The position numbers and the translations under genes are program-made. The notes under the pieces are model-generated. The model made no database searches. It saw only the letters and a list, made by a program, of their open reading frames with translations, and had not been told where the DNA came from. A DNA stretch of 64,000 nucleotides from Cornus controversa (Eukaryota; Streptophyta; Magnoliopsida; Cornales; Cornaceae). The stretch covers positions 105,892,033 to 105,956,032 of the forward strand of contig CM048845.1 of assembly GCA_026545225.1 (NCBI GenBank), read 5' to 3'. Positions 1-64,000 of this stretch are shown here, in pieces. Position 1 is the stretch's first letter; each line of letters starts with the position of its first letter.

Positions 1-630
1 TATATTATATTATTTTTACTTATAATTTTCTTATTTATTTTATTTTATTTTGTTATATTCATATTTTTTGAGTAACCAATTTTTTATTTGTTGTATTTTC
101 TATTTTTTTTTATAAAATTTTTATTTATTGTATTTTATAAAAAAATCAGAAATAAAAATAAAACTTAAACTGAAAAATAAAATCTAAAACTGAAAATTTC
201 GTTATGAAGCTTTCAAATTATGCATAAGAATTGTCAAATTTTTTATGTCACTTTCATTTTTTCAGAAATGAAAACTGCATTACCAAATGCGATTTTTGCT
301 GTGACTTCAAAAAAAAAAAAAAGTTGAAATCTAAAATCGGAAGTGTTACCAAACAGAACTTTAAATTTAGTTTTTTTTTAAAAAAATTATTAAATAGTTA
401 TGATTGTTTCCGGACCAATCAAAACATGACACGTAAGCAAGTGTGTCCATTCTATGTGTCAACTTTATGTTAAAATTTAACCGGAATCGATGATCCTGAA
501 ACTACCTAATAATTTCATATTTTTTTGGGGTGCACTAAAGTGTCATGTTATTTACTTATCAAAATGACATCATTTTGTGTTTTGAATTACTCCACCCCAA
601 AATGACATGTAATAAAAAATAAAATAAAAG
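1..630. other. AT-rich intergenic DNA, no gene seen
   Basis: Very AT-rich with long T and A runs. The only open frames are short and low in complexity. No RNA gene or transposon end is recognisable. Confidence 0.6.
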
Positions 631-1051
631 GAGTAAATATCATTGACACCATTTGAGATTTGATGTATCAATACGAGGCTACAATTTTGTGAATTTTTAT
701 TATCAACACCCACTGTCAGCTTTTTCATTTTTTTAATATGTGAAATGTCTTGATTGCTCCTGATTATTTAAATGTATTTTAATATAAAAATATCAGAATA
801 GTAAAATGACCAAAATACCTTTCATAATAATATGCATTGGCAACTAGATTTTTATTTTATGTTAATATTATTATTTATGAAAATAAATAATTAAATATAT
901 TAGGTTATATATATTATAATGTATATATATATGAATAGAGAAAAAGAAAGAGAAATTTAATTACTTTTTTATTTTATGTTAACATTATTATTTATGGAAA
1001 TAAATAATTTTATATATAGGTTATATATATTATAGTATATTATATTTATAA

Positions 1052-1114
<63 letters not shown>

Positions 1115-1354
1115 AAGAAAGAAAAATTTAATTACTTTTTTATTTTATTCTAACATTATTTTTTATGGAAATAAATAATGATATATAGATTACATATATT
1201 ATAATATATGTAGGTATATTGAAAGAGGTATTTTGGTCCATTAAATAGGGTTAAATGGGTAAATTTAGTTTTCAAATGGATTAGGTTAAAATTCATAAAG
1301 TTGTGGTCGCGTGTCAATGCATCAAACCTCAAGATGTATTAGTGATATTTACCT
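631..1354. mobile_element. Non-autonomous terminal-inverted-repeat element (about 0.7 kb)
   Basis: The left end (gtaaatatcattgacacc...) and the reverse complement of the right end (ggtaaatatcactaatac...) match imperfectly over about 70 bases, ending in a shared gtgaattttt/tatgaatttt segment. The interior holds three tandem copies of a segment like ttatgttaatattattattt (near 857, 974 and 1142) and a TA/GA microsatellite. No transposase frame is present. The end type resembles Mutator-like MITEs of plants; flanks are too A-rich to define a target duplication. Confidence 0.6.
1051..1124. repeat. Compound (TA)n-(GA)n-(GAAA)n microsatellite
   Basis: A run of TA dinucleotides passes into about 19 GA dinucleotides and then GAAA units. 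It lies inside the inverted-repeat element at 631-1354. Confidence 0.95.
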
Positions 1355-1856
1355 TAAAAAAAGAGTAAAGAAAGAATTCATATGACCAATCTCATTCATA
1401 TAAAAGTCAAGAATGATGATGAATATGATGATAAAATTTAACCAGTAAGATTTGGTAAAATATTATCAATATAAGAAAATTTTCAAACTAAATGTGATGA
1501 ATTGTGTGCGTGTGATATCAAGGAAAAAAAAGTGTAGCAAAGAGGATTTTGATTATTTAAATGGACAATTTGACTGATGATAATTTAAGGGTTCAAATCC
1601 TATCTACTTGGCATTTGAAAGAAACCAAAAGTTTTGCACCATTTATAAATCCACTAATATAATAATGTCATGTATGAGGTTTAATATGTTCTGTTGTGGT
1701 CACCACAAACAATATAGGATTCAAAGTTTAACCAGACTAGGTTCCCTATAATAATCCAATCAAATACTAACAAAGTCAGTGATCCAATGGTTAGGATCAT
1801 CTCATCCCTTCCTATCTACAATATTATATTGTACCAAGCATAAGGTGGGATATATG
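1355..1856. other. Intergenic DNA, no feature supported
   Basis: No coding frame, inverted repeat or RNA gene could be supported. A lone tRNA B-box-like string near 1590-1605 has no matching A box. Confidence 0.5.
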
Positions 1857-2050
1857 GAGTAGATATTAAGTGAGCCGGGTATACCATGTCATTTGTATAC
1901 CAAACCAATTAAAATATATCATTTAAGTTGGTTGAGAGTAGTTGTTATATGTAAGTGGGACCCATTCATTAAACATTTCATTGAATAATGTATTTTAATT
2001 GGCTTGGTATACAAATGACATGGTATACCCGACTCACCCAATATCTACTC
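1857..2050. mobile_element. Mutator-type MITE with perfect 9-bp target duplication
   Basis: A 194-bp near-palindrome starts GAGTAGATAT and ends ATATCTACTC. The two arms match over about 60 bases with few mismatches. It is flanked by identical 9-bp direct repeats, ggatatatg, at 1848-1856 and 2051-2059. A 9-bp duplication and long terminal inverted repeats are typical of Mutator-like non-autonomous elements. It lies about 260 bases downstream of the WRKY stop codon. Confidence 0.9.
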
Positions 2051-2308
2051 GGATATATGGGTATTTGTCCTTGAAAATTCCAATCCATATACTTCACAAT
2101 CTTAAATCAAATCTAAGTTCATTGCAATATTGCATTACATACATAGGCAAAACAAAGAAAGTTTACATTGTTTTTGACACAGACACATCTTCTACTACTT
2201 AGTCTTTCTTCTCTATTAAGAAACTACAACATTATTTACGGGGGTTAAAAAAAAAAGACTACAACATTCTTTTTACATCAAAATTAGGGTAAAAAAAGAT
2301 AGTAATAC

Positions 2309-3886
2309 TCAAATATCAAGCAAAACATCTTCAAAATTAACAACAGAATCTACTATCATATCCCAACTGTGAATGCTGGCTGTACACGAGTACACATCGC
2401 CAAGATCAGAGGCTGCTGACGACAACCCTGTCATGGGCCCGGACGATTCGAATGTCGTCAGATCCGACGCCAATAGGTAATCAGGCGGTGTTGATTGGTT
2501 CTGGTTCAAACTTGACATCTCCTCCTTTATACGTTCCTGTTTCATCAAGGGAAAGGAAGAGAAAAATGGACCGTTTGGTTTAGTGTTTGGGTTGTCATCT
2601 GATCCAAAGCTAACTAGAATTGAGGTGTCCCTAATAGTAGAATCCAAGATGATCTGAGGAGGTTTTAGTAGATTTTTGCAAGTGTGTTGGCCACTGTATG
2701 TGGTCCTATACATCGCTGGATCGTCTTCCGTCATCTGCACTTGTTTGGTTGCTTGGCATCCTTGATCAAACTTGTGTGTGCACCTATAGTAGTTCCTGCA
2801 CACCAAAATTAAATTCAAATTAGTGTAAATTTTTTTCTTCTAATAATTAACATAGTCAACATGTATATAAAACACACACACACATATATATATAGATAGG
2901 TATATATATAATAGTCTTGAAAAATGTATAATGGGATTTGGATCAAACCTTGGGTGTTTGGTGTTGAGGATTATTTTCTGTCCATACTTTCTCCATGCAT
3001 GACCATCGTCAATAGTAGTTGGGGTAACTACTGTCTTTGTCTGTGTAGTCCTTCTGCATAAGAGAAACACAACCATTCGTTAACAACTTCAATTTATGGT
3101 ACTATAAATGAAAGTCCACAAAAAAAAAAAAAAACAAACACACACACAAGTTATTTTAGTACTCATCAGCAATCATTTGAATGTATATACATATGTGTGT
3201 GTGTGAAAGTTAGAAAAGTATGATATTACAACTCATCATCAATCATTTCATTTGAATCATGAATTAATTGTATATCCAAAAATAAGTTAAATTTGTCCTG
3301 TGATGGTGCAGGTCAAAAATGTAAATTTTACGATTATTCTAGGGGTTAAATGTGATTCAAGTGTAAAGATCTCATCATTGTTTGTGATTGACTGGAGCAA
3401 ACAGGCGGATACTAGAGATATCATCCACACGAAATGACAAAATCAACCCTAATTGAACCTAAATAAACTGAAATAGCCCCCAAATAAAAACACACACACA
3501 TATATACATATATAGACATAACTTATTACCATAAAAAATAGATCATATAGTATGATAAATCAAAAGAAATAATATGTTTACCTTCTCTTGTAACATCCTC
3601 TCCGATCTTTCGTTGCCGAAGTCTTGCTACTCTCGCCGGAATCTTCGGACTTCACCGGAATTTGGGAAACCTCATCGGAGGCACTATAATTCAATATTGA
3701 TAGTGTCTCTGTAAGAGATCCCAATATTTTTCCGACGAGTTCCTTGGCCGGCAATGACCCATCATCATCACTAAAAGGTTTGCTAAGCACGATACGAAGT
3801 TGGTTGGCGAATTCGCGGCCTCGAGTAAGCTTCTCGATCGCCATTTTCCGATCAGCCGGAAAGTTCTCAGGCCAAGAGGAGTCCAT
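2309..3886 (-). CDS. Group III WRKY transcription factor (WRKY41/53-like), 3 exons
   Basis: The gene encodes a nuclear DNA-binding protein expected to recognise W-box (TTGAC) promoters. Read on the minus strand, exons are 3886-3582, 3053-2949 and 2795-2309 (stop included), 298 residues in all. The start was set at MDSSWPENF because the open frame upstream has no family-like sequence. The N-terminus has a leucine-rich helical part ([12 protein letters not shown]) typical of the WRKY41/53/30/46 group. Exon 2 carries the WRKYGQK heptad. Exon 3 carries the zinc finger C-X7-C-X23-H-T-C, the group III pattern. The second intron splits the Arg codon of the HPR/NYYRC junction in phase 2, the conserved R-type intron position. 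Group III members commonly act in salicylate, defence and senescence responses; that role is inferred from the family. All motif residues are intact, so a functional gene is likely. Confidence 0.93.
3054..3581 (-). other. Intron 1 of the WRKY gene
   Basis: It has a GT donor after codon fragment AG and an AG acceptor at the cttatgcag string on the minus strand. It contains CA-rich and A-rich simple sequence and no other feature. Confidence 0.85.
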
Positions 3887-4146
3887 AGTGTTCACCCTTT
3901 GAGGTCGATCTCTACTTGGCAAGTGAGAAAAGTGAGAGCTTTTTATGTAAGAAAAAGAGGTCTTTGGTTGTGAAATGGAAAATGCTAGGAAAATTAAAGG
4001 AAGGTTGTAGGAAAATTCCACAAAACTCCAAGATTTACAATCCACACGCGCTACCTAAGCGTGTGAAACGTTACTGTGACTTTACTAAATCATTAATAGA
4101 ACAATTCAGGTTCATGAACCTAGTACAATGAGGACCACATTGTATG

Positions 4147-4241
4147 TGACGAGTGTGTTCACGCTCTATAAAAGCGCTTGTGCAATGTCTCTGACGTACA
4201 GAGGTGACGATTGAGGTCGCACGTCATTATACATGGCGTCA
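4147..4241. promoter_or_regulatory. Cluster of five TGACG (TGA/bZIP, as-1-like) motifs upstream of WRKY
   Basis: TGACG occurs on the plus strand at 4147, 4192 and 4205, and as CGTCA at 4222 and 4237, within 95 bases. This is 261-355 bases upstream of the WRKY start codon. The 4192/4205 pair is spaced 13 bases start to start, close to the 12-base spacing of a classic as-1 element. TGA-class bZIP factors bind such sites and mediate salicylate responses, which fits a group III WRKY. Function is inferred. Confidence 0.45.
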
Positions 4242-4809
4242 CAATCATGCCTTCTGGCACCGTTAATATAATATTACTATTGGAACTTCAATTATAAAAA
4301 TTTCCAAGTCTCATTTCCTTATCCTAAATGTGACCGAGCTGAATCGTGATATGACTAAAATGACCCTATATCAATCTTTTGAAATGAAATTATTGGTAAT
4401 TAGGCATCGATCATAGGGCTTTTTGGGTTTTCACAATACGACAACGCCTTGTTAGATGAATCTGCAATGCCCTCTATTTGTGGCAATACCCTCTTGAGCT
4501 CTCAATTGTTAATCAGGATTCAGGATCCTTACGGTGCTGTGGCTTTTTCCACCGCAATTATATATGTTTTCAACTTATTAAATTTATTGTAAATATCAAC
4601 AACATCTCGTGACGTTCGATATATTATTATGAGCATATTTTTGTAAAATTTTGATACAAATATTTTTTATCAATTTTTTTTTTAAAAAAAATGCGTAAAA
4701 TGTTTAGATTATTTTTTATTATTTAATTAATTTTTAATATAAAAATATAAGAATTGTAAAAAAACCAAAAAGTCCATAATTATTATCCAACCATTGATTG
4801 ACCTTCATG
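4242..4809. other. Intergenic DNA upstream of WRKY, no feature supported
   Basis: AT-rich single-copy-looking sequence with no coding frame or transposon ends visible. Confidence 0.5.
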
Positions 4810-4831
4810 TGTGTGCGTGTGTATATGTATA

Positions 4832-5120
4832 TGTTGGGAATTAATCTATTTTTATTCGGCACAGCGTATGAATATCACTTCAAGAATCACACAATCATAT
4901 AGGGAAATAATAATCAAACACATATACGTATAACATAATATTTTACATGGTTCACCCAATTTTAGAGTTACGTCTATGGAGAGATAAATTTCATTATATT
5001 GAGAATAGAATATACAACACGCGGAAAGCATGTCTACGACACACACTCTTTAGTCTTACTCTACAAGTCTTTAGGCTTTCAAAACAAAAAAGAAAACTGT
5101 CGCAACTGAATTTGAGCTAC
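4832..5120. repeat. Possible retroelement-derived repeat fragment
   Basis: The stretch begins tgttgggaattaatc and includes the phrase catggttcacccaatttta followed by tacgtctatggag. Similar wording (acgtggttcacccaattttgg...) is familiar from repeated, LTR-like plant DNA. No second copy or target duplication is present, so this is a weak call. Confidence 0.3.
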
Positions 5121-5967
5121 AAATCCAATAGTATATATATATGTAATCTTGTGTATAATTTAGAAGTTTTGTGTACAAAATACAGTTGAGAAAATTATTT
5201 ATAAATTTGTACATAATTTAGAAAGTTTTATTCCACTTTATCCTATGGATAATATTATAATGACGAGACAGGAAAGACTTGAAATTTTGTTGTTTTCTGG
5301 GAATTTATTGACAAATTATGACAAATCACCTCTAGTATATAATAGTAAAACGAAAAGTTAGGTACTGCATATCTTATAAATGGAAAGTGTTCAATATTTT
5401 AGCATGTTAGATTGATGTTTCTAGTGTCTAGCGAGATCATTATCTAGGTCAAATTATCAAATAGGTATATGAAGTCACACCAAATAACTCACACAATATT
5501 TTACTTATCACAGTATAATTAATACCGCTGAACTACAATACTTAGTTGTGAAAAGTCTCTCAAAATTAACTCTACATAACTTTAAGCCATAAAGGTATAT
5601 AAATTCATATTTTTCGTTAAGTACTGTTCTTGTGTATGCTCTTCATGCAAAGTCAAATGTCCTTGTAAATGATAGAAAGATCATAATTGCCAATGGACGC
5701 TGTTAAAGAATTGTGTGTGTTTGGCATCAAAATAATAGTCAAAATTGTTTCTCAGTGTTGTAGTGTTGTATGGACAACACTTGCAGGGACAATAATATAT
5801 TAGTCATATGAAAGGTTATATATATCATTGTAGTTTTGCGAGAGATCGAAGTTATCAATATTTAAAAGATAAGAGACTGACATATATGGTTAAAAAAATA
5901 ATTGAAAAAAGTTTTTGTAACTTTGAAAAAGTTGAGAGTTTTTTCTTCTTTTTTTTCGCACTTTTGC

Positions 5968-5969
<2 letters not shown>

Positions 5970-6003
<34 letters not shown>
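5970..6003. repeat. (TA)n microsatellite
   Basis: About 16 TA dinucleotides followed by a short CA-rich run. The overlapping open frames on both strands are artefacts of this repeat. Confidence 0.95.
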
Positions 6004-6007
<4 letters not shown>

Positions 6008-6656
6008 GCACACAGGTTAGTGGTAGAACTCCCAAAGGGGAGGGTATCTGGCCTGCAGCATTTTTAATAGTTGAGGGGGCAAATTGCAATGCAAGGACAA
6101 TTTGGAAAATAATTGTACAGTATAAGACAGTTTTTGCAATTAAGCCTAAAATTGAACATGCTTGTTGCACGTCTTCTTAAATTTTCAATTGTATACTGCA
6201 TGCATGAATATTAATTGTCAATTCCTATATTTAGTTCCACTTCCACCCCTGTTTTTCTTTTCTCTGGAAAAGTAGTTCCACCCCTTTACCAAGACTAGTA
6301 TACCACTAAACCCCAAACAATGCGACATTAACAACCACAAACTCTGCAAGTTTGTCTTTCTTTATATGAATATAAATTGATTTGAGAATAATATATATAT
6401 CTATTCAAATAGGCGAATCAAAATTTACGTGAAATGAAATCATTAAAAATAACTTAAGAAATTTTAATTTAAGAGATATAATAAAAAATAATGAAAAAGA
6501 GAATTCATCTTGCCGTTGACATGAATATGAGCAAGAATTACGGTGATATATATATACTCAAATATTATGTAAGTGCACACAGTATGATTTAACTTTTAAC
6601 AATATGCATAAAACAAATTAATAAACTTCAATTTAAGAGGATTCAAGCTACACAAT

Positions 6657-6660
<4 letters not shown>

Positions 6661-6688
<28 letters not shown>
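6661..6688. repeat. (TA)n microsatellite
   Basis: Fourteen consecutive TA dinucleotides in AT-rich intergenic sequence. Confidence 0.95.
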
Positions 6689-6691
<3 letters not shown>

Positions 6692-6801
6692 TCAAATAAT
6701 ATGTAGGGTGCACTATGGTTTAACTTTACAGTGTTGTTGCATTATCGATGGTATGTAAATGCAATTAAGAGATGAAAAAGAGAGAGAGAGTGAGTGTGTG
6801 T

Positions 6802-6899
6802 GTTCACACTGTTGTAAAGTCCCAATAGTAGAATATAGAGAGAGGATTGTGTTCACACTGTTGTAAAGTCCCGGTAGTAGAATACAGAGCGTTCACACT
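6802..6899. repeat. 49-bp tandem duplication
   Basis: The string gttcacactgttgtaaagtc starts at 6802 and again at 6851. A third truncated start (gttcacacta) is at 6890. Confidence 0.9.
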
Positions 6900-6960
6900 A
6901 GTTTACTCGTCAACGGAACGATTTGCTATTAAATGAACTAATAACAAATAAGTAGTGCAC

Positions 6961-7060
6961 TTGTTATGTACAAATTTTATATACGCACTACTGACTACTG
7001 ACTACTGACTACTGACTGCCTTGTTATGTACAAATTTTATATACGCACTACTGACTGCCA
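6961..7060. repeat. 60-bp tandem duplication with internal 7-bp repeats
   Basis: ttgttatgtacaaattttat begins at 6961 and again exactly 60 bases later at 7021. The first copy also holds about four tandem 7-mers of the type ctgacta, while the second has only one. This looks like recent slippage. Confidence 0.95.
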
Positions 7061-7867
7061 TGCTACAACTGGACCTTGTTCTAATTCTTTGAGACATGTC
7101 GTTGGGGGCGGAATTCAAGTTGAAAATTCAGATCTTTAGGCTTCTTTTGCATAAACATGGTAGAAAAATAAAAATATATAATATTAATTATGAAATGAAA
7201 TAAAATAAATGATAGTATTCTTCTTTTAAAAAGGTCAAAGAGAGAAAATAAAAGAAATTATTTTAATTAATTTACTATCATACTCTTTTGTGTTTATATT
7301 ACAAGATGGATCCAAATGTCTTTTAAATTTTATTATTTAAAATATTTTGGTTATTTTTAGTATTATAAAAGTTCACTTATTCTTATTATTTCTTTTCAAT
7401 TCTTTTCACTTTTGAGAGAATAACATATGAGAAATTTTGAGAAATAGTTTATCCCTCCAAATCACTCTTTATCTTTTTTTTTCTCTTCTTAATGACAATC
7501 CAAACACAAAAAACAAAGTTTTTTTTTTCTTTTTTCTTTTCTTTCTAATTCCATCAATCCAAACTAGCGGTAAGAAATTAACAAATTATTGAGAATAATT
7601 CAAAATTATTGTCAGCATTATCATCATCATCTAATCCCCTTTAATTTTACTTGAATATTAAAATTTTCAGAAATAATTGTTGAAACACTAGGTTAAAAAA
7701 AATATGTGATGCAAAAACAGAAAATTATTTTAATTTTAACAGAGTTTACTTTCTATTAAGAATAATTCAAATTATTGAGAGTTAAACTAAGATTTTTATT
7801 ATTGAGGCACACTAGAAGTTTCTACAGCCCACTTTCACCACACCGCTGTCATGATGAGTTGTCACGT

Positions 7868-8392
7868 AAGAAGCACGGATACTTCTATAAGAGTAACGTA
7901 CTTGTGTCCGTATTTAATACTGATACTCCTCGGATACTCCCGAATACTTATTTGATACTTCCTTAAAGTATTCATAATTTTAAAATATATTTTTTTATTT
8001 TTAACACGATACTTCTCAGATACTTCAAAACATATTTTTAACAAGTTTTGAATATGAAAATATAGCTTTTCCAATAATAATATCATATTATAATTATTAA
8101 GAAAAGTTTACAATTCATTTAAAACTGTAATGTTGAGATACATATCATGATTTAGTACAAAATTTATTCATGCTAATTATACAACGATTATTAACTCTTA
8201 TTTTGTTTATTAATGATAATATTTTATAAAGAAATGTTAATAATTCATTCTTTGCATGTATAAAATATAATTTATCTTTATATTGTCGTATCCTGCTTGT
8301 ACCCATATCTTTTTTTTTAGATTTGTCGTATCGTCACGCCTGTGTCGTGTTGTATGTACCCGTGTCTCATATCCATATTCATGCTTCCTAGG
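7868..8392. mobile_element. Foldback/MITE-like element with AAGCACGGATAC-type ends
   Basis: The left end reads gaagcacggatacttc and the reverse complement of the right end reads ggaagcatgaatatggatat. Repeated words such as gatactcc, gatacttc and acccgtgtc fill both subterminal regions. The family, with ends in aagcacggac-like sequence, recurs in plant genomes; the name is not certain. No coding capacity. Confidence 0.5.
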
Positions 8393-9789
8393 TTGTCAAT
8401 TTGGGGGAGGGCATAAACAGGTTTCTATGCCATATTGTTTTCATTCTTGTTGTCACTTCAATTATGGCCATTGTCTCTTGAGATGAAATCATATACTCAC
8501 GTGTGCATTTAAATCCATAATACAACTTGAATTCTTGATTTATTCTTATAGGGTTCCTCCAACATGATATAATACATTACATGAGTGTTGTATTTTCAAC
8601 ATAAATGTGTTGCATGAGTGTTAAATCATTGTTACATAGGTATTGCATTTGTGATACAAAGTGTTGTATTTGTGATGTAATGCATTATACTGTTGATTTA
8701 CTGGAGAATTGAAACGGACTTTCAAGCCCAAAAGGTCATTTCCAAGAAAATGTTAGTGTTCGGTGAAATAAGAAAATTGGGCTTTTAATGAAAGTAAAAG
8801 TCCTAAAAAGTCCGTTCAAAGGAAGCTGAAAAAATTTATTTTTGGAAAGAATGCAAAATTATTTTAAGTAACAAATTTTATAAACAATTTTGCATTCTTT
8901 TATTTCGTAAAACTTATTTATTGAGAGTAATTATTAAGGATAAATTTGTCAAGTTCAAATTGTGTTAATTGTAGAAGGAATTTCAAAAAATCATCTACCA
9001 AACAACTTTTTTCTTTAAAATTTTTTTTTTGAAATCATTCTTCAAAGGCCTTTTAAATGAAAAGAATTTTAGAATCAGGAAACTCATCCAAATAGAGCTT
9101 TAACTTATATTGGCTATGTCAAGCATACCATGAAACATTCTTGTCATCTCATAGGAAACATTAGAAGTAAATCAAGAAACACCTTTTCTATCCTTTTTAT
9201 AAAGAGTAAAGATACATATATTGAATTCGGTAGCTTTTGAATGAATTTATGTGAGTGAAGAATTATATCATCTGATCTGATTCCAAATGTGTTTATACGA
9301 GTGGAGGATGTCATCAATCACATAAACTCATTTGAAAACAACGGAAATAAATTATGATTTTTCTTTTATAAATGTACACAATTAAGAGAAGCAAGGGTCC
9401 ATAAAATAGAAACATTTAATCCTAAATTATCGAAATGGACCTATATCATAAATCTATAAATATATCTAAAAGTTCCCTATTGATCTAATACCAAGCTTTT
9501 ATAAACATCTTTTCACTTTCCAATGACCTAATAAGCTGTGATATTATTCTGTCACATCCTAAATCCTAAAAATATCTTTTCTAAGACTCAAATATGATAA
9601 TTGTTAATATAACAATAAGATAGACCTTAATTATTTTAAATTACCAATTACACTATCTTCAACTTTTAGATACCCTATCTAGTTCTAATCTTTATTGTTT
9701 TGAAAATTCATATCCCTTTAAGCGAAATATAGAATTTTAATTAAATTATGTTTCAAAAACTAGATTCATTTACAACCTTAGGAAAAATA
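8393..9789. other. Intergenic DNA; one possible degraded inverted-repeat element near 8740-9110
   Basis: Within this stretch, tgttcggtgaaataag near 8757 and the reverse complement of catccaaatagagc near 9088 could be decayed ends of a MITE. A shared cttttaatgaaag/ttttcatttaaaag segment supports this weakly. Nothing else was supported. Confidence 0.3.
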
Positions 9790-9794
9790 CTAAG

Positions 9795-10216
9795 CATCCG
9801 TTTGCCAACCACTATTGGTGTTTTTTTTTTTTTTTGCAGGTAGTGTATTGTAATCAAACAAAACATCAAAACGTGTTTGGTAACTTTTGTTGTGATTTGA
9901 ATAATACCACGTTTGTTGCTAAAAAGAGGAGCCCAAATAAAAAATAAAAAATTGATGTTTCCTAATATTTTCGTATTGTAACAACACTGTAGCAATGAAA
10001 AGTCGGGAAAAAAAAACTAGATGTCATTTTTGTACTAGCCATTTTGTTTCTCAATCTTGCAACATTTTTTAACTAAATATGTTTTCATGTTTTTGTTTTC
10101 AAAAATCTTGCAACAAATTTTATGGTGCCAAACATGCTTTCAATCACTATTGAACACATCCCACAAAAGATGTTGTTTTTGTTTTGGATGGAAAAAAAAC
10201 GGTTGTCAAACGAGCC
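9795..10216. mobile_element. hAT-like MITE (about 420 bp)
   Basis: The left end catccgtttgccaac and the reverse complement of the right end ggctcgtttgacaac match at most positions. A ctaag string flanks both sides (9790-9794 and 10217-10221). The gtttg-rich end sequence is typical of hAT-related plant MITEs. The flanking match is 5 bases rather than the 8 expected for hAT, so superfamily assignment is uncertain. No coding capacity. Confidence 0.55.
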
Positions 10217-10490
10217 CTAAGTGATTCTAATGGCAAATTAATGGTCAAAAATCATGAATAATTAAATTATGACTTTCATTTGTTAAAAATATTATTCATT
10301 TGATTCAAATTTTACAAAACCTTCATTTGTGCTAATAAGAGCAGGACTTATTGTAATTATCATCTTATTCACTTACAATAGCAAAAGAATTCAAAGAAAA
10401 CTCGAAATGTTATAAAAGTAAATTTAAAGAAGATAACCCAGAAACAATTACAATGAGATTCACATCAATCTGATTATGGAAAAAGATTAT

Positions 10491-10694
10491 CTCCAGCCAA
10501 ATTTCTCTCATGAACTCCACATACCTTAATTTTGTGATTTAGATTCAGCCACCTCATCATCTTGTTCAATTTTAACACTTACCAATTTAGTTGTAATAGA
10601 AATTTCAAATTTGAATTTAACAAGACAATGATATGGTTAAATCTGAACCACAATATTAAGGTCTGCAAAGTTCATGAGAGAAATTTGACTAGAG
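10491..10694. mobile_element. Palindromic MITE (about 200 bp)
   Basis: The left arm (ctccagccaaatttctctca) and the reverse complement of the right arm (ctctagtcaaatttctctca) pair over about 90 bases, both including catgaact, accttaat and tcttgtt. The element is almost entirely a hairpin. No coding capacity; target duplication not resolved. Confidence 0.75.
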
Positions 10695-11113
10695 TCGACA
10701 TGCAATAAGTCCGAACTAAACTAACTCGGATAATCTAAAAACAAAGACATTTAATTAGACTTGAAATATTCAAAGAGATTATCTATATCAAAGTTCAAAT
10801 GGACATACCATATAGGATAAACCCACTAAATCATTGTTCATTTCTACTACATTTGTTGTTAAGAAACTAAATCATTTCTATTTTTATTTTACTTTATGTT
10901 TTTTTCCCAATCATTTACCTCATTTGCATCATTACTCTATGCAAAAAAATGTGGAAGTGAACCAAACCCTAGTAGGACAGTGATCCTTATCATTATATAT
11001 TAGAACACAATATTAATAAAATAACATGTTTAAATATATCACATATTTAATCAACAAAATAAAAAAAACATCCATCCAATATATCAATAGTTAATACCAC
11101 CAAGGCCTGTGAT

Positions 11114-11240
11114 CGGCCTGTGATCTAGTGATATTTATTCTCCTTTCAAAGTGAAAAGTAGAGAGTTCAAGTCTCTCCATGTACATTGTTAGACAAAGAC
11201 ATTTTGAATCAAGCTTAAATGTAATTAATATATATATATA
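11114..11240 (+). mobile_element. Probable tRNA-derived SINE
   Basis: An A-box-like string (tgatctagtgat) at 11121 is followed about 42 bases later by a B-box-like string (gagttcaagtctc) at 11163. This is the layout of a tRNA-related RNA polymerase III promoter. The element ends in an AT repeat. Target duplications were not found, so the limits are approximate. Confidence 0.5.
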
Positions 11241-11446
11241 TATAGTTATAGTTATAGTTATGCCTATAGAGGCTTTTATCCACTTGCCATTTTCACCCTG
11301 AAACTACTATTTTTGGGAGTTTAGAACCTTTCACCCATGGGCCATTGCCAACCTGGCATTACTACCTTTGGGATTTAAGGCATTTTTACTCAAGCTATGC
11401 CTCACAAATCTAATCCATAATCCCACTAACCTTATTACGTTATATG

Positions 11447-11665
11447 TGTAAACATTAAAAAATTGTAGGGTGAATCTAAATTAAAATCTGGGCTTACTTT
11501 CAATTTGGTCCATTGTGGAAATATGGCCTGATAGTCAAGCAAATCAAAGTTCAGATCCATTACAAATAAATGGGTCATGTTCCAATTCAAGTTATCCAAA
11601 AAGTCCAAACCCACTAGGAAATGGATCAAATGATAATTGATATATATGTATATCTATTTATCATT

Positions 11666-11702
<37 letters not shown>

Positions 11703-11892
11703 TGGATAATTATCACAAAAGATAATTGTCAAGAGTAAAAGAATTTACTCGTTTGCCTCTCTAAGAATCCTATCAATAAAGGTATAGGAGGAGAAAACAA
11801 GGAAACAACAATAAAACTCTTAGAGAACGCTGAAACTCTGCAGGACTCTTCGTTCAAAATTCAAAACTCCAAACTCGAAATTTGTGTATACA
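11447..11892 (+). repeat. 5' LTR (446 bp, internally deleted)
   Basis: It starts TG and ends CA. Compared with the 3' LTR it lacks about 145 bases near its 3' end, corresponding roughly to 17372-17518. Both copies share the segment ctctgcaggactcttc. Confidence 0.85.
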
Positions 11893-11920
11893 AATTTCTA
11901 GCACGTCCGGTGGGACCATC
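11893..11920 (+). promoter_or_regulatory. Putative primer-binding-site region of the LTR element
   Basis: The sequence tagcacgtccggtgggacc directly follows the 5' LTR. The wording agcacg(c/t)ccggtgggacc recurs at this position in plant Gypsy-type elements. Which tRNA it matches was not established. Confidence 0.4.
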
Positions 11921-11978
11921 TATACCTTTCATCTCTGTCTCTTACATTATACATTCTAAACTCCGTTCATCAGAATCT

Positions 11979-13640
11979 ATGGCTCCTCCCAAGGTTCAAA
12001 CTACAAACAAGAAAATCTCAAAAAATACTGCTGCTGCATTCACTAACATCAAAACTGCCACATGCAGTGGCAAGAACACTAGAAACCCGTCAAGTACCAG
12101 CAACACCTCAGCAAGTCCTATGACGTGCATTAAGACCAAAGCAATTACTTTGCTAAAAAATCAGCAAAATTTGGTGAAAACCAATCCTGCTAAACCAATA
12201 GATGTGAAAACTCAACATGTTAACACCATTGATCCTTAGGGGCAAAGAATTCTGACGTTGCTTTAGAAAAGTCAACGTTATCACATTCACCCCACTCTGT
12301 CTCGAATGCCAACTCTAACGTTGGTTCGCTCTCAGAGTCGTTAGTTGAGATTTTAAAACAATCGGTCACTTTAAAGAATATTGGCCCTCAAGGTCTTTTC
12401 TATTCGAATGTTGTCACAACTATGATGACTGGAATAACCTCAGTGGAAGACCAAATTGCAGTGATGGCTAACACAATCGAAAACCTCAGAAAAACTGTTG
12501 AAAAGAATGACTTGCAGATCGCCGCGCTAATAAGTAAGCTTGAAATTCAAAATTCTGATGAGTCAACACAATTGCCTGGGAATACTTCAAATTCAGCCTT
12601 TCAAGGTGCCCAATCAAAATCTTCATCACATATCTATGTCAGAACATGTCGTTAACAAAACTAACTGTGTTTTGCCATTTGCTTCGCTATCTGTCTAACA
12701 ATTGGAGGATATAATAACAAACACAATTCGAGCACAGTATAGCGATACCCCTCAAAGCACTCTCATGTACTCAAAATGCTACACCGAAAGAATTACCAAT
12801 CTAAAAACGTTAGTGAATATCAACTACCAAAGTTTCATAGGCAATCCCAAATAATATGTTGCACATTTTGTGGAGACCTGCAATAACGCTAACACCAATG
12901 GGGACCTCTTAGTCAAGCAATTTGTTCATTTCTTTCAAGAGAATACATTTGATTGGTACACGGACGTCAAAGCTGAGAGTATTAACTGTTGGGAGCATAT
13001 GGAGCGAGAGTTTCTCAACCGCTTCTACAGTAGTTGCAGAATAATAAGCATGTTAAAACTCACTAACACTAAACAAATGAAAGACGAGTTTGTGGTCGAC
13101 TGTATCAGGCACTAGAAAGCTCTAAGTTTTGATTGCAAATATCGTCTTTCTGAAGTCTCAGCAGTCGAAATGTGTATGCGAGGCATGTACTGGAAGCTTC
13201 TCAATTTCTACAAGGAATCGGGTCTTGTGTATTTGAAGAACTGGTTACTCATGCCTATGATTTGGAGCTTAGCATAACAAGTCGTTGTGCAAAGGCTCTT
13301 ACCTTTCCCAATATGTCTGACAACTATATTAAAAATGAAGGGGTTGAGTTTGAAGAGAAAGACAAAATACTTCTTAACTTGGATGATGAAATAGATACAT
13401 CTTATGTTACAAGCATCGTCTCTAAAGATTTGTATCAAGAAACACATCATGTTGCTTCAGTTACTTCACCTGAAGGATATCAGTTATATAAGTCATTGAG
13501 TTGAGAGAACTTTGGTAGAAGACCAGACTTATTGAGAACATTAACTTTCAAGTATAAGAAATTTGAGACTGCTCGCCATAATTTGAACGAGCAAATGTTT
13601 CAACACCTTCTAACGAAAGTGAGTGTAAAAAAAATGAACA
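11979..13640 (+). pseudogene. Degenerate Gypsy-type gag
   Basis: A gag-like reading begins at 11979 (MAPPKVQ) and continues in broken pieces. 12422-12655 has the N-terminal helical gag part (DQIAVMANTIENLRKTVEK). 12870-13115 matches the retrotransposon gag core, with FVHFFQENTFDWYTDV and EREFLNRFYS. 13172-13504 is its C-terminal continuation (ELVTHAYDLELSI). Stops and frameshifts separate the parts. Zinc-knuckle and protease motifs are not seen. The protein would have formed the particle; it is not functional here. Confidence 0.8.
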
Positions 13641-14448
13641 GACACGGGACAAACCCTCCATACAAAGCTTATTCCTAGCTCTCTCATATGAAATACCCTT
13701 GGAGAGGGGGCAAGATTCACATTTGTCCTTTAAAAAGGCCTACACATTTTCTCAAACCTCAAAATAAAAAAGAAGCCTCAAGAAAGGAACAAGAAAAATA
13801 AGAGCATACCAAAGTGACAAATCGCAAGGATTTGCATCCAAGAAGTATTGTAAAGGTAATTCTTCAAATTCTCCTCAAACAAATTCAAGTGAAAACAATC
13901 AAAAAATTGTGCTCACATGGAGGCCAAAAAAGAAAGTTCAAGATGAAAATAGTCTTGTAAGGATCTCGTAAGAATCATTGCCTAGAAACACACGAGTGAT
14001 GTCTTAAGAGTCACTTTCTCGAACTGTCTCTAACAACTAGCAAAAAGAATGTCTCAAACAAGAAAGTAACGAACAAGAAAAAATTCGTCTCTAATTTTAA
14101 ATAGTACAAGAAGCTGTGAAAATCAAAACACTGAAGGAAAAAAAAGTGTGAGGACCAAGGCCCGAAGATGCTGTCTGGATCAAATCTTATAATGGAATGA
14201 AAACATATTGGGTGAGGTTCAATCATCCTGCATGGATCATGACGAATGAAATACCTCTTCCTTCTAGGTGAGGAGGCGAGTTCGAAGGATATGTTTATTC
14301 TCAAGTACAAGAAGAGTACAACAAAAAAACAAAGCAAGAAGGAAATTTCCAAATTGACGCCAAGTTGATTTACATTTTTCAACACAAGCTTGGATTATTT
14401 TCTAAATCTTGCAAAGCTGAAGAATAATTGAAACTAAAGTGCTCCCAG

Positions 14449-14840
14449 ATACGAGCCTAAACTGTCGATGACACTTTTTGACACGAGTATAAACTGTCTA
14501 CAAAAAAAATGCTCCCCTATACAAGCCTTAACTGTCGATGACACTTTTTGACACAAGTATAAACTGTCTATTAAAAAAAAACTCTTTGACACGAGTATAA
14601 ATTATCTACCAAAAAAAAATAGCGCTCCTTAACACGAGTATAAACTGTTTACCAAAAAAAATAACACTCAATGACACAAATATAAACTATCTACCAAAAA
14701 AAAAAGCACTCATTGGCACGAGTATAAAATGAATTCATGAAAAAAAATCAAACATTCATTAACACAAGTATAAATTATCTGTATGAAAAAAAACTACTCC
14801 TTGATATGAGTATAAACTATCTTCACAAAAAAAAAATTTG
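14449..14840 (+). repeat. Tandem array 1: cacgagtataaactgtctac-type units
   Basis: About eight copies of (g)acacgagtataaactgtctac followed by A runs start near 14480, 14552, 14589, 14632, 14673, 14716, 14761 and 14806. Spacing is irregular (37-72 bases). It lies in the non-coding internal part of the LTR element. Confidence 0.9.
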
Positions 14841-14934
14841 AACTACGTGATGATTTGATCCATGTTAGGGTACTTATGCAGCTTAGAGGATTGTTCTAAG
14901 TTCAATCAAGCTAACAAAAAAAAAAAATCTTTTG

Positions 14935-15185
14935 GCCTACCACCAAGATATTGACGATGTCTGCCGCATCGTGGTAATTGGGCATGCCGCCAAAATATTG
15001 ACTATGTTTGCTGCACCATGGTGACTTGGCCTGCCGTGAAGATATTGACAATGTCTGCCGCACCGTAGTAACGACTTGGTTCACTGCCAAAATATGTTAA
15101 ATAGTGTTTAGCGCACTATAGTAACATGACTTGCTGCCAAAATGTTGAAAACACTCGTTACGCCGTGTTAATTTGGCCCGTCGAG
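14935..15185 (+). repeat. Tandem array 2: about 60-bp units
   Basis: About four diverged units contain aagatattgacgatgtctgc followed by cgcatcgtggtaa. It is adjacent to array 1 but unrelated in sequence. Confidence 0.85.
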
Positions 15186-15349
15186 CAAAACAACAAACCA
15201 GTGAGTTCTTATATTCAGTGTAATTTTTTTCTCCATGATATCATTCTCTCATTTTAAAATGGTTACTGTATTTGTCTTGAAGTTTTTGAAGAAAACCATG
15301 ATTGACAAAAGTCAAAGGTTGTTTACCGAACAAAAAAAAATATGAGAGA

Positions 15350-15783
15350 GTTTCCAACAGAACTAAGTGACCCTAAAAGGACGATAAAGTGTTCTAAAGG
15401 AACTAAGGGACCTCGAAGGAACGATAAAGTGTTTCAATGGAACTAAATGACCCTGAAGGGATGATAAGGTGTTCCAAAGGAACTAAGTGATCCTGAAGGG
15501 ATGATAAAGTGTTCCAATAGAACTAAGAAGACCCCAAAGAGACGATAAGTGTTCCAAAGGAACTAAGGGACCCTGAATGAATGATAAAGTATTCCAACGA
15601 AATTAAGGGACCCCAAATGGATGATAAAGTGTTCCAAAAGAACTAGGTGACCTCAAAGGGACGATAAAATGTTCCAACGAAACTAAGGGACCCCGAAAGA
15701 ATGATAAAGTGTTCCAATGGAACTAAGTGATCCTGAAAGGGCGAAAAATATTCCAAAGGAACTAGTGACCCCGAAAGGACTAA
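15350..15783 (+). repeat. Tandem array 3: 40-bp units, about 10.8 copies
   Basis: Units begin gttccaaaggaactaagtga and contain a gatgataaagt-like end. Starts fall at 15391, 15431, 15471, 15511, 15551, 15591, 15631, 15671 and 15711, exactly 40 bases apart; the last unit is one base short. Units differ by substitutions, not by spacers. Confidence 0.97.
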
Positions 15784-16944
15784 CATTTGTCTTATTCGAT
15801 GAGTTCAAGTTATCATTAAAAAAAAAAGAGAAAAGAAGTGGAAGCCAAAATAGAGAAGACAAAGACAGTCCGGGTTTATGGTGATGTTTATGGAAAACGC
15901 CCAAATTTAACAAATATAAAATTCACGACTTTTCTGTACAGCCTTACTATTTGGGTCATAACTTTTACCTCGAGTATCGGATTAATGCAAGCCTAGATTT
16001 TTTAGAAACTTTATTCATAGGGGAGCATATTTGTATTTCACGAATAAGTCCTAATTATGACATTTATGGGGTAAAATTTGCGTGTCAAGATAGTCACAAT
16101 ATTTTACGCTAACATTACACCAGTTATGATAATTTGATCATATCTCCCGACTCGGATATCAGAATTGAGAAAACGTAGCGGATGTGAAAAGATAAATTGA
16201 AGCCCAAGATATTTGTATTTCATAAAAATTTCGTGAATCACACTTATTTAAGGTCAAAATTGGATTGCAACTCAGAAGAAATATTCTGGTAGACTTTTTT
16301 CTCAGCACTTTTCTATTTTTTTACTTGGAGAAAACTCTAGAGTACCTCTATATAAGAGAAAAAGATGAGTAGAAAATTGGTTGGAAGAAAAAATCTTGGG
16401 TTGCATGACAGTAATTATATAAGAGTTCATATTTGTGAGGCATGTGATAAAACAATAAAGGAAACAGTAAAAAAAAGTGAAGGAGCTTAGGGCATTAAAG
16501 TAATGAAAGAGAGAAAAATAATAAAAATAAAGTGAAGAATCTGTTGTTACAATAAAGATTTTGGTGAGAAAAAATGGGGATTGCAGCTACGAGTTCTTCA
16601 TTCTTTTGTCACCGACAATTAGGTGTTGACTTCGTTTCAAAGTTCAGTAATAAATATTACAACGCAAATTGATGTCAAAAGACTGACTCATGGGTTATAT
16701 ATAGCTCGTATTGGCTTAATTCTATTTGCAGGTGAATTCTCAAGACTCTAATTCTACTTGGTCAAGGAAATAAAAAACATTCTAGTTGGAACAAGATTTT
16801 CAATAGTCTGATTCAATCAAGAAAATGAGAACTAGAAAATCGCAATTCCATTCAAAGAAGGAAATTTAAACAATCCTAATTCATGTTACGAAAAGTGTAC
16901 GCGACAAGTTCGGTATTAGCACAAGATTTGAAGTGGGGGCAATT

Positions 16945-17536
16945 TGTAGACATTAAAAAGTAATAGGGTGAATCCAAATTACAATTTAGGCTTACTTTCA
17001 ATTTGGTTCACTTTGAAAATATGGCTTAATGAGTCAAGCAATTCAAAGTCCAGATCCATTATAAATAAATGGGTCATGAGCCAATTCAAGTTATCCAAAA
17101 AATCCAAACCCACTAAAAAATAGGTCAAAGAATAATTGATATATATGTATATATATATATATATATATATTTATCATTAAAGATAATTATATATATATAT
17201 TAATTAGATAATTATCATCAAAGATAATTATTATGAGTAAAAGAAGTTATTAGTTTGCCCTTCCAAGAATTATATAAATAAAGGTCTAAGGGAGAAAATA
17301 AGTAAATAAGGAGAAGACTCCGAGAGAACGTTGAAACTCTGCAGGACTCTTCACTCAAAATTCAAATCTTCAAAGCATCTAAAACCCTCAAGGAGAATAA
17401 CAACTCTCACGTGTTGTTCTTCACCAAAATCAAAGATGTCCAGAGACTTGTAACTCATATTTTCTGAAATTAATATATTTGATTTATTTGACCACGTGTT
17501 TTGATCTTATTCTCAAACTTAAAATTTGTGTCTATA
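16945..17536 (+). repeat. 3' LTR (592 bp)
   Basis: It starts TGTAGACATT after a purine-rich tract and ends ...tgtctata, where the canonical terminal CA has become TA. The next five bases are the target duplication atatg. It contains a tataaataaag string (17273) that could act as a TATA region. Confidence 0.88.
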
Positions 17537-17541
17537 ATATG

Positions 17542-18160
17542 TATGTGTAAATTGCTCAACCGTGATCATCTATAAAAATATAATATAGGTAATGCACAAT
17601 GTATTCTTATTAGCATGAAATATTAAAAAAATATAATATAAAATAAAATGAATAATCAAATTATAGTTTATTTTTTTAAAAAAAAGACATCATTTGTCTC
17701 TCACCGGAGAGGAGGAACTCTTTCCTAACCGTTGGTGTAGCCCAATCGTATAACGAATGACACATAGAAATAAATTAAAAATAAACACATTGTTCGTATT
17801 TTTAACTATTTTCATGGTTAGATCCTACCTATTTAAAACTATTACTTAATCCTATCCAAGTGGATCTTATTTAATTATAATTAACCATAGTTTTTGTAAT
17901 TGTTAAAAAATTTAACTAATTTTCCTCAGTTTTAAATTCAAATAATTATTATTATTTTAATTCCAGTTCGGTCCGAAAGTAAACCCAACCTGTAGAGCTG
18001 GGCCAGTGGAGTCCAATTGACCCAACCAGCCCCCCAACGGCCCAACACACAACCTTGGATACCTGAGTCCTAGCCAATATGAGAAACCAACTTTAAACAA
18101 TCACATAAATTCATTTGTGTTTATTCAGCATACTCAGACACACACACATACACATATATA
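17542..18160. other. Intergenic DNA between the LTR element and the Helitron
   Basis: No open frame or repeat ends were recognised. A GC-richer patch near 17960-18070 (ggcccaacacacaacc) has no identifiable origin. Confidence 0.5.
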
Positions 18161-18171
18161 CTAGTAAAAGG

Positions 18172-18190
18172 TCACAAGCGATGCTTGTGA
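18172..18190 (-). terminator. Helitron 3' terminal hairpin
   Basis: Perfect 8-bp palindromic stem with a 3-base loop, 7 bases from the CTAG terminus. In Helitrons this hairpin marks the end of rolling-circle transposition. Confidence 0.85.
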
Positions 18191-18959
18191 TTAAAAGTGA
18201 ATTTATATAATTTTATTAAGCTATGATATCAATAATAAGAAAATAAAATTAATATTTTAACAACTCTAATATTATTTAAGTAAATCTATAATTATCTGTT
18301 GTTTTACTTTTGAAAACTTTTAATAACTAATTTATTAATTCGTAATCCTTTCAGAATTTCTGAATTCTTCAAATTATTATACTTCTTTTGATAACTATGG
18401 ACACAACATACATGAATAAGTAAATGTTAAGTTATATATGTATATGAATATATATATAAAAACTTTATTTCATCTCAACATTCAATATAAAAAAATAATA
18501 GGCATAAATGTAATGCCCCAAAACGTCGTAAAAAAAGTTTGAAAATATGTGTGGTTTCAAAGGGGTGATTATAAGCATTTAATATACTTTGGACATATAT
18601 ATGATCTATAATTCTACCATTGAAATTAATAATAAATTTGCATTACATCAAATCAAATCCCTTCAAATATGTAATATTTCAGAGATCTTATTCTTGTAAT
18701 TTAAAATTTTAGTACAACAGTAAAATTGCATTAGCTTGATCACTTATATCCATTTGAAAATAAAAAAATAAAAAGATGATAAAAACTTAGATAAATGACA
18801 AACCAGATACTTCGTTTAATATAATTATGCAAATTATAATTTTAAATTAGTTCAAATCAATCTTTTTTCTAATGGAGAATCAAAAAATGATCATACCAGT
18901 AGTTGCTAAATATGTCACCGAGATTAATTATGTTTTTATGGTTTTTCTTCCTTTGCTTT

Positions 18960-19320
18960 ATAAAACAATCTTAATATTTCAAACAAATATATAACTACAT
19001 ATAAAGGACACAATCTTAACCATAGCAGGAGAGAATAATTTTGATTAATAAAAGCTTTTCATTATTTTAATACGATCATATTTCATTAGTGGCTGATACA
19101 GATTATTATGGTATATGATATATAGTCACGTTTGTCTAGAAAAAATGTACATAAAATAATATTAATATTTCAAACAAATATATAACTACATATAAAGGAC
19201 ACGATCTTAACCATAGTAGAAGAGAACAATCTTGATTAATAAATTTTTATTATTATTTTAATACGATCATATTTCATTAGTGGCTGATATAGATTACGAA
19301 GGTATATGATATATGTAGTG
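18960..19320. repeat. Tandem duplication of about 197 bp inside the Helitron
   Basis: The string caaacaaatatataactaca followed by tataaaggacac occurs near 18980 and 19177, and ttcattagtggctgata follows in both copies. Confidence 0.85.
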
Positions 19321-19493
19321 TTGCTTTTCGTATTTCTTTAATCAAATCATCCGGTGATAAATTGATTTTTCTCATAATAGTTCATTAGTCATTTTTTAAC
19401 ACCATTATCATCTAGGTAAAAAAGAATCAATATTTTTTACTGATTTCTTGTTAAATTTAATTTCATGTTGTTTTATCGGGAGCTATAGATATA

Positions 19494-20850
19494 ACATCTA
19501 TCCTTGTAATCATGATTGACTTTTAGATGATTTTAGGCTATTCAAGTCATAAATTAATTTGATTTACATATTTTGAAGTCATATGCAAAAATTTGTATCT
19601 ATTAGTTATAAAGTCTCACACAATCATATTTAAGGACAAGAACTTCCTATTCATAAATTGAACCATATATTTTTTTTTAGTAACAATATACCTTTGGATT
19701 CTAAAATTTCTGTATCATGCTTTCACAGAATTATAGAAAAGGCTTTTTTTTTTTTTTTCTTCACATACCCTTTATTCAATCGTATCCCAAATTATAATAT
19801 TATTATTATTATTGAAACTCATATAATATTTAATATCATTCCAACAAAAAAATAAGTAAACCGATATAAATGATTAACATAATCATTATTATTATCGATA
19901 ATATATTCAAATCTAAAGCTTATAATTGACTTCATAAACATACTAATAACCATCGTAAAATAAAACACATTATAAATTATTTAAGGAAAACAAAAGATAT
20001 AAGAGGAGTGGAGAATCTATGTTTTACCATCACTGAGGGACACCCCAGCACAACCCATCGCCAATGGTAGAAACTTTTTTCATTTTAGTTCTATAAACTT
20101 CTTTTTTCTCAAACAACATACAACAAAGCCCTTAAAGATCAATAAAAGAGATAAAATATGAGAGACATCTATTCTTGTAACCATGATTGGCTTTCACATG
20201 ATTTTAGGCTATACAAGTCATAAATTAATTTGATTTGCTTATTTTGAAGTCATATGACAAAAATTTGTATCTATTAGTTACAATAGCACGTTATAAAATA
20301 TTACACAATCATATTTAAGGACAAGAGCTTCTTATTCATAAATTGAACCATATATTTTTAGTAACAATATACCTTTCAATTCTAAAATTTTGCAACATTT
20401 CTGTTTTATACTTTCACAGAATTATAGAAAATGTTTTTTTTCTTTTCTTTTTTTCTTCACATACCCTGTATTCAATCGTGTCCCAAATTATATTATTATT
20501 GAAACTCATATAATATTTAATATCAATCCAACAAAAAGTTAAGTAAACCAATATAATAGATTAACATAATCATTATTATTTCATAATATTCAAATCTAAA
20601 GCTTATAATTGACTTCATAAACATATTAATGACCACCATAAAATAAAAACACATTATAAATTATTTAAGGAAAACGAAAGATATAAGAAGAGTGGAGAAT
20701 CTATGCTTTACCATCACTGAGGAGAGTCACCCCAGCACAACTCATCGCCACTGGTGGAAACTTTCTTTGTTTTACTTTTATAAACTTATTCTTCTCAAAC
20801 AACATACAACAAAACTCTTAAAGATCAATAAAAGAGATAAAATATGAGAG
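19494..20850. repeat. Tandem duplication of about 670 bp inside the Helitron
   Basis: The unit runs from tgtaa(t/c)catgattg (19505 and 20176) to agataaaatatgagaga. Both copies include gagtggagaatctatg and accatcactgagg. Part of the unit is repeated a third time from about 21161. Confidence 0.9.
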
Positions 20851-21800
20851 ATATCGAAAATTAGATAACAGAGTTGCAACTAACAAAAAAAAAACTCTAA
20901 GATCCCTAATATTATAAATAATTAGTTTGGTTTGTATGCATTGCTCTCAAATTCTTTAGGAGTAGTGTATTACAATTAAATTAAACGATTTGAAACTTTG
21001 TATGAGTTTATTATTAGTAGGCGAGTCTATTGGTGGGTGATATAATTTAGGTTGTAGAAGTTTATCAGTAGAAGAATTATGGGTTATGGAGTTTAGGTTG
21101 TAGAAGTCTATTAGTATAGAAATTGTGGTATAACTAAAGAGTCTATTAGTAGGCAATAATGGTGGAAACTTTCTTCGTTTTACTTCTATAAACTTCTTTT
21201 TTTCAAAAACCTACAATAGAGCTCTTAAAGATCAATAAAAAAGATAAAATATGAGAGAAATCGAAAACTATATAACAAAGTTGCAACTAAAAACAAAAAA
21301 AACTTTGAGATCCCTAATATTATAGATAATTAGTTTGGTTTGTATGCAGTGCTATTAAATTCTTTAAGAGTAATGTATTACTATTAAATTAAACGATTTG
21401 AAACATGAATCTATTATTAGTAGGTGATGGAGTTTAGGTTGTAGAAGTCTATTAGTATAAGAATTGTGATATAACTAAAGAGTCTATTAGTGATTGATAT
21501 AATTTAGATGGTAAAAATCTATCAGTAGAAGAATTGTAGTATAACTAAATGATTTCAAACAACTTGTAAGTTAATTAATAAAATAATTTTTATATAATTA
21601 TAATAAAAGAATTTTTTTATCTAATAAATAAAGTTTATCAATAAAAGAGTTTTTATGTCACTAAATGATTTAAAACTCCTAAAAAGTTTTTATATAACTA
21701 TAATAAAAGAGTTTTTATCTAACAAGAGAATTTATTAATAAACGAGTTTTTATATCACTAAACGATTTGAAACATCTTGTACTTTTAATAATAGTATAGA

Positions 21801-23350
21801 TAGATATATAATGATTTCAATGTACAAATTCAAATCAAAACCCAAAGTACATGTCTTTTAATCAGTTTCTACTGTATCATAGAAATTCAAGAATTATTTG
21901 TAGGATTCACATGCATATTTATTAAAATTTTACTAGAATGGTGCCAATCATGAAAAAATAAAAGATTAATTACTTGATAATATTGTTAGATGTTACTCTT
22001 TGTGATCTACTCGAGGTTGTAAACCAAATAGTATCACTTTAGGGTTTTGTAGACAACCGTTTGATAATTGTTTTTGAACCTACTCTACCCCCATAGAAAT
22101 ATTGAATGGAACAGGATATATATATATATATATATATATATTTGGTCACTATAATTTTGAAAATTAACATTGAAATGACCCTCAAAAGTAAGTAAATAAA
22201 TCTGAAACATATAAAATGAGGTTAATATTGCTATAGATGAAGCTATTATTGCAAAATTTTAAAATGTACCTAATAAAAAATATATAGTATATAAAAAAGA
22301 CAATGAAGTGATTAACGAATAATTAAATTGGTCTAGAAATTTTATAATTAATCTTGAAAAATTGTTTAATATTGATTTAACATCAATTTGGAAACTTCAA
22401 CTAAGAATTGTTTTGGAATATATTTAATCTTAATTATGAATTTTCAAAATTGAATATTATTTAAATGGGTATGAGGATAGAAACCTTAATTTCAGTTAGG
22501 GAACTTAGATGTTGAGTTTGAGTTAAAAGCCGAGTAAGAAGTTGATGTTGATAAAAATATTTTGAGGTGTGAAAATTAGTCTTTGGTGCCTCCAAAAGTA
22601 ATATATTTTGACATTTTATAATGAAATCTACATTTCTAAAAATTAGGCTCAATGAGCTTTCTAGTGATACATTATATACCTAATTTTGAGTTTATTTGAC
22701 CCTAGACAAAGCATTTGCTAGACTATGTGCAGTTAGGTTCGACAAACTTGGATGGACCAAACCACTCTACAATGATATGATGAAATATTTTGTTCGGATT
22801 GCTCAAATTTGCTATGTACAAATTTGTAAATAATTCTCTCAACGGTCACATTTTGTTACAAAATGCCCTATGCCGGTGTGATGGGTTACTTTTTTTTTTA
22901 TTAAAGACCATAATGTCATTTCTTATTGAATTATACTTAACTTATTTTTCTTATTAAAATAAATTATGAACAAGATTCATATGATTTTGATGACATATTA
23001 TCCATAATTTGCTAAATTTAGCTTTAATTCTTGAAAGTAATTGTTTTAATAAAAATTTTAATTATTTAAAGCAATTTAAGTAATTTCTTAAATTTTTATG
23101 AATATATTGCATGAGAAAGAAACTATTTTTTTTATCCAAGTAATTTCTCAAAATTTCATGAATATATTGTATGAAAAAATACATATTTTTTACGATAAAG
23201 AAGTTTAAATTGGGTATAACAAATTTTATTATAAATAGTAAAGTTGTAATAATAAGTTAAATTATTTTAGACAATGACAAAATTTGGTGGTATTTATTAT
23301 TTTTCTTTAATTATTATGATAAATTGATACTAATAATAAAATTAAGGTAA
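21801..23350. other. AT-rich intergenic DNA
   Basis: It holds a (TA)n run at 22116-22141 and otherwise no supported feature. Confidence 0.5.
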
Positions 23351-23599
23351 ATGATATAATTAATAAATTTTGTCTTTTGTAATACATAATGTGACCGCAT
23401 GGTATACTGTTGTAGGCTTTGAGCCAAAACTGCATGATTTGACCCAATATTGGGATTTGAGAGGCAAAATATTGTTAACTTTTAATGATCGAATCACAAG
23501 TTTGTATGTATGCTCGGCTTTCGGGGATGTTTCGCCACCCAGACCCGCCCACTCGTTCAAATGTACCCGGACGTTAGACCCGCTTTAATAACGGGTTAG

Positions 23600-23915
23600 A
23601 ATAAGAGAGCAAAGAACTAACCCTAGCTAGCTCTCTCTCTCTCCTCTCGATTCCCTCCCTGTCTTCGATCTGCATCTCTCTCTGATTCTGCCTCTCTCTC
23701 TTTTTCTTCCATCTCCCATCTCTCCTGCATCATTAAGCCCTAATCTTATCTGAATCTCAAATTGTAAGCCATAATCTTCTCATCCCTAATATATTCTGAT
23801 TTCACTTACAGATTTTGAATGTTTGTGTCGAGCGAATCGCGAAGATCGAAAGCGTGAAGCATCGGATTATGATTTGAATCGTTGAAAGGAAAATCCAACC
23901 AAAAAAGCAGATCAG
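23600..23915 (+). other. Inferred 5' UTR exon of the helicase gene
   Basis: A sharp change to CT-rich sequence (ctctctctctctcctctcg) after 23620 is typical of plant leaders. The exon would end at atcag with a GT donor at 23916. The matching acceptor is tttggcag at 27555-27562, 50 bases before the start codon. The intron would be about 3.6 kb. Both ends are inferred without transcript data. Confidence 0.5.
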
Positions 23916-26900
23916 GTTTTTTCTCTTTTTTTTTTTCTCCCAGCCCTAATATATATATTGGGAATTGTAAGACTTTGTACTGGATTTGATTGATACAGTT
24001 AATTTGATTAACTGGCTCACCATGTGTTTCTTCATTTGACACACGTTAGATATATATTGATCTGAACGCACGTGTTTCTTCATTCCTGATGTCATTTGGT
24101 TAACTAGGTCACAATTCATGTTCTGCGCGAGTCTGTTGATTAAATCCATAGACTAGACTTTGTAGTCTAGTGGTTACATGTTCTTAATTTAGTGACAAAT
24201 AAAACCCATTCGATACTTTGTACATTAGTTAGAGTTGGATATTAATTACTTAGATTTCAGTTGTCTTTGAATCGTCTTCTGGATTGCCTTGATGATTTGT
24301 TTCCCTTACTTTCATGTCTGTAATACCATGTAGATGTGATAATATAATGTCTAGGAAAATTCTAGTTTTTTTGCCTTTTATTTTATCCTTTACTCTGTTT
24401 TGTTGAAATTATCTGGTTTACTGAGTGGGATGGCTAGGGAAAAAGTTGGCTGTATGAAAGAAATTCCTCTGTTGGATTTATCCCAGAAGTGATGGTGAAA
24501 TAAGCATTTTTTTTCATGGATGGTGGTTGGCTACTCTAGAAATGATGTTTATACCACTGGGAGAAATAGGCATCTGTGTGGAGTGTGCTTACATTTTTCT
24601 TAAAATATATAGATAGCTAATTTGTTGCAGCAACTGATTATTATGTTTGCAATTTGTAAAGATTACTGTGAACAAGATTAGAAGTCTGTGTATACCAAGA
24701 TGAATGTGACCAAGTTAATAAAGAAACAGAAATATGCATAATAGTGGGCTGAAAAATCTAAAAACGTGAATTAGATTGCATAATTAAGCAGTGCATTTGT
24801 GTAAGATATTCAGGTATTCTACAGGGTATCTCACTCGGTTCTTCCATAGGCAGCTTCCTTCTGCATGGTTAAATCTTTTGGCTTGACACTTCCTTTGAAG
24901 ATCTGGAATTACTGTAGAGCTGATTTAGATCTTTCTTTCTTAATTAATATGTGATACAGTATCAACACAACTGTTCCTATTTCATTCCTTCTTTCCCCTG
25001 ACATTCAGTAACCAATGATACACCTTGTCTGTTCTAAAAGAACTGAAAGATGACTATGGTTCTCAAAACCATATGGTAAATTGTGTACTACTAATCACTC
25101 TTTTAATATGGTAAATTGTGTACTACTAATCACTTATTTAATTTTGATATAACTATGTCCTTTGAAACCATGAAGTTGTATATTAGAAAGGGCAAAAAGA
25201 CAGAACTGGAGGTGTAAATAAAGAGAAAAAAACATAAAAAAGTAGTTTTTAGGTTTTTATCATTGCTGATCAGTTTGTTCTCCAAATGGTCTACCCATTT
25301 AGTTTTAGGTTCTTACTTTTTAGAAAAAGGTAGTTTTTAGGTCCCTTTGACTGACACCATGACATAAAAATGAACAGTCCCTTGAATGACTTCCTTTGAC
25401 CCACCCTTTGGTTCCTTTTTTTTTTTTTGTTTCTTTGTTTTTTAATGGCCAATATCACAAAGCAACCCATTTTTCAAAGTGAAGTTAGGATCTGTTCTTT
25501 TCATCAATCTTGGTAAAGCAGTCGATTGCATTATGGGTGCTTCTGGAATTCTTTTTGCTAAAATTTGTATTTTACATCTTGGAAACATGTGTTGTAGATG
25601 TGAATTTGAATTACTCTTGCAATAAAGATCAATTGGATATTGATTAGGGTTACAGATTTTTATGGGGTTTGTTTAAAACGACGGCTACAAATTTGTGAGT
25701 CGTGACATGATACGGTATGATATGGACACTATGATAGTATGATGTGAAAAGTTTAAGAAGAATAGGATTTCTATATGCTATGGACACATCTGGATGGATA
25801 TAGCTGTGTGTGTTTTAACAAAACAATTTTTTTCCAAATGAGTATCAAATATTTTAGGTTTATAGCATATAATATTAAAATTTCCGTGAGAAAAACTGAG
25901 GTTTAGTTTGTGTTTATATGGACTTGGGACCAAATTTAAACAATCTTTCCTCATTTTATATCAAATCTGCTTCTCTAAGAAATGGTTTACTACTTGAAAC
26001 CTTGTTATGTTTCTTCTATTAATTATATTTAATAATGAAGATATTGCAACCCAATGTTTAAGGCGCCTCAAAGATGTGCGTTGGAGTATCCAAGAGATGC
26101 TTGATATTTGTTTAAAGTTAAAATAATTACTTTCAATGCATTTAGAAAGAATTAGGCTCCTATCTGAGTATTGACTTAAAATGTGGATACTATAATGGCA
26201 TGACTACCCTGTGAAAATATTCATTCTTAATAGGTTTAAAACTACTTGTTTTCTTGATACTGTGCGGATTTTCTTAGAGAATAAGATAATATTCACTGAA
26301 TTTAGTAGGTTATGGTTTATCAAAACCTTTGCTTTCCAGTATAGCATATTGTCTTATTCCTTGACTTGTCTTCTGCCAAAATCTTTGACAATGTTGTTGA
26401 TTTATGCACTGTAATTAGGTGGCTACTTGCTAAATATCTGGTTTAGGTTTTTTCTTCTTGGTGACAATTCTGGGTTTGGCATAGTATAGGCTCTACTTTC
26501 TTCATGGAATGTGCATATTAGGATCCAATCCTGGTTTATGAAATTGGAATGTCCTAGAAGCAGATTGTTGTGACTGGTTTGGCATATTCCATTCAGCAGA
26601 TTGTGATCATGTAAAGAAGTTGAAAGGATCGGCTTGCGATTTCAATTTCTCTTCCTATTTATGCATAAATCGATATCATATTCAATTCGATGTTATTGAT
26701 ATAGAAGAGAAAATGGAATAATTTGATTTCAGGTCTCATGTTGGAGCTTTGTTTTGCAAAAACATATCTGGGTGATCTATAAAGAAGGGTTGTCTTGGAC
26801 CATAAATGGGTCTACTCTCTTCGTTGTAACTTGCTAGAAATGTATAAGAGAACTGTATACTTTCCTTCACAGCATATTAGAATTGTTTTTTTCCCGGTTG

Positions 26901-27562
26901 CATTGTAACGTTTATTTACTTGGACAAATAATAATATCCCCCTGTTTCAATTATTTGGTTTAATTGGAATGAATTACTAACCTTTACAAAATAAAATATA
27001 AGATATTCATCTTTATGTTATTTTCCATTCGTTTTCTTGGCAAACAGACTCAATTTTTTTTCCTTTCTTTTTACTTTTTCTCATTTTTTGTGAACATCCT
27101 AGTATGCTACTGGTATTGTATTTACATCTTTTGTGAATCAGACTTGAGATTATTTTAAACCCTGGATTTTGTTAGTGTGTACTGGAAATGATTTATAAAT
27201 AGGAGAGGGTTTAAATAAGTTTAGATTTTGATACTTTCTCAATTGTGATAAATTATACACACATGAAAACAATTCCCAACGCATGTACATGTGCACTAAT
27301 GCCTGATTTGGTGATTTTTGAATTACAACTTGGTGTTTTAGTACTATAATTCAAAGTAAACTGCATTTCCTTTAAAATTTTAAGTATTTTCTATAGTATT
27401 TTCTAGCTAATGCAAAATCGTTGGCATTCAAATTCAAAAGGTTTTTATTAGCTTTCAGTAGCTTGTTGAATATGAATTAGTTCTGTAAGTGCAATGGCAC
27501 CACACTGCTTATTTTTAATTTGTTTTGATGTTTGACGCATAATGGTGGTTCATGTTTGGCAG
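23916..27562 (+). other. Inferred long 5' UTR intron of the helicase gene
   Basis: About 3.6 kb of AT-rich sequence with no coding frame of note and no transposon ends recognised. Long leader introns often raise expression in plants; that is inference. Confidence 0.45.
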
Positions 27563-27612
27563 ATTGATTTGGTAGTTAAGTGCCAAATACTTCGTATGCG
27601 TTTATATATGAG

Positions 27613-29985
27613 ATGGCTTCTGGAGGAAGACCCTTTTTTGATCTTAATAAACTCCCTGAGGAGGATGAAGAGAGCAATGACATTTCATGTTTCCAGCCCC
27701 AAAGGGCAGTTCCATCTTCAAATACACATACTTCTGACTTGCTTGTATCATCAAGTGGTCCCCAAAGAATAGTAAATAATCATGCTTTCTCCCATGCATC
27801 ATCTGTTTCGGGTTTTCAGCCTTTTATTCGACCAAAAGGTGTTCAGGGATCTAAAATTTGTGCTGAACAGAGTATGTCTGGGGATTTGATCTCCAAGATT
27901 GCTTCATCATCTATGACAATTAATAGTGGGGATGCAAAGGTAACACCACAGTTAGATTTGGGTTCTGCAGATTATCAAGCTGTCGAAAAGGAGGAGGGAG
28001 AGTGGCTTGATGCAGATGTCTCAGCTGATGCATATGGAAGCAATAGTATGTCTAAACGGTCCTTTTCTGGTTATGGTAATGATTCACAGGAGAAAGGCAC
28101 GGCTGAGATGATGGATGGTTGCAATTCTGATGTTGCTGCTGAGAGTTTCTCTCGAAATGATGAAAGTATCAGGGATGAGAACAGTGATCTTGCTTCTTTA
28201 GGATTGGATCCAGAGACCAACAACCGAAAAAGCAGTACTAGTCGAGATTCAGAAGGCAATGTTAAAGGTGATGTTTCCATGGGTAGTCAGGAAGAACCTG
28301 GGTTGATTATAAAACAAAGGGATTTTAAAGGAGTTGAAGCAAGTCATGCACAAAAGTATGCAAATAATCTTGGAAAGCGTCCCAAGTTTGATCAGCAGAA
28401 GGAAGCAATGCTGGGAAAAAAGCGTAGTAGGCGGACAATGTTTCTTAATTTGGAAGATGTCAAGCAAGCTGGTCCTATCAAAACTTCAACCCCAAGAAGG
28501 CAGAACTTTCCAACACCCGTTACCACTCGTATTGTGAAAGAAGTACGGAATGCTTTTCTACCTCATGAAGGCATTGGAGAAAAGCAGAATCAGCCGTTGT
28601 TCAAGGACCCAAAACAGGTTGATTTATCTCGTAATGAAGGAAACAGTAACATGGAATTTAAAGACTCTAAATCAGAGTGTAATGGTGATACACATACAGG
28701 ATTACTAGCTAGGCCTCGGAGGCCAAATAATATGATGGATCCTGCTGCTGAGGTTAACCCACCTTCCATTCCAAGACAGGGTTCATGGAAGCAGCCCACG
28801 GAATCGAGACAGCTCAAGAATTTGCAGGTCTCTACTGGGAAGCCTGCACTAATCACTCAAAGCTCTATGGATCAAAAATTAATAACCAAAAAACTCCCTT
28901 CCAAGAAGCAAACTACAGTCAGCACCCAATATCAAGATACATCAGTGGAACGTCTCCTGCGGGAGGTGACTAATGAAAAATTTTGGCATCATCCAGGTAT
29001 CTAAAATATTATTTCGTCACGTGAGTTTATAAACTTTTTTGACTGTAGCGTTTTTGGCATTGTACTTTCCCAATAATTCCTTCTCATCTTTTTTATTGCT
29101 ATAATGTACATTTAATTCAAGGGTTGATGGATAGTTCAATCTTCCTCTCTTGGAGGACATAGCAAATTTATTTTTTGTCTAGCCTCTAGGTCTGTAAAGC
29201 TTCATTGTAGATGAGATTTCTCCTCATCTGACCATCTTGGGCTCCTCAAAAGAAGAAGGTTTACATTTATCTATGATTGAAAGTCTCTGCTACTGGTGGT
29301 ACAAAAATACACTCATAGATGGGTACATCTGGTCAGAGTGTCATTTTACTATTGCCACATGATGATTCATTTTCTTTTGGATCACTGCCAAATAGAGAGG
29401 CTATACCTCTTTGTTGAAGTATAATGCCCAGTTTTATATTGTAATTAGCCTTTCAAACTTCAAATTCTGAATGCTCTCATCCTCGTCTTGACTGTTTTCT
29501 CTGCTTAAGACAAGTTTTGGATTGTTCTATAATTGAAGATTTCAGCAACTATATATACATATGTATGTGTGTGTGTGTGTGTATATATATATCTATATAT
29601 ATACAGTGAATGGACATTTAAAGATAGATATGCAGCACAGTATTCTTCATTCCATTATCATTTATTATTTTACTCATGTGAATCAGATGTCTGTTGAGAG
29701 AGTAAATTTACCGTTTCTGCTGATAACTTTTGTCCAACAGCTTTAATCAGTATCAGAATGTATAGTGTCTAATTTTATCTGCATCTCATCTCATCTCATG
29801 TGATTCTCTATCTGCATATTATATGATATGAACCATAGTCTGCCCTTGGGAGGGGGAACAACAGTTGGAAATGGCTGTTAATACTCTGTAGGCTGAGTAG
29901 CAAAAGGAGGAATCTGCCTGAGGTGGTCGCGTCTGATTAGCTAGTTTGTGAGGCAATAGCATACCAAGGCGATGATCAGTAGCTA

Positions 29986-30018
<33 letters not shown>

Positions 30019-33000
30019 TAAATGGCCTAGACTCCTCCCGGAGGCAACAATGGGGCATTTTCCACATGGTTGGGGACATAGAGTATTGCTTCAGTTCTAT
30101 ACAACCTTTTAACACTTGTCATAGTTAAATTTGTGGTGATTATTTGAGGATTTTGTTGCCTCATTCATCCAAAATGATGCTTCTTTGCTGTCTCCTTTTT
30201 TATTCCTTTTTGTTTTTTGTGGAGCATATTCCCTTCTATTTTCTGTACATAATATAACAATTCAAAATTCGCGCATCAACAGAGGAGTCTGAGCTCCAAT
30301 GTGTTCCTGGTCGATTTGAATCTGTGGAAGAGTATGTTAGAGTATTTGAGCCCTTGCTTTTTGAGGAATGCCGAGCACAGCTTTACAGCACCTGGGAGGA
30401 GTTAACTGAAACAGTTTCTAGAGACTTACATGTTATGGTCCGTGTAAGGAGCATTGAAAGACGAGAAAGAGGTAGTCTGCCTTTTACAATATCTCATTTC
30501 TATTAATACTTTTTTGTGACACATGTCAGTTTTATGGCGTTCTTGTAATCTTCTCTAGTTATATATCATTGTGCTTTGAACTATGTGATTTCTAGTAATC
30601 CTGGCAATCTAAGTGGACGTTATGTTTTTGTTTCTATGTTCAATTTGTTGATGGATTGTTAATATATATATTTTGGTAAAAACACTCATGAGAGTAAATC
30701 CTAGTTTTTATTTTTTAGTTTTGCAACTTGAGTATTCTTTTAATGTTTTCCCCATATTGTCCTAGGATGGTATGATGTAATAGTTCTTCCAGCAAATGAG
30801 TGCAAATGGACATTCAAGGAGGGCGATGTTGCAGTACTTTCATCCCCAAGGCCCGGAACAGGTTTTATTTGACTTATTTAATATGGAATTTCTGCTTACA
30901 CAGATCTGCATCAAGAATATTTATTGTTTCAGTTCATATGAATCTTAACTCGTATTACATTAAGCAGTCAGATCCAAGAGGAACAATACTTCTACAGTTG
31001 ATGATGATGAGGAACCTGAGGTCAGTGGCCGTGTAGCTGGTACGGTTAGGCGGCACGTACCTATTGATACTCGTGATCCTCCTGGGGCAATCCTTCATTT
31101 TTATGTTGGGGATTCTTATGATTCTAACAGGTTGCTTGAAGTTCCTCAAGTTTTTATCTCATTTTTTGTGATTATCTGAAATATCTTGTGTTCTGGAGTT
31201 TTGGTTATCATGTCAATTATTGCAAGGTCTATTAAACCATTATGTTGATGATGACTCCCCCCTTTTTCCAAATAATTATTTTTTCCAGCAAGGTTGATAA
31301 TGACCATATTCTAAGGAAACTTTATCCCAAAGGCATCTGGTTTCTGACTGTTCTTGGTTCTCTTGCAACCACCCAAAGAGAGTACATTGCCTTGCATGCA
31401 TTTCGTCGCCTTAATTTGCAGGTGACTGCTTGTAATCAAGTTTCTGAAATAAATGATTTCTTCTTTTAAGCTTATAATGCTTGTATGGAAACAGATTAAC
31501 ATAATGTCCTTTTCTGTAGATGCAAACTGCAATCCTTCAGCCTAGTCCAGAACACTTTCCAAAATACGAAGAGCAGCATCCTGCTATGCCTGAATGCTTC
31601 ACACCAAATTTTGTTGATTATCTGCATAGAACATTCAATGGACCTCAGCTTGCTGCAATTCATTGGGCTGCAATGCATACAGCTGCTGGTACAAGTAGTG
31701 GGACGACCAAGCGGCAAGATCCATGGCCTTTTACTCTAGTCCAAGGGCCTCCTGGAACAGGCAAGACTCACACGGTCTGGGGAATGCTAAACGTCATCCA
31801 TCTTGTTCAGTATCAGCACTACTACACCGCACTGCTTAAGAAACTAGCACCTGAAAGCTATAAGCAAACTAACGAGAGTACCTCTGACAATGTTGCCACT
31901 GGATCCATTGATGAAGTTCTCCAGAGCATGGATCAGAATCTCTTTCGTACTCTTCCAAAACTTTGCCCGAAACCTAGAATGCTTGTTTGTGCTCCTTCAA
32001 ATGCTGCAACTGATGAATTACTAGCACGTGTTCTTGATCGTGGGTTCATTGATGGTGAGATGAAAGTTTATAAACCTGATGTGGCCCGAGTTGGCGTTGA
32101 TTCACAAACACGTGCTGCTCAGGCAGTTTCTGTTGAGCGTAGAACTGAACAGCTTTTAGTCAAGAGCCGTGATGAGATTTTTGGATGGATGCACCAGTTA
32201 AGAGGTCGTGAAGCTCAGTTGTCTCAACAGATGGCTATTCTACAAAGGGATCTCAATGTTGCAGCTGCTGCTGGTCGTGCCCAAGGATCTGTTGGTGTTG
32301 ATCCAGATGTGCTTGTGGCTCGGGATCAGAATCGAGACACTTTGCTGCAAAACCTTGCAGCAGTGGTTGAGAACAGGGATAAAATTCTCGTGGAGATGTC
32401 CCGCCTTCTCATTCTAGAAGGCAGGTTTCGTGCTGGTATCAACTTCAATTTGGAGGAAGCTCGTGCTAGTCTTGAGGCAAGTTTTGCCAATGAGGCTGAG
32501 ATTGTTTTCACTACTGTCTCAAGCAGTGGTCGCAAGTTGTTTTCCCGTCTTACTCATGGTTTTGACATGGTTGTCATTGATGAGGCAGCTCAAGCTAGCG
32601 AAGTTGCTGTTCTTCCTCCCCTCGCTCTTGGTGCAGCACGCTGTGTTCTTGTCGGGGATCCTCAGCAGCTTCCTGCAACAGTTATCAGCAAGGCGGCTGG
32701 AACCTTATTGTACAGTAGAAGCCTCTTTGAAAGGTTTCAGCAAGCAGGCTGCCCAACTATGTTGTTGTCCGTGCAGTATAGGATGCATCCTCAAATCCGG
32801 GATTTTCCTTCTAGGTATTTCTACCAAGGACGCCTTACTGACAGTGAAAGTGTTGCTAATTTACCTGATGAAAGATACTATGATGATTCTTTATTAAGGC
32901 CTTACGCTTTCTATGATATTACTCATGGTCGGGAATCCCATCGAGGTGGATCAGTCTCATTTCAAAATATACACGAAGCACAGTTTTGTCTCCGTTTGTA

Positions 33001-33829
33001 CGAGCACCTCCAGAAAACTTTGAAATCTTTGGGTATGGGAAAAGTTACCACAGGCATAATTACACCATACAAGCTGCAACTAAAATGCCTTCAACGAGAG
33101 TTTGAGGATGTTCTAAATTCAGAAGAAGGGAAGGATGTGTATATCAATACTGTGGATGCTTTCCAAGGCCAGGAACGTGATGTCATTATAATGTCTTGTG
33201 TCCGCGCTTCAAATCATGGGGTGGGCTTTGTTGCTGATATTCGCCGAATGAATGTTGCTCTCACTCGTGCAAAAAGAGCTCTTTGGGTATGGATTTTCCT
33301 TCATCTCTTATTAGAACACCTGCTTCTTGCCTGCACATGCATGCGCATGCGAAATGCTTCAGTATGTGGTTTTATCTTGCAATAACTGAGTTTGATGATT
33401 TAACAGGTCATGGGAAATGCCAATGCTCTGACGCAATCCGATGATTGGGCAGCATTGATTTCTGATGCCAAAGCAAGAAACTGTTACCTGAACATGGATT
33501 CTCTCCCTAAAGATTTCCTGGTGCCAAAAGCACCTGCTTATGCTCAATTGCCTGGTAAGGTCTCTAATATGAGGGGTATGAGATCTGGGGTAAGGCATAG
33601 ACCATTTGATGTGCACATGGATTCCAGGTCAGGAACACCATCAGAAGATGATGACAAGTTGAACTCATCACTAAATTTTAAGAATGGGAATTACCGGCCC
33701 TTAAAGCCGCCAATGGAGAACTCCTTGGATGATTTTGATCAGTCAAGTGATAAATCCCAAGATGCCTGGCAATATGGCATTCAGAAGAAGCAAAATTCAG
33801 CTGGGATTGTGGGAAAGAGAGACTTGTAG
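27613..33829 (+). CDS. SEN1/UPF1-like superfamily 1B RNA helicase, 7 coding exons
   Basis: Exons are 27613-28996, 30283-30471, 30766-30861, 30968-31130, 31289-31421, 31520-33286 and 33407-33829, giving 1384 residues. Splice sites are GT-AG and phases join. The start at MASGGRPFFDLNKLP was chosen because homologues begin with this [RGRP][LF]FDLN motif; an in-frame ATG lies 33 bases upstream. The first 460 residues are polar and low in complexity. The helicase core starts near residue 690: Walker A GPPGTGKT (about 731-738), DEAA (about 1009-1012), VGDPQQLP, QYRMHP (about 1074), VDAFQGQERD (about 1200-1209) and VALTRAKRALW (about 1234-1244). A helical, coiled-coil-like insert lies at about 865-955. 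SEN1-type proteins unwind RNA or RNA:DNA hybrids in termination and RNA processing; the exact role here is inferred. All catalytic motifs are intact. Confidence 0.94.
28997..30282 (+). other. Intron of the helicase gene holding a plastid rDNA insertion
   Basis: GT donor after atccag, AG acceptor at catcaacag. It contains a TG/TA microsatellite (29567-29604) and the plastid 16S fragment at 29838-30072. Confidence 0.85.
29838..30072 (+). pseudogene. Nuclear copy of plastid 16S rRNA gene fragment (NUPT)
   Basis: The stretch follows bacterial/plastid 16S rRNA through the V2-V3 region. Recognisable strings include tgcccttgggaggggga, gtaggctgagtagcaaaagg, cgcgtctgattagctagtt, ccaaggcgatgatcagtagc, gatgatcagccacactggg and agactcctcccggaggc. 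Small indels and C-to-T or G-to-A changes from the expected sequence show decay after transfer. It lies sense to the host gene inside an intron and is not a functional rRNA gene. Confidence 0.93.
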
Positions 33830-34800
33830 CAATTGCTTGCTGTATGCATAATCTCCTCATGCCTTGTGGGAGCTGCAAAGCATTCAAAATTTGGAAGTTT
33901 TTAATGTTTGCTCCTAGTTTCAAGAGCTCTTGGAGCAGTCGCTCCTGATCTCTTGAGCTGAACCAAATCAATTCTGAACAGATTCCTCCTGAGCTTATGC
34001 AGAATACTTGGAAGTGAGTTGAGAAGATCAGGAGAACAGAGAATTTGAAGACACAAGTCAGCAAGTGAATGAAACTGATTGGTTTTGTGAACAACTGATT
34101 TCTGTTTGACAGATCTTTATGAGTTCCCACAAAGTGCTTCCTGGGTTTCTGGTGTGTTCTGTGGAATCAAAACCTTAGCCCCCAGCTTCTACAGGAATCA
34201 AAGATAGGAAATCTCTTTTAGTTGCATGTGTTGACATGTAATCTTCTGATTTGACTTTTATCTGAAAATCTCCCGGAGTTACTGCATTATCGGATAAAAA
34301 ATAACTCAGGAATTCGATGCGTGGAATCAAAAAGCATTTTGGGTTTTAGAATATGCGAGCTGCTTCCTTTGCCAGACAGAGTCTGGCCAAAATTGCCATC
34401 TCTTGCTGTAATAGATCATTGAATTTCTTGGTATCGGGAGAGAACTTCCCAGTAACGGCCTTGACTTTCTGGCTCTCTTATCACAACATACAGCTGCTGC
34501 TGAACCCTGGATCTTGGAATGCTGATTGAAAGTGTCTCATCTTACAGAGTAGTTACATTTATCATGTACATTGTCGGGATACTTGTGGATGTTTGTCTGG
34601 AAGAGGGATATTCGAATTCTTGTAGGGTTAATTTTTTTGTTCTTCCATTTATTTGAAGGGGACTTGAGATGCTGAACCTGCGTCAACAAGTCACCTTCCT
34701 GTATAGAAAGGAAATAGTACAAGAGAAACCTCTTTGCAGAGGCACTTGGAGGATGTCAGTGGACTTTGTTCTGTACATAACTTAATGTGGAATGATAGAA
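33830..34800 (+). other. Probable 3' UTR and downstream region of the helicase gene
   Basis: The sequence after the stop codon keeps a relatively balanced composition to about 34.8 kb, then becomes AT-rich. No other gene or transposon was recognised. The polyadenylation site was not fixed. Confidence 0.4.
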
Positions 34801-37250
34801 ATTCATGTCAATGCATTGCATTTATTAATTTATTTTTTTCTAGCGAAAGCTTCATTTTTGTTTTGTTCTGTTATCAAAGGTGCAGTAACCTTGAATAGAG
34901 ACCAAGCACACACATTTTTTTTTAGGTACGTTATGTCCTTGCTCTATTACAAGAGCTCTTGTGACAATGGTCAAGTTCATAGTGTAGTTTTTTTATTTTA
35001 TTTTTATAATTCAATAAAAAAAAACTGTGTAAACTTTATTTGATGTTAAATTGCAAATTTGAAAGTAGTGGTTCTTCCTCTGGTTTGGTTGATCTGATTA
35101 TTCACTTGTTCAGACTTCGTCCAGTCAATGTGTGGTCGAAATTCTGATATTCTCAACCCAGTTTTTTTTTTTTTTGTTGGATCTGCGAACTCTTTGAATT
35201 TAAATATTGATAAAGTAGCATAGCATGATAAGTGGAGTTCGTTAATTTGGAGTCCAGTTTACATTTAAAATACCTAAACGTCTATTCAAATTAGAAAAAT
35301 GATAAAAGATCCTAATTGAGACTATTGTGTCAATTATTTATTTAAATACTTTAAGAGGAGAGAGACATTATTCTTATCCATTACTTGTTAATTGTTTATT
35401 TAAATACTTTATCCTCATCTTATCAAAAATTTTTGTTAGACACTAGTTTTTGGAGTATTAATAGCGGATGTGTCAATTGTTTATTTAAATGTTAGACACT
35501 AGTGATTGGAGTGCGAGAAGGAAAAAAAACCCATCATGAAGTGTAATATTACTCTTCAAATTATATTCTGTTCATCTAATACTAGAAAAAAATCCTCCCC
35601 ATTCAGATTTGATATATTTAAAAAAGATACGAGTAGTTACTAAAAGGCTGAGCAAGGCAGTTGCTATTTATAATGGAGAACTAAATCCAATTGACTCCTT
35701 CAGTTTCAATCATTAAAATGTCCCACATTAAGGAACTGGCAAGAATAGATAGCTGGATCTTCTATGTAGACCCAAATCATATTTATTATAAGGATTTGCT
35801 GGTCATTGGAAGGAAAATGTAGGACTTGTCCATAATTTTAAACTTTAAATCAGAAAGCCTACAGGTTCAGGAGTTGGTGGATAGGATATATAGTAAATAC
35901 TTGAGCTCTGGGGACAATTTGTGACTGGTCTAACTCATCTAAGGCTTTTGATTTTCTTGTTTTGCATGCTTCTGTTCATTCTTTTGTATATACTATATAT
36001 GCGTGTCTCTGTTATAGTTGTGGTTTGGTCTGCGTCTCTTTTTCTATCTGTTTATAAGGCTGTGTTTGTATCTGTCTTAATAAAATGCCAAAAAATAAAA
36101 ATAAAAATAAATGCATCGACATTAAAATTGAGAGAAACAATCCACAATCCATAATCCATAATATTCATTCACTTGCTTATTCAGAAATGAGATGTGCAAT
36201 GTGATCCTGCAAGCTCTTGCTTTCTGCTACATTCATTTCATCACTTATAAAACACACCTTTCCCCCCCAAGTGGGAAAACTAGACAAAAAAGAAAATAGA
36301 CTAAACATTAATATATACTTTCAGACTAAACAAATGTACGTAATTAATTATAAACACCAAAATCAAAAATTATCACTAGTTAAAGATGACAAGGAAAGTA
36401 TTCCGATTTTCTCCTGTCGTTTGTGGAATGTCAACACACAAGAAGATTAGATTAGGATTCCCACATCCATCTTTATTCCTAAATTCTTGAAAAAAGAGAG
36501 CCTCAGAGTCAACCCTATATTGTGTTTATCTCAGACTCAACCAAATTGATTAGCAACTGAAAACCCTAATCCAGCAAACTTTACTAACAACACCAAAGGA
36601 GCATTCCAGCAAACACAATTTTATTACAAAACCATGTAGCTGTTCTAAACTATAAGTGTAAACTGATGATCATATCATGCCTTCCATTTTATTTTTTTTA
36701 TTTTTATTTTAGCCTTTATGCCTTCAATTATATTGACCACAAAAACCACCTATAGATGATCAACATTTCAAAACAATAAAAGAATAAGCAAAATAATTAA
36801 GTAATATATGACTGGCAATTTAAGTAAGTAGGATTGGAACAGAAGAAGGAATAAAGGTCAAAAGGGTTCACAACCAATATCCATTCACCTTGTAATTTTA
36901 AGTCCAGTGAAGAGAAAATAAATGCAAGTGTTCCCAATCAAAATCTTTTCCATCCATACATCTTGTTAAGATCCAAATTAAAGCCTGTAACACCTAAATA
37001 ATTTTCCATTAATTTGAAAACCATCTTTCCAAATGCAACATTATGGATTGGTAATAGACTAATTGTGGAGCATACCATAATTACTATATTTACAGCCACT
37101 AGTTTATGCATGCGATAATTTTTATTCTTTCCAGATTGTCATAGAAACATGATCTGGATACCACAACAAGAAACCCAATCCAAAAACAAGAGGAACTTAT
37201 TCTTCATTATATCTGTTATCCTACATCTATCTAATATCTAAAGGTCCCCC
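34801..37250. other. Intergenic DNA, no gene supported
   Basis: Short open frames only, none resembling a known family. No transposon ends or RNA genes seen. Confidence 0.5.
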
Positions 37251-37272
37251 CACCCATGAACACTGAGAGGCC

Positions 37273-37280
37273 TATAAAAC
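37273..37280 (+). promoter_or_regulatory. Putative TATA box of the MIR477-type gene
   Basis: tataaaac in the context gcctataaaacc lies about 75 bases before the miRNA hairpin on the same strand, a plausible distance for a short pri-miRNA leader. Confidence 0.5.
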
Positions 37281-37349
37281 CAGTTTTTGTCGCCGTTCTT
37301 TTGCATGTTAAGAGGGGTTCAGCAATACAATTGAGATTGAATAAGAAAA

Positions 37350-37466
37350 TCAAGGCATTTCACATCCCCTCTCCCTCAGGGGCTTCCATCTCAAGCATGC
37401 TTGATGCTGGAAAGTTTGTAGGGTTGAAGCCCCTGAGGGTAGAGTGGTTGAGACTTGCTTTGGCCC
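37350..37466 (+). ncRNA. MIR477: MIR477-family microRNA precursor hairpin
   Basis: The 5' arm at 37369-37389 begins CTCTCCCTCAGGGGCTTCC, matching the family pattern CUCUCCCUCA(A/G)(G/A)GGCUUC. The 3' arm at 37423-37444 (gttgaagcccctgagggt, then agag) pairs with it almost perfectly, with one bulged A. Pairing continues outward: the 5' flank from 37351 and the reverse complement of the 3' flank agree at about 16 of 22 positions. The loop contains a small stem, tcaagcatgcttga. Family members often target GRAS-type or other transcripts in eudicots; the targets here are not known. A 73-residue open frame across this region is not considered a protein gene. Confidence 0.82.
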
Positions 37467-37479
37467 TCAACATGTAAGA

Positions 37480-38700
37480 ATAGTAGACTCCATGTTTAAG
37501 AGCATCAGCCCATACTGATAGCTGACTCTAACTGAATACAGGTACCCACATACATTCCTTAACACTTCTCATTTCATTCATTATACAAAAGAGTAAGAAA
37601 TGCACACCTGATCACTTTAAGAAACTATTATATACTTTTCGCTTTTGTTTTTATCTGTTGGCCACTTTGACATTCCCATGAGGTTAAAATCCCAAACCAC
37701 AAGCCTATCATTTTTATACCCGTTCAACACCAACCCCTGCAAATATCAACCAAAATGCTCAAGAACCTTTCAACATGCTTTATGCTCCTCTTTTCTTCTC
37801 CTCAACCAGACCATTTTATCTTCAGTATCCAACAAATCCTCTCTCCATCCTTAAGTCACCATCTCTTCCCGTTTAATCATGTATCTGGCCAAGACAGACC
37901 ATCTGTGCTGTCATCTTTTGATAATTTATTCACATGATGGCAGTCAGCCTTTGTAACTCACCTGAAGCATGCAAAAGTTAACATTACAAAGATCTAGCAA
38001 AAACTCTGAACTTGTGCAATTATGGTGAGATGCACATCCTTATGGCTAGTGTTCCATGTTAAATCCAAAATATTCCATACACATTTGTTTATATATAAAA
38101 TCTTCTACACCAGAAAATGTTTTTTGACCTAGAATTATTTTACATGGGAAAAATTCATTTTCCATCTCATTTTGGGTGCCTGGTTGAAAGTTTAAAACAA
38201 ATGACCAATACAAAAAAAATGCATGATAAAAACATACAAACATTCATATTGTTTGTAATACAAGTGCTTCTAATGGTGTACACAAACACTACTATATGCT
38301 ACGTATGTGTGCATATACTGTAGGCATGCAGATAAGCAAGTATATCTATGACTATGTAAACAAGTGCATATATGTGTGATTATATATACAGTATATGTGT
38401 GTGTGTGAGGCGTCTATACACGCATGAAATAGGGGTGCATGTCTCTACATCTGTTGTTTGGGCAGATAATTCTTGGTAGTCTATTGGAAAAATAGCGTGC
38501 ATAAAAAGTCTAGCTTTTAGGTGATATAAGCGATTTTCATTTTTCTCCAAACATTGTGTAAAATATTTTACAATCAATTAATGTTTGAAAATGCTGAAAA
38601 AAATTCCAGAAAAAAATTGCTGTATGTTGAAACATTGTTAAAATAATAATAATAAAAATCAACCAAAATTGAGAATTAAATCGAATAACTAGCCCATTGA
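37480..38700. other. Intergenic DNA, no feature supported
   Basis: AT-rich, with a short TG/TA-rich run near 38370-38410. No coding frame or repeat ends were recognised. Confidence 0.5.
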
Positions 38701-38703
38701 TCT

Positions 38704-39203
38704 GTTACATGGACTCTTCAAAAGTACATGAAGTGTACGTGTTAGAGATTTACTCGGAGAAGGATATGGGTTATGTGTCTGATAGTTGGACATGCATCTA
38801 AAAAGCATATCGCCATATCCAATAATTCACTTTTATTAGAATATGGTTTCAAAACATATGTTACCTGGACTTAGATACGTGTGTCTGGTGCGGGTATGTA
38901 TCCAAGCGTCAGGCATATCAAATCCCCAAACGAAAGACGTAGGGACATTGCTAAATATTCATATTATCTAATATTTTTATTTAATTTTATTAGAGTAAAA
39001 TAGTTTCATTATGTTATATAGTGCTTAATATAGGCATTTAACTCGTTTTGAAGCAATAATATAATAAAATTGAATCATTGGATATGCTTTTTAGGTGCAT
39101 GTCCAACCAAAAAATGTCGGACACATGTCCTATATCCATGTCCGAGAATAGTGTGTCCAACACAGGTACTTCAACTACTTAGAAGAGTCCATGTAACATA
39201 GTT
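38704..39203. mobile_element. Foldback element A (arms about 125 bp)
   Basis: The left arm (gttacatggactcttcaaaa...) pairs with the reverse complement of the right arm (gttacatggactcttctaag...), both ending in ggacatgca(t/c)ctaaaaagca. The ends resemble a repeated asterid-type family that starts gttgctcggactcttc. It has no coding capacity and is interleaved with element B. Confidence 0.75.
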
Positions 39204-39392
39204 CAAAACGAGTTAAATTCCTAGTTTGAACACTATGTAACATAAAAATGTTATTTTATTGTAGCAAATAAGAGAAAAATATTAAATAAAATGAATAATT
39301 ATCAGTGTCCCTATATCCTTCTAAATGGGGCTTTTATACATTCGGACCCAGTCCATCGGACATATGTATCTGTGTCCAAGTAATATAATTGG
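38861..39392. mobile_element. Foldback element B (arms about 190-200 bp), interleaved with A
   Basis: The left arm 38861-39060 begins gttacctggacttagatac and ends tttaactcgttttgaagc. The reverse complement of 39200-39392 begins attacttggacacagatac and ends tttaactcgttttgaac. The ends have the same (g/a)ttac(a/c/t)tggac core as element A, so both belong to one family. Confidence 0.75.
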
Positions 39393-39824
39393 TGACAAAG
39401 CTTTAAGTCACAGTTGCAATATCACAGTTGCGGCCTTGCAGGGTATAACGGTGATTATGTAATAGTATTGACCACATTGTCGTGAAATATTCTCAACAAT
39501 ATAGAACTTGTTCAAAATTAGCCGATAAACATCTTTTATCTCCAGAGTCCAATTAAATCATGTTTTTAATTTAAAGAATTTTATTTAATATTCAAGGGTG
39601 ATTTTCAATGAGTGGCCTATAAAATAAATTTTGAGGCATTGTCATCAGTATATGTGTACTAATTTGTACTTTGCATTAAATCTATAGCCACAAATGCATA
39701 TTAAACAATATATCATCATGTTATATTTACAAAAATTATATACACTAATAACTTAAAAGTTAGAAATGAGTATGAAAGCAGCGTAATATATGTGCAATAT
39801 TTAGAATTTATTTATTTTTGACTT

Positions 39825-42690
39825 CCTATGTAATTTTCTCTGTTCGGAAGAGTTGGCCCAATCTGTGGAGTGTAGGAGGGGAATTCAACGTGATTCGATC
39901 TACGTTGAAGAGGTGGACTTCGTCCATGGATCAATTCTCGGAGTTCAATGATGGGTATCAGTTGATTGATTTGTTGTTGGAGGGTGCGTCCTTCACGTGG
40001 TCCAGTGGCAGACAGTCTCCTACCCTATCTCGGCTAGATAGATTCCTCCTATCCAGAGATTAGGAGGAGAAATATCTAGATGTGGTTCATGCAGTGTTGG
40101 CTAGACCTATCTCAGATCACATTCCATTGGTGTTGGATTGCGATGGTTGCGGAGGAGTTCTCCATTTAGATTTGAGAACATTTGGCTTCGGGTAGAGGGC
40201 TTTAAGGAAAGGGTGCAGTTCTGGTGGGAGTGATACAGAGTGAGGGGTTCCACGAGCTTCATTCTTGCAGGCAAGCTCTATTTTTTGAAGGAAGACATCA
40301 ATAGGTGGAATAAAGAAGTTTTGGGAAATTTGGAATAGAGGAAGAATAGGGCGCCTAGAGGGGCAAGGTGGGTTGGATGAGTCAATGAGACGTAGGAAGG
40401 AGGAGTGCAAGGCAAAGATTGTGGATATCGTATGTCAGAGGAGATTTTGTGGCGTCAGAAATCTCGGGCCTTATGGCACAAAGAGGGTGTAGGAACACGA
40501 GGTTTTTCCATAGGCTTGCCAACGCCTACAGGAGGGCCAACCATATTGGGAGGATTTGGGTGGATGAGGAGGTGTTATGTATGGAGAAGGAGGTGTGCAA
40601 AGGGATTGCCTTCTTCTACCAGATATTGTACACAGGGACTCAGGGAGTGATAGCTGGAGACCCCGACTTGGGGGCTGCATTTTGATTCGATTTCAGACGA
40701 GGATAGAGACAAGATGGAGAGGCATTTTAGCAAAGAGGAAGTTTGTTGGCGCTGAAGAGCTGCAATACGGACAAAGCATCAGGCCCGAACGAATTTATTA
40801 TGAGGTTTTTTCTCGAGAGTTGGGAGGTAACCATGGGGAGGTGATGGGCACCTTTCATGCTTTTCATTCTCTATGTTGGTTCGAGAAATGCATGAATGCT
40901 TTCTTTATTGCCCTCATTCCCAAGAAGAGGGGAGTGTATGATGTTAGGGACTTTAGACTTATTAGCTTGAGGCTTGTTTTGGATGGTATCATCTCGAATT
41001 CCCAAAATGATTTTATTAGTGGTTGGCAGATTTTGGATTCAGCCCTTATTGCTAGCGAGTGTATGGATTCCAGATTGAGTAGTGGGGTCCCAGAATTCCT
41101 TTGCAAGCTTGTCATTGAGAAGACATATAATCATAATTCATGAGTTGGAGCTTCTTGCTTTACTTGTTGGCGAGGATGGGGTTTGTGGAGAAGTGAAGGA
41201 GGTGGATTGAGTTTTGCATTTTCTCAGTGAAGTTCTCGATTCTAGTGAACAGGTCTCCGATTGATTTTTTCAGGAGCTCGTGGGGTCTAAGGCAGGGGCA
41301 CCCCCTCTCTCCTTTCTTATTTATTATTGTGATGGAGTCTCTCAGCAAGCTGAGGAGGAGGGCAGTGGAGTTAGGTTTTATCTGAGGTTTCAGAGTGGAC
41401 AGAGATCACTCTAGTCAGTTGGAGATTTTCCACCCTTTGTTTGTAAAAGACACTCTAGTACTCTGTGATGCAGACATGTCTCAAATGAGATACTTGAGCT
41501 GTGTTTTGATTTGGATTCAAGTAGTCTCTGGTCTAAAAATCAATGTGAGGAAGAGTGTGCTAGTATCGGTGGGGGAGGTTGCGAATATTTCTACCCTTGT
41601 TGATATCCTTGGTTACGGAGTAGGTTCTTTCCCTATTTCATATTTGGTATTGCCTTTGGGGTGGCTCGCAAACCGGTGGTTGAGAGGTTTGAGAGGAGGC
41701 TCGCGAGGTGGAAGAAACAGTATCTTTCGAAGGGTGGGAGGGTCACCCTGATGAAGAGCACGCTGTCGAGTCTTCTTACTACTTCCTATCTCTTTTTCAG
41801 ATCCCTTATACGGTGGTTAGGAGGATAGAGGCTTCAGTGTAATTTCCTTTGGGGTGGTATGAAGGAGGAGTTGAAGTACCATCTCGTTTGTTAGGGGCAG
41901 GATGATTCAATCGGGTGGCCTGGCGATTAGGAGACTGAAGCCTTTCAACAAGGCTCTCTTGGGGAAGTGGCTGTGGAGATTTGATGTGAAGAGGCTGAGG
42001 CGATGGAGGAGGGTTATTGTTAGCAGATTTGGAGAGGAAAGGGGTGGTTGGTGCTCCCTTGAGGTGAGGATTTCAGGAGGGGTTGGTGTTTGGAAGTTGA
42101 GGGTGTTCTCTTCTCAGGGGAGGTTTGATGTGCGCTCTTTCTATAGAGCCCTCTCGGATGCCCCGAGGCATGCTTTCCTATGGAAAGCAATTTGGCGCAC
42201 AAAGACCACCCCCCCAAGGGACCCTAGACAATCTAAGGAGGAGATAGATTTTTTGTTAACTGGTGTTGCATGTGTTAAAGGGATGAAGAGTTAGTAGTTG
42301 ATCTCCTGTTGCATTGTCTTGTGGCTAGGGACAATTGAGGCTTGCTTTTGGCTTTGTTTGGATTTAAATGGGTTATGCCCTAGTCTTCGATAGGCATGAT
42401 TGAGGCTTAGAGAGGTTGTATAGTGGGTCCCTAAGCCCGTGACTTTTAGAGGGTGGTGCCCTTGTGTGTTTGGTGGTGCTTGTGGAGGTTACGAAATGGG
42501 AGATCCTTTGATGTGGAGGAGACTCCAATTGGGGCGCTGAAATTTTCTATCATTAGTTCTCTTTTTTGTTAGGTTTCTGGGAAAGATTTGGACATATTGA
42601 GAGATTAGGGGCCCTATTTTGTCCTTGTTTGTTTTTGTCGATTGCGTTCCCCGTTTGAACACATTCTAATACAATCTTTTTTATTAAAAA
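39825..42690 (+). mobile_element. Degenerate L1-type LINE, 5'-truncated
   Basis: The copy starts inside the endonuclease domain (VGGEFNVIRS near 39866; LLEGASFTWSSG; LSRLDRFLLSRD ending at 40063). It continues with reverse transcriptase pieces (about 40740-41760) and a zinc-binding C-terminal part (LGKWLWRFD near 41960; DNL, then CVKG remnants near 42225-42290). Frames are broken repeatedly. The RT active-site box near 41449 reads FVKDT instead of F(A/V)DDT. It ends near 42690 with an A-rich tail. It is not active. Confidence 0.85.
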
Positions 42691-43050
42691 CAAAAAAGAG
42701 TAACTCCACCAGCAAGGAAGAGTAACATAGTCCACATTAAAGGTAATAATTGGGGAAGATGAATGATGCCAAAGCATGACTTGCTAAGACTCAACTAGCT
42801 TGACCACCAAAATCGCAAAAAATTGCCTTTAGTTACATCCTATTCCTCCATAATTTTCGATCAATGGAAGACCAAGATTAACATGAGTTAAGATAGAAAA
42901 TAAGATAATATGTGTTTAAACTACATTGAATTGACTTGAGTATGTGTATCGGATGTGCATGTGTGCCTAAGTGTCAAACATCCTTAAATTCCAAATATTA
43001 CAATACAGGGACATGGCTTGAGATGAATACAACAATTGGGAAAAATTAAA
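42691..43050. other. Intergenic DNA with a solitary foldback-family arm
   Basis: Near 42932-43015, acttgagtatgtgtatcgga and the following words resemble one arm of foldback element B. No partner arm is nearby. Confidence 0.4.
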
Positions 43051-44450
43051 GGGTTAAGTGCAAAAAAAAAACCCCTAAACTATGCCTCAATCAGAAATTA
43101 ACCCCCCGTACTACAAAAGTGGCAGAAAACCCCCTTGAACTATCACATTTTGTTGCAATATGCCCCTCACCAATTGCCGTTTAAAATTTAACGTTAAACT
43201 ATCCCATGCGCGTCACATAACCCACTACTTTTAATTAAATGACCAAAATGCCCTTATAAACTATTGCCCTTGTTACACCCAAACACTTCCTAACCTAATT
43301 TCCCAAAACTCACTCAATGACTCTCTCTTGTTCGGCCGAACCCCTCTCACTATCTGTCTGTCTATATATGTATATATATCGTGTCTCTCTCTGTCTATAT
43401 ATCGTCTCTATCTCTCTCTCTCTCTCTATAAATATATATATATCGCTCAATCTTTGGGTTGAGTTTCGAACGGATGTCGTCAGGCTGAGTTTCGCCAACA
43501 CTGTGGGCCACTTTGGCATCGCTGTCGTCCTCTTTGTCTTCGGATCTTATCTTGGTCTGATCGGAGCCTCAAATGTGGCAGAAATCGCTGCTCTCTGAGC
43601 TTGTAAACGAAACCGACGCTCCAATGGAAATATTCCAATCTTAGTTTGGATAAGATCTTGCACAAACAAATTTCAATGGTAATATTTGCAATAAACAAAT
43701 TCGAGTATATATAGAGTATATATAAATTAGTAGTAAAGTTGTTGATTAGTAAAATTCCAATGGAAATATTCCAATCGCTGCTCTCTGGACGTTTTCTGTT
43801 GAAAGTATATATATAAAATATATATCAATTAGTAAAGTAGTTAATTCTCCTAAATCTTTCCTAGTAGAAATGATTTTAGACGGGATCCTCTCTACTACTT
43901 TCATTCTCATCTATTCCATGATAGTAGATCAGATAGTTCAAAACACTCGATATATATCTACTGTTGGGGGATAAGAACCAACCCTATGCTCTAAGGCGGT
44001 GGTTGCCTATTTTTATGAACTTTAATAATGATTGTTGATATAAATGGGATGATTAAAACGACCAATCTTTCAAGATGGAGGTGGAGAGGGAGGGCCGTCA
44101 ATGGTGGAGATGGTTGGGGGAGGGGGCAAGAAGAAGAATATTATTTATTTCATATATATGTGTGAGTGTAATATTGGTGCTGGAAAAAAAAAAGGTTGAC
44201 GAGTTGTCGCATTCTGATTGGTTGTTGAGAATTTTTTTTTCACATCATCCAATTAAGTGGATAATTGCCAAAACGGTGTTGTTTTGATTAGGGGTAAAAT
44301 TGTCTACTCAAACTTCCGTTAACGGCAATAGATGGGAGAAACATAATTGTCCTAAACTGAAACAAAATCAATAGTTTAGGGGGAATTTTTTAGTTCGGGG
44401 GGTTTTTTGGCACTTGGGCCATAGTTCAGGGGTTTTTTTGCACTAAACCT
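43051..44450. mobile_element. Non-autonomous Mutator-like element (1.4 kb), possible Pack-MULE
   Basis: The left end gggttaagtgcaaaaaaaa and the reverse complement of the right end aggtttagtgcaaaaaaac are followed by similar sequence for about 150 bases (cccctaaactatg/cccctgaactatg; attgccgttaa on both). The 9-base flanks aaaattaaa (43042-43050) and aaaagtaaa (44451-44459) match at 8 positions. The interior has a CT/TA simple repeat (43324-43444) and a GC-richer segment (43450-43620). No transposase frame is visible. Confidence 0.78.
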
Positions 44451-45394
44451 AAAAGTAAATAAGGAAATCATATACGTTTAAACACATAATATGTTATATA
44501 GTAGTATAGTATATGACATTATTACCTTTTAAGGGTAAAATCGATTAAAATTTTAATTAAATGGGATGTTGAAGAAAAAGGAGTTTCCATCTATTTAAGA
44601 AGTAGGAAACTCTCCGCTATCATATTTGAGTTTTTTCTTTTTCTTCCATCGTCGGGTATAATGGATCGGAGTGTGCAGTTTGGATTATGTGTCAAACACA
44701 TATCTTGTACCCATAAGATTTTGCGTCTTATTGACCCAGATATATCGAGAAGAGTAGGAAAGTCCATATAACACAAAATTCAACTAAACTTCTAGCCTTG
44801 AAATAGGATGACGAAACGTAATTCATCTAACCAACCCTGAATAGTTGGGACAAGGCATAATTTTTAGTTGTAATGTTTACACCACATATAGAAATTTCCT
44901 CAATGATTCAAGCCATTTGCAACAATGAGTTTGGTCATCAAAATTTTGAAAAACAAAATTGAATGGACATGTTTCCATAGGACTTCCAAACACTATCCCA
45001 ACCTTTATCCATTTCTCTTTAAAAGTAATACTAGTTACTATATTCTTCTTTACACCCATGACAACTGCTACCAATTATACCAACAAGGGAACTCCGAACA
45101 GAATTTTTGAAGACAAATCTTGAACAGCTTGCCTTCCTTTCTGTCCTTATTAGGTGATGCTTGCAATGAAATGCACATCATAATCAGTCCCTCTGACATA
45201 TAATTAGTTTGATCAACTGAGATTAAATTCTCATGATCTATTCCATTTACTCGTGTTGAGAAAAATTTATCAAAAACTGATAAATATCAAAACTCTTGCT
45301 AGTTTTTCAACTGTGCCCTAATTTTAAACAGAAAAAAAAGAGAATTTCAGTGTAAAGACATGATACAAGCGAGATTTATTTTTTGAAAAATGAT
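44451..45394. other. Intergenic DNA, no gene supported
   Basis: Near 44690-44775 the words gtcaaacacatatcttgtacc and gagtaggaaagtccatata resemble one end of the foldback family seen at 38.7 kb, without a clear partner. Nothing else supported. Confidence 0.4.
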
Positions 45395-46320
45395 ACTTGA
45401 ACTGAGTTATCAAACTGATTAGAAGGCTGATTGCTGATGTGGCAACAAGGTAGTCATGCTCACATGGCACATTAAAAGCCTAAAATTTTGAAGAGAAAAG
45501 TAACCTTCGTGCCCCACTCTCTATCTCTTCTCTCACACACTAACCAACAGCAAACCCATTTCAACCATTTACTCTACCTACCTCTCTCACCATCTCTTAC
45601 TGTCTCCAGAAAAATATAACATGAGGGTTAATGGATGATCTCTCCCTCATATTTCCTCATCTGAAACCTTTCCCAGGTTTCATAGAACAACATCTGGGTT
45701 TTATAAAACAACTTCCGAAAAATACAAAAACACTTATGGGTCTTGCTACATCTTACCTCGCTTTGAAACAAAGAAGTTATTAACAGAGTATGCTGATTGT
45801 GAATGTATGAATGTGATTTTATTTATCAAAAAAAATATATGTATGGGATGGATTTACATGTAAATGGAGTTTTTCCCTATTCTCTTTGACAAATATATGC
45901 TTAATGCTTGCATAATAAAATCATTTTTGAAGGTTCGTTTTGATGGAGCTAGGTTTTAATGCAAGTAATTTTATAAAAGTGGGTTTCAATTGATTTTACA
46001 GAGAAGTTGAAGAGAAGTAAGATTAATAGGATAATAAGCAAGGAAGTTGCGTGTGTAAACCGTGTGTGTTGGGTGATGTATGAGTTGGCACTTGACAGAC
46101 AAGCTAATGGTGAGTGTGGTGTTTTCAGAGGAATGGAGAAAATGATAACCGTAAAAGTGAGAGGAATGGAGAAGAAGAAATGGTCTGTAAAAGCTAATGG
46201 TAAGTACAAGGGTAGTTTGGTCTTTAAATTCTTATATTTCAGATGTACCAGAATAGTAGGACTGTTGTGTTGCCACATCAACCATCAACTTAAGTTTGGC
46301 CCATCTATTCGGTCCGTATA
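45395..46320. repeat. Possible decayed inverted-repeat element
   Basis: gctgatgtggcaacaaggtag near 45432 and the reverse complement of the region near 46275 (gttgatgtggcaacacaacag) are related, and both are preceded by (a)cttgaa/cttaagtt. The arms are short and diverged, and the limits are approximate. Confidence 0.35.
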
Positions 46321-46541
46321 GCACTACCCTATTTTTTTTCCCTAATGAATAAAGAAAAAAGGGACCAGATTGATTCATGGAAAATATTATTAAGAGTGAA
46401 TATCAACTACTAATGCAAGAACTGGAAAGACCAGAATAATTGCTAAATCACATAGTGATTGCATAGTAAATAAACATCATTAATAAAATGATCTACAGTA
46501 CATAATCTAAATATTTGGATAGCAACATATGTCCTGCTCTC

Positions 46542-46664
46542 ACCACTGGGCCATTGGCCCAAGTGGTAGGAGCTCTTCTCCACAAAGGGGAGGTGAGCAG
46601 TTCGAGCCCCATATGGGGCAGTGCGGTGTGTGTGCGTGTGTTGCTTACCTACCAAAAAAAAGAA
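46542..46664 (+). mobile_element. tRNA-derived SINE with 11-bp target duplications
   Basis: An A box (tggcccaagtggt, 46555-46567) and a B box (gcagttcgagccc, about 46598-46609) give the RNA polymerase III promoter layout. The element ends in an A run. Identical 11-bp repeats gtcctgctctc flank it at 46531-46541 and 46665-46675. It lies about 570 bases past the 3' end of the flippase gene. Confidence 0.9.
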
Positions 46665-47241
46665 GTCCTGCTCTCCATCCTTAACATACAGACCATATAG
46701 GGAAGGGTAACCTACAAAAACACTTTGGAATTCTAAATGCCATTGACCTCAACTGGGATTCAGACCGATTCCTTCTGCCCTAGATTATTGATTAATACTT
46801 GAATCTAGATGATCCCCTGAACCCATCAAAAGTGCATAGTTCCAGAGGAGGTAAAGGATTACAGGATATCCTTACCAAAAAAAAAAAAAGGATAAGATAC
46901 AAGTTACTAGGGAGGATACTGATATTTGTGATGCAATTAACACTTTATTCTATTAAATATATTATCAGAACAACTAAAAGAATATAAAAAGAAAATGTTA
47001 TTGGAAGTATAAAATATCCTGTGTGTTTATTAAATGGCAATGCTCACAAGGGCGGTTCCTGTTTGCAGTAACAGTTTGTGGTGCAATGAAGTATGTAACA
47101 TGAAGAAAAAATTATGATAAATAAATAAAACATGGACTTACTGTTAAACTTTTACACCTGAATGTCACTGGGAAGCCACACTGAAAAACTCGAGGGAAGC
47201 CATAATAAAATGGGTAGTCAACATGACAAATAGTATACGCC

Positions 47242-50200
47242 TCAACTAGAACCTTGATCTGGCTTTGAACCAAAATAATTTCGTCGTTTTCCTAGTATCT
47301 CAGCTTCTCTAGCTATCTGGATATCAGAAGGCCAAAACGTTTGATGTAGAACTTTGAAAATAAAGCGAGGGAGCAGTGCTAAAGATATTATAAGCAAAAT
47401 GGAGAGCCAATAGGTAGGTGACTTTGCCAGATGGTAGATTGTCCTGCCAAATATACAAAATACATTAGTTCCAAATAAAACCATAAAGTTAGAAATATCT
47501 AGTATTACATATATTTGAAATATGGACTGTAGAGGAACAGACTAACCCATAATTGGGGAATTTGGGTATAGAATCCAATACCACCAAAGAGGCATATGTA
47601 ATGATTATTGATCCCCATACTGCAGCATGAGTAACAAGTACCCAACGCTGAATGTCCATTGCCAAGTGCAAATTGACTAGGATAACAACTGCAATTGTCC
47701 ATAAACTGCCGATGCTCCATATGTCAATTGTGCTATCCCTATAGATGAATAGGGGTACATAGAAGAGAATAAGGCTCTGCCATAGTGTGTCAATCATCGT
47801 GATCCAGAAGAGACATGTATTGTAGCTCTCTTGCCTATGGCCAGCACTATAGAGTTTTGGATACTGGAGTAGTGTCTTATGACTCAAGTCCTTGTCCAAA
47901 ATACCAACAACAATAGTAGGTACTGAAGTATAGATAAGAGAATAAAATACACTACTCCAATCTGTTAATGCAGAAGTTGTTGAGAAAGCTGTGAACAATA
48001 TATACCTGGCAATAACAAAGAACAGCATGATGGAACATCCAAGTGGAGCAATTTAATGAAGGCATGAAAAATACTACAAAGAACTATAATACTCATTTAA
48101 ACCATTTACCTGTAAGGATAAAAAACCACAAAAAGAATCAATTCGGTAATAAATGTTAAGAACCAGACAAAAACCTATATTCTTAACCTGGGCAGTGTTC
48201 CACTTAAAACAAAAACGAGCCCAAAAACAGAACATATAAATTTGTTGCATGTCCGTCATTAACAAGCAATAATATTTTTTAATAACTCACATCCCATGTT
48301 CTTTCTACCTTTTGCAACACCTTTACGGCATTTAAAGTGCTCTAGAGCACTCTGTATTAGTTTGTCCAATGCATTCACTGCAAATTACAAACCAACTATT
48401 ATTACTCACCGCAATTGTCACTTAAGTTCTAAAAAGGAACTCATTTGTGAAGGCAACTCAAATGTCACCCAGTTGTACACAATTTGAAATTCATCCTTTC
48501 TATCCTACCAGCACCATACTCTACACACATTATATATAGTGTTCTTCACATGGGTATCTGTTAGGTTAAATTATCTGCTAGAAAGCACTCCACAGGGACA
48601 ATTTATCCCTTCATGGACGAGTCTAATTAAGTGACAACTGCCCTTGATCTCTCAACTCCCTACAGGAGGAAGACTCCTACTGAAAAATATTAGTCATTTT
48701 CACCAGCAGCTACTAGCAACAACAACAACAAAGATTTCTTATCCACATCTACCTCTTCTTCAGCCTCAGTGATCAACACTACATCATCTCTTAAAGTATG
48801 CATACAAAATCATTAATGGTTTACTTAGTACAATTCTCATTCCTTTATTTTATTGCAAACTGCAGTAGCTCAATAAGCCCTTGTTCTCATTACTCAATAG
48901 TGCACAAAGTGAAAACAATTGGATGACAGAGTAGAATTTTCAATCACGATATGCTTATGATCCTTTCTCTTTCACATTGATATGTATAAATATGCAAGTA
49001 ATGTTACAAAAGAGATCTCACGGTGTGTCATTTTGCTGATCATATAGTTTTAGTCAGTGAAACTAAAGTAAGAAATAATTTTTAGTTAAGGCTATGGAGA
49101 AATATTAAAAAATAAATAAACCTTCTAAAAATAGATAAAACTAAAGAAAATATATGGAACTGTGAGAATAGATGAATAGCGTATAACCTTATGCGACTAT
49201 TTATGATAGCTTAGACCAATCATCAACAAGGGAGATTAAAGATAACTAATTATTAAGAAATCTTTAAGCAGGTTGGCTTTTTCCACACTTAATTATCGTA
49301 GTGTTTGGTGGTTATACGTGCATTTGCAGTTCTGTTGGAGTAAAGATTAAAAAACTTACCTTATTATGTTCATTTAAATTTCACATAGAAGCAACAATAT
49401 ATATATATATATATAACACAATGTGAGCATTATATGTTACGTCAAATTGTTTCCACCATTACTTGAAACTACATGTTGGAGTCATTAGCGCCAACAATTC
49501 ACTGCTCATGCTTTTGACTCAAGTCCACTTGGACAACTAGAAGTTATTCTTTACATGGCCTACAACACATGCAGTGCAAATGTATCAGCCTATATATCAT
49601 TTCACTTGACAGAATTACAATTGACACCCAATCCACTGGCTAACTAATTCAACCTATATTAAGAATAAATTGCACTAAATGCAGTTGACAAATTTATGAA
49701 ATCTATTAAATATGGCTACCACATATGAACAAGTTCAGGACTTGGAAGGTTGGTTCTTTAGCGAAAGCCTAATTTCTTGTGGTTTTTAGATATATTAATA
49801 GAAACTAGTGGTCAATCAAACCAGAATTTCTCCTGAAGCAATATTGACAATATTATTTTCCTCTGGTTATCAGAAATTTTTATTTAGAATACAGCATTCA
49901 TTCAGGAATATACTAACATAAAGATCTGAAAATGAAATTAAGAATGAGAAGGCAATGTATGTAGGGAAAAGAAGAAGTATAATTATTCATCATTGAACAG
50001 TGGGGAATGTAGAAACCAAAAGGAAAAGATATATACCAAAAGAGCATCAATACAAAAACGGCATTACGGTAGAAGTTGTAAAGAACCAAATAACCAACAC
50101 GCTGATAATTCCAGTGCCCATGAACAAAAAGTAATCTTTTTAGAAACCGAAATTGCCCCATAGCAAAATCTGATGCCATCACTGCCTGACGCCCTTCCTG

Positions 50201-53200
50201 ACCACATATACCAACACCAACATCCGCCATTTGGATCATCGAAACATCATTAGCCCCTATGAGTAGTGTTATCAATCAAGAGTGAGAAAGAATAATAAAC
50301 CTCTTGATAAAATCAAGTCTGGCATGCAGGCGTGCATGCACAAACAAAGGCAAGTAAATATCAGAATGAGCACTCACCATCACCTATAGCCAGTGTCAAA
50401 TCATCAGTGCGGCTCTTAATCAGGTCAACAATTCCGGCTTTCTGCAAGGGTGCAACACGACAGCAAAGCACAACCCTACAGGAAGTTGCAAGGTCGAACA
50501 GCTGTTGAAAATGAACAATACTACTAAGTAAGACCAACTTATTGAGAGAATATGTGTAATAATCAAAATACAAAAATCAATGAAAAAAAAGGGTCCTCAT
50601 GGCACCTAGAAATATTCTAGAATTGAAATCAAGGTATCTGACAATAAATTAAACAAATGCAACACAACCCTTAAAACTTGTAAACTGAAAGTTTTTTAAC
50701 TAAGAGAGAGAAAAGACCCATGCCTCAGGCTCCAAGTCTTTCTCTAAGATGTAAACCAAACTATTCCCATCAATTATGAGTGCTAGTGGAGTACTCATAG
50801 TTCCATCTTCCCTTCTGGCATCCCAGAGTTGCATTTTGGATAATTTTGTGTCCTCAGGATCCTCAGGACAATCAATTTCAGCCTCACACATTACCGGTTT
50901 TACTCCATATTTGGCCTTAGCATCAGACAATAGATTTCTGCATTCAACCTCTGAATGACCATTTACAATAATCTGCTGCATGTCTGCAGTTAGAAGTTTA
51001 CAAGAAAGACCAATTGAAATTGCTGTCTCTTGCTTATCTCCTGTCAAAACCCAGACCTTGATTCCTGCTTGACGAAGGGACTCAATGGCTTCAGGTACAC
51101 CCTCTTGTAGCTTGTCCTCAATTGCGGTAGCCCCGAGTAGACGTAAATTGCATTCAATAAGAGCTGCTGTTTGGCGTAATTTTATGGATCTATCAGTCAA
51201 TGAAGTGCTTGCTTCTTCATACATGCATTGCCACTCCTCAAGTTCTTCAGCTGTTAAATCCCTGGCACAAACTACGAGCGTACGTAAGCCTTCAGATGAA
51301 TATTCACTTAAATGACTCTGGGTTGCATTCCTTATATAATCATCGCTTGCAGGTTCTTTCTTTAAAATGCTTAACATTGAAGTATCAGCGCCTTTCACCA
51401 GCACTTTTACAGCATTATTAGGAAATCTGATCACAACAGACATTCTTTTGCGCACACTATCAAACTCATGAAGACCCAAAACATCCAACCTAAATTTCAC
51501 ATAAAAATTGTAAAATTACTATTTGATTAATAAATAAATAAAAATGCAAATTCTTTAGGATAAAAAGCATTCAACTACAGATACAATGTGTCGTTAGTGA
51601 CCAAATTTCAGATAATCAACTTGATAAAGTAATCAAATAAAACATTGAAGTATGATGGATGACAAATGGTTTAATAAAGAAATTGAAGTGAGAAAGCTTT
51701 CTACCTTAATTTCTCACCATTAACATCAATAACAATATGCCCAGATGTCCGCTCAAAAAGAGTATATCCATAAGCAGAGGCAGCAGCAACCAGTGCTTGC
51801 TCATCTGGAGATTCACCCTGATAGTCAATTGCTGTGACATCTTCATCTGATTCACTCTCCGTGCAACTTGAAGATGGACTTTGAGTAAGAATAGGGATCA
51901 CAGTGTTACACGCTGCCAATGTAAGAAAAAACTCATGCGCAGCAACCCTTTCCTCTCCAGCTAAGTCTTTATGCAACAATTCCATGAGTTCAGAATTAAT
52001 GGCAATTCCAGACTTCAGCTTCCATCTCCTACTTACAGGGGACATCGTTGGTGCTACTGCAAAAGTTCATAAAAGAAAAGGGCTCATAGAAGAGGATGTT
52101 GGGACATTCATTTTGCAGCCATCTCAATATTCAGTAAGCAAATGTAAACCATCAATGAAGAATAATAAATCCACCATGGGAATTAGCATATTCAAGCTTG
52201 TTTGCATGCACATATATACCAAATACTTACAGATAACAAAAAAATTCCACTTTTCAAGAAAGTAATATCTTAAACAAGGTGACCACCGCTTTACATAAGA
52301 AATTTTGATCAACAGAACTAAGTTTTCATTATTTGTGTATCCCATATCTAAGCCCCTTGTGGCATAAGCTGCATTTTGTGTAAGTTAAATAGTTCTACTA
52401 TCAAAACAGTCATATTATTACACTCTGTTTCATAGGGGGCAAGAAGAAGAGAGCTCATGAAAAGATCACTTGTACATTAAGATAAAAACTCTCAGGAACC
52501 TAGGTTCCTACAATATTTTAAAAATATAACTTCCACACAATAGCGTATTTAAAAACTAAGGCTCCAGATACCTAGATTGTGTTTATTGTTTGTGTGTTTC
52601 CATAATTTTACCCTCCATAATGGCATAAACTACATATGTGTATAGTAATACAGTTCTACAGCCACATAACAATTTGATTAAGGCATGAAGCCCATAAGAA
52701 TGTAGAAAAGGAGACGGGTTGATAAAGAAGAGAGCTCATATTGATAACTTCCCATCATAATGCACACTATCTACTGCCAGTGCAATACACTTGAAAGTCA
52801 AAAATAAGAATACACTTAAAAAATTACCCTTTTGCATGAGTCATGTGTTGGCAATTTCCTACTCAAAATTGTTGTAATTTGTCAAAGTATCTTGAGTCAT
52901 ATGAGTACAATCATTGAAGAAAATGCAGACAAAGAGTTGCAAAGAACACAGCGAGAAATCTGCATGCTCAATAACATATCTGGGGCATACGTAACTGACC
53001 TTACAAATCCTAGTTTTGAGCTTGGAGAAGCTCAAAATATTTATTTATACTTGTTTTTTAAAAATGATTTTTCAAAGTACTGATTTTTTTAGTAGGTTTA
53101 AAATTATCCTTTTATTGAAAAACAGTGTGTGTGAATTAATGGTCAATCAAGGGCTTTCTAGTAGACTTCGATCGATAGATAGATCATTCAAAAAAATTCA

Positions 53201-56200
53201 GAAATCTTTTTACTGAAATCCAGTATGCATCGGTGCATTAGTCAATTGATCAAGCAGCTTCGCAGCAGGTGTCGATTGATTGAATCATGCAGGGATTTAT
53301 TTTTGGACACTCACTCAAAACAGATTCCAACAACGGCAATTTCCTACTCAAAATTGTTGTAATTTGTCAAAGTATCTTGAGTCATATGAGTACAATCATT
53401 GAAGATAATGCAGACAAAGATTTGCAAAGAACACAGTCAGAAGTCTGCATGCTCAATAACATATCTGGGGCATAGGTAACTGACCTTACAAATCCTAGTT
53501 TTGAGCTTGGAGAAGCTCAAAATATTTATTTATACTTGGTTTTGATAAATGATTTTTCAAAGTACTGATTTTTTTAGTAGGTTTTAAAATTATCCTTTTA
53601 TTGAAAAACAGTGTGTGTGACTTACAGGTCAAGCAAGGGCTTTCTAGTAGACTTCGATTGATAGATAGATCATTCAATTTTTTTCAGAAATCTTTTTACT
53701 GAAATCCAGTATGCATCGGTCCATTAGTCAATTGATCGAGCAGCTGAGCAGCAGGTGTCGATCGATCAAACCATGCAGGGATTTATCTTTGGACACTCAC
53801 TCAAAACAGATTCTGACAAGGATTCAACTTACCAAAATGTATGGGCTACCTATATTGGCTATAAATATAAGGTTATAATTGGTCTAGGGTATAGTCTTTA
53901 GCCTCTAGTCATCTAAAGAGAGAAAATCCTTGTATGAGAGAGAAGTTCCCAATTACTCAATTTCACATATCCTTAGACACTATCATATGTGATTAAGTAT
54001 TCATCAAGGAGAAATTCATCAGTGTATCGAGGTGTTCCAATTGAACCGATCAGATTTTTTAGCAGAAGGAAGGACAACCATTGGAGAAGAGAGTTTGGCA
54101 TCAGTCTGTGTCAAAAGGTAATTAGGGGTTTTAGTGCATGGGAATTGTTAACCTAGGAATTGTTAACCAACTTAACCTAGTTGTAACTTCTTTCTCATAT
54201 AGTGGATTGTTCTTGGCTAGACTAGGATTCCGTGATTTTTTCCTGTTTAGGGTTTTCCATGAAAAAATTTCGTGTCAGTTTTTTCTTTATGTTTTATAGA
54301 TGCATGGTTATGTATGTGATGGTTGGATTTGAAAACTAATGTATATAAACTACAATTCAAATCACAGTCAGCATAACCACCTAAAAAATAATTGGAATTT
54401 AAAATAAATATCCATAAAACCTATTTACCCACGTCTCTAGGTCAAATTCATTGCTCACACTCTTAAATATCAGATTCTTGGGTGATGATCCCTATAATTT
54501 AACCATTGCTCTCAGAGCATATCGATTGTAGACTTATTAATTGGTACCAGAGCAGGTTACTCAACATAAAAAGTTGATCTATAGGGAAAATATGGATACT
54601 AAGAAGAAAGAATTGAATGATGATTATACTTTCTATGATAATTTGATGCCTGAAGATCATCCTAATTTATCTGGTACTATGTCTGACAGTGACTATGCAA
54701 GGGAATTAAACTTGCTAAAGCATGAGCAGTTTTGAATATTTTGAAGACGATCTATTTAGACTAAATTTTGCCAAGAATTCTGAGTTGTTGAATAAATTAA
54801 AGGTAATGGAAGTTAAATCAGAAAATCATAAGTTAGAAATCGCTAGTTCAACAATTTTGGTGACTAAACTTAAGACATAAAAAGTTGTATTAATCAGCAA
54901 AGTAACAGCTCTTGAAATAGAATCTAAACAGTCCAGGAAGTTGAACGAAGAATTGAAAATAAAGAGAGAAAAGCTGGAGTTGAATCTTGGAACATTAAAT
55001 AAAAACTAGATTCTAAGGCTAAGACTGAAAATTCTACTATAGTTAGAGTTAGTCATAAGAAATCTAGTGAGTCCAAAGATCCCTCTAAAATATTATAGAA
55101 ACATTCAATATTGTTTAGAATAAGGTCACAAAAAATTTATGCACTAAACACAAAAACGACCTTAAGAAGAAGAAAGAAAGCGTGAAACTTCTCTCAAAGG
55201 AAAAGACTGTAGGAACTACAAAGTCATTAATAACTATTTTAATTGAAAAGTTAAAGGCAAAGAACAGGAAAATCACTCCTAATAAAAATGAGATATTGAT
55301 GAAAAATAAATAAAGAGGTAGACTCATAGTTGTTAAAGGCTCAAGGCGCACTAAGGCGCTAAGGCTTCTTGGAGCCTGAGGCGCAAGGCGAGGCGCAGGC
55401 CTGACTGAAGTGAGACACAAGTTGAATTTTTTTTAAAAAATATAACATTTGTAGTGAGTGAGTGAAACAATGTAGAACAACTACAATTGAGAGCAAATAA
55501 AAAGCATATCCATGGCAATTAACAACAAATGAAACAGAAAAACAGATTCCAAAGTGAGTGAAATAGGTTCTGCAAGCTGCGCCTCACGCCTCAGTGCTTG
55601 AGGCGCACACCTCTTTTAAAGCGCCCCGCCTGGGCATACCCTAGGCGCCTCGCACGCCTTTGACAACTATGGATAGACTGCTTAATAATCCACACAACAC
55701 TTAAAACCTAATAATACTAGATATTGGTATTTTGATACTGGATGTTCAAGGCCTTTGAGCGGAAATAAATCTTTCTTTTCAACTTTGATAGATTGTGATG
55801 GTGAAGATGGTCATCATGTAGATGGACTAAAAGCAAGCTTGTTAAAGTATAAGTCAACTATGTGATAAACAACAAAAAAATTATTTCACACAAGATGAAT
55901 GTGTTTTGATATATGAAGATGTGAATAGTAGTCTAAAAGGAACAAGAACTATAGGCAACTATTATGTCATGTAGTTGGAACTTGGAACCTACTTTAATGA
56001 GTAATAATGCTCAAACTGATACCATAACCTTATGACATCAAAGACTTGGTGATGTGAAGTACAGAGATTTAATAAAAATGTCTAAACATGATCCAAGTAG
56101 GGGGTCCGTATCAATCTATGTTATTTGGACTTGAGTACGGGTGTCGGAATGGTGCGTGTCAGACCCTTCTAATCGTTAAAATTTAGAAAACGTGGACACA

Positions 56201-59200
56201 AATAAAGCATCAAAGAATCCTTGAAATAATTGTTATACTGTTTTTAAAATATGAACTAAAAGTAAGGGTAAAATTGAAAAAAAAAACATAAAATATTACG
56301 CAATTATAAAAACAAGTATCATTTTCAGATAATTTTTAAGATATATAAAAAGTTGGGAGCAAAATTTTAATTCATTTTCTTCTCTCTCTTCATTTACAAT
56401 TGCGCCGCTTCAAAAGGGATAAAACCCTAACCCTAGCTACTTAATCAACAATCGAAAAGGCATTCTGACAACCATTTTTTACTTCGATGAGATGATTTTC
56501 GAGCGAAGGACCTCAACAAAGCATGTTTTGGTTCCAACAAAGATTAATCATTGCGAACAGGATAGTATTTCAATTATAAAAACAAGAATCATTTTTGGAT
56601 AATTTTTAGGATATATAAAAATTTGGGAGCAAAACTTCAATTCGTTTTCTTCTCTCTTCATTTACAATTGCACCGCTTCAAAAGGGATAAAACCCTAACC
56701 CTAGCTACTTAATCAACAACCAAAAAGGCATTCTGACAACCATTTTTTACTTCGATGAGATGATTTTCGAGCGAAGGACCTTCAACAAAGCATGTTTTGG
56801 TTCCAACAAAGATCAATCGTTGCGAACAGGATAGTATTTCTTCAACTCTTTTTTTTTCCCCTTCCTTTTCCACTTCTTTTTCAGTTGTGTCATACCGGTG
56901 TCCACACCTATGTCGGTGTCGGGTCGACACCGGCACTCTAGGGTAAAGTGTCGAGTCCAGGTGACAAAGTTTCACATAGAAGACTTAGAACCATACACAC
57001 TACTAAGCCACTTGATCTTATAAACAAGAATTTGATGGTTCCAATACCTATAGAAAGTATAGGTGACAAAAAGTATATTTTTGTTATTTCGATGATTTTT
57101 CTTGATATACATGGATAGTTGTCTTGAGAGAAAAATTAGATACCTATAGGAAATTTCAAATCAATTTGTCAAAAAAATTCAAAACAAATAAAACTATCAA
57201 ATTGACAAAATTAGAAGTGATCGAGCTAGAGAATTCTTAAGTTAAAGTTGGGAGCAGATTTGTCATCCTTTCCAGAAGGGAGGGCTAGGGGTGCGGAAAT
57301 TGAATGTCTTCAATAAAGCTCTCTTGGGGAAGTGGTTGTGACGGTTTGGGACGGAGAGAGACAGATTGTGGAGGCGGGTTATATGTCTCAAATACGGAGA
57401 GGATAGGGGGGGATGGTGCTCGCTGAGGCTAAGGACACCAGTTGGGAGAATGGAGGTATATTGCGAAGGACTGGAACGAGTTCACAAAGCACATTCACTA
57501 TAGGGTGAAGGATGGTCAACTAGTAAGTTTTTGGAAAGATTAGTCGTGTGGTGACAGACCGCTAGAGATCTTATACCCGAGACTTGCTAGTATTGCACGG
57601 GATAGACAGGTAATGGTCGCTCAGTGCTATCACCTTGATGGCGGACGACTGGTTTGGGACATTCAGTTTGAGAGATGTCTGCATGATTAGGAGATTGAGG
57701 AGATGACGGAGTACTTGACCTTTCTTTACGGACATGTTTGCCCTGGGGAGGGGCGAGATGAGCTGGTTTGGACGGGCTCGAATCATGGGCGTCTTGAGGT
57801 ACGGACTTTTTACCGGAGTCTAATGGAGTCTCAAGGGTCTTCCGTTCCTTGGAAAGGTATTTGGTGATCTAGAGCTCCTTTGAAGGTGGCTTTCTTTGTG
57901 TGGGTTGCATCCATGGGGAAGATCCTAACCGTTGATAATCTAAGAAAGAGAGGTCACATTTTGGCGAATTGGTGTTGTATGTGTAAAAGGGCGAAGGAAT
58001 CTGTTGACCATCTTCTTCTTCATTGTCCTAAAGTTAGGGAGGGATGGGACTTGCTTTGTGATATTTTTGGTGTGCAAGTGGGTCATGCCTAAGTCAGTGG
58101 CGAGCTGCATTTTAGCGTGGCATGGTCTTCAGGTGCGGCATGATATTTGACATTCATTGAGGGTTGTTCCTCATTGCTTATGGTGGGCATATGAATGAGA
58201 GGATCAAGAGATCCTTTGAAGATAAAGAGCAGCCTTGGGGAGTCTTTAGATTCTCTGTTCTTAGTTCCCTCTTCTTTTGGTCGGAGGGCTCTTTTTGCAT
58301 ATCTTCGGAGTCCCTATTGTCTTTTGTAGATAATCCAAAGTCTTGATGTAAAGGCCTGTTTCTTGTGTTGTTCCTTGGGATATGTCCCCCTTTTGGGCAC
58401 TCTTCAATGATATTTTTACTTATCAAAAAAAATTTAATGCGTTGAGTATTGTAATGATTTAGGTATAAAGCATGAATTATTTGCTACAGTACACCACGAC
58501 AAAATAGTATAGCTAAAAGGAAAATTAGGGTAATACAAGAAATGGCACATTCAATGCTACATGCAAGTGGTCTAGCTCAACATTTTTGGGTAGAGTCCGT
58601 GAATATTGCTTTTTATATCCTAAATTGAGTTTTTTTAAGGCTGAAGACCAACAAGACGCCTTATGAATTGTGGTCAATAGAAAGCCTAACTTAAAGTACT
58701 TCAAAACTATTGGTAGTAAATGTTATGTTCTAAGAGAGAGAGAAGATTTAGGAAAGTTTGATTCTCATAGTCATAGAAAGTTACTTTTTAGGCTATGCTT
58801 CAAAAAGTAGAGCTTCTCATGTTTTTAACTTAAAAACTAAAAAGGTGATCGAGTCAATCAATGCGATAGTGTAAAAAAAAAAACAATGTGATAGATGATA
58901 AAAATTTAAATAAGAATAGAAATTGAGATACAGATGATGACATTGAAATACTAACTTCACCTAAGGAACCTAAAAGACACCAAAAGCCTCAGATAAAGTA
59001 CATAGAGATCTGTTTGACGAATTATTAAGTGGATTGATACCGGAATAAATACTAGAAGACAATTATAAAGTCAAATAAATAATCTATGTTATCTTTCACA
59101 ATAAGAACCTAAAAATGTTGAAAAAACTTTAGCAAGTAGTGATTGGATAAATGCAATGCAAGAGGAACGTCAACAATTTATTAAGACTGACGTTTGGACA

Positions 59201-62200
59201 CTAGTTCCTATGCCTCAAGATAAAAATGTTGTGGAACTAAGTGGATTTTTAAAAATAAGCTAGATAAATATTTCATAGTAGTTAGGAATAAAGTTAGACT
59301 AATTGCACAATTGTACACACAAATTGAGGACATAGAATTTAATGAGACATTTGCACCTATAGCAAAACTACAATCCATTAGAATTCTAGTAGCCATAGCT
59401 TGTCATTAGAAGTTCAGGTTATATCAAATGGATGTAAAAAGTGCATTTTTAAGTGGAACTAAATGAAGTGGTTTATGTGCAACAACCTAAAGGATTTGTA
59501 GATCCTAAACATTCTAAGAGCCCGCTTGGGATTGCTTTTCAACCACTTAAAAGCGCTTTTAATTTAAAAAATTACGTTTAGATGTGTTTGGTGATGAAAA
59601 AATGCACTTTTAGGGGAGCAGAGATTTAGTCAAAAAGACGCTTTTTAATGAAACTAAAAATTGGAGCTTTTAAAATTGCGTTATGAGTAGAGGTAGAATA
59701 TTTTAGGTAACTAATTTTTTTTTTTTGGACAATCTAATCCCTCTTTATGTTTTATAAATACAAGTTTATCCCTTGTACTAGAAGGGTCGTGTCAATAAAC
59801 GTGTTTAGTCTTGGACTCTATCATCAATCACCTTGCATCACCGCCATTATTACCATCGCTCTATGTATTTTGTTACTAAAAAATCCTATATCAAATACAA
59901 ATTAACGATCATTAAATATGTTTAAATTATTTGTATTTTAGTGTTAAATACAAATGCTATATGATAGACAAAAAATGTGATAATAAAGAAGAAATTCAAA
60001 ACAACATGATCTTCATATAATTATTGAAGCCAATGAAATTTCTCAATAATTAATATTTGGTTAATGCACTGTGTGGGTAATATAGTAAAATTAGTAATAA
60101 AAGTTTTAAGCAACATTGTTACCAAACAATTTTAAAAGTTCTTTATAGAATGCATCACCAAACTCCTAACATGCTTTTTACTAACAGCAATTTTATGACA
60201 ACTCTACTAATAAAAGCACTATCACCACTGCAAAATGTGTATACACTATAAGCTTAAGAAGGCACTAGATGGGTCAAAATTCAAATAATTCAAAACCCAA
60301 ATTAGAACATCTAGTTGATTCTAAAACCATGGGTCAATAACATTCATAATGAATGTACTTTCTATTTGAATGAATTTATTATTGAACATTCAACATTTAT
60401 TTTATGCAGCAATGCTACTCTATAAAATAGCATCACAAAGGACATTTTTTTGTCTGGCATCATTTCTTTTATTTCCCTTTTCCAAGAAAGTAAGAAAGAA
60501 CCTCCCATGCTTAATAACTACTCTAAATTCCAAAAAAAACAACAAGTGTTTTCCGCTTTACCCTTTTTTCTCATTTTCAAACGAAAACCATGTATGTTGT
60601 GCAAATCAACCACTAGTCTTTGAGGATCTACTAAAGTCTCATATATGGTTGGCAACAAGTGTGTCTAAGTTCCAAAAGTAAATGGAGGAGCTCCTCCATC
60701 CTCTTCCAAGATTAAAAGTGACTCCTTAATTCTCATGACCAAACTCATTTGTCATCCAAAAGATTCAACAAGCTAAATTCCACTAAAAAAATTAACTACC
60801 AAAACACCAAAAGGGGAGCACCTTCTCACATGGCATGAATCATGTATTAGAAATAGACAATTGAGCTGAAACTGTCATGATAGAAGGATGAACTAAACAA
60901 GGTCAAAATGGTATTAGCTATTGCATTCATTTCTTAAACAAATTTATATTGTATCCTACCTGAAATAGATATAAAGACAATTTGCTAATTGGGTTAAGTT
61001 GTTGGGTCAATAATCACAACTATCAACATAATTAAAACAACAATTATCTCCTTAAGCAAAAGAGTAAACGGAATACTAAATATATCAAAAAAATGGTAAA
61101 GTGCAAAAAAAAAACCCACTATATGGAAAATGTGCAAATACCCCCCTGTTGTGTGCAGAACCCCTTACATTTTTCAATTTGTGTAAATAAGGACAAATAT
61201 TTAATATGAGAGAAATTGAACAATGAAATGACTAAAGTACCCTTATTTTATAAAATTTTTTTATTTAAAAAGGGTAAAGTGCAAAAAACACCCCCGTTAT
61301 ATACAAAATGTACAGAAAACCTCCCTGCAGTTTATTATGTGCATATAACCCCCCTGCATTTTTACAATTTGTGCAATCAGCCCCCTCCATCAAAATTTTC
61401 TTTTTAAATGACCAAAATGCCCCTCACAGCCTTTAAAACCCTTGTGCCATGTTTGGATGCAATATTTTCTATTTTTTTATTTTTATATTAACTAAAAATA
61501 TATTTTAATTATTTTATTATTTCAGATGGGCTTGATGAGTGAAAATAAGGGAGTATTCGCACATTTTTAAATAAATAAGAAATTAATATTCGGATGAGCC
61601 CTTTTTAGACATCCAAAAATGGTACCAAAGTGTAAGGGTGTTTGACATTTTAGTTGTTAAATTGACAAAATATCCTTATTTGCACAGTGAGGGTGTTTTT
61701 TGCTCTTTACCCTTTAAAAAAAGCTAAAAAGTGAAATAACAAAAAGGGTACTTTCGGGTTTTTCAAAAAATTCTGACATCATCATATGCAATAGGGGGCA
61801 ATTTGCTCCAAATTTTGAAATTATAGGGATTTATATGCGCATACCAAATAGCAGTGGTGTTTTATGCACATTTTCTATATAGCAGGGGGGGAGGGAGAGG
61901 GGGGTGGGGGTTGGGGGGTTTGCACTTTACCCTCAAAAAATTATGGAAATTGTAGAAAGAAAGGAATGGTCACAATAAGATAACAACCATAAACAATATA
62001 AAAGTGATCTAAAGATCGAATTAGAAGGACTGATTCATAGCATTAGTAAGTTTCAGCATATTACTTGCTGAGCAATAAAAATTAGATGAAGAAAAATGAA
62101 AATAGAATGATTTACGAGTGGCCAGATGATGGCAGTGAAAGAAGACATAACACTAATACCAAGCTATGATGTTGCACTGTTTGATCACTACCAAAAACTA

Positions 62201-63996
62201 GAAAAGACTGTCAAAAAGTAACACAAGTATATCACTGTACCTTCAATCTTTGTATTCTCTGACATATCAGCCATAGGCTCAGAACTCCCATAATTCTTCC
62301 CATACACACTAGCTGTATGGAATTCCATTTTGTTTTGAGTAAGTGTTCCAGTCTTGTCAGAAAATACATAACGTACTTGGCCCAGATCCTCATTTATATT
62401 CAAGGATCTGCACTGAAACCTTGAGTTGGTGCTACTATCATACATATGCACGTCGCCAATCATGAAGTATGATTGTCCCAACCGAACCACCTCCATTGTA
62501 ATGTAGAGAGCTATTGGTATCATTATCTGAAAGACTATAACAGAACTCAAAAAAGAGAAAAAAGCCTCCATTGGGATCCCAAAAAAATTGTATGGTCTCC
62601 CTACTTTATTTCTATAATTTCTTTTCCGGTAATAAGGCAATGTATCCAGCTGGTTCTTGTGACGCTGAAGCCATAGACACATGCCAACAGCCACAACCAA
62701 GCACATGACAAAAAGAAAAACGGACAACCATAAGGTTTCCCTATTCATGTGGCATTCCAGTCTGCTTCTTTTTGATGGAGACGCTGCACTGTTCAGCATA
62801 GCTTTTGTTTCCTGTCCAGCATAAACCACTACACCGACTGCCCAGTCTGTATTCTTCAGCTGACAGCCACGCAAGATGATATTCGATTGGCTAAGGGGAA
62901 ATCTATGACCTTTGAACTCCATGTTGGCTGTAAACTCATAAATATTCCTATTAGGCTGTTCACATCTGATAAGCCCCAAAATTGTCCCTCCTTCAAATAC
63001 CATTGAAGTCGTTTCTTGCCTGGCATACCTTGTCTTCAAGTTTGACTCACCATCCAGATTCATTGTCTGAATGTAAGCTATTCCACTAGAATCACTTGTT
63101 CCTAACAGCACCATATCACACGGAATTGTCTCATCAGCACAGATCTTCACAACCTCACCGGCCCGTATTTTTTCCCATTTTTTCAATTGGAACTTGCCAG
63201 ATTGAAGCACTAGAGCCTCACGGTTATTCTCATTCCTATCTGATCTGTGTCGTCGCCAATCCTCATAACCATCTTTAATAGCCGTCACAGAAAGCACAAA
63301 GAGAAGAGGAAAAAGAGAGACTGTTCTACCAAAAACTGCGAGAGGAGGAAGCTGATTGAGAGCGGCAATAGCTAAAAAATATAAATAAGCAACCCGATGG
63401 AACTGAATAAAAATATTCTTGGGCAAGAAATTAATGACCGTGTACTTGCTAGTTCGGATTTCATTTCCTGTGAACTCATACTTATCATTAGTCTTCCTCG
63501 GATCATTAAGATAGATTAACCTTGCATTCTCGTCATGTGGTGGGTCATCTTCAAACTGCATGCTTTTGTGATGAATCCTTTGAGATTTGTTCAACTTATC
63601 CTGGATCTGAGATGAAGCCTTAGAAACTTCAAAAGTTGTAGAATTGTGCTCAAACTCCATTGCACCATTCCACGTTACCAGGCGTTGCCTCTCCGGCTGG
63701 GGGCATTCCAGTGGAAACTGCTGAAAGAACTTGGGGTCAGCTGGACATAACTTGGATGTTGCAGGAGAAGGAGAAGTTTTGAGGGATTTATCCAGACGAG
63801 CTGTGTCTCCCTCCAAAACAATAATGTTGTCGTCCTTCACATCTAACAATCTACTTTGTGTTTCATCAGAAACGGAAGAAGAAACTGATGTATTGGGACA
63901 GAGACAACCGAAAGAGCCAATTCTCGAAGTTGAAGGCTGGGGATTCGGTGCAGACAATTGATCAGATGATGACAGCAATGGCTTATAGGAAGTCAT
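47242..63996 (-). CDS. ALA1: P4-type ATPase, phospholipid-transporting flippase (ALA1 class), 7 exons
   Basis: On the minus strand exons are 63996-62241, 52056-51705, 51489-50724, 50501-50378, 50256-50037, 48005-47547 and 47443-47242 (stop included), giving 1292 residues with consistent phases. The protein moves phospholipids between membrane leaflets using ATP, usually with an ALIS/CDC50 partner. Visible motifs are DGES (315-318), membrane segments at about 199-242, 422-444 and 478-503, the phosphorylated Asp in DKTGTLT (D547), [15 protein letters not shown] and GDGANDVSM (998-1006), then hydrophobic C-terminal segments. The TM4 motif is PIAL (494-497) where PISL is usual in the family. The first 150 residues form a polar extension, longer than in Arabidopsis ALA1. 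Intron 1 is 10.2 kb of transposon-rich DNA. Exon 3 may use a GC donor. The start codon is inside the window, the promoter is not. Confidence 0.95.
48006..50036 (-). other. Intron 5 of the flippase gene
   Basis: It is bounded by GT (after tttttg codon fragment) and AG (ttgccag) on the minus strand. It contains a LINE reverse transcriptase relic at about 49020-49260 and a short TA run near 49399-49415. Confidence 0.8.
49020..49260 (+). pseudogene. LINE reverse transcriptase relic in intron 5
   Basis: The plus strand can be read as [12 protein letters not shown] near 49033, LRLWRN near 49088 and KTKENIW-like sequence near 49135, broken by stops and frameshifts. This follows the FADDIVL...LWR...KTKYM order of L1-type reverse transcriptases. 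It is antisense to the host gene. Confidence 0.5.
52310..52745. repeat. Old diverged tandem duplication in intron 1
   Basis: ggcataagctgcattttgtg...agttctac near 52361 and ggcataaactacatatgtgt...agttctac near 52621 are related. Both are followed by a gaagagagctcat string (52446 and 52729). Confidence 0.55.
52850..53819 (+). repeat. 485-bp tandem duplication within the Copia LTR region
   Basis: Unit 1 (52850-53334) and unit 2 (53335-53819) both begin ggcaatttcctactcaaaat and end near gcagggatttat(t/c)tttgg followed by acactcactcaaaacagatt. They differ by scattered substitutions. Confidence 0.95.
54542..54553 (+). promoter_or_regulatory. Copia primer-binding site (tRNA-iMet type)
   Basis: tggtaccagagc differs by one base from the canonical tggtatcagagc complementary to the 3' end of initiator methionine tRNA. 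It directly follows the LTR-like region. Confidence 0.85.
55325..55670. mobile_element. GGCG-rich inverted-repeat element inside the Copia
   Basis: The left end catagttgttaaaggc and the reverse complement of the right end tccatagttgtcaaaggc match. Arms are rich in aggcgc words. A tagact string flanks both sides (55319-55324 and 55674-55679), with partial agreement further out. No coding capacity. Confidence 0.7.
56110..56980. mobile_element. Foldback element inside the Copia integrase
   Basis: The left arm (ctatgttatttggacttgag, then tacgggtgtcgg) and the reverse complement of the right arm (ctatgtgaaactttgtcacc, then tggactcgac) are related, and both contain accggtgtcg or gggtgtcgg words. 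It has the same ttatttggactt core as the elements at 38.7 kb. It splits the Copia integrase reading between about 56098 and 56988 and contains the 270-bp duplication. Confidence 0.65.
56301..56839. repeat. 270-bp tandem duplication inside the foldback element
   Basis: Copy 1 (56301-56570) and copy 2 (56571-56839) both begin caattataaaaacaag and end gcgaacaggatagtattt. They share ggataaaaccctaaccctag and are nearly identical, suggesting a recent event. Confidence 0.97.
57250..58435 (+). mobile_element. 5'-truncated LINE fragment inserted in the Copia integrase
   Basis: The reading starts in the C-terminal RT region ([10 protein letters not shown] near 57312, ERGGWCSL-like near 57405). It ends with a zinc-binding domain at 57880-58092 ([20 protein letters not shown], the zf-RVT pattern). 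The 3' end is acttatcaaaaaaaa at about 58432, and Copia integrase resumes directly after. It shares the LGKW and DNLR words with the LINE at 39.8 kb, so the two are of one family. Confidence 0.85.
59518..60235. mobile_element. hAT-like MITE at the truncated end of the Copia
   Basis: The left end gagcccgcttgggattgctttt has hAT-like wording. Subterminal tgtttggtgatgaaaaa (near 59588) is mirrored by the reverse complement of atgcatcaccaaactcctaa (near 60149). The right limit is approximate, and Copia sequence does not resume. Confidence 0.5.
61271..61713. mobile_element. Inner terminal-inverted-repeat element, nested
   Basis: The left end agggtaaagtgcaaaaaaca and the reverse complement of the right end agggtaaagagcaaaaaaca agree at all but one of 20 positions, continuing into cccc/ccct. 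It lies wholly inside the related element at 61094-61933. Confidence 0.75.
61886..61918 (+). other. G-run tract with G-quadruplex potential
   Basis: Several G runs of five or more bases (ggggggg, gggggg, ggggg, gggggg) are separated by one to five bases. The G-rich strand is the template strand of the flippase gene, 320 bases into intron 1. Confidence 0.6.
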
Positions 63997-64000
63997 AAAC

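Follow-up and report, generated by a model that had tools for sequence, protein, structure and literature searches.

The question raised by this locus is whether a hairpin near the middle of the analysed window, a 64,000-nucleotide stretch of Cornus controversa DNA, marks a microRNA gene, and if so which family, strand and target are involved. An earlier sequence-only reading had proposed a MIR477-type microRNA gene. A family gene is supported by a covariance model, a complementary site in a GRAS gene and a TATA box, but the narrower label is less secure, as MIR473 fits equally well. We consider 37350-37463 very probably to be a single-copy microRNA gene of the MIR477/MIR473 family. The hairpin, its duplex geometry, the sister genes, the TATA box and the target complementarity, on which this interpretation rests, can all be read from the DNA itself.

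The hairpin and its surroundings

The 117 nt from 37350 to 37466 fold with an energy of -59.6 kcal/mol, compared to a mean of -38.1 for shuffles (z -5.7), and none of 1000 dinucleotide shuffles was as stable. With wider flanks (37330-37485) the z value is -4.5; among 200 shuffles, one was equally stable. When both strands of the window were scanned in 10-nt steps, 37350-37466 was the lowest-energy 117-nt segment, followed by a segment from 46521 at -57.2 kcal/mol. This fold is that of a plant-type precursor, as had been claimed from the letters. All 18 bases of 37369-37386 are paired, their partner being 37426-37444, with a bulged T at 37440 in the 3' arm and a mismatch at 37387, which agrees with the description of arms pairing nearly perfectly over 21 nt. 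Pairing also continues outward, down to 37350/37463, but the proposed extent of about 22 bases was generous, as the lower stem is interrupted and only 14 of the 19 bases of 37350-37368 are paired. A role of the lower stem is an established part of plant microRNA processing, and its 5' side (37350-37367) would here set the first cut in base-to-loop processing. The microRNA/star duplex contains one mismatch and one 1-nt bulge within a precursor of 114 nt. Structural criteria for plant microRNAs, as given in Table 4 of PMC11293646, ask for a duplex that has 2-nt 3' overhangs and few mismatches and lacks a secondary stem, and for a precursor below 300 nt; the window hairpin has all of these features, the overhangs having been placed by us.

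The surrounding DNA is otherwise empty, as the sequence-only reading held, in that stop-to-stop frames contained entirely in 34200-40100 are no longer than 95 aa. The hairpin and its surroundings, 501 bp in all, have a single match in the 772-Mb genome, namely themselves, and the hairpin is therefore not a repeat hairpin; the many copies expected of a short interspersed element or MITE were not found for it. This copy number largely contradicts the idea of a transposon or inverted-repeat hairpin that yields 24-nt siRNAs and resembles miR477 by chance, as does the homology, described below, to five hairpins of the family, some clustered and others dispersed. Even though the hairpin from 46521, second in strength in the window, belongs to a repeat, a tRNA-like short element with 41 genome matches including its own, we regard the probability of a transposon origin as close to negligible.

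An ATG-started frame of 73 codons does span the hairpin, and a short protein-coding gene might be read from it. However, the frame starts before the TATA box and crosses the hairpin, and among the sister genes the arms are conserved but the loop is not. A protein gene is thus extremely unlikely, in line with the prior view that annotation might call a false protein here. The TATA box had been placed about 75 bases upstream, and TATAAA indeed starts 77 bases before 37350. The features of the locus are collected in Table 1.

Table 1. Coordinates of features at the candidate microRNA locus, numbered by position in the window
Feature	Position	Strand	Basis
73-codon chance ORF spanning the hairpin	37256..37477	+	ATG-started; starts upstream of TATA box
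GGCCTATAAAA, probable core promoter (TATAAA from 37273)	37269..37279	+	identical 11-base word in sister gene
Precursor hairpin, MIR477/MIR473 type	37350..37463	+	folds, covariance model, Rfam MIR473
Lower stem, 5' side, starts TCAAGGCATT	37350..37367	+	pairing; word also in first C1 tandem copy
Predicted mature microRNA CCUCUCCCUCAGGGGCUUCCA	37368..37388, or 37369-37389	+	5' end from published N-CUCUCC starts
Upper stem and terminal loop	37389..37424	+	not conserved among sister genes (alignments)
Predicted star UGAAGCCCCUGAGGGUAGAGUG, for product starting 37369	37425..37446	+	pairing table, 2-nt 3' overhangs

Several other features were observed in the window. A tRNA-like short interspersed element at 46540-46670 matches 41 places in the genome, its own included, with identities of 74-89% at the remaining 40, and contains GTTCGAGCC, which we take to be a box-B-like motif. 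A fragment at 29790-30083 matches bacterial-type small-subunit rRNA (110.1 bits) and sits between the frames 27580-29004 (no Pfam match) and 31520-33385 (AAA_11/AAA_12 helicase). These two frames look like one SEN1-like gene, and the fragment is perhaps an insertion of organelle DNA within an intron. On the minus strand, P-type ATPase exons occupy 47489-52066, with Cation_ATPase and Hydrolase domains in 50700-51515, and by eye this gene appears to be a phospholipid flippase. A WRKY transcription-factor exon (PF03106, 51.8 bits) lies at 2309-2839, also on the minus strand.

Sister hairpins and family profiles

The genome search covered the 771.7-Mb assembly in 61 contigs. The family core CTCCCTCARRGGCTTC occurs at five places, while its reversed control occurs at none. 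At four of these places, including the one in the window, the core belongs to the 5' arm of a strong hairpin; the fifth is within a GRAS gene. With two mismatches allowed, the family pattern was found at 140 places versus 78 in the reversed control, many of the listed places being one repeated word. Loci L001-L005 and 30 of the 140 places were folded, and the relaxed pattern added two hairpins directly adjoining one exact-core hairpin; as 30 of 140 were folded, further members of the family may be present. Four loci with weak 5'-arm folds were left out of the gene count, namely L011 and L018, which resemble each other, L019 and L030. The adjoining hairpins make up a three-copy tandem that spans about 350 bp (C1:5359111-5359465, L001, minus strand) and perhaps gives rise to one polycistronic transcript. 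Two further sisters lie at C7:48290188 and C7:55331869, and the genome thereby holds at least six MIR477/MIR473 hairpins, the window's included.

Upstream elements are partly common to these genes. The window gene carries GGCCTATAAAA at -100, and the C7:55.33-Mb gene has it at -89; when the window side was shuffled 1000 times, a shared word of at least 11 bases within 15 bases of register turned up twice. The first C1 copy carries the TATA-like word TATATAAA at -92, and no TATA-like word was found within 220 bases upstream of the C7:48.29-Mb gene. In addition, TCAAGGCATT is located at -19 in both the window gene and the first C1 copy; an identical word of that length in register was obtained in 6 of 1000 shuffles.

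We trained a covariance model on the five sister hairpins, with the window's left out. Applied to the window, it recognised 37350-37463 on the plus strand with 50.4 bits and an E-value of 1.2e-14 (rough, owing to a short calibration) and its antisense with 45.1 bits, and gave nothing further up to E 10. Among 32 model pairs, 29 are kept in the window hairpin: 21 equal the sisters' commonest pair, 4 are changed on one side and 4 on both sides yet paired, while 3 are broken, in an alignment that was fitted to the model and so leans towards structure. One of the four double changes falls in the microRNA/star duplex and three in the lower stem.

These results bear on whether the locus is a decayed copy, one that was once a MIR477/473 gene and has kept its fold but lost its transcription. 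The window hairpin scores below the sisters (77.3-102.9 bits), though the sisters trained the model, and a weak seventh hairpin just upstream of the C7:48.29-Mb gene (L004:1604-1723, minus strand, 22.9 bits) suggests that decay may happen in this family. On the other hand, pairing within the hairpin is best in the microRNA/star duplex (18 pairs and one bulge), the doubly changed pairs still pair, and an intact TATA box stands where two sisters have theirs. Decay is thus an unlikely explanation, and a retained family gene is preferred.

At its gathering threshold, Rfam recognised no microRNA in the window and gave a single match, to rRNA. A relaxed search gave 15 matches, including MIR473 and MIR477; those to the animal families mir-135, mir-665, mir-296, mir-616 and mir-1006, as well as others, were discarded as reflecting the strength of the hairpin. 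For MIR473 the window hairpin scores 42.6 bits on the plus strand and 36.8 antisense (cut-off 52), and for MIR477 28.9 on the plus and 32.8 on the minus strand (cut-off 65), so neither cut-off is reached. In the genome-wide MIR473 ranking, based on the scoring of 52 out of 112,151 first-look candidates, the window hairpin is fourth of 23 places up to E 10 (E 2.3e-5). The top three are the copies of the C1 tandem, and one of them, at 54.7 bits, exceeds the cut-off. The C7 genes reach 34.0 and 32.8 bits (the latter for the C7:55.33-Mb gene), and other places in the genome score near 33-29 bits, e.g., C5:35165665 with 32.6. Weak MIR473 matches (E up to 10), none above the cut-off, were also found in 8 of 14 unrelated control genomes, meaning that a strong hairpin alone scores something. 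Because one of the six hairpins of this genome passes, we read the cut-off as narrow and not as defining biology; applied as it stands, it would discard five of the six. Since Rfam favours MIR473 over MIR477 with both below cut-off, 'MIR477/MIR473 superfamily' is the safer name.

The scores on the opposite strand raise the possibility that the functional transcript is the antisense one, with CUCUACCCUCAGGGGCUUCAA in its 5' arm, or that both strands are used. Both the match to the five-hairpin model and the higher MIR477 score on the minus strand point in this direction. Nevertheless, the antisense fold is weaker (-52.4 versus -59.6 kcal/mol), its scores are lower with the genome's own model and with MIR473, its arm core contains an extra A, and the family-like TATA lies on the plus side. 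Moreover, all five sisters also give an antisense match, as would any near-perfect hairpin. We therefore consider antisense use highly improbable and retain the plus strand as that of the gene.

Predicted product and candidate target

The mature microRNA had been placed at 37369-37389, a register that matches ppt-miR477, which begins UUCUCCC (PMC1838911). A product one base earlier is equally likely, because most of the published members examined begin one base earlier (N-CUCUCC). The star had been expected at 37423-37444, but 2-nt 3' overhangs shift it two bases downstream, to the position in Table 1.

The 5' arm contains the family mature pattern, approximately NCUCUCCCUCARRGGCUUCN, in agreement with the original assignment to MIR477, yet the closest of the published forms compared is a miR473. 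In ungapped comparisons with ten published forms, the window mature sequence is identical to ppt-miR473-1 at 19/21 positions, can-miR477 at 18/21, mes-miR477k at 18/22, mul-miR477a-5p at 17/19, mul-miR477-5p at 16/20, grape ACUCUCCCUCAAGGGCUUCUG and ppt-miR477 at 17/21 each, peach miRC13 at 17/22 and ppt-miR473-2 at 15/20, with mes-miR477j lowest at 12/21. The best match elsewhere in the window has 15-16 identities (three published forms tried). The exact 19-mer and the GGGG core occur in no paper among the main texts searched, an absence that, for the GGGG variant, we count against our reading.

The fifth exact-core place is antisense to a 542-codon frame with a GRAS domain (PF03514, 382.9 bits), whose mRNA holds TGGAAGCCTTTGAGGGAGAGA at the complementary site C2:89555169-89555189. 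Against this site the window microRNA has a mismatch at nt 1 and G:U pairs at nt 12 and 13, and the other five family members have 0-3 mismatches and 0-3 G:U pairs. With mismatches counted as 1 and G:U pairs as 0.5, its score of 2.0 is the best of any non-self place in both target searches, the next being 2.5. The search allowing up to 3 differences gave 15 places, with 2 in the reversed control, and its non-self, non-GRAS places score 2.5-3. The G:U-aware pattern gave 15 places versus 8 in the control, and for this reason only the top site is informative. One of these 15 is the window gene itself and one the GRAS site. The other 13 G:U-aware places, each of which needs one mismatch and 3-8 G:U pairs, were set aside; the longest target-strand open frame across them is 26-101 aa, lengths that leave room for short exons and non-coding targets. 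Among 90 GRAS matches in the genome, fragments included, one overlaps a G:U-aware place.

The GRAS gene is a candidate target by complementarity, and the sequence of the site also encodes GRAS-domain amino acids, which we count against the target reading. DELLA proteins are GRAS proteins. For grape, miR477 is stated to target GRAS factors in a passage citing other work (PMC6240241), and DELLA genes are named as its targets in another report (PMC8480016). In tea, PAL has been published as a miR477 target (PMC6751461), and in moss a CONSTANS-like factor (PMC1838911). Such differences in published targets among species also count against our interpretation. Collectively, the window microRNA would most likely switch down a GRAS transcription-factor gene, judging by the site it complements.

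Proposed mechanism and relation to known families

From these features we infer transcription and processing of the window gene and slicing of the GRAS target. Transcription by RNA polymerase II would begin a short distance 3' of the TATA box at 37273, and the primary transcript would fold over 37350-37463. The dicing complex would then cut about 18 bases above the open stem base and again about 21 nt further on, so that the 5' arm yields a 21-nt microRNA (first base 37368 or 37369) and the 3' arm the star. This microRNA would guide slicing of the GRAS transcription-factor mRNA at its LEAFEGE codons, as would those of the five sister genes, which pair with the same site. A more elaborate scheme is a two-way gene in which each strand gives its own 5'-arm product (CCUCUCCCUCAGGGGCUUCCA and CUCUACCCUCAGGGGCUUCAA) and the GGGG variant diverts targeting from the shared GRAS site; we consider this very unlikely and favour the single plus-strand product. 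Our analysis adds one well-supported microRNA gene, five sisters and a shared candidate GRAS target site. Protein-based annotation would miss these microRNA genes. The result is ordinary as biology and solid as annotation.

The window gene is a new member of an already known family, with its strand, product and target being predictions. The five sister hairpins have 17-18 of 21 mature bases in common with it, on the same arm. The lower-stem word is common to the window and one sister, and the TATA position to the window and two. In contrast, the loop and flanks differ and the loops do not align, and the C1 tandem is about 100 Mb away. Compared to MIR477 (RF00780; mes-miR477k, can-miR477, grape), the window gene has the same CUCUCCCUCA start and GGGCUUC end in its 5' arm and the same GRAS target class as in grape, but its 3' end is CCA and not CUG or CUU, and its plus-strand score of 28.9 bits is well short of 65. 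Compared to MIR473 (RF00778), the score of 42.6 bits is below the 52-bit cut-off, and GG replaces AA at nt 12-13, which creates the GGGG run and CCCC in the star. However, the window hairpin is matched along the full length of the MIR473 model, and its 5'-arm product is the same as ppt-miR473-1 (CCUCUCCCUCAAAGGCUUCCA, as listed in PMC1838911) apart from those two bases.
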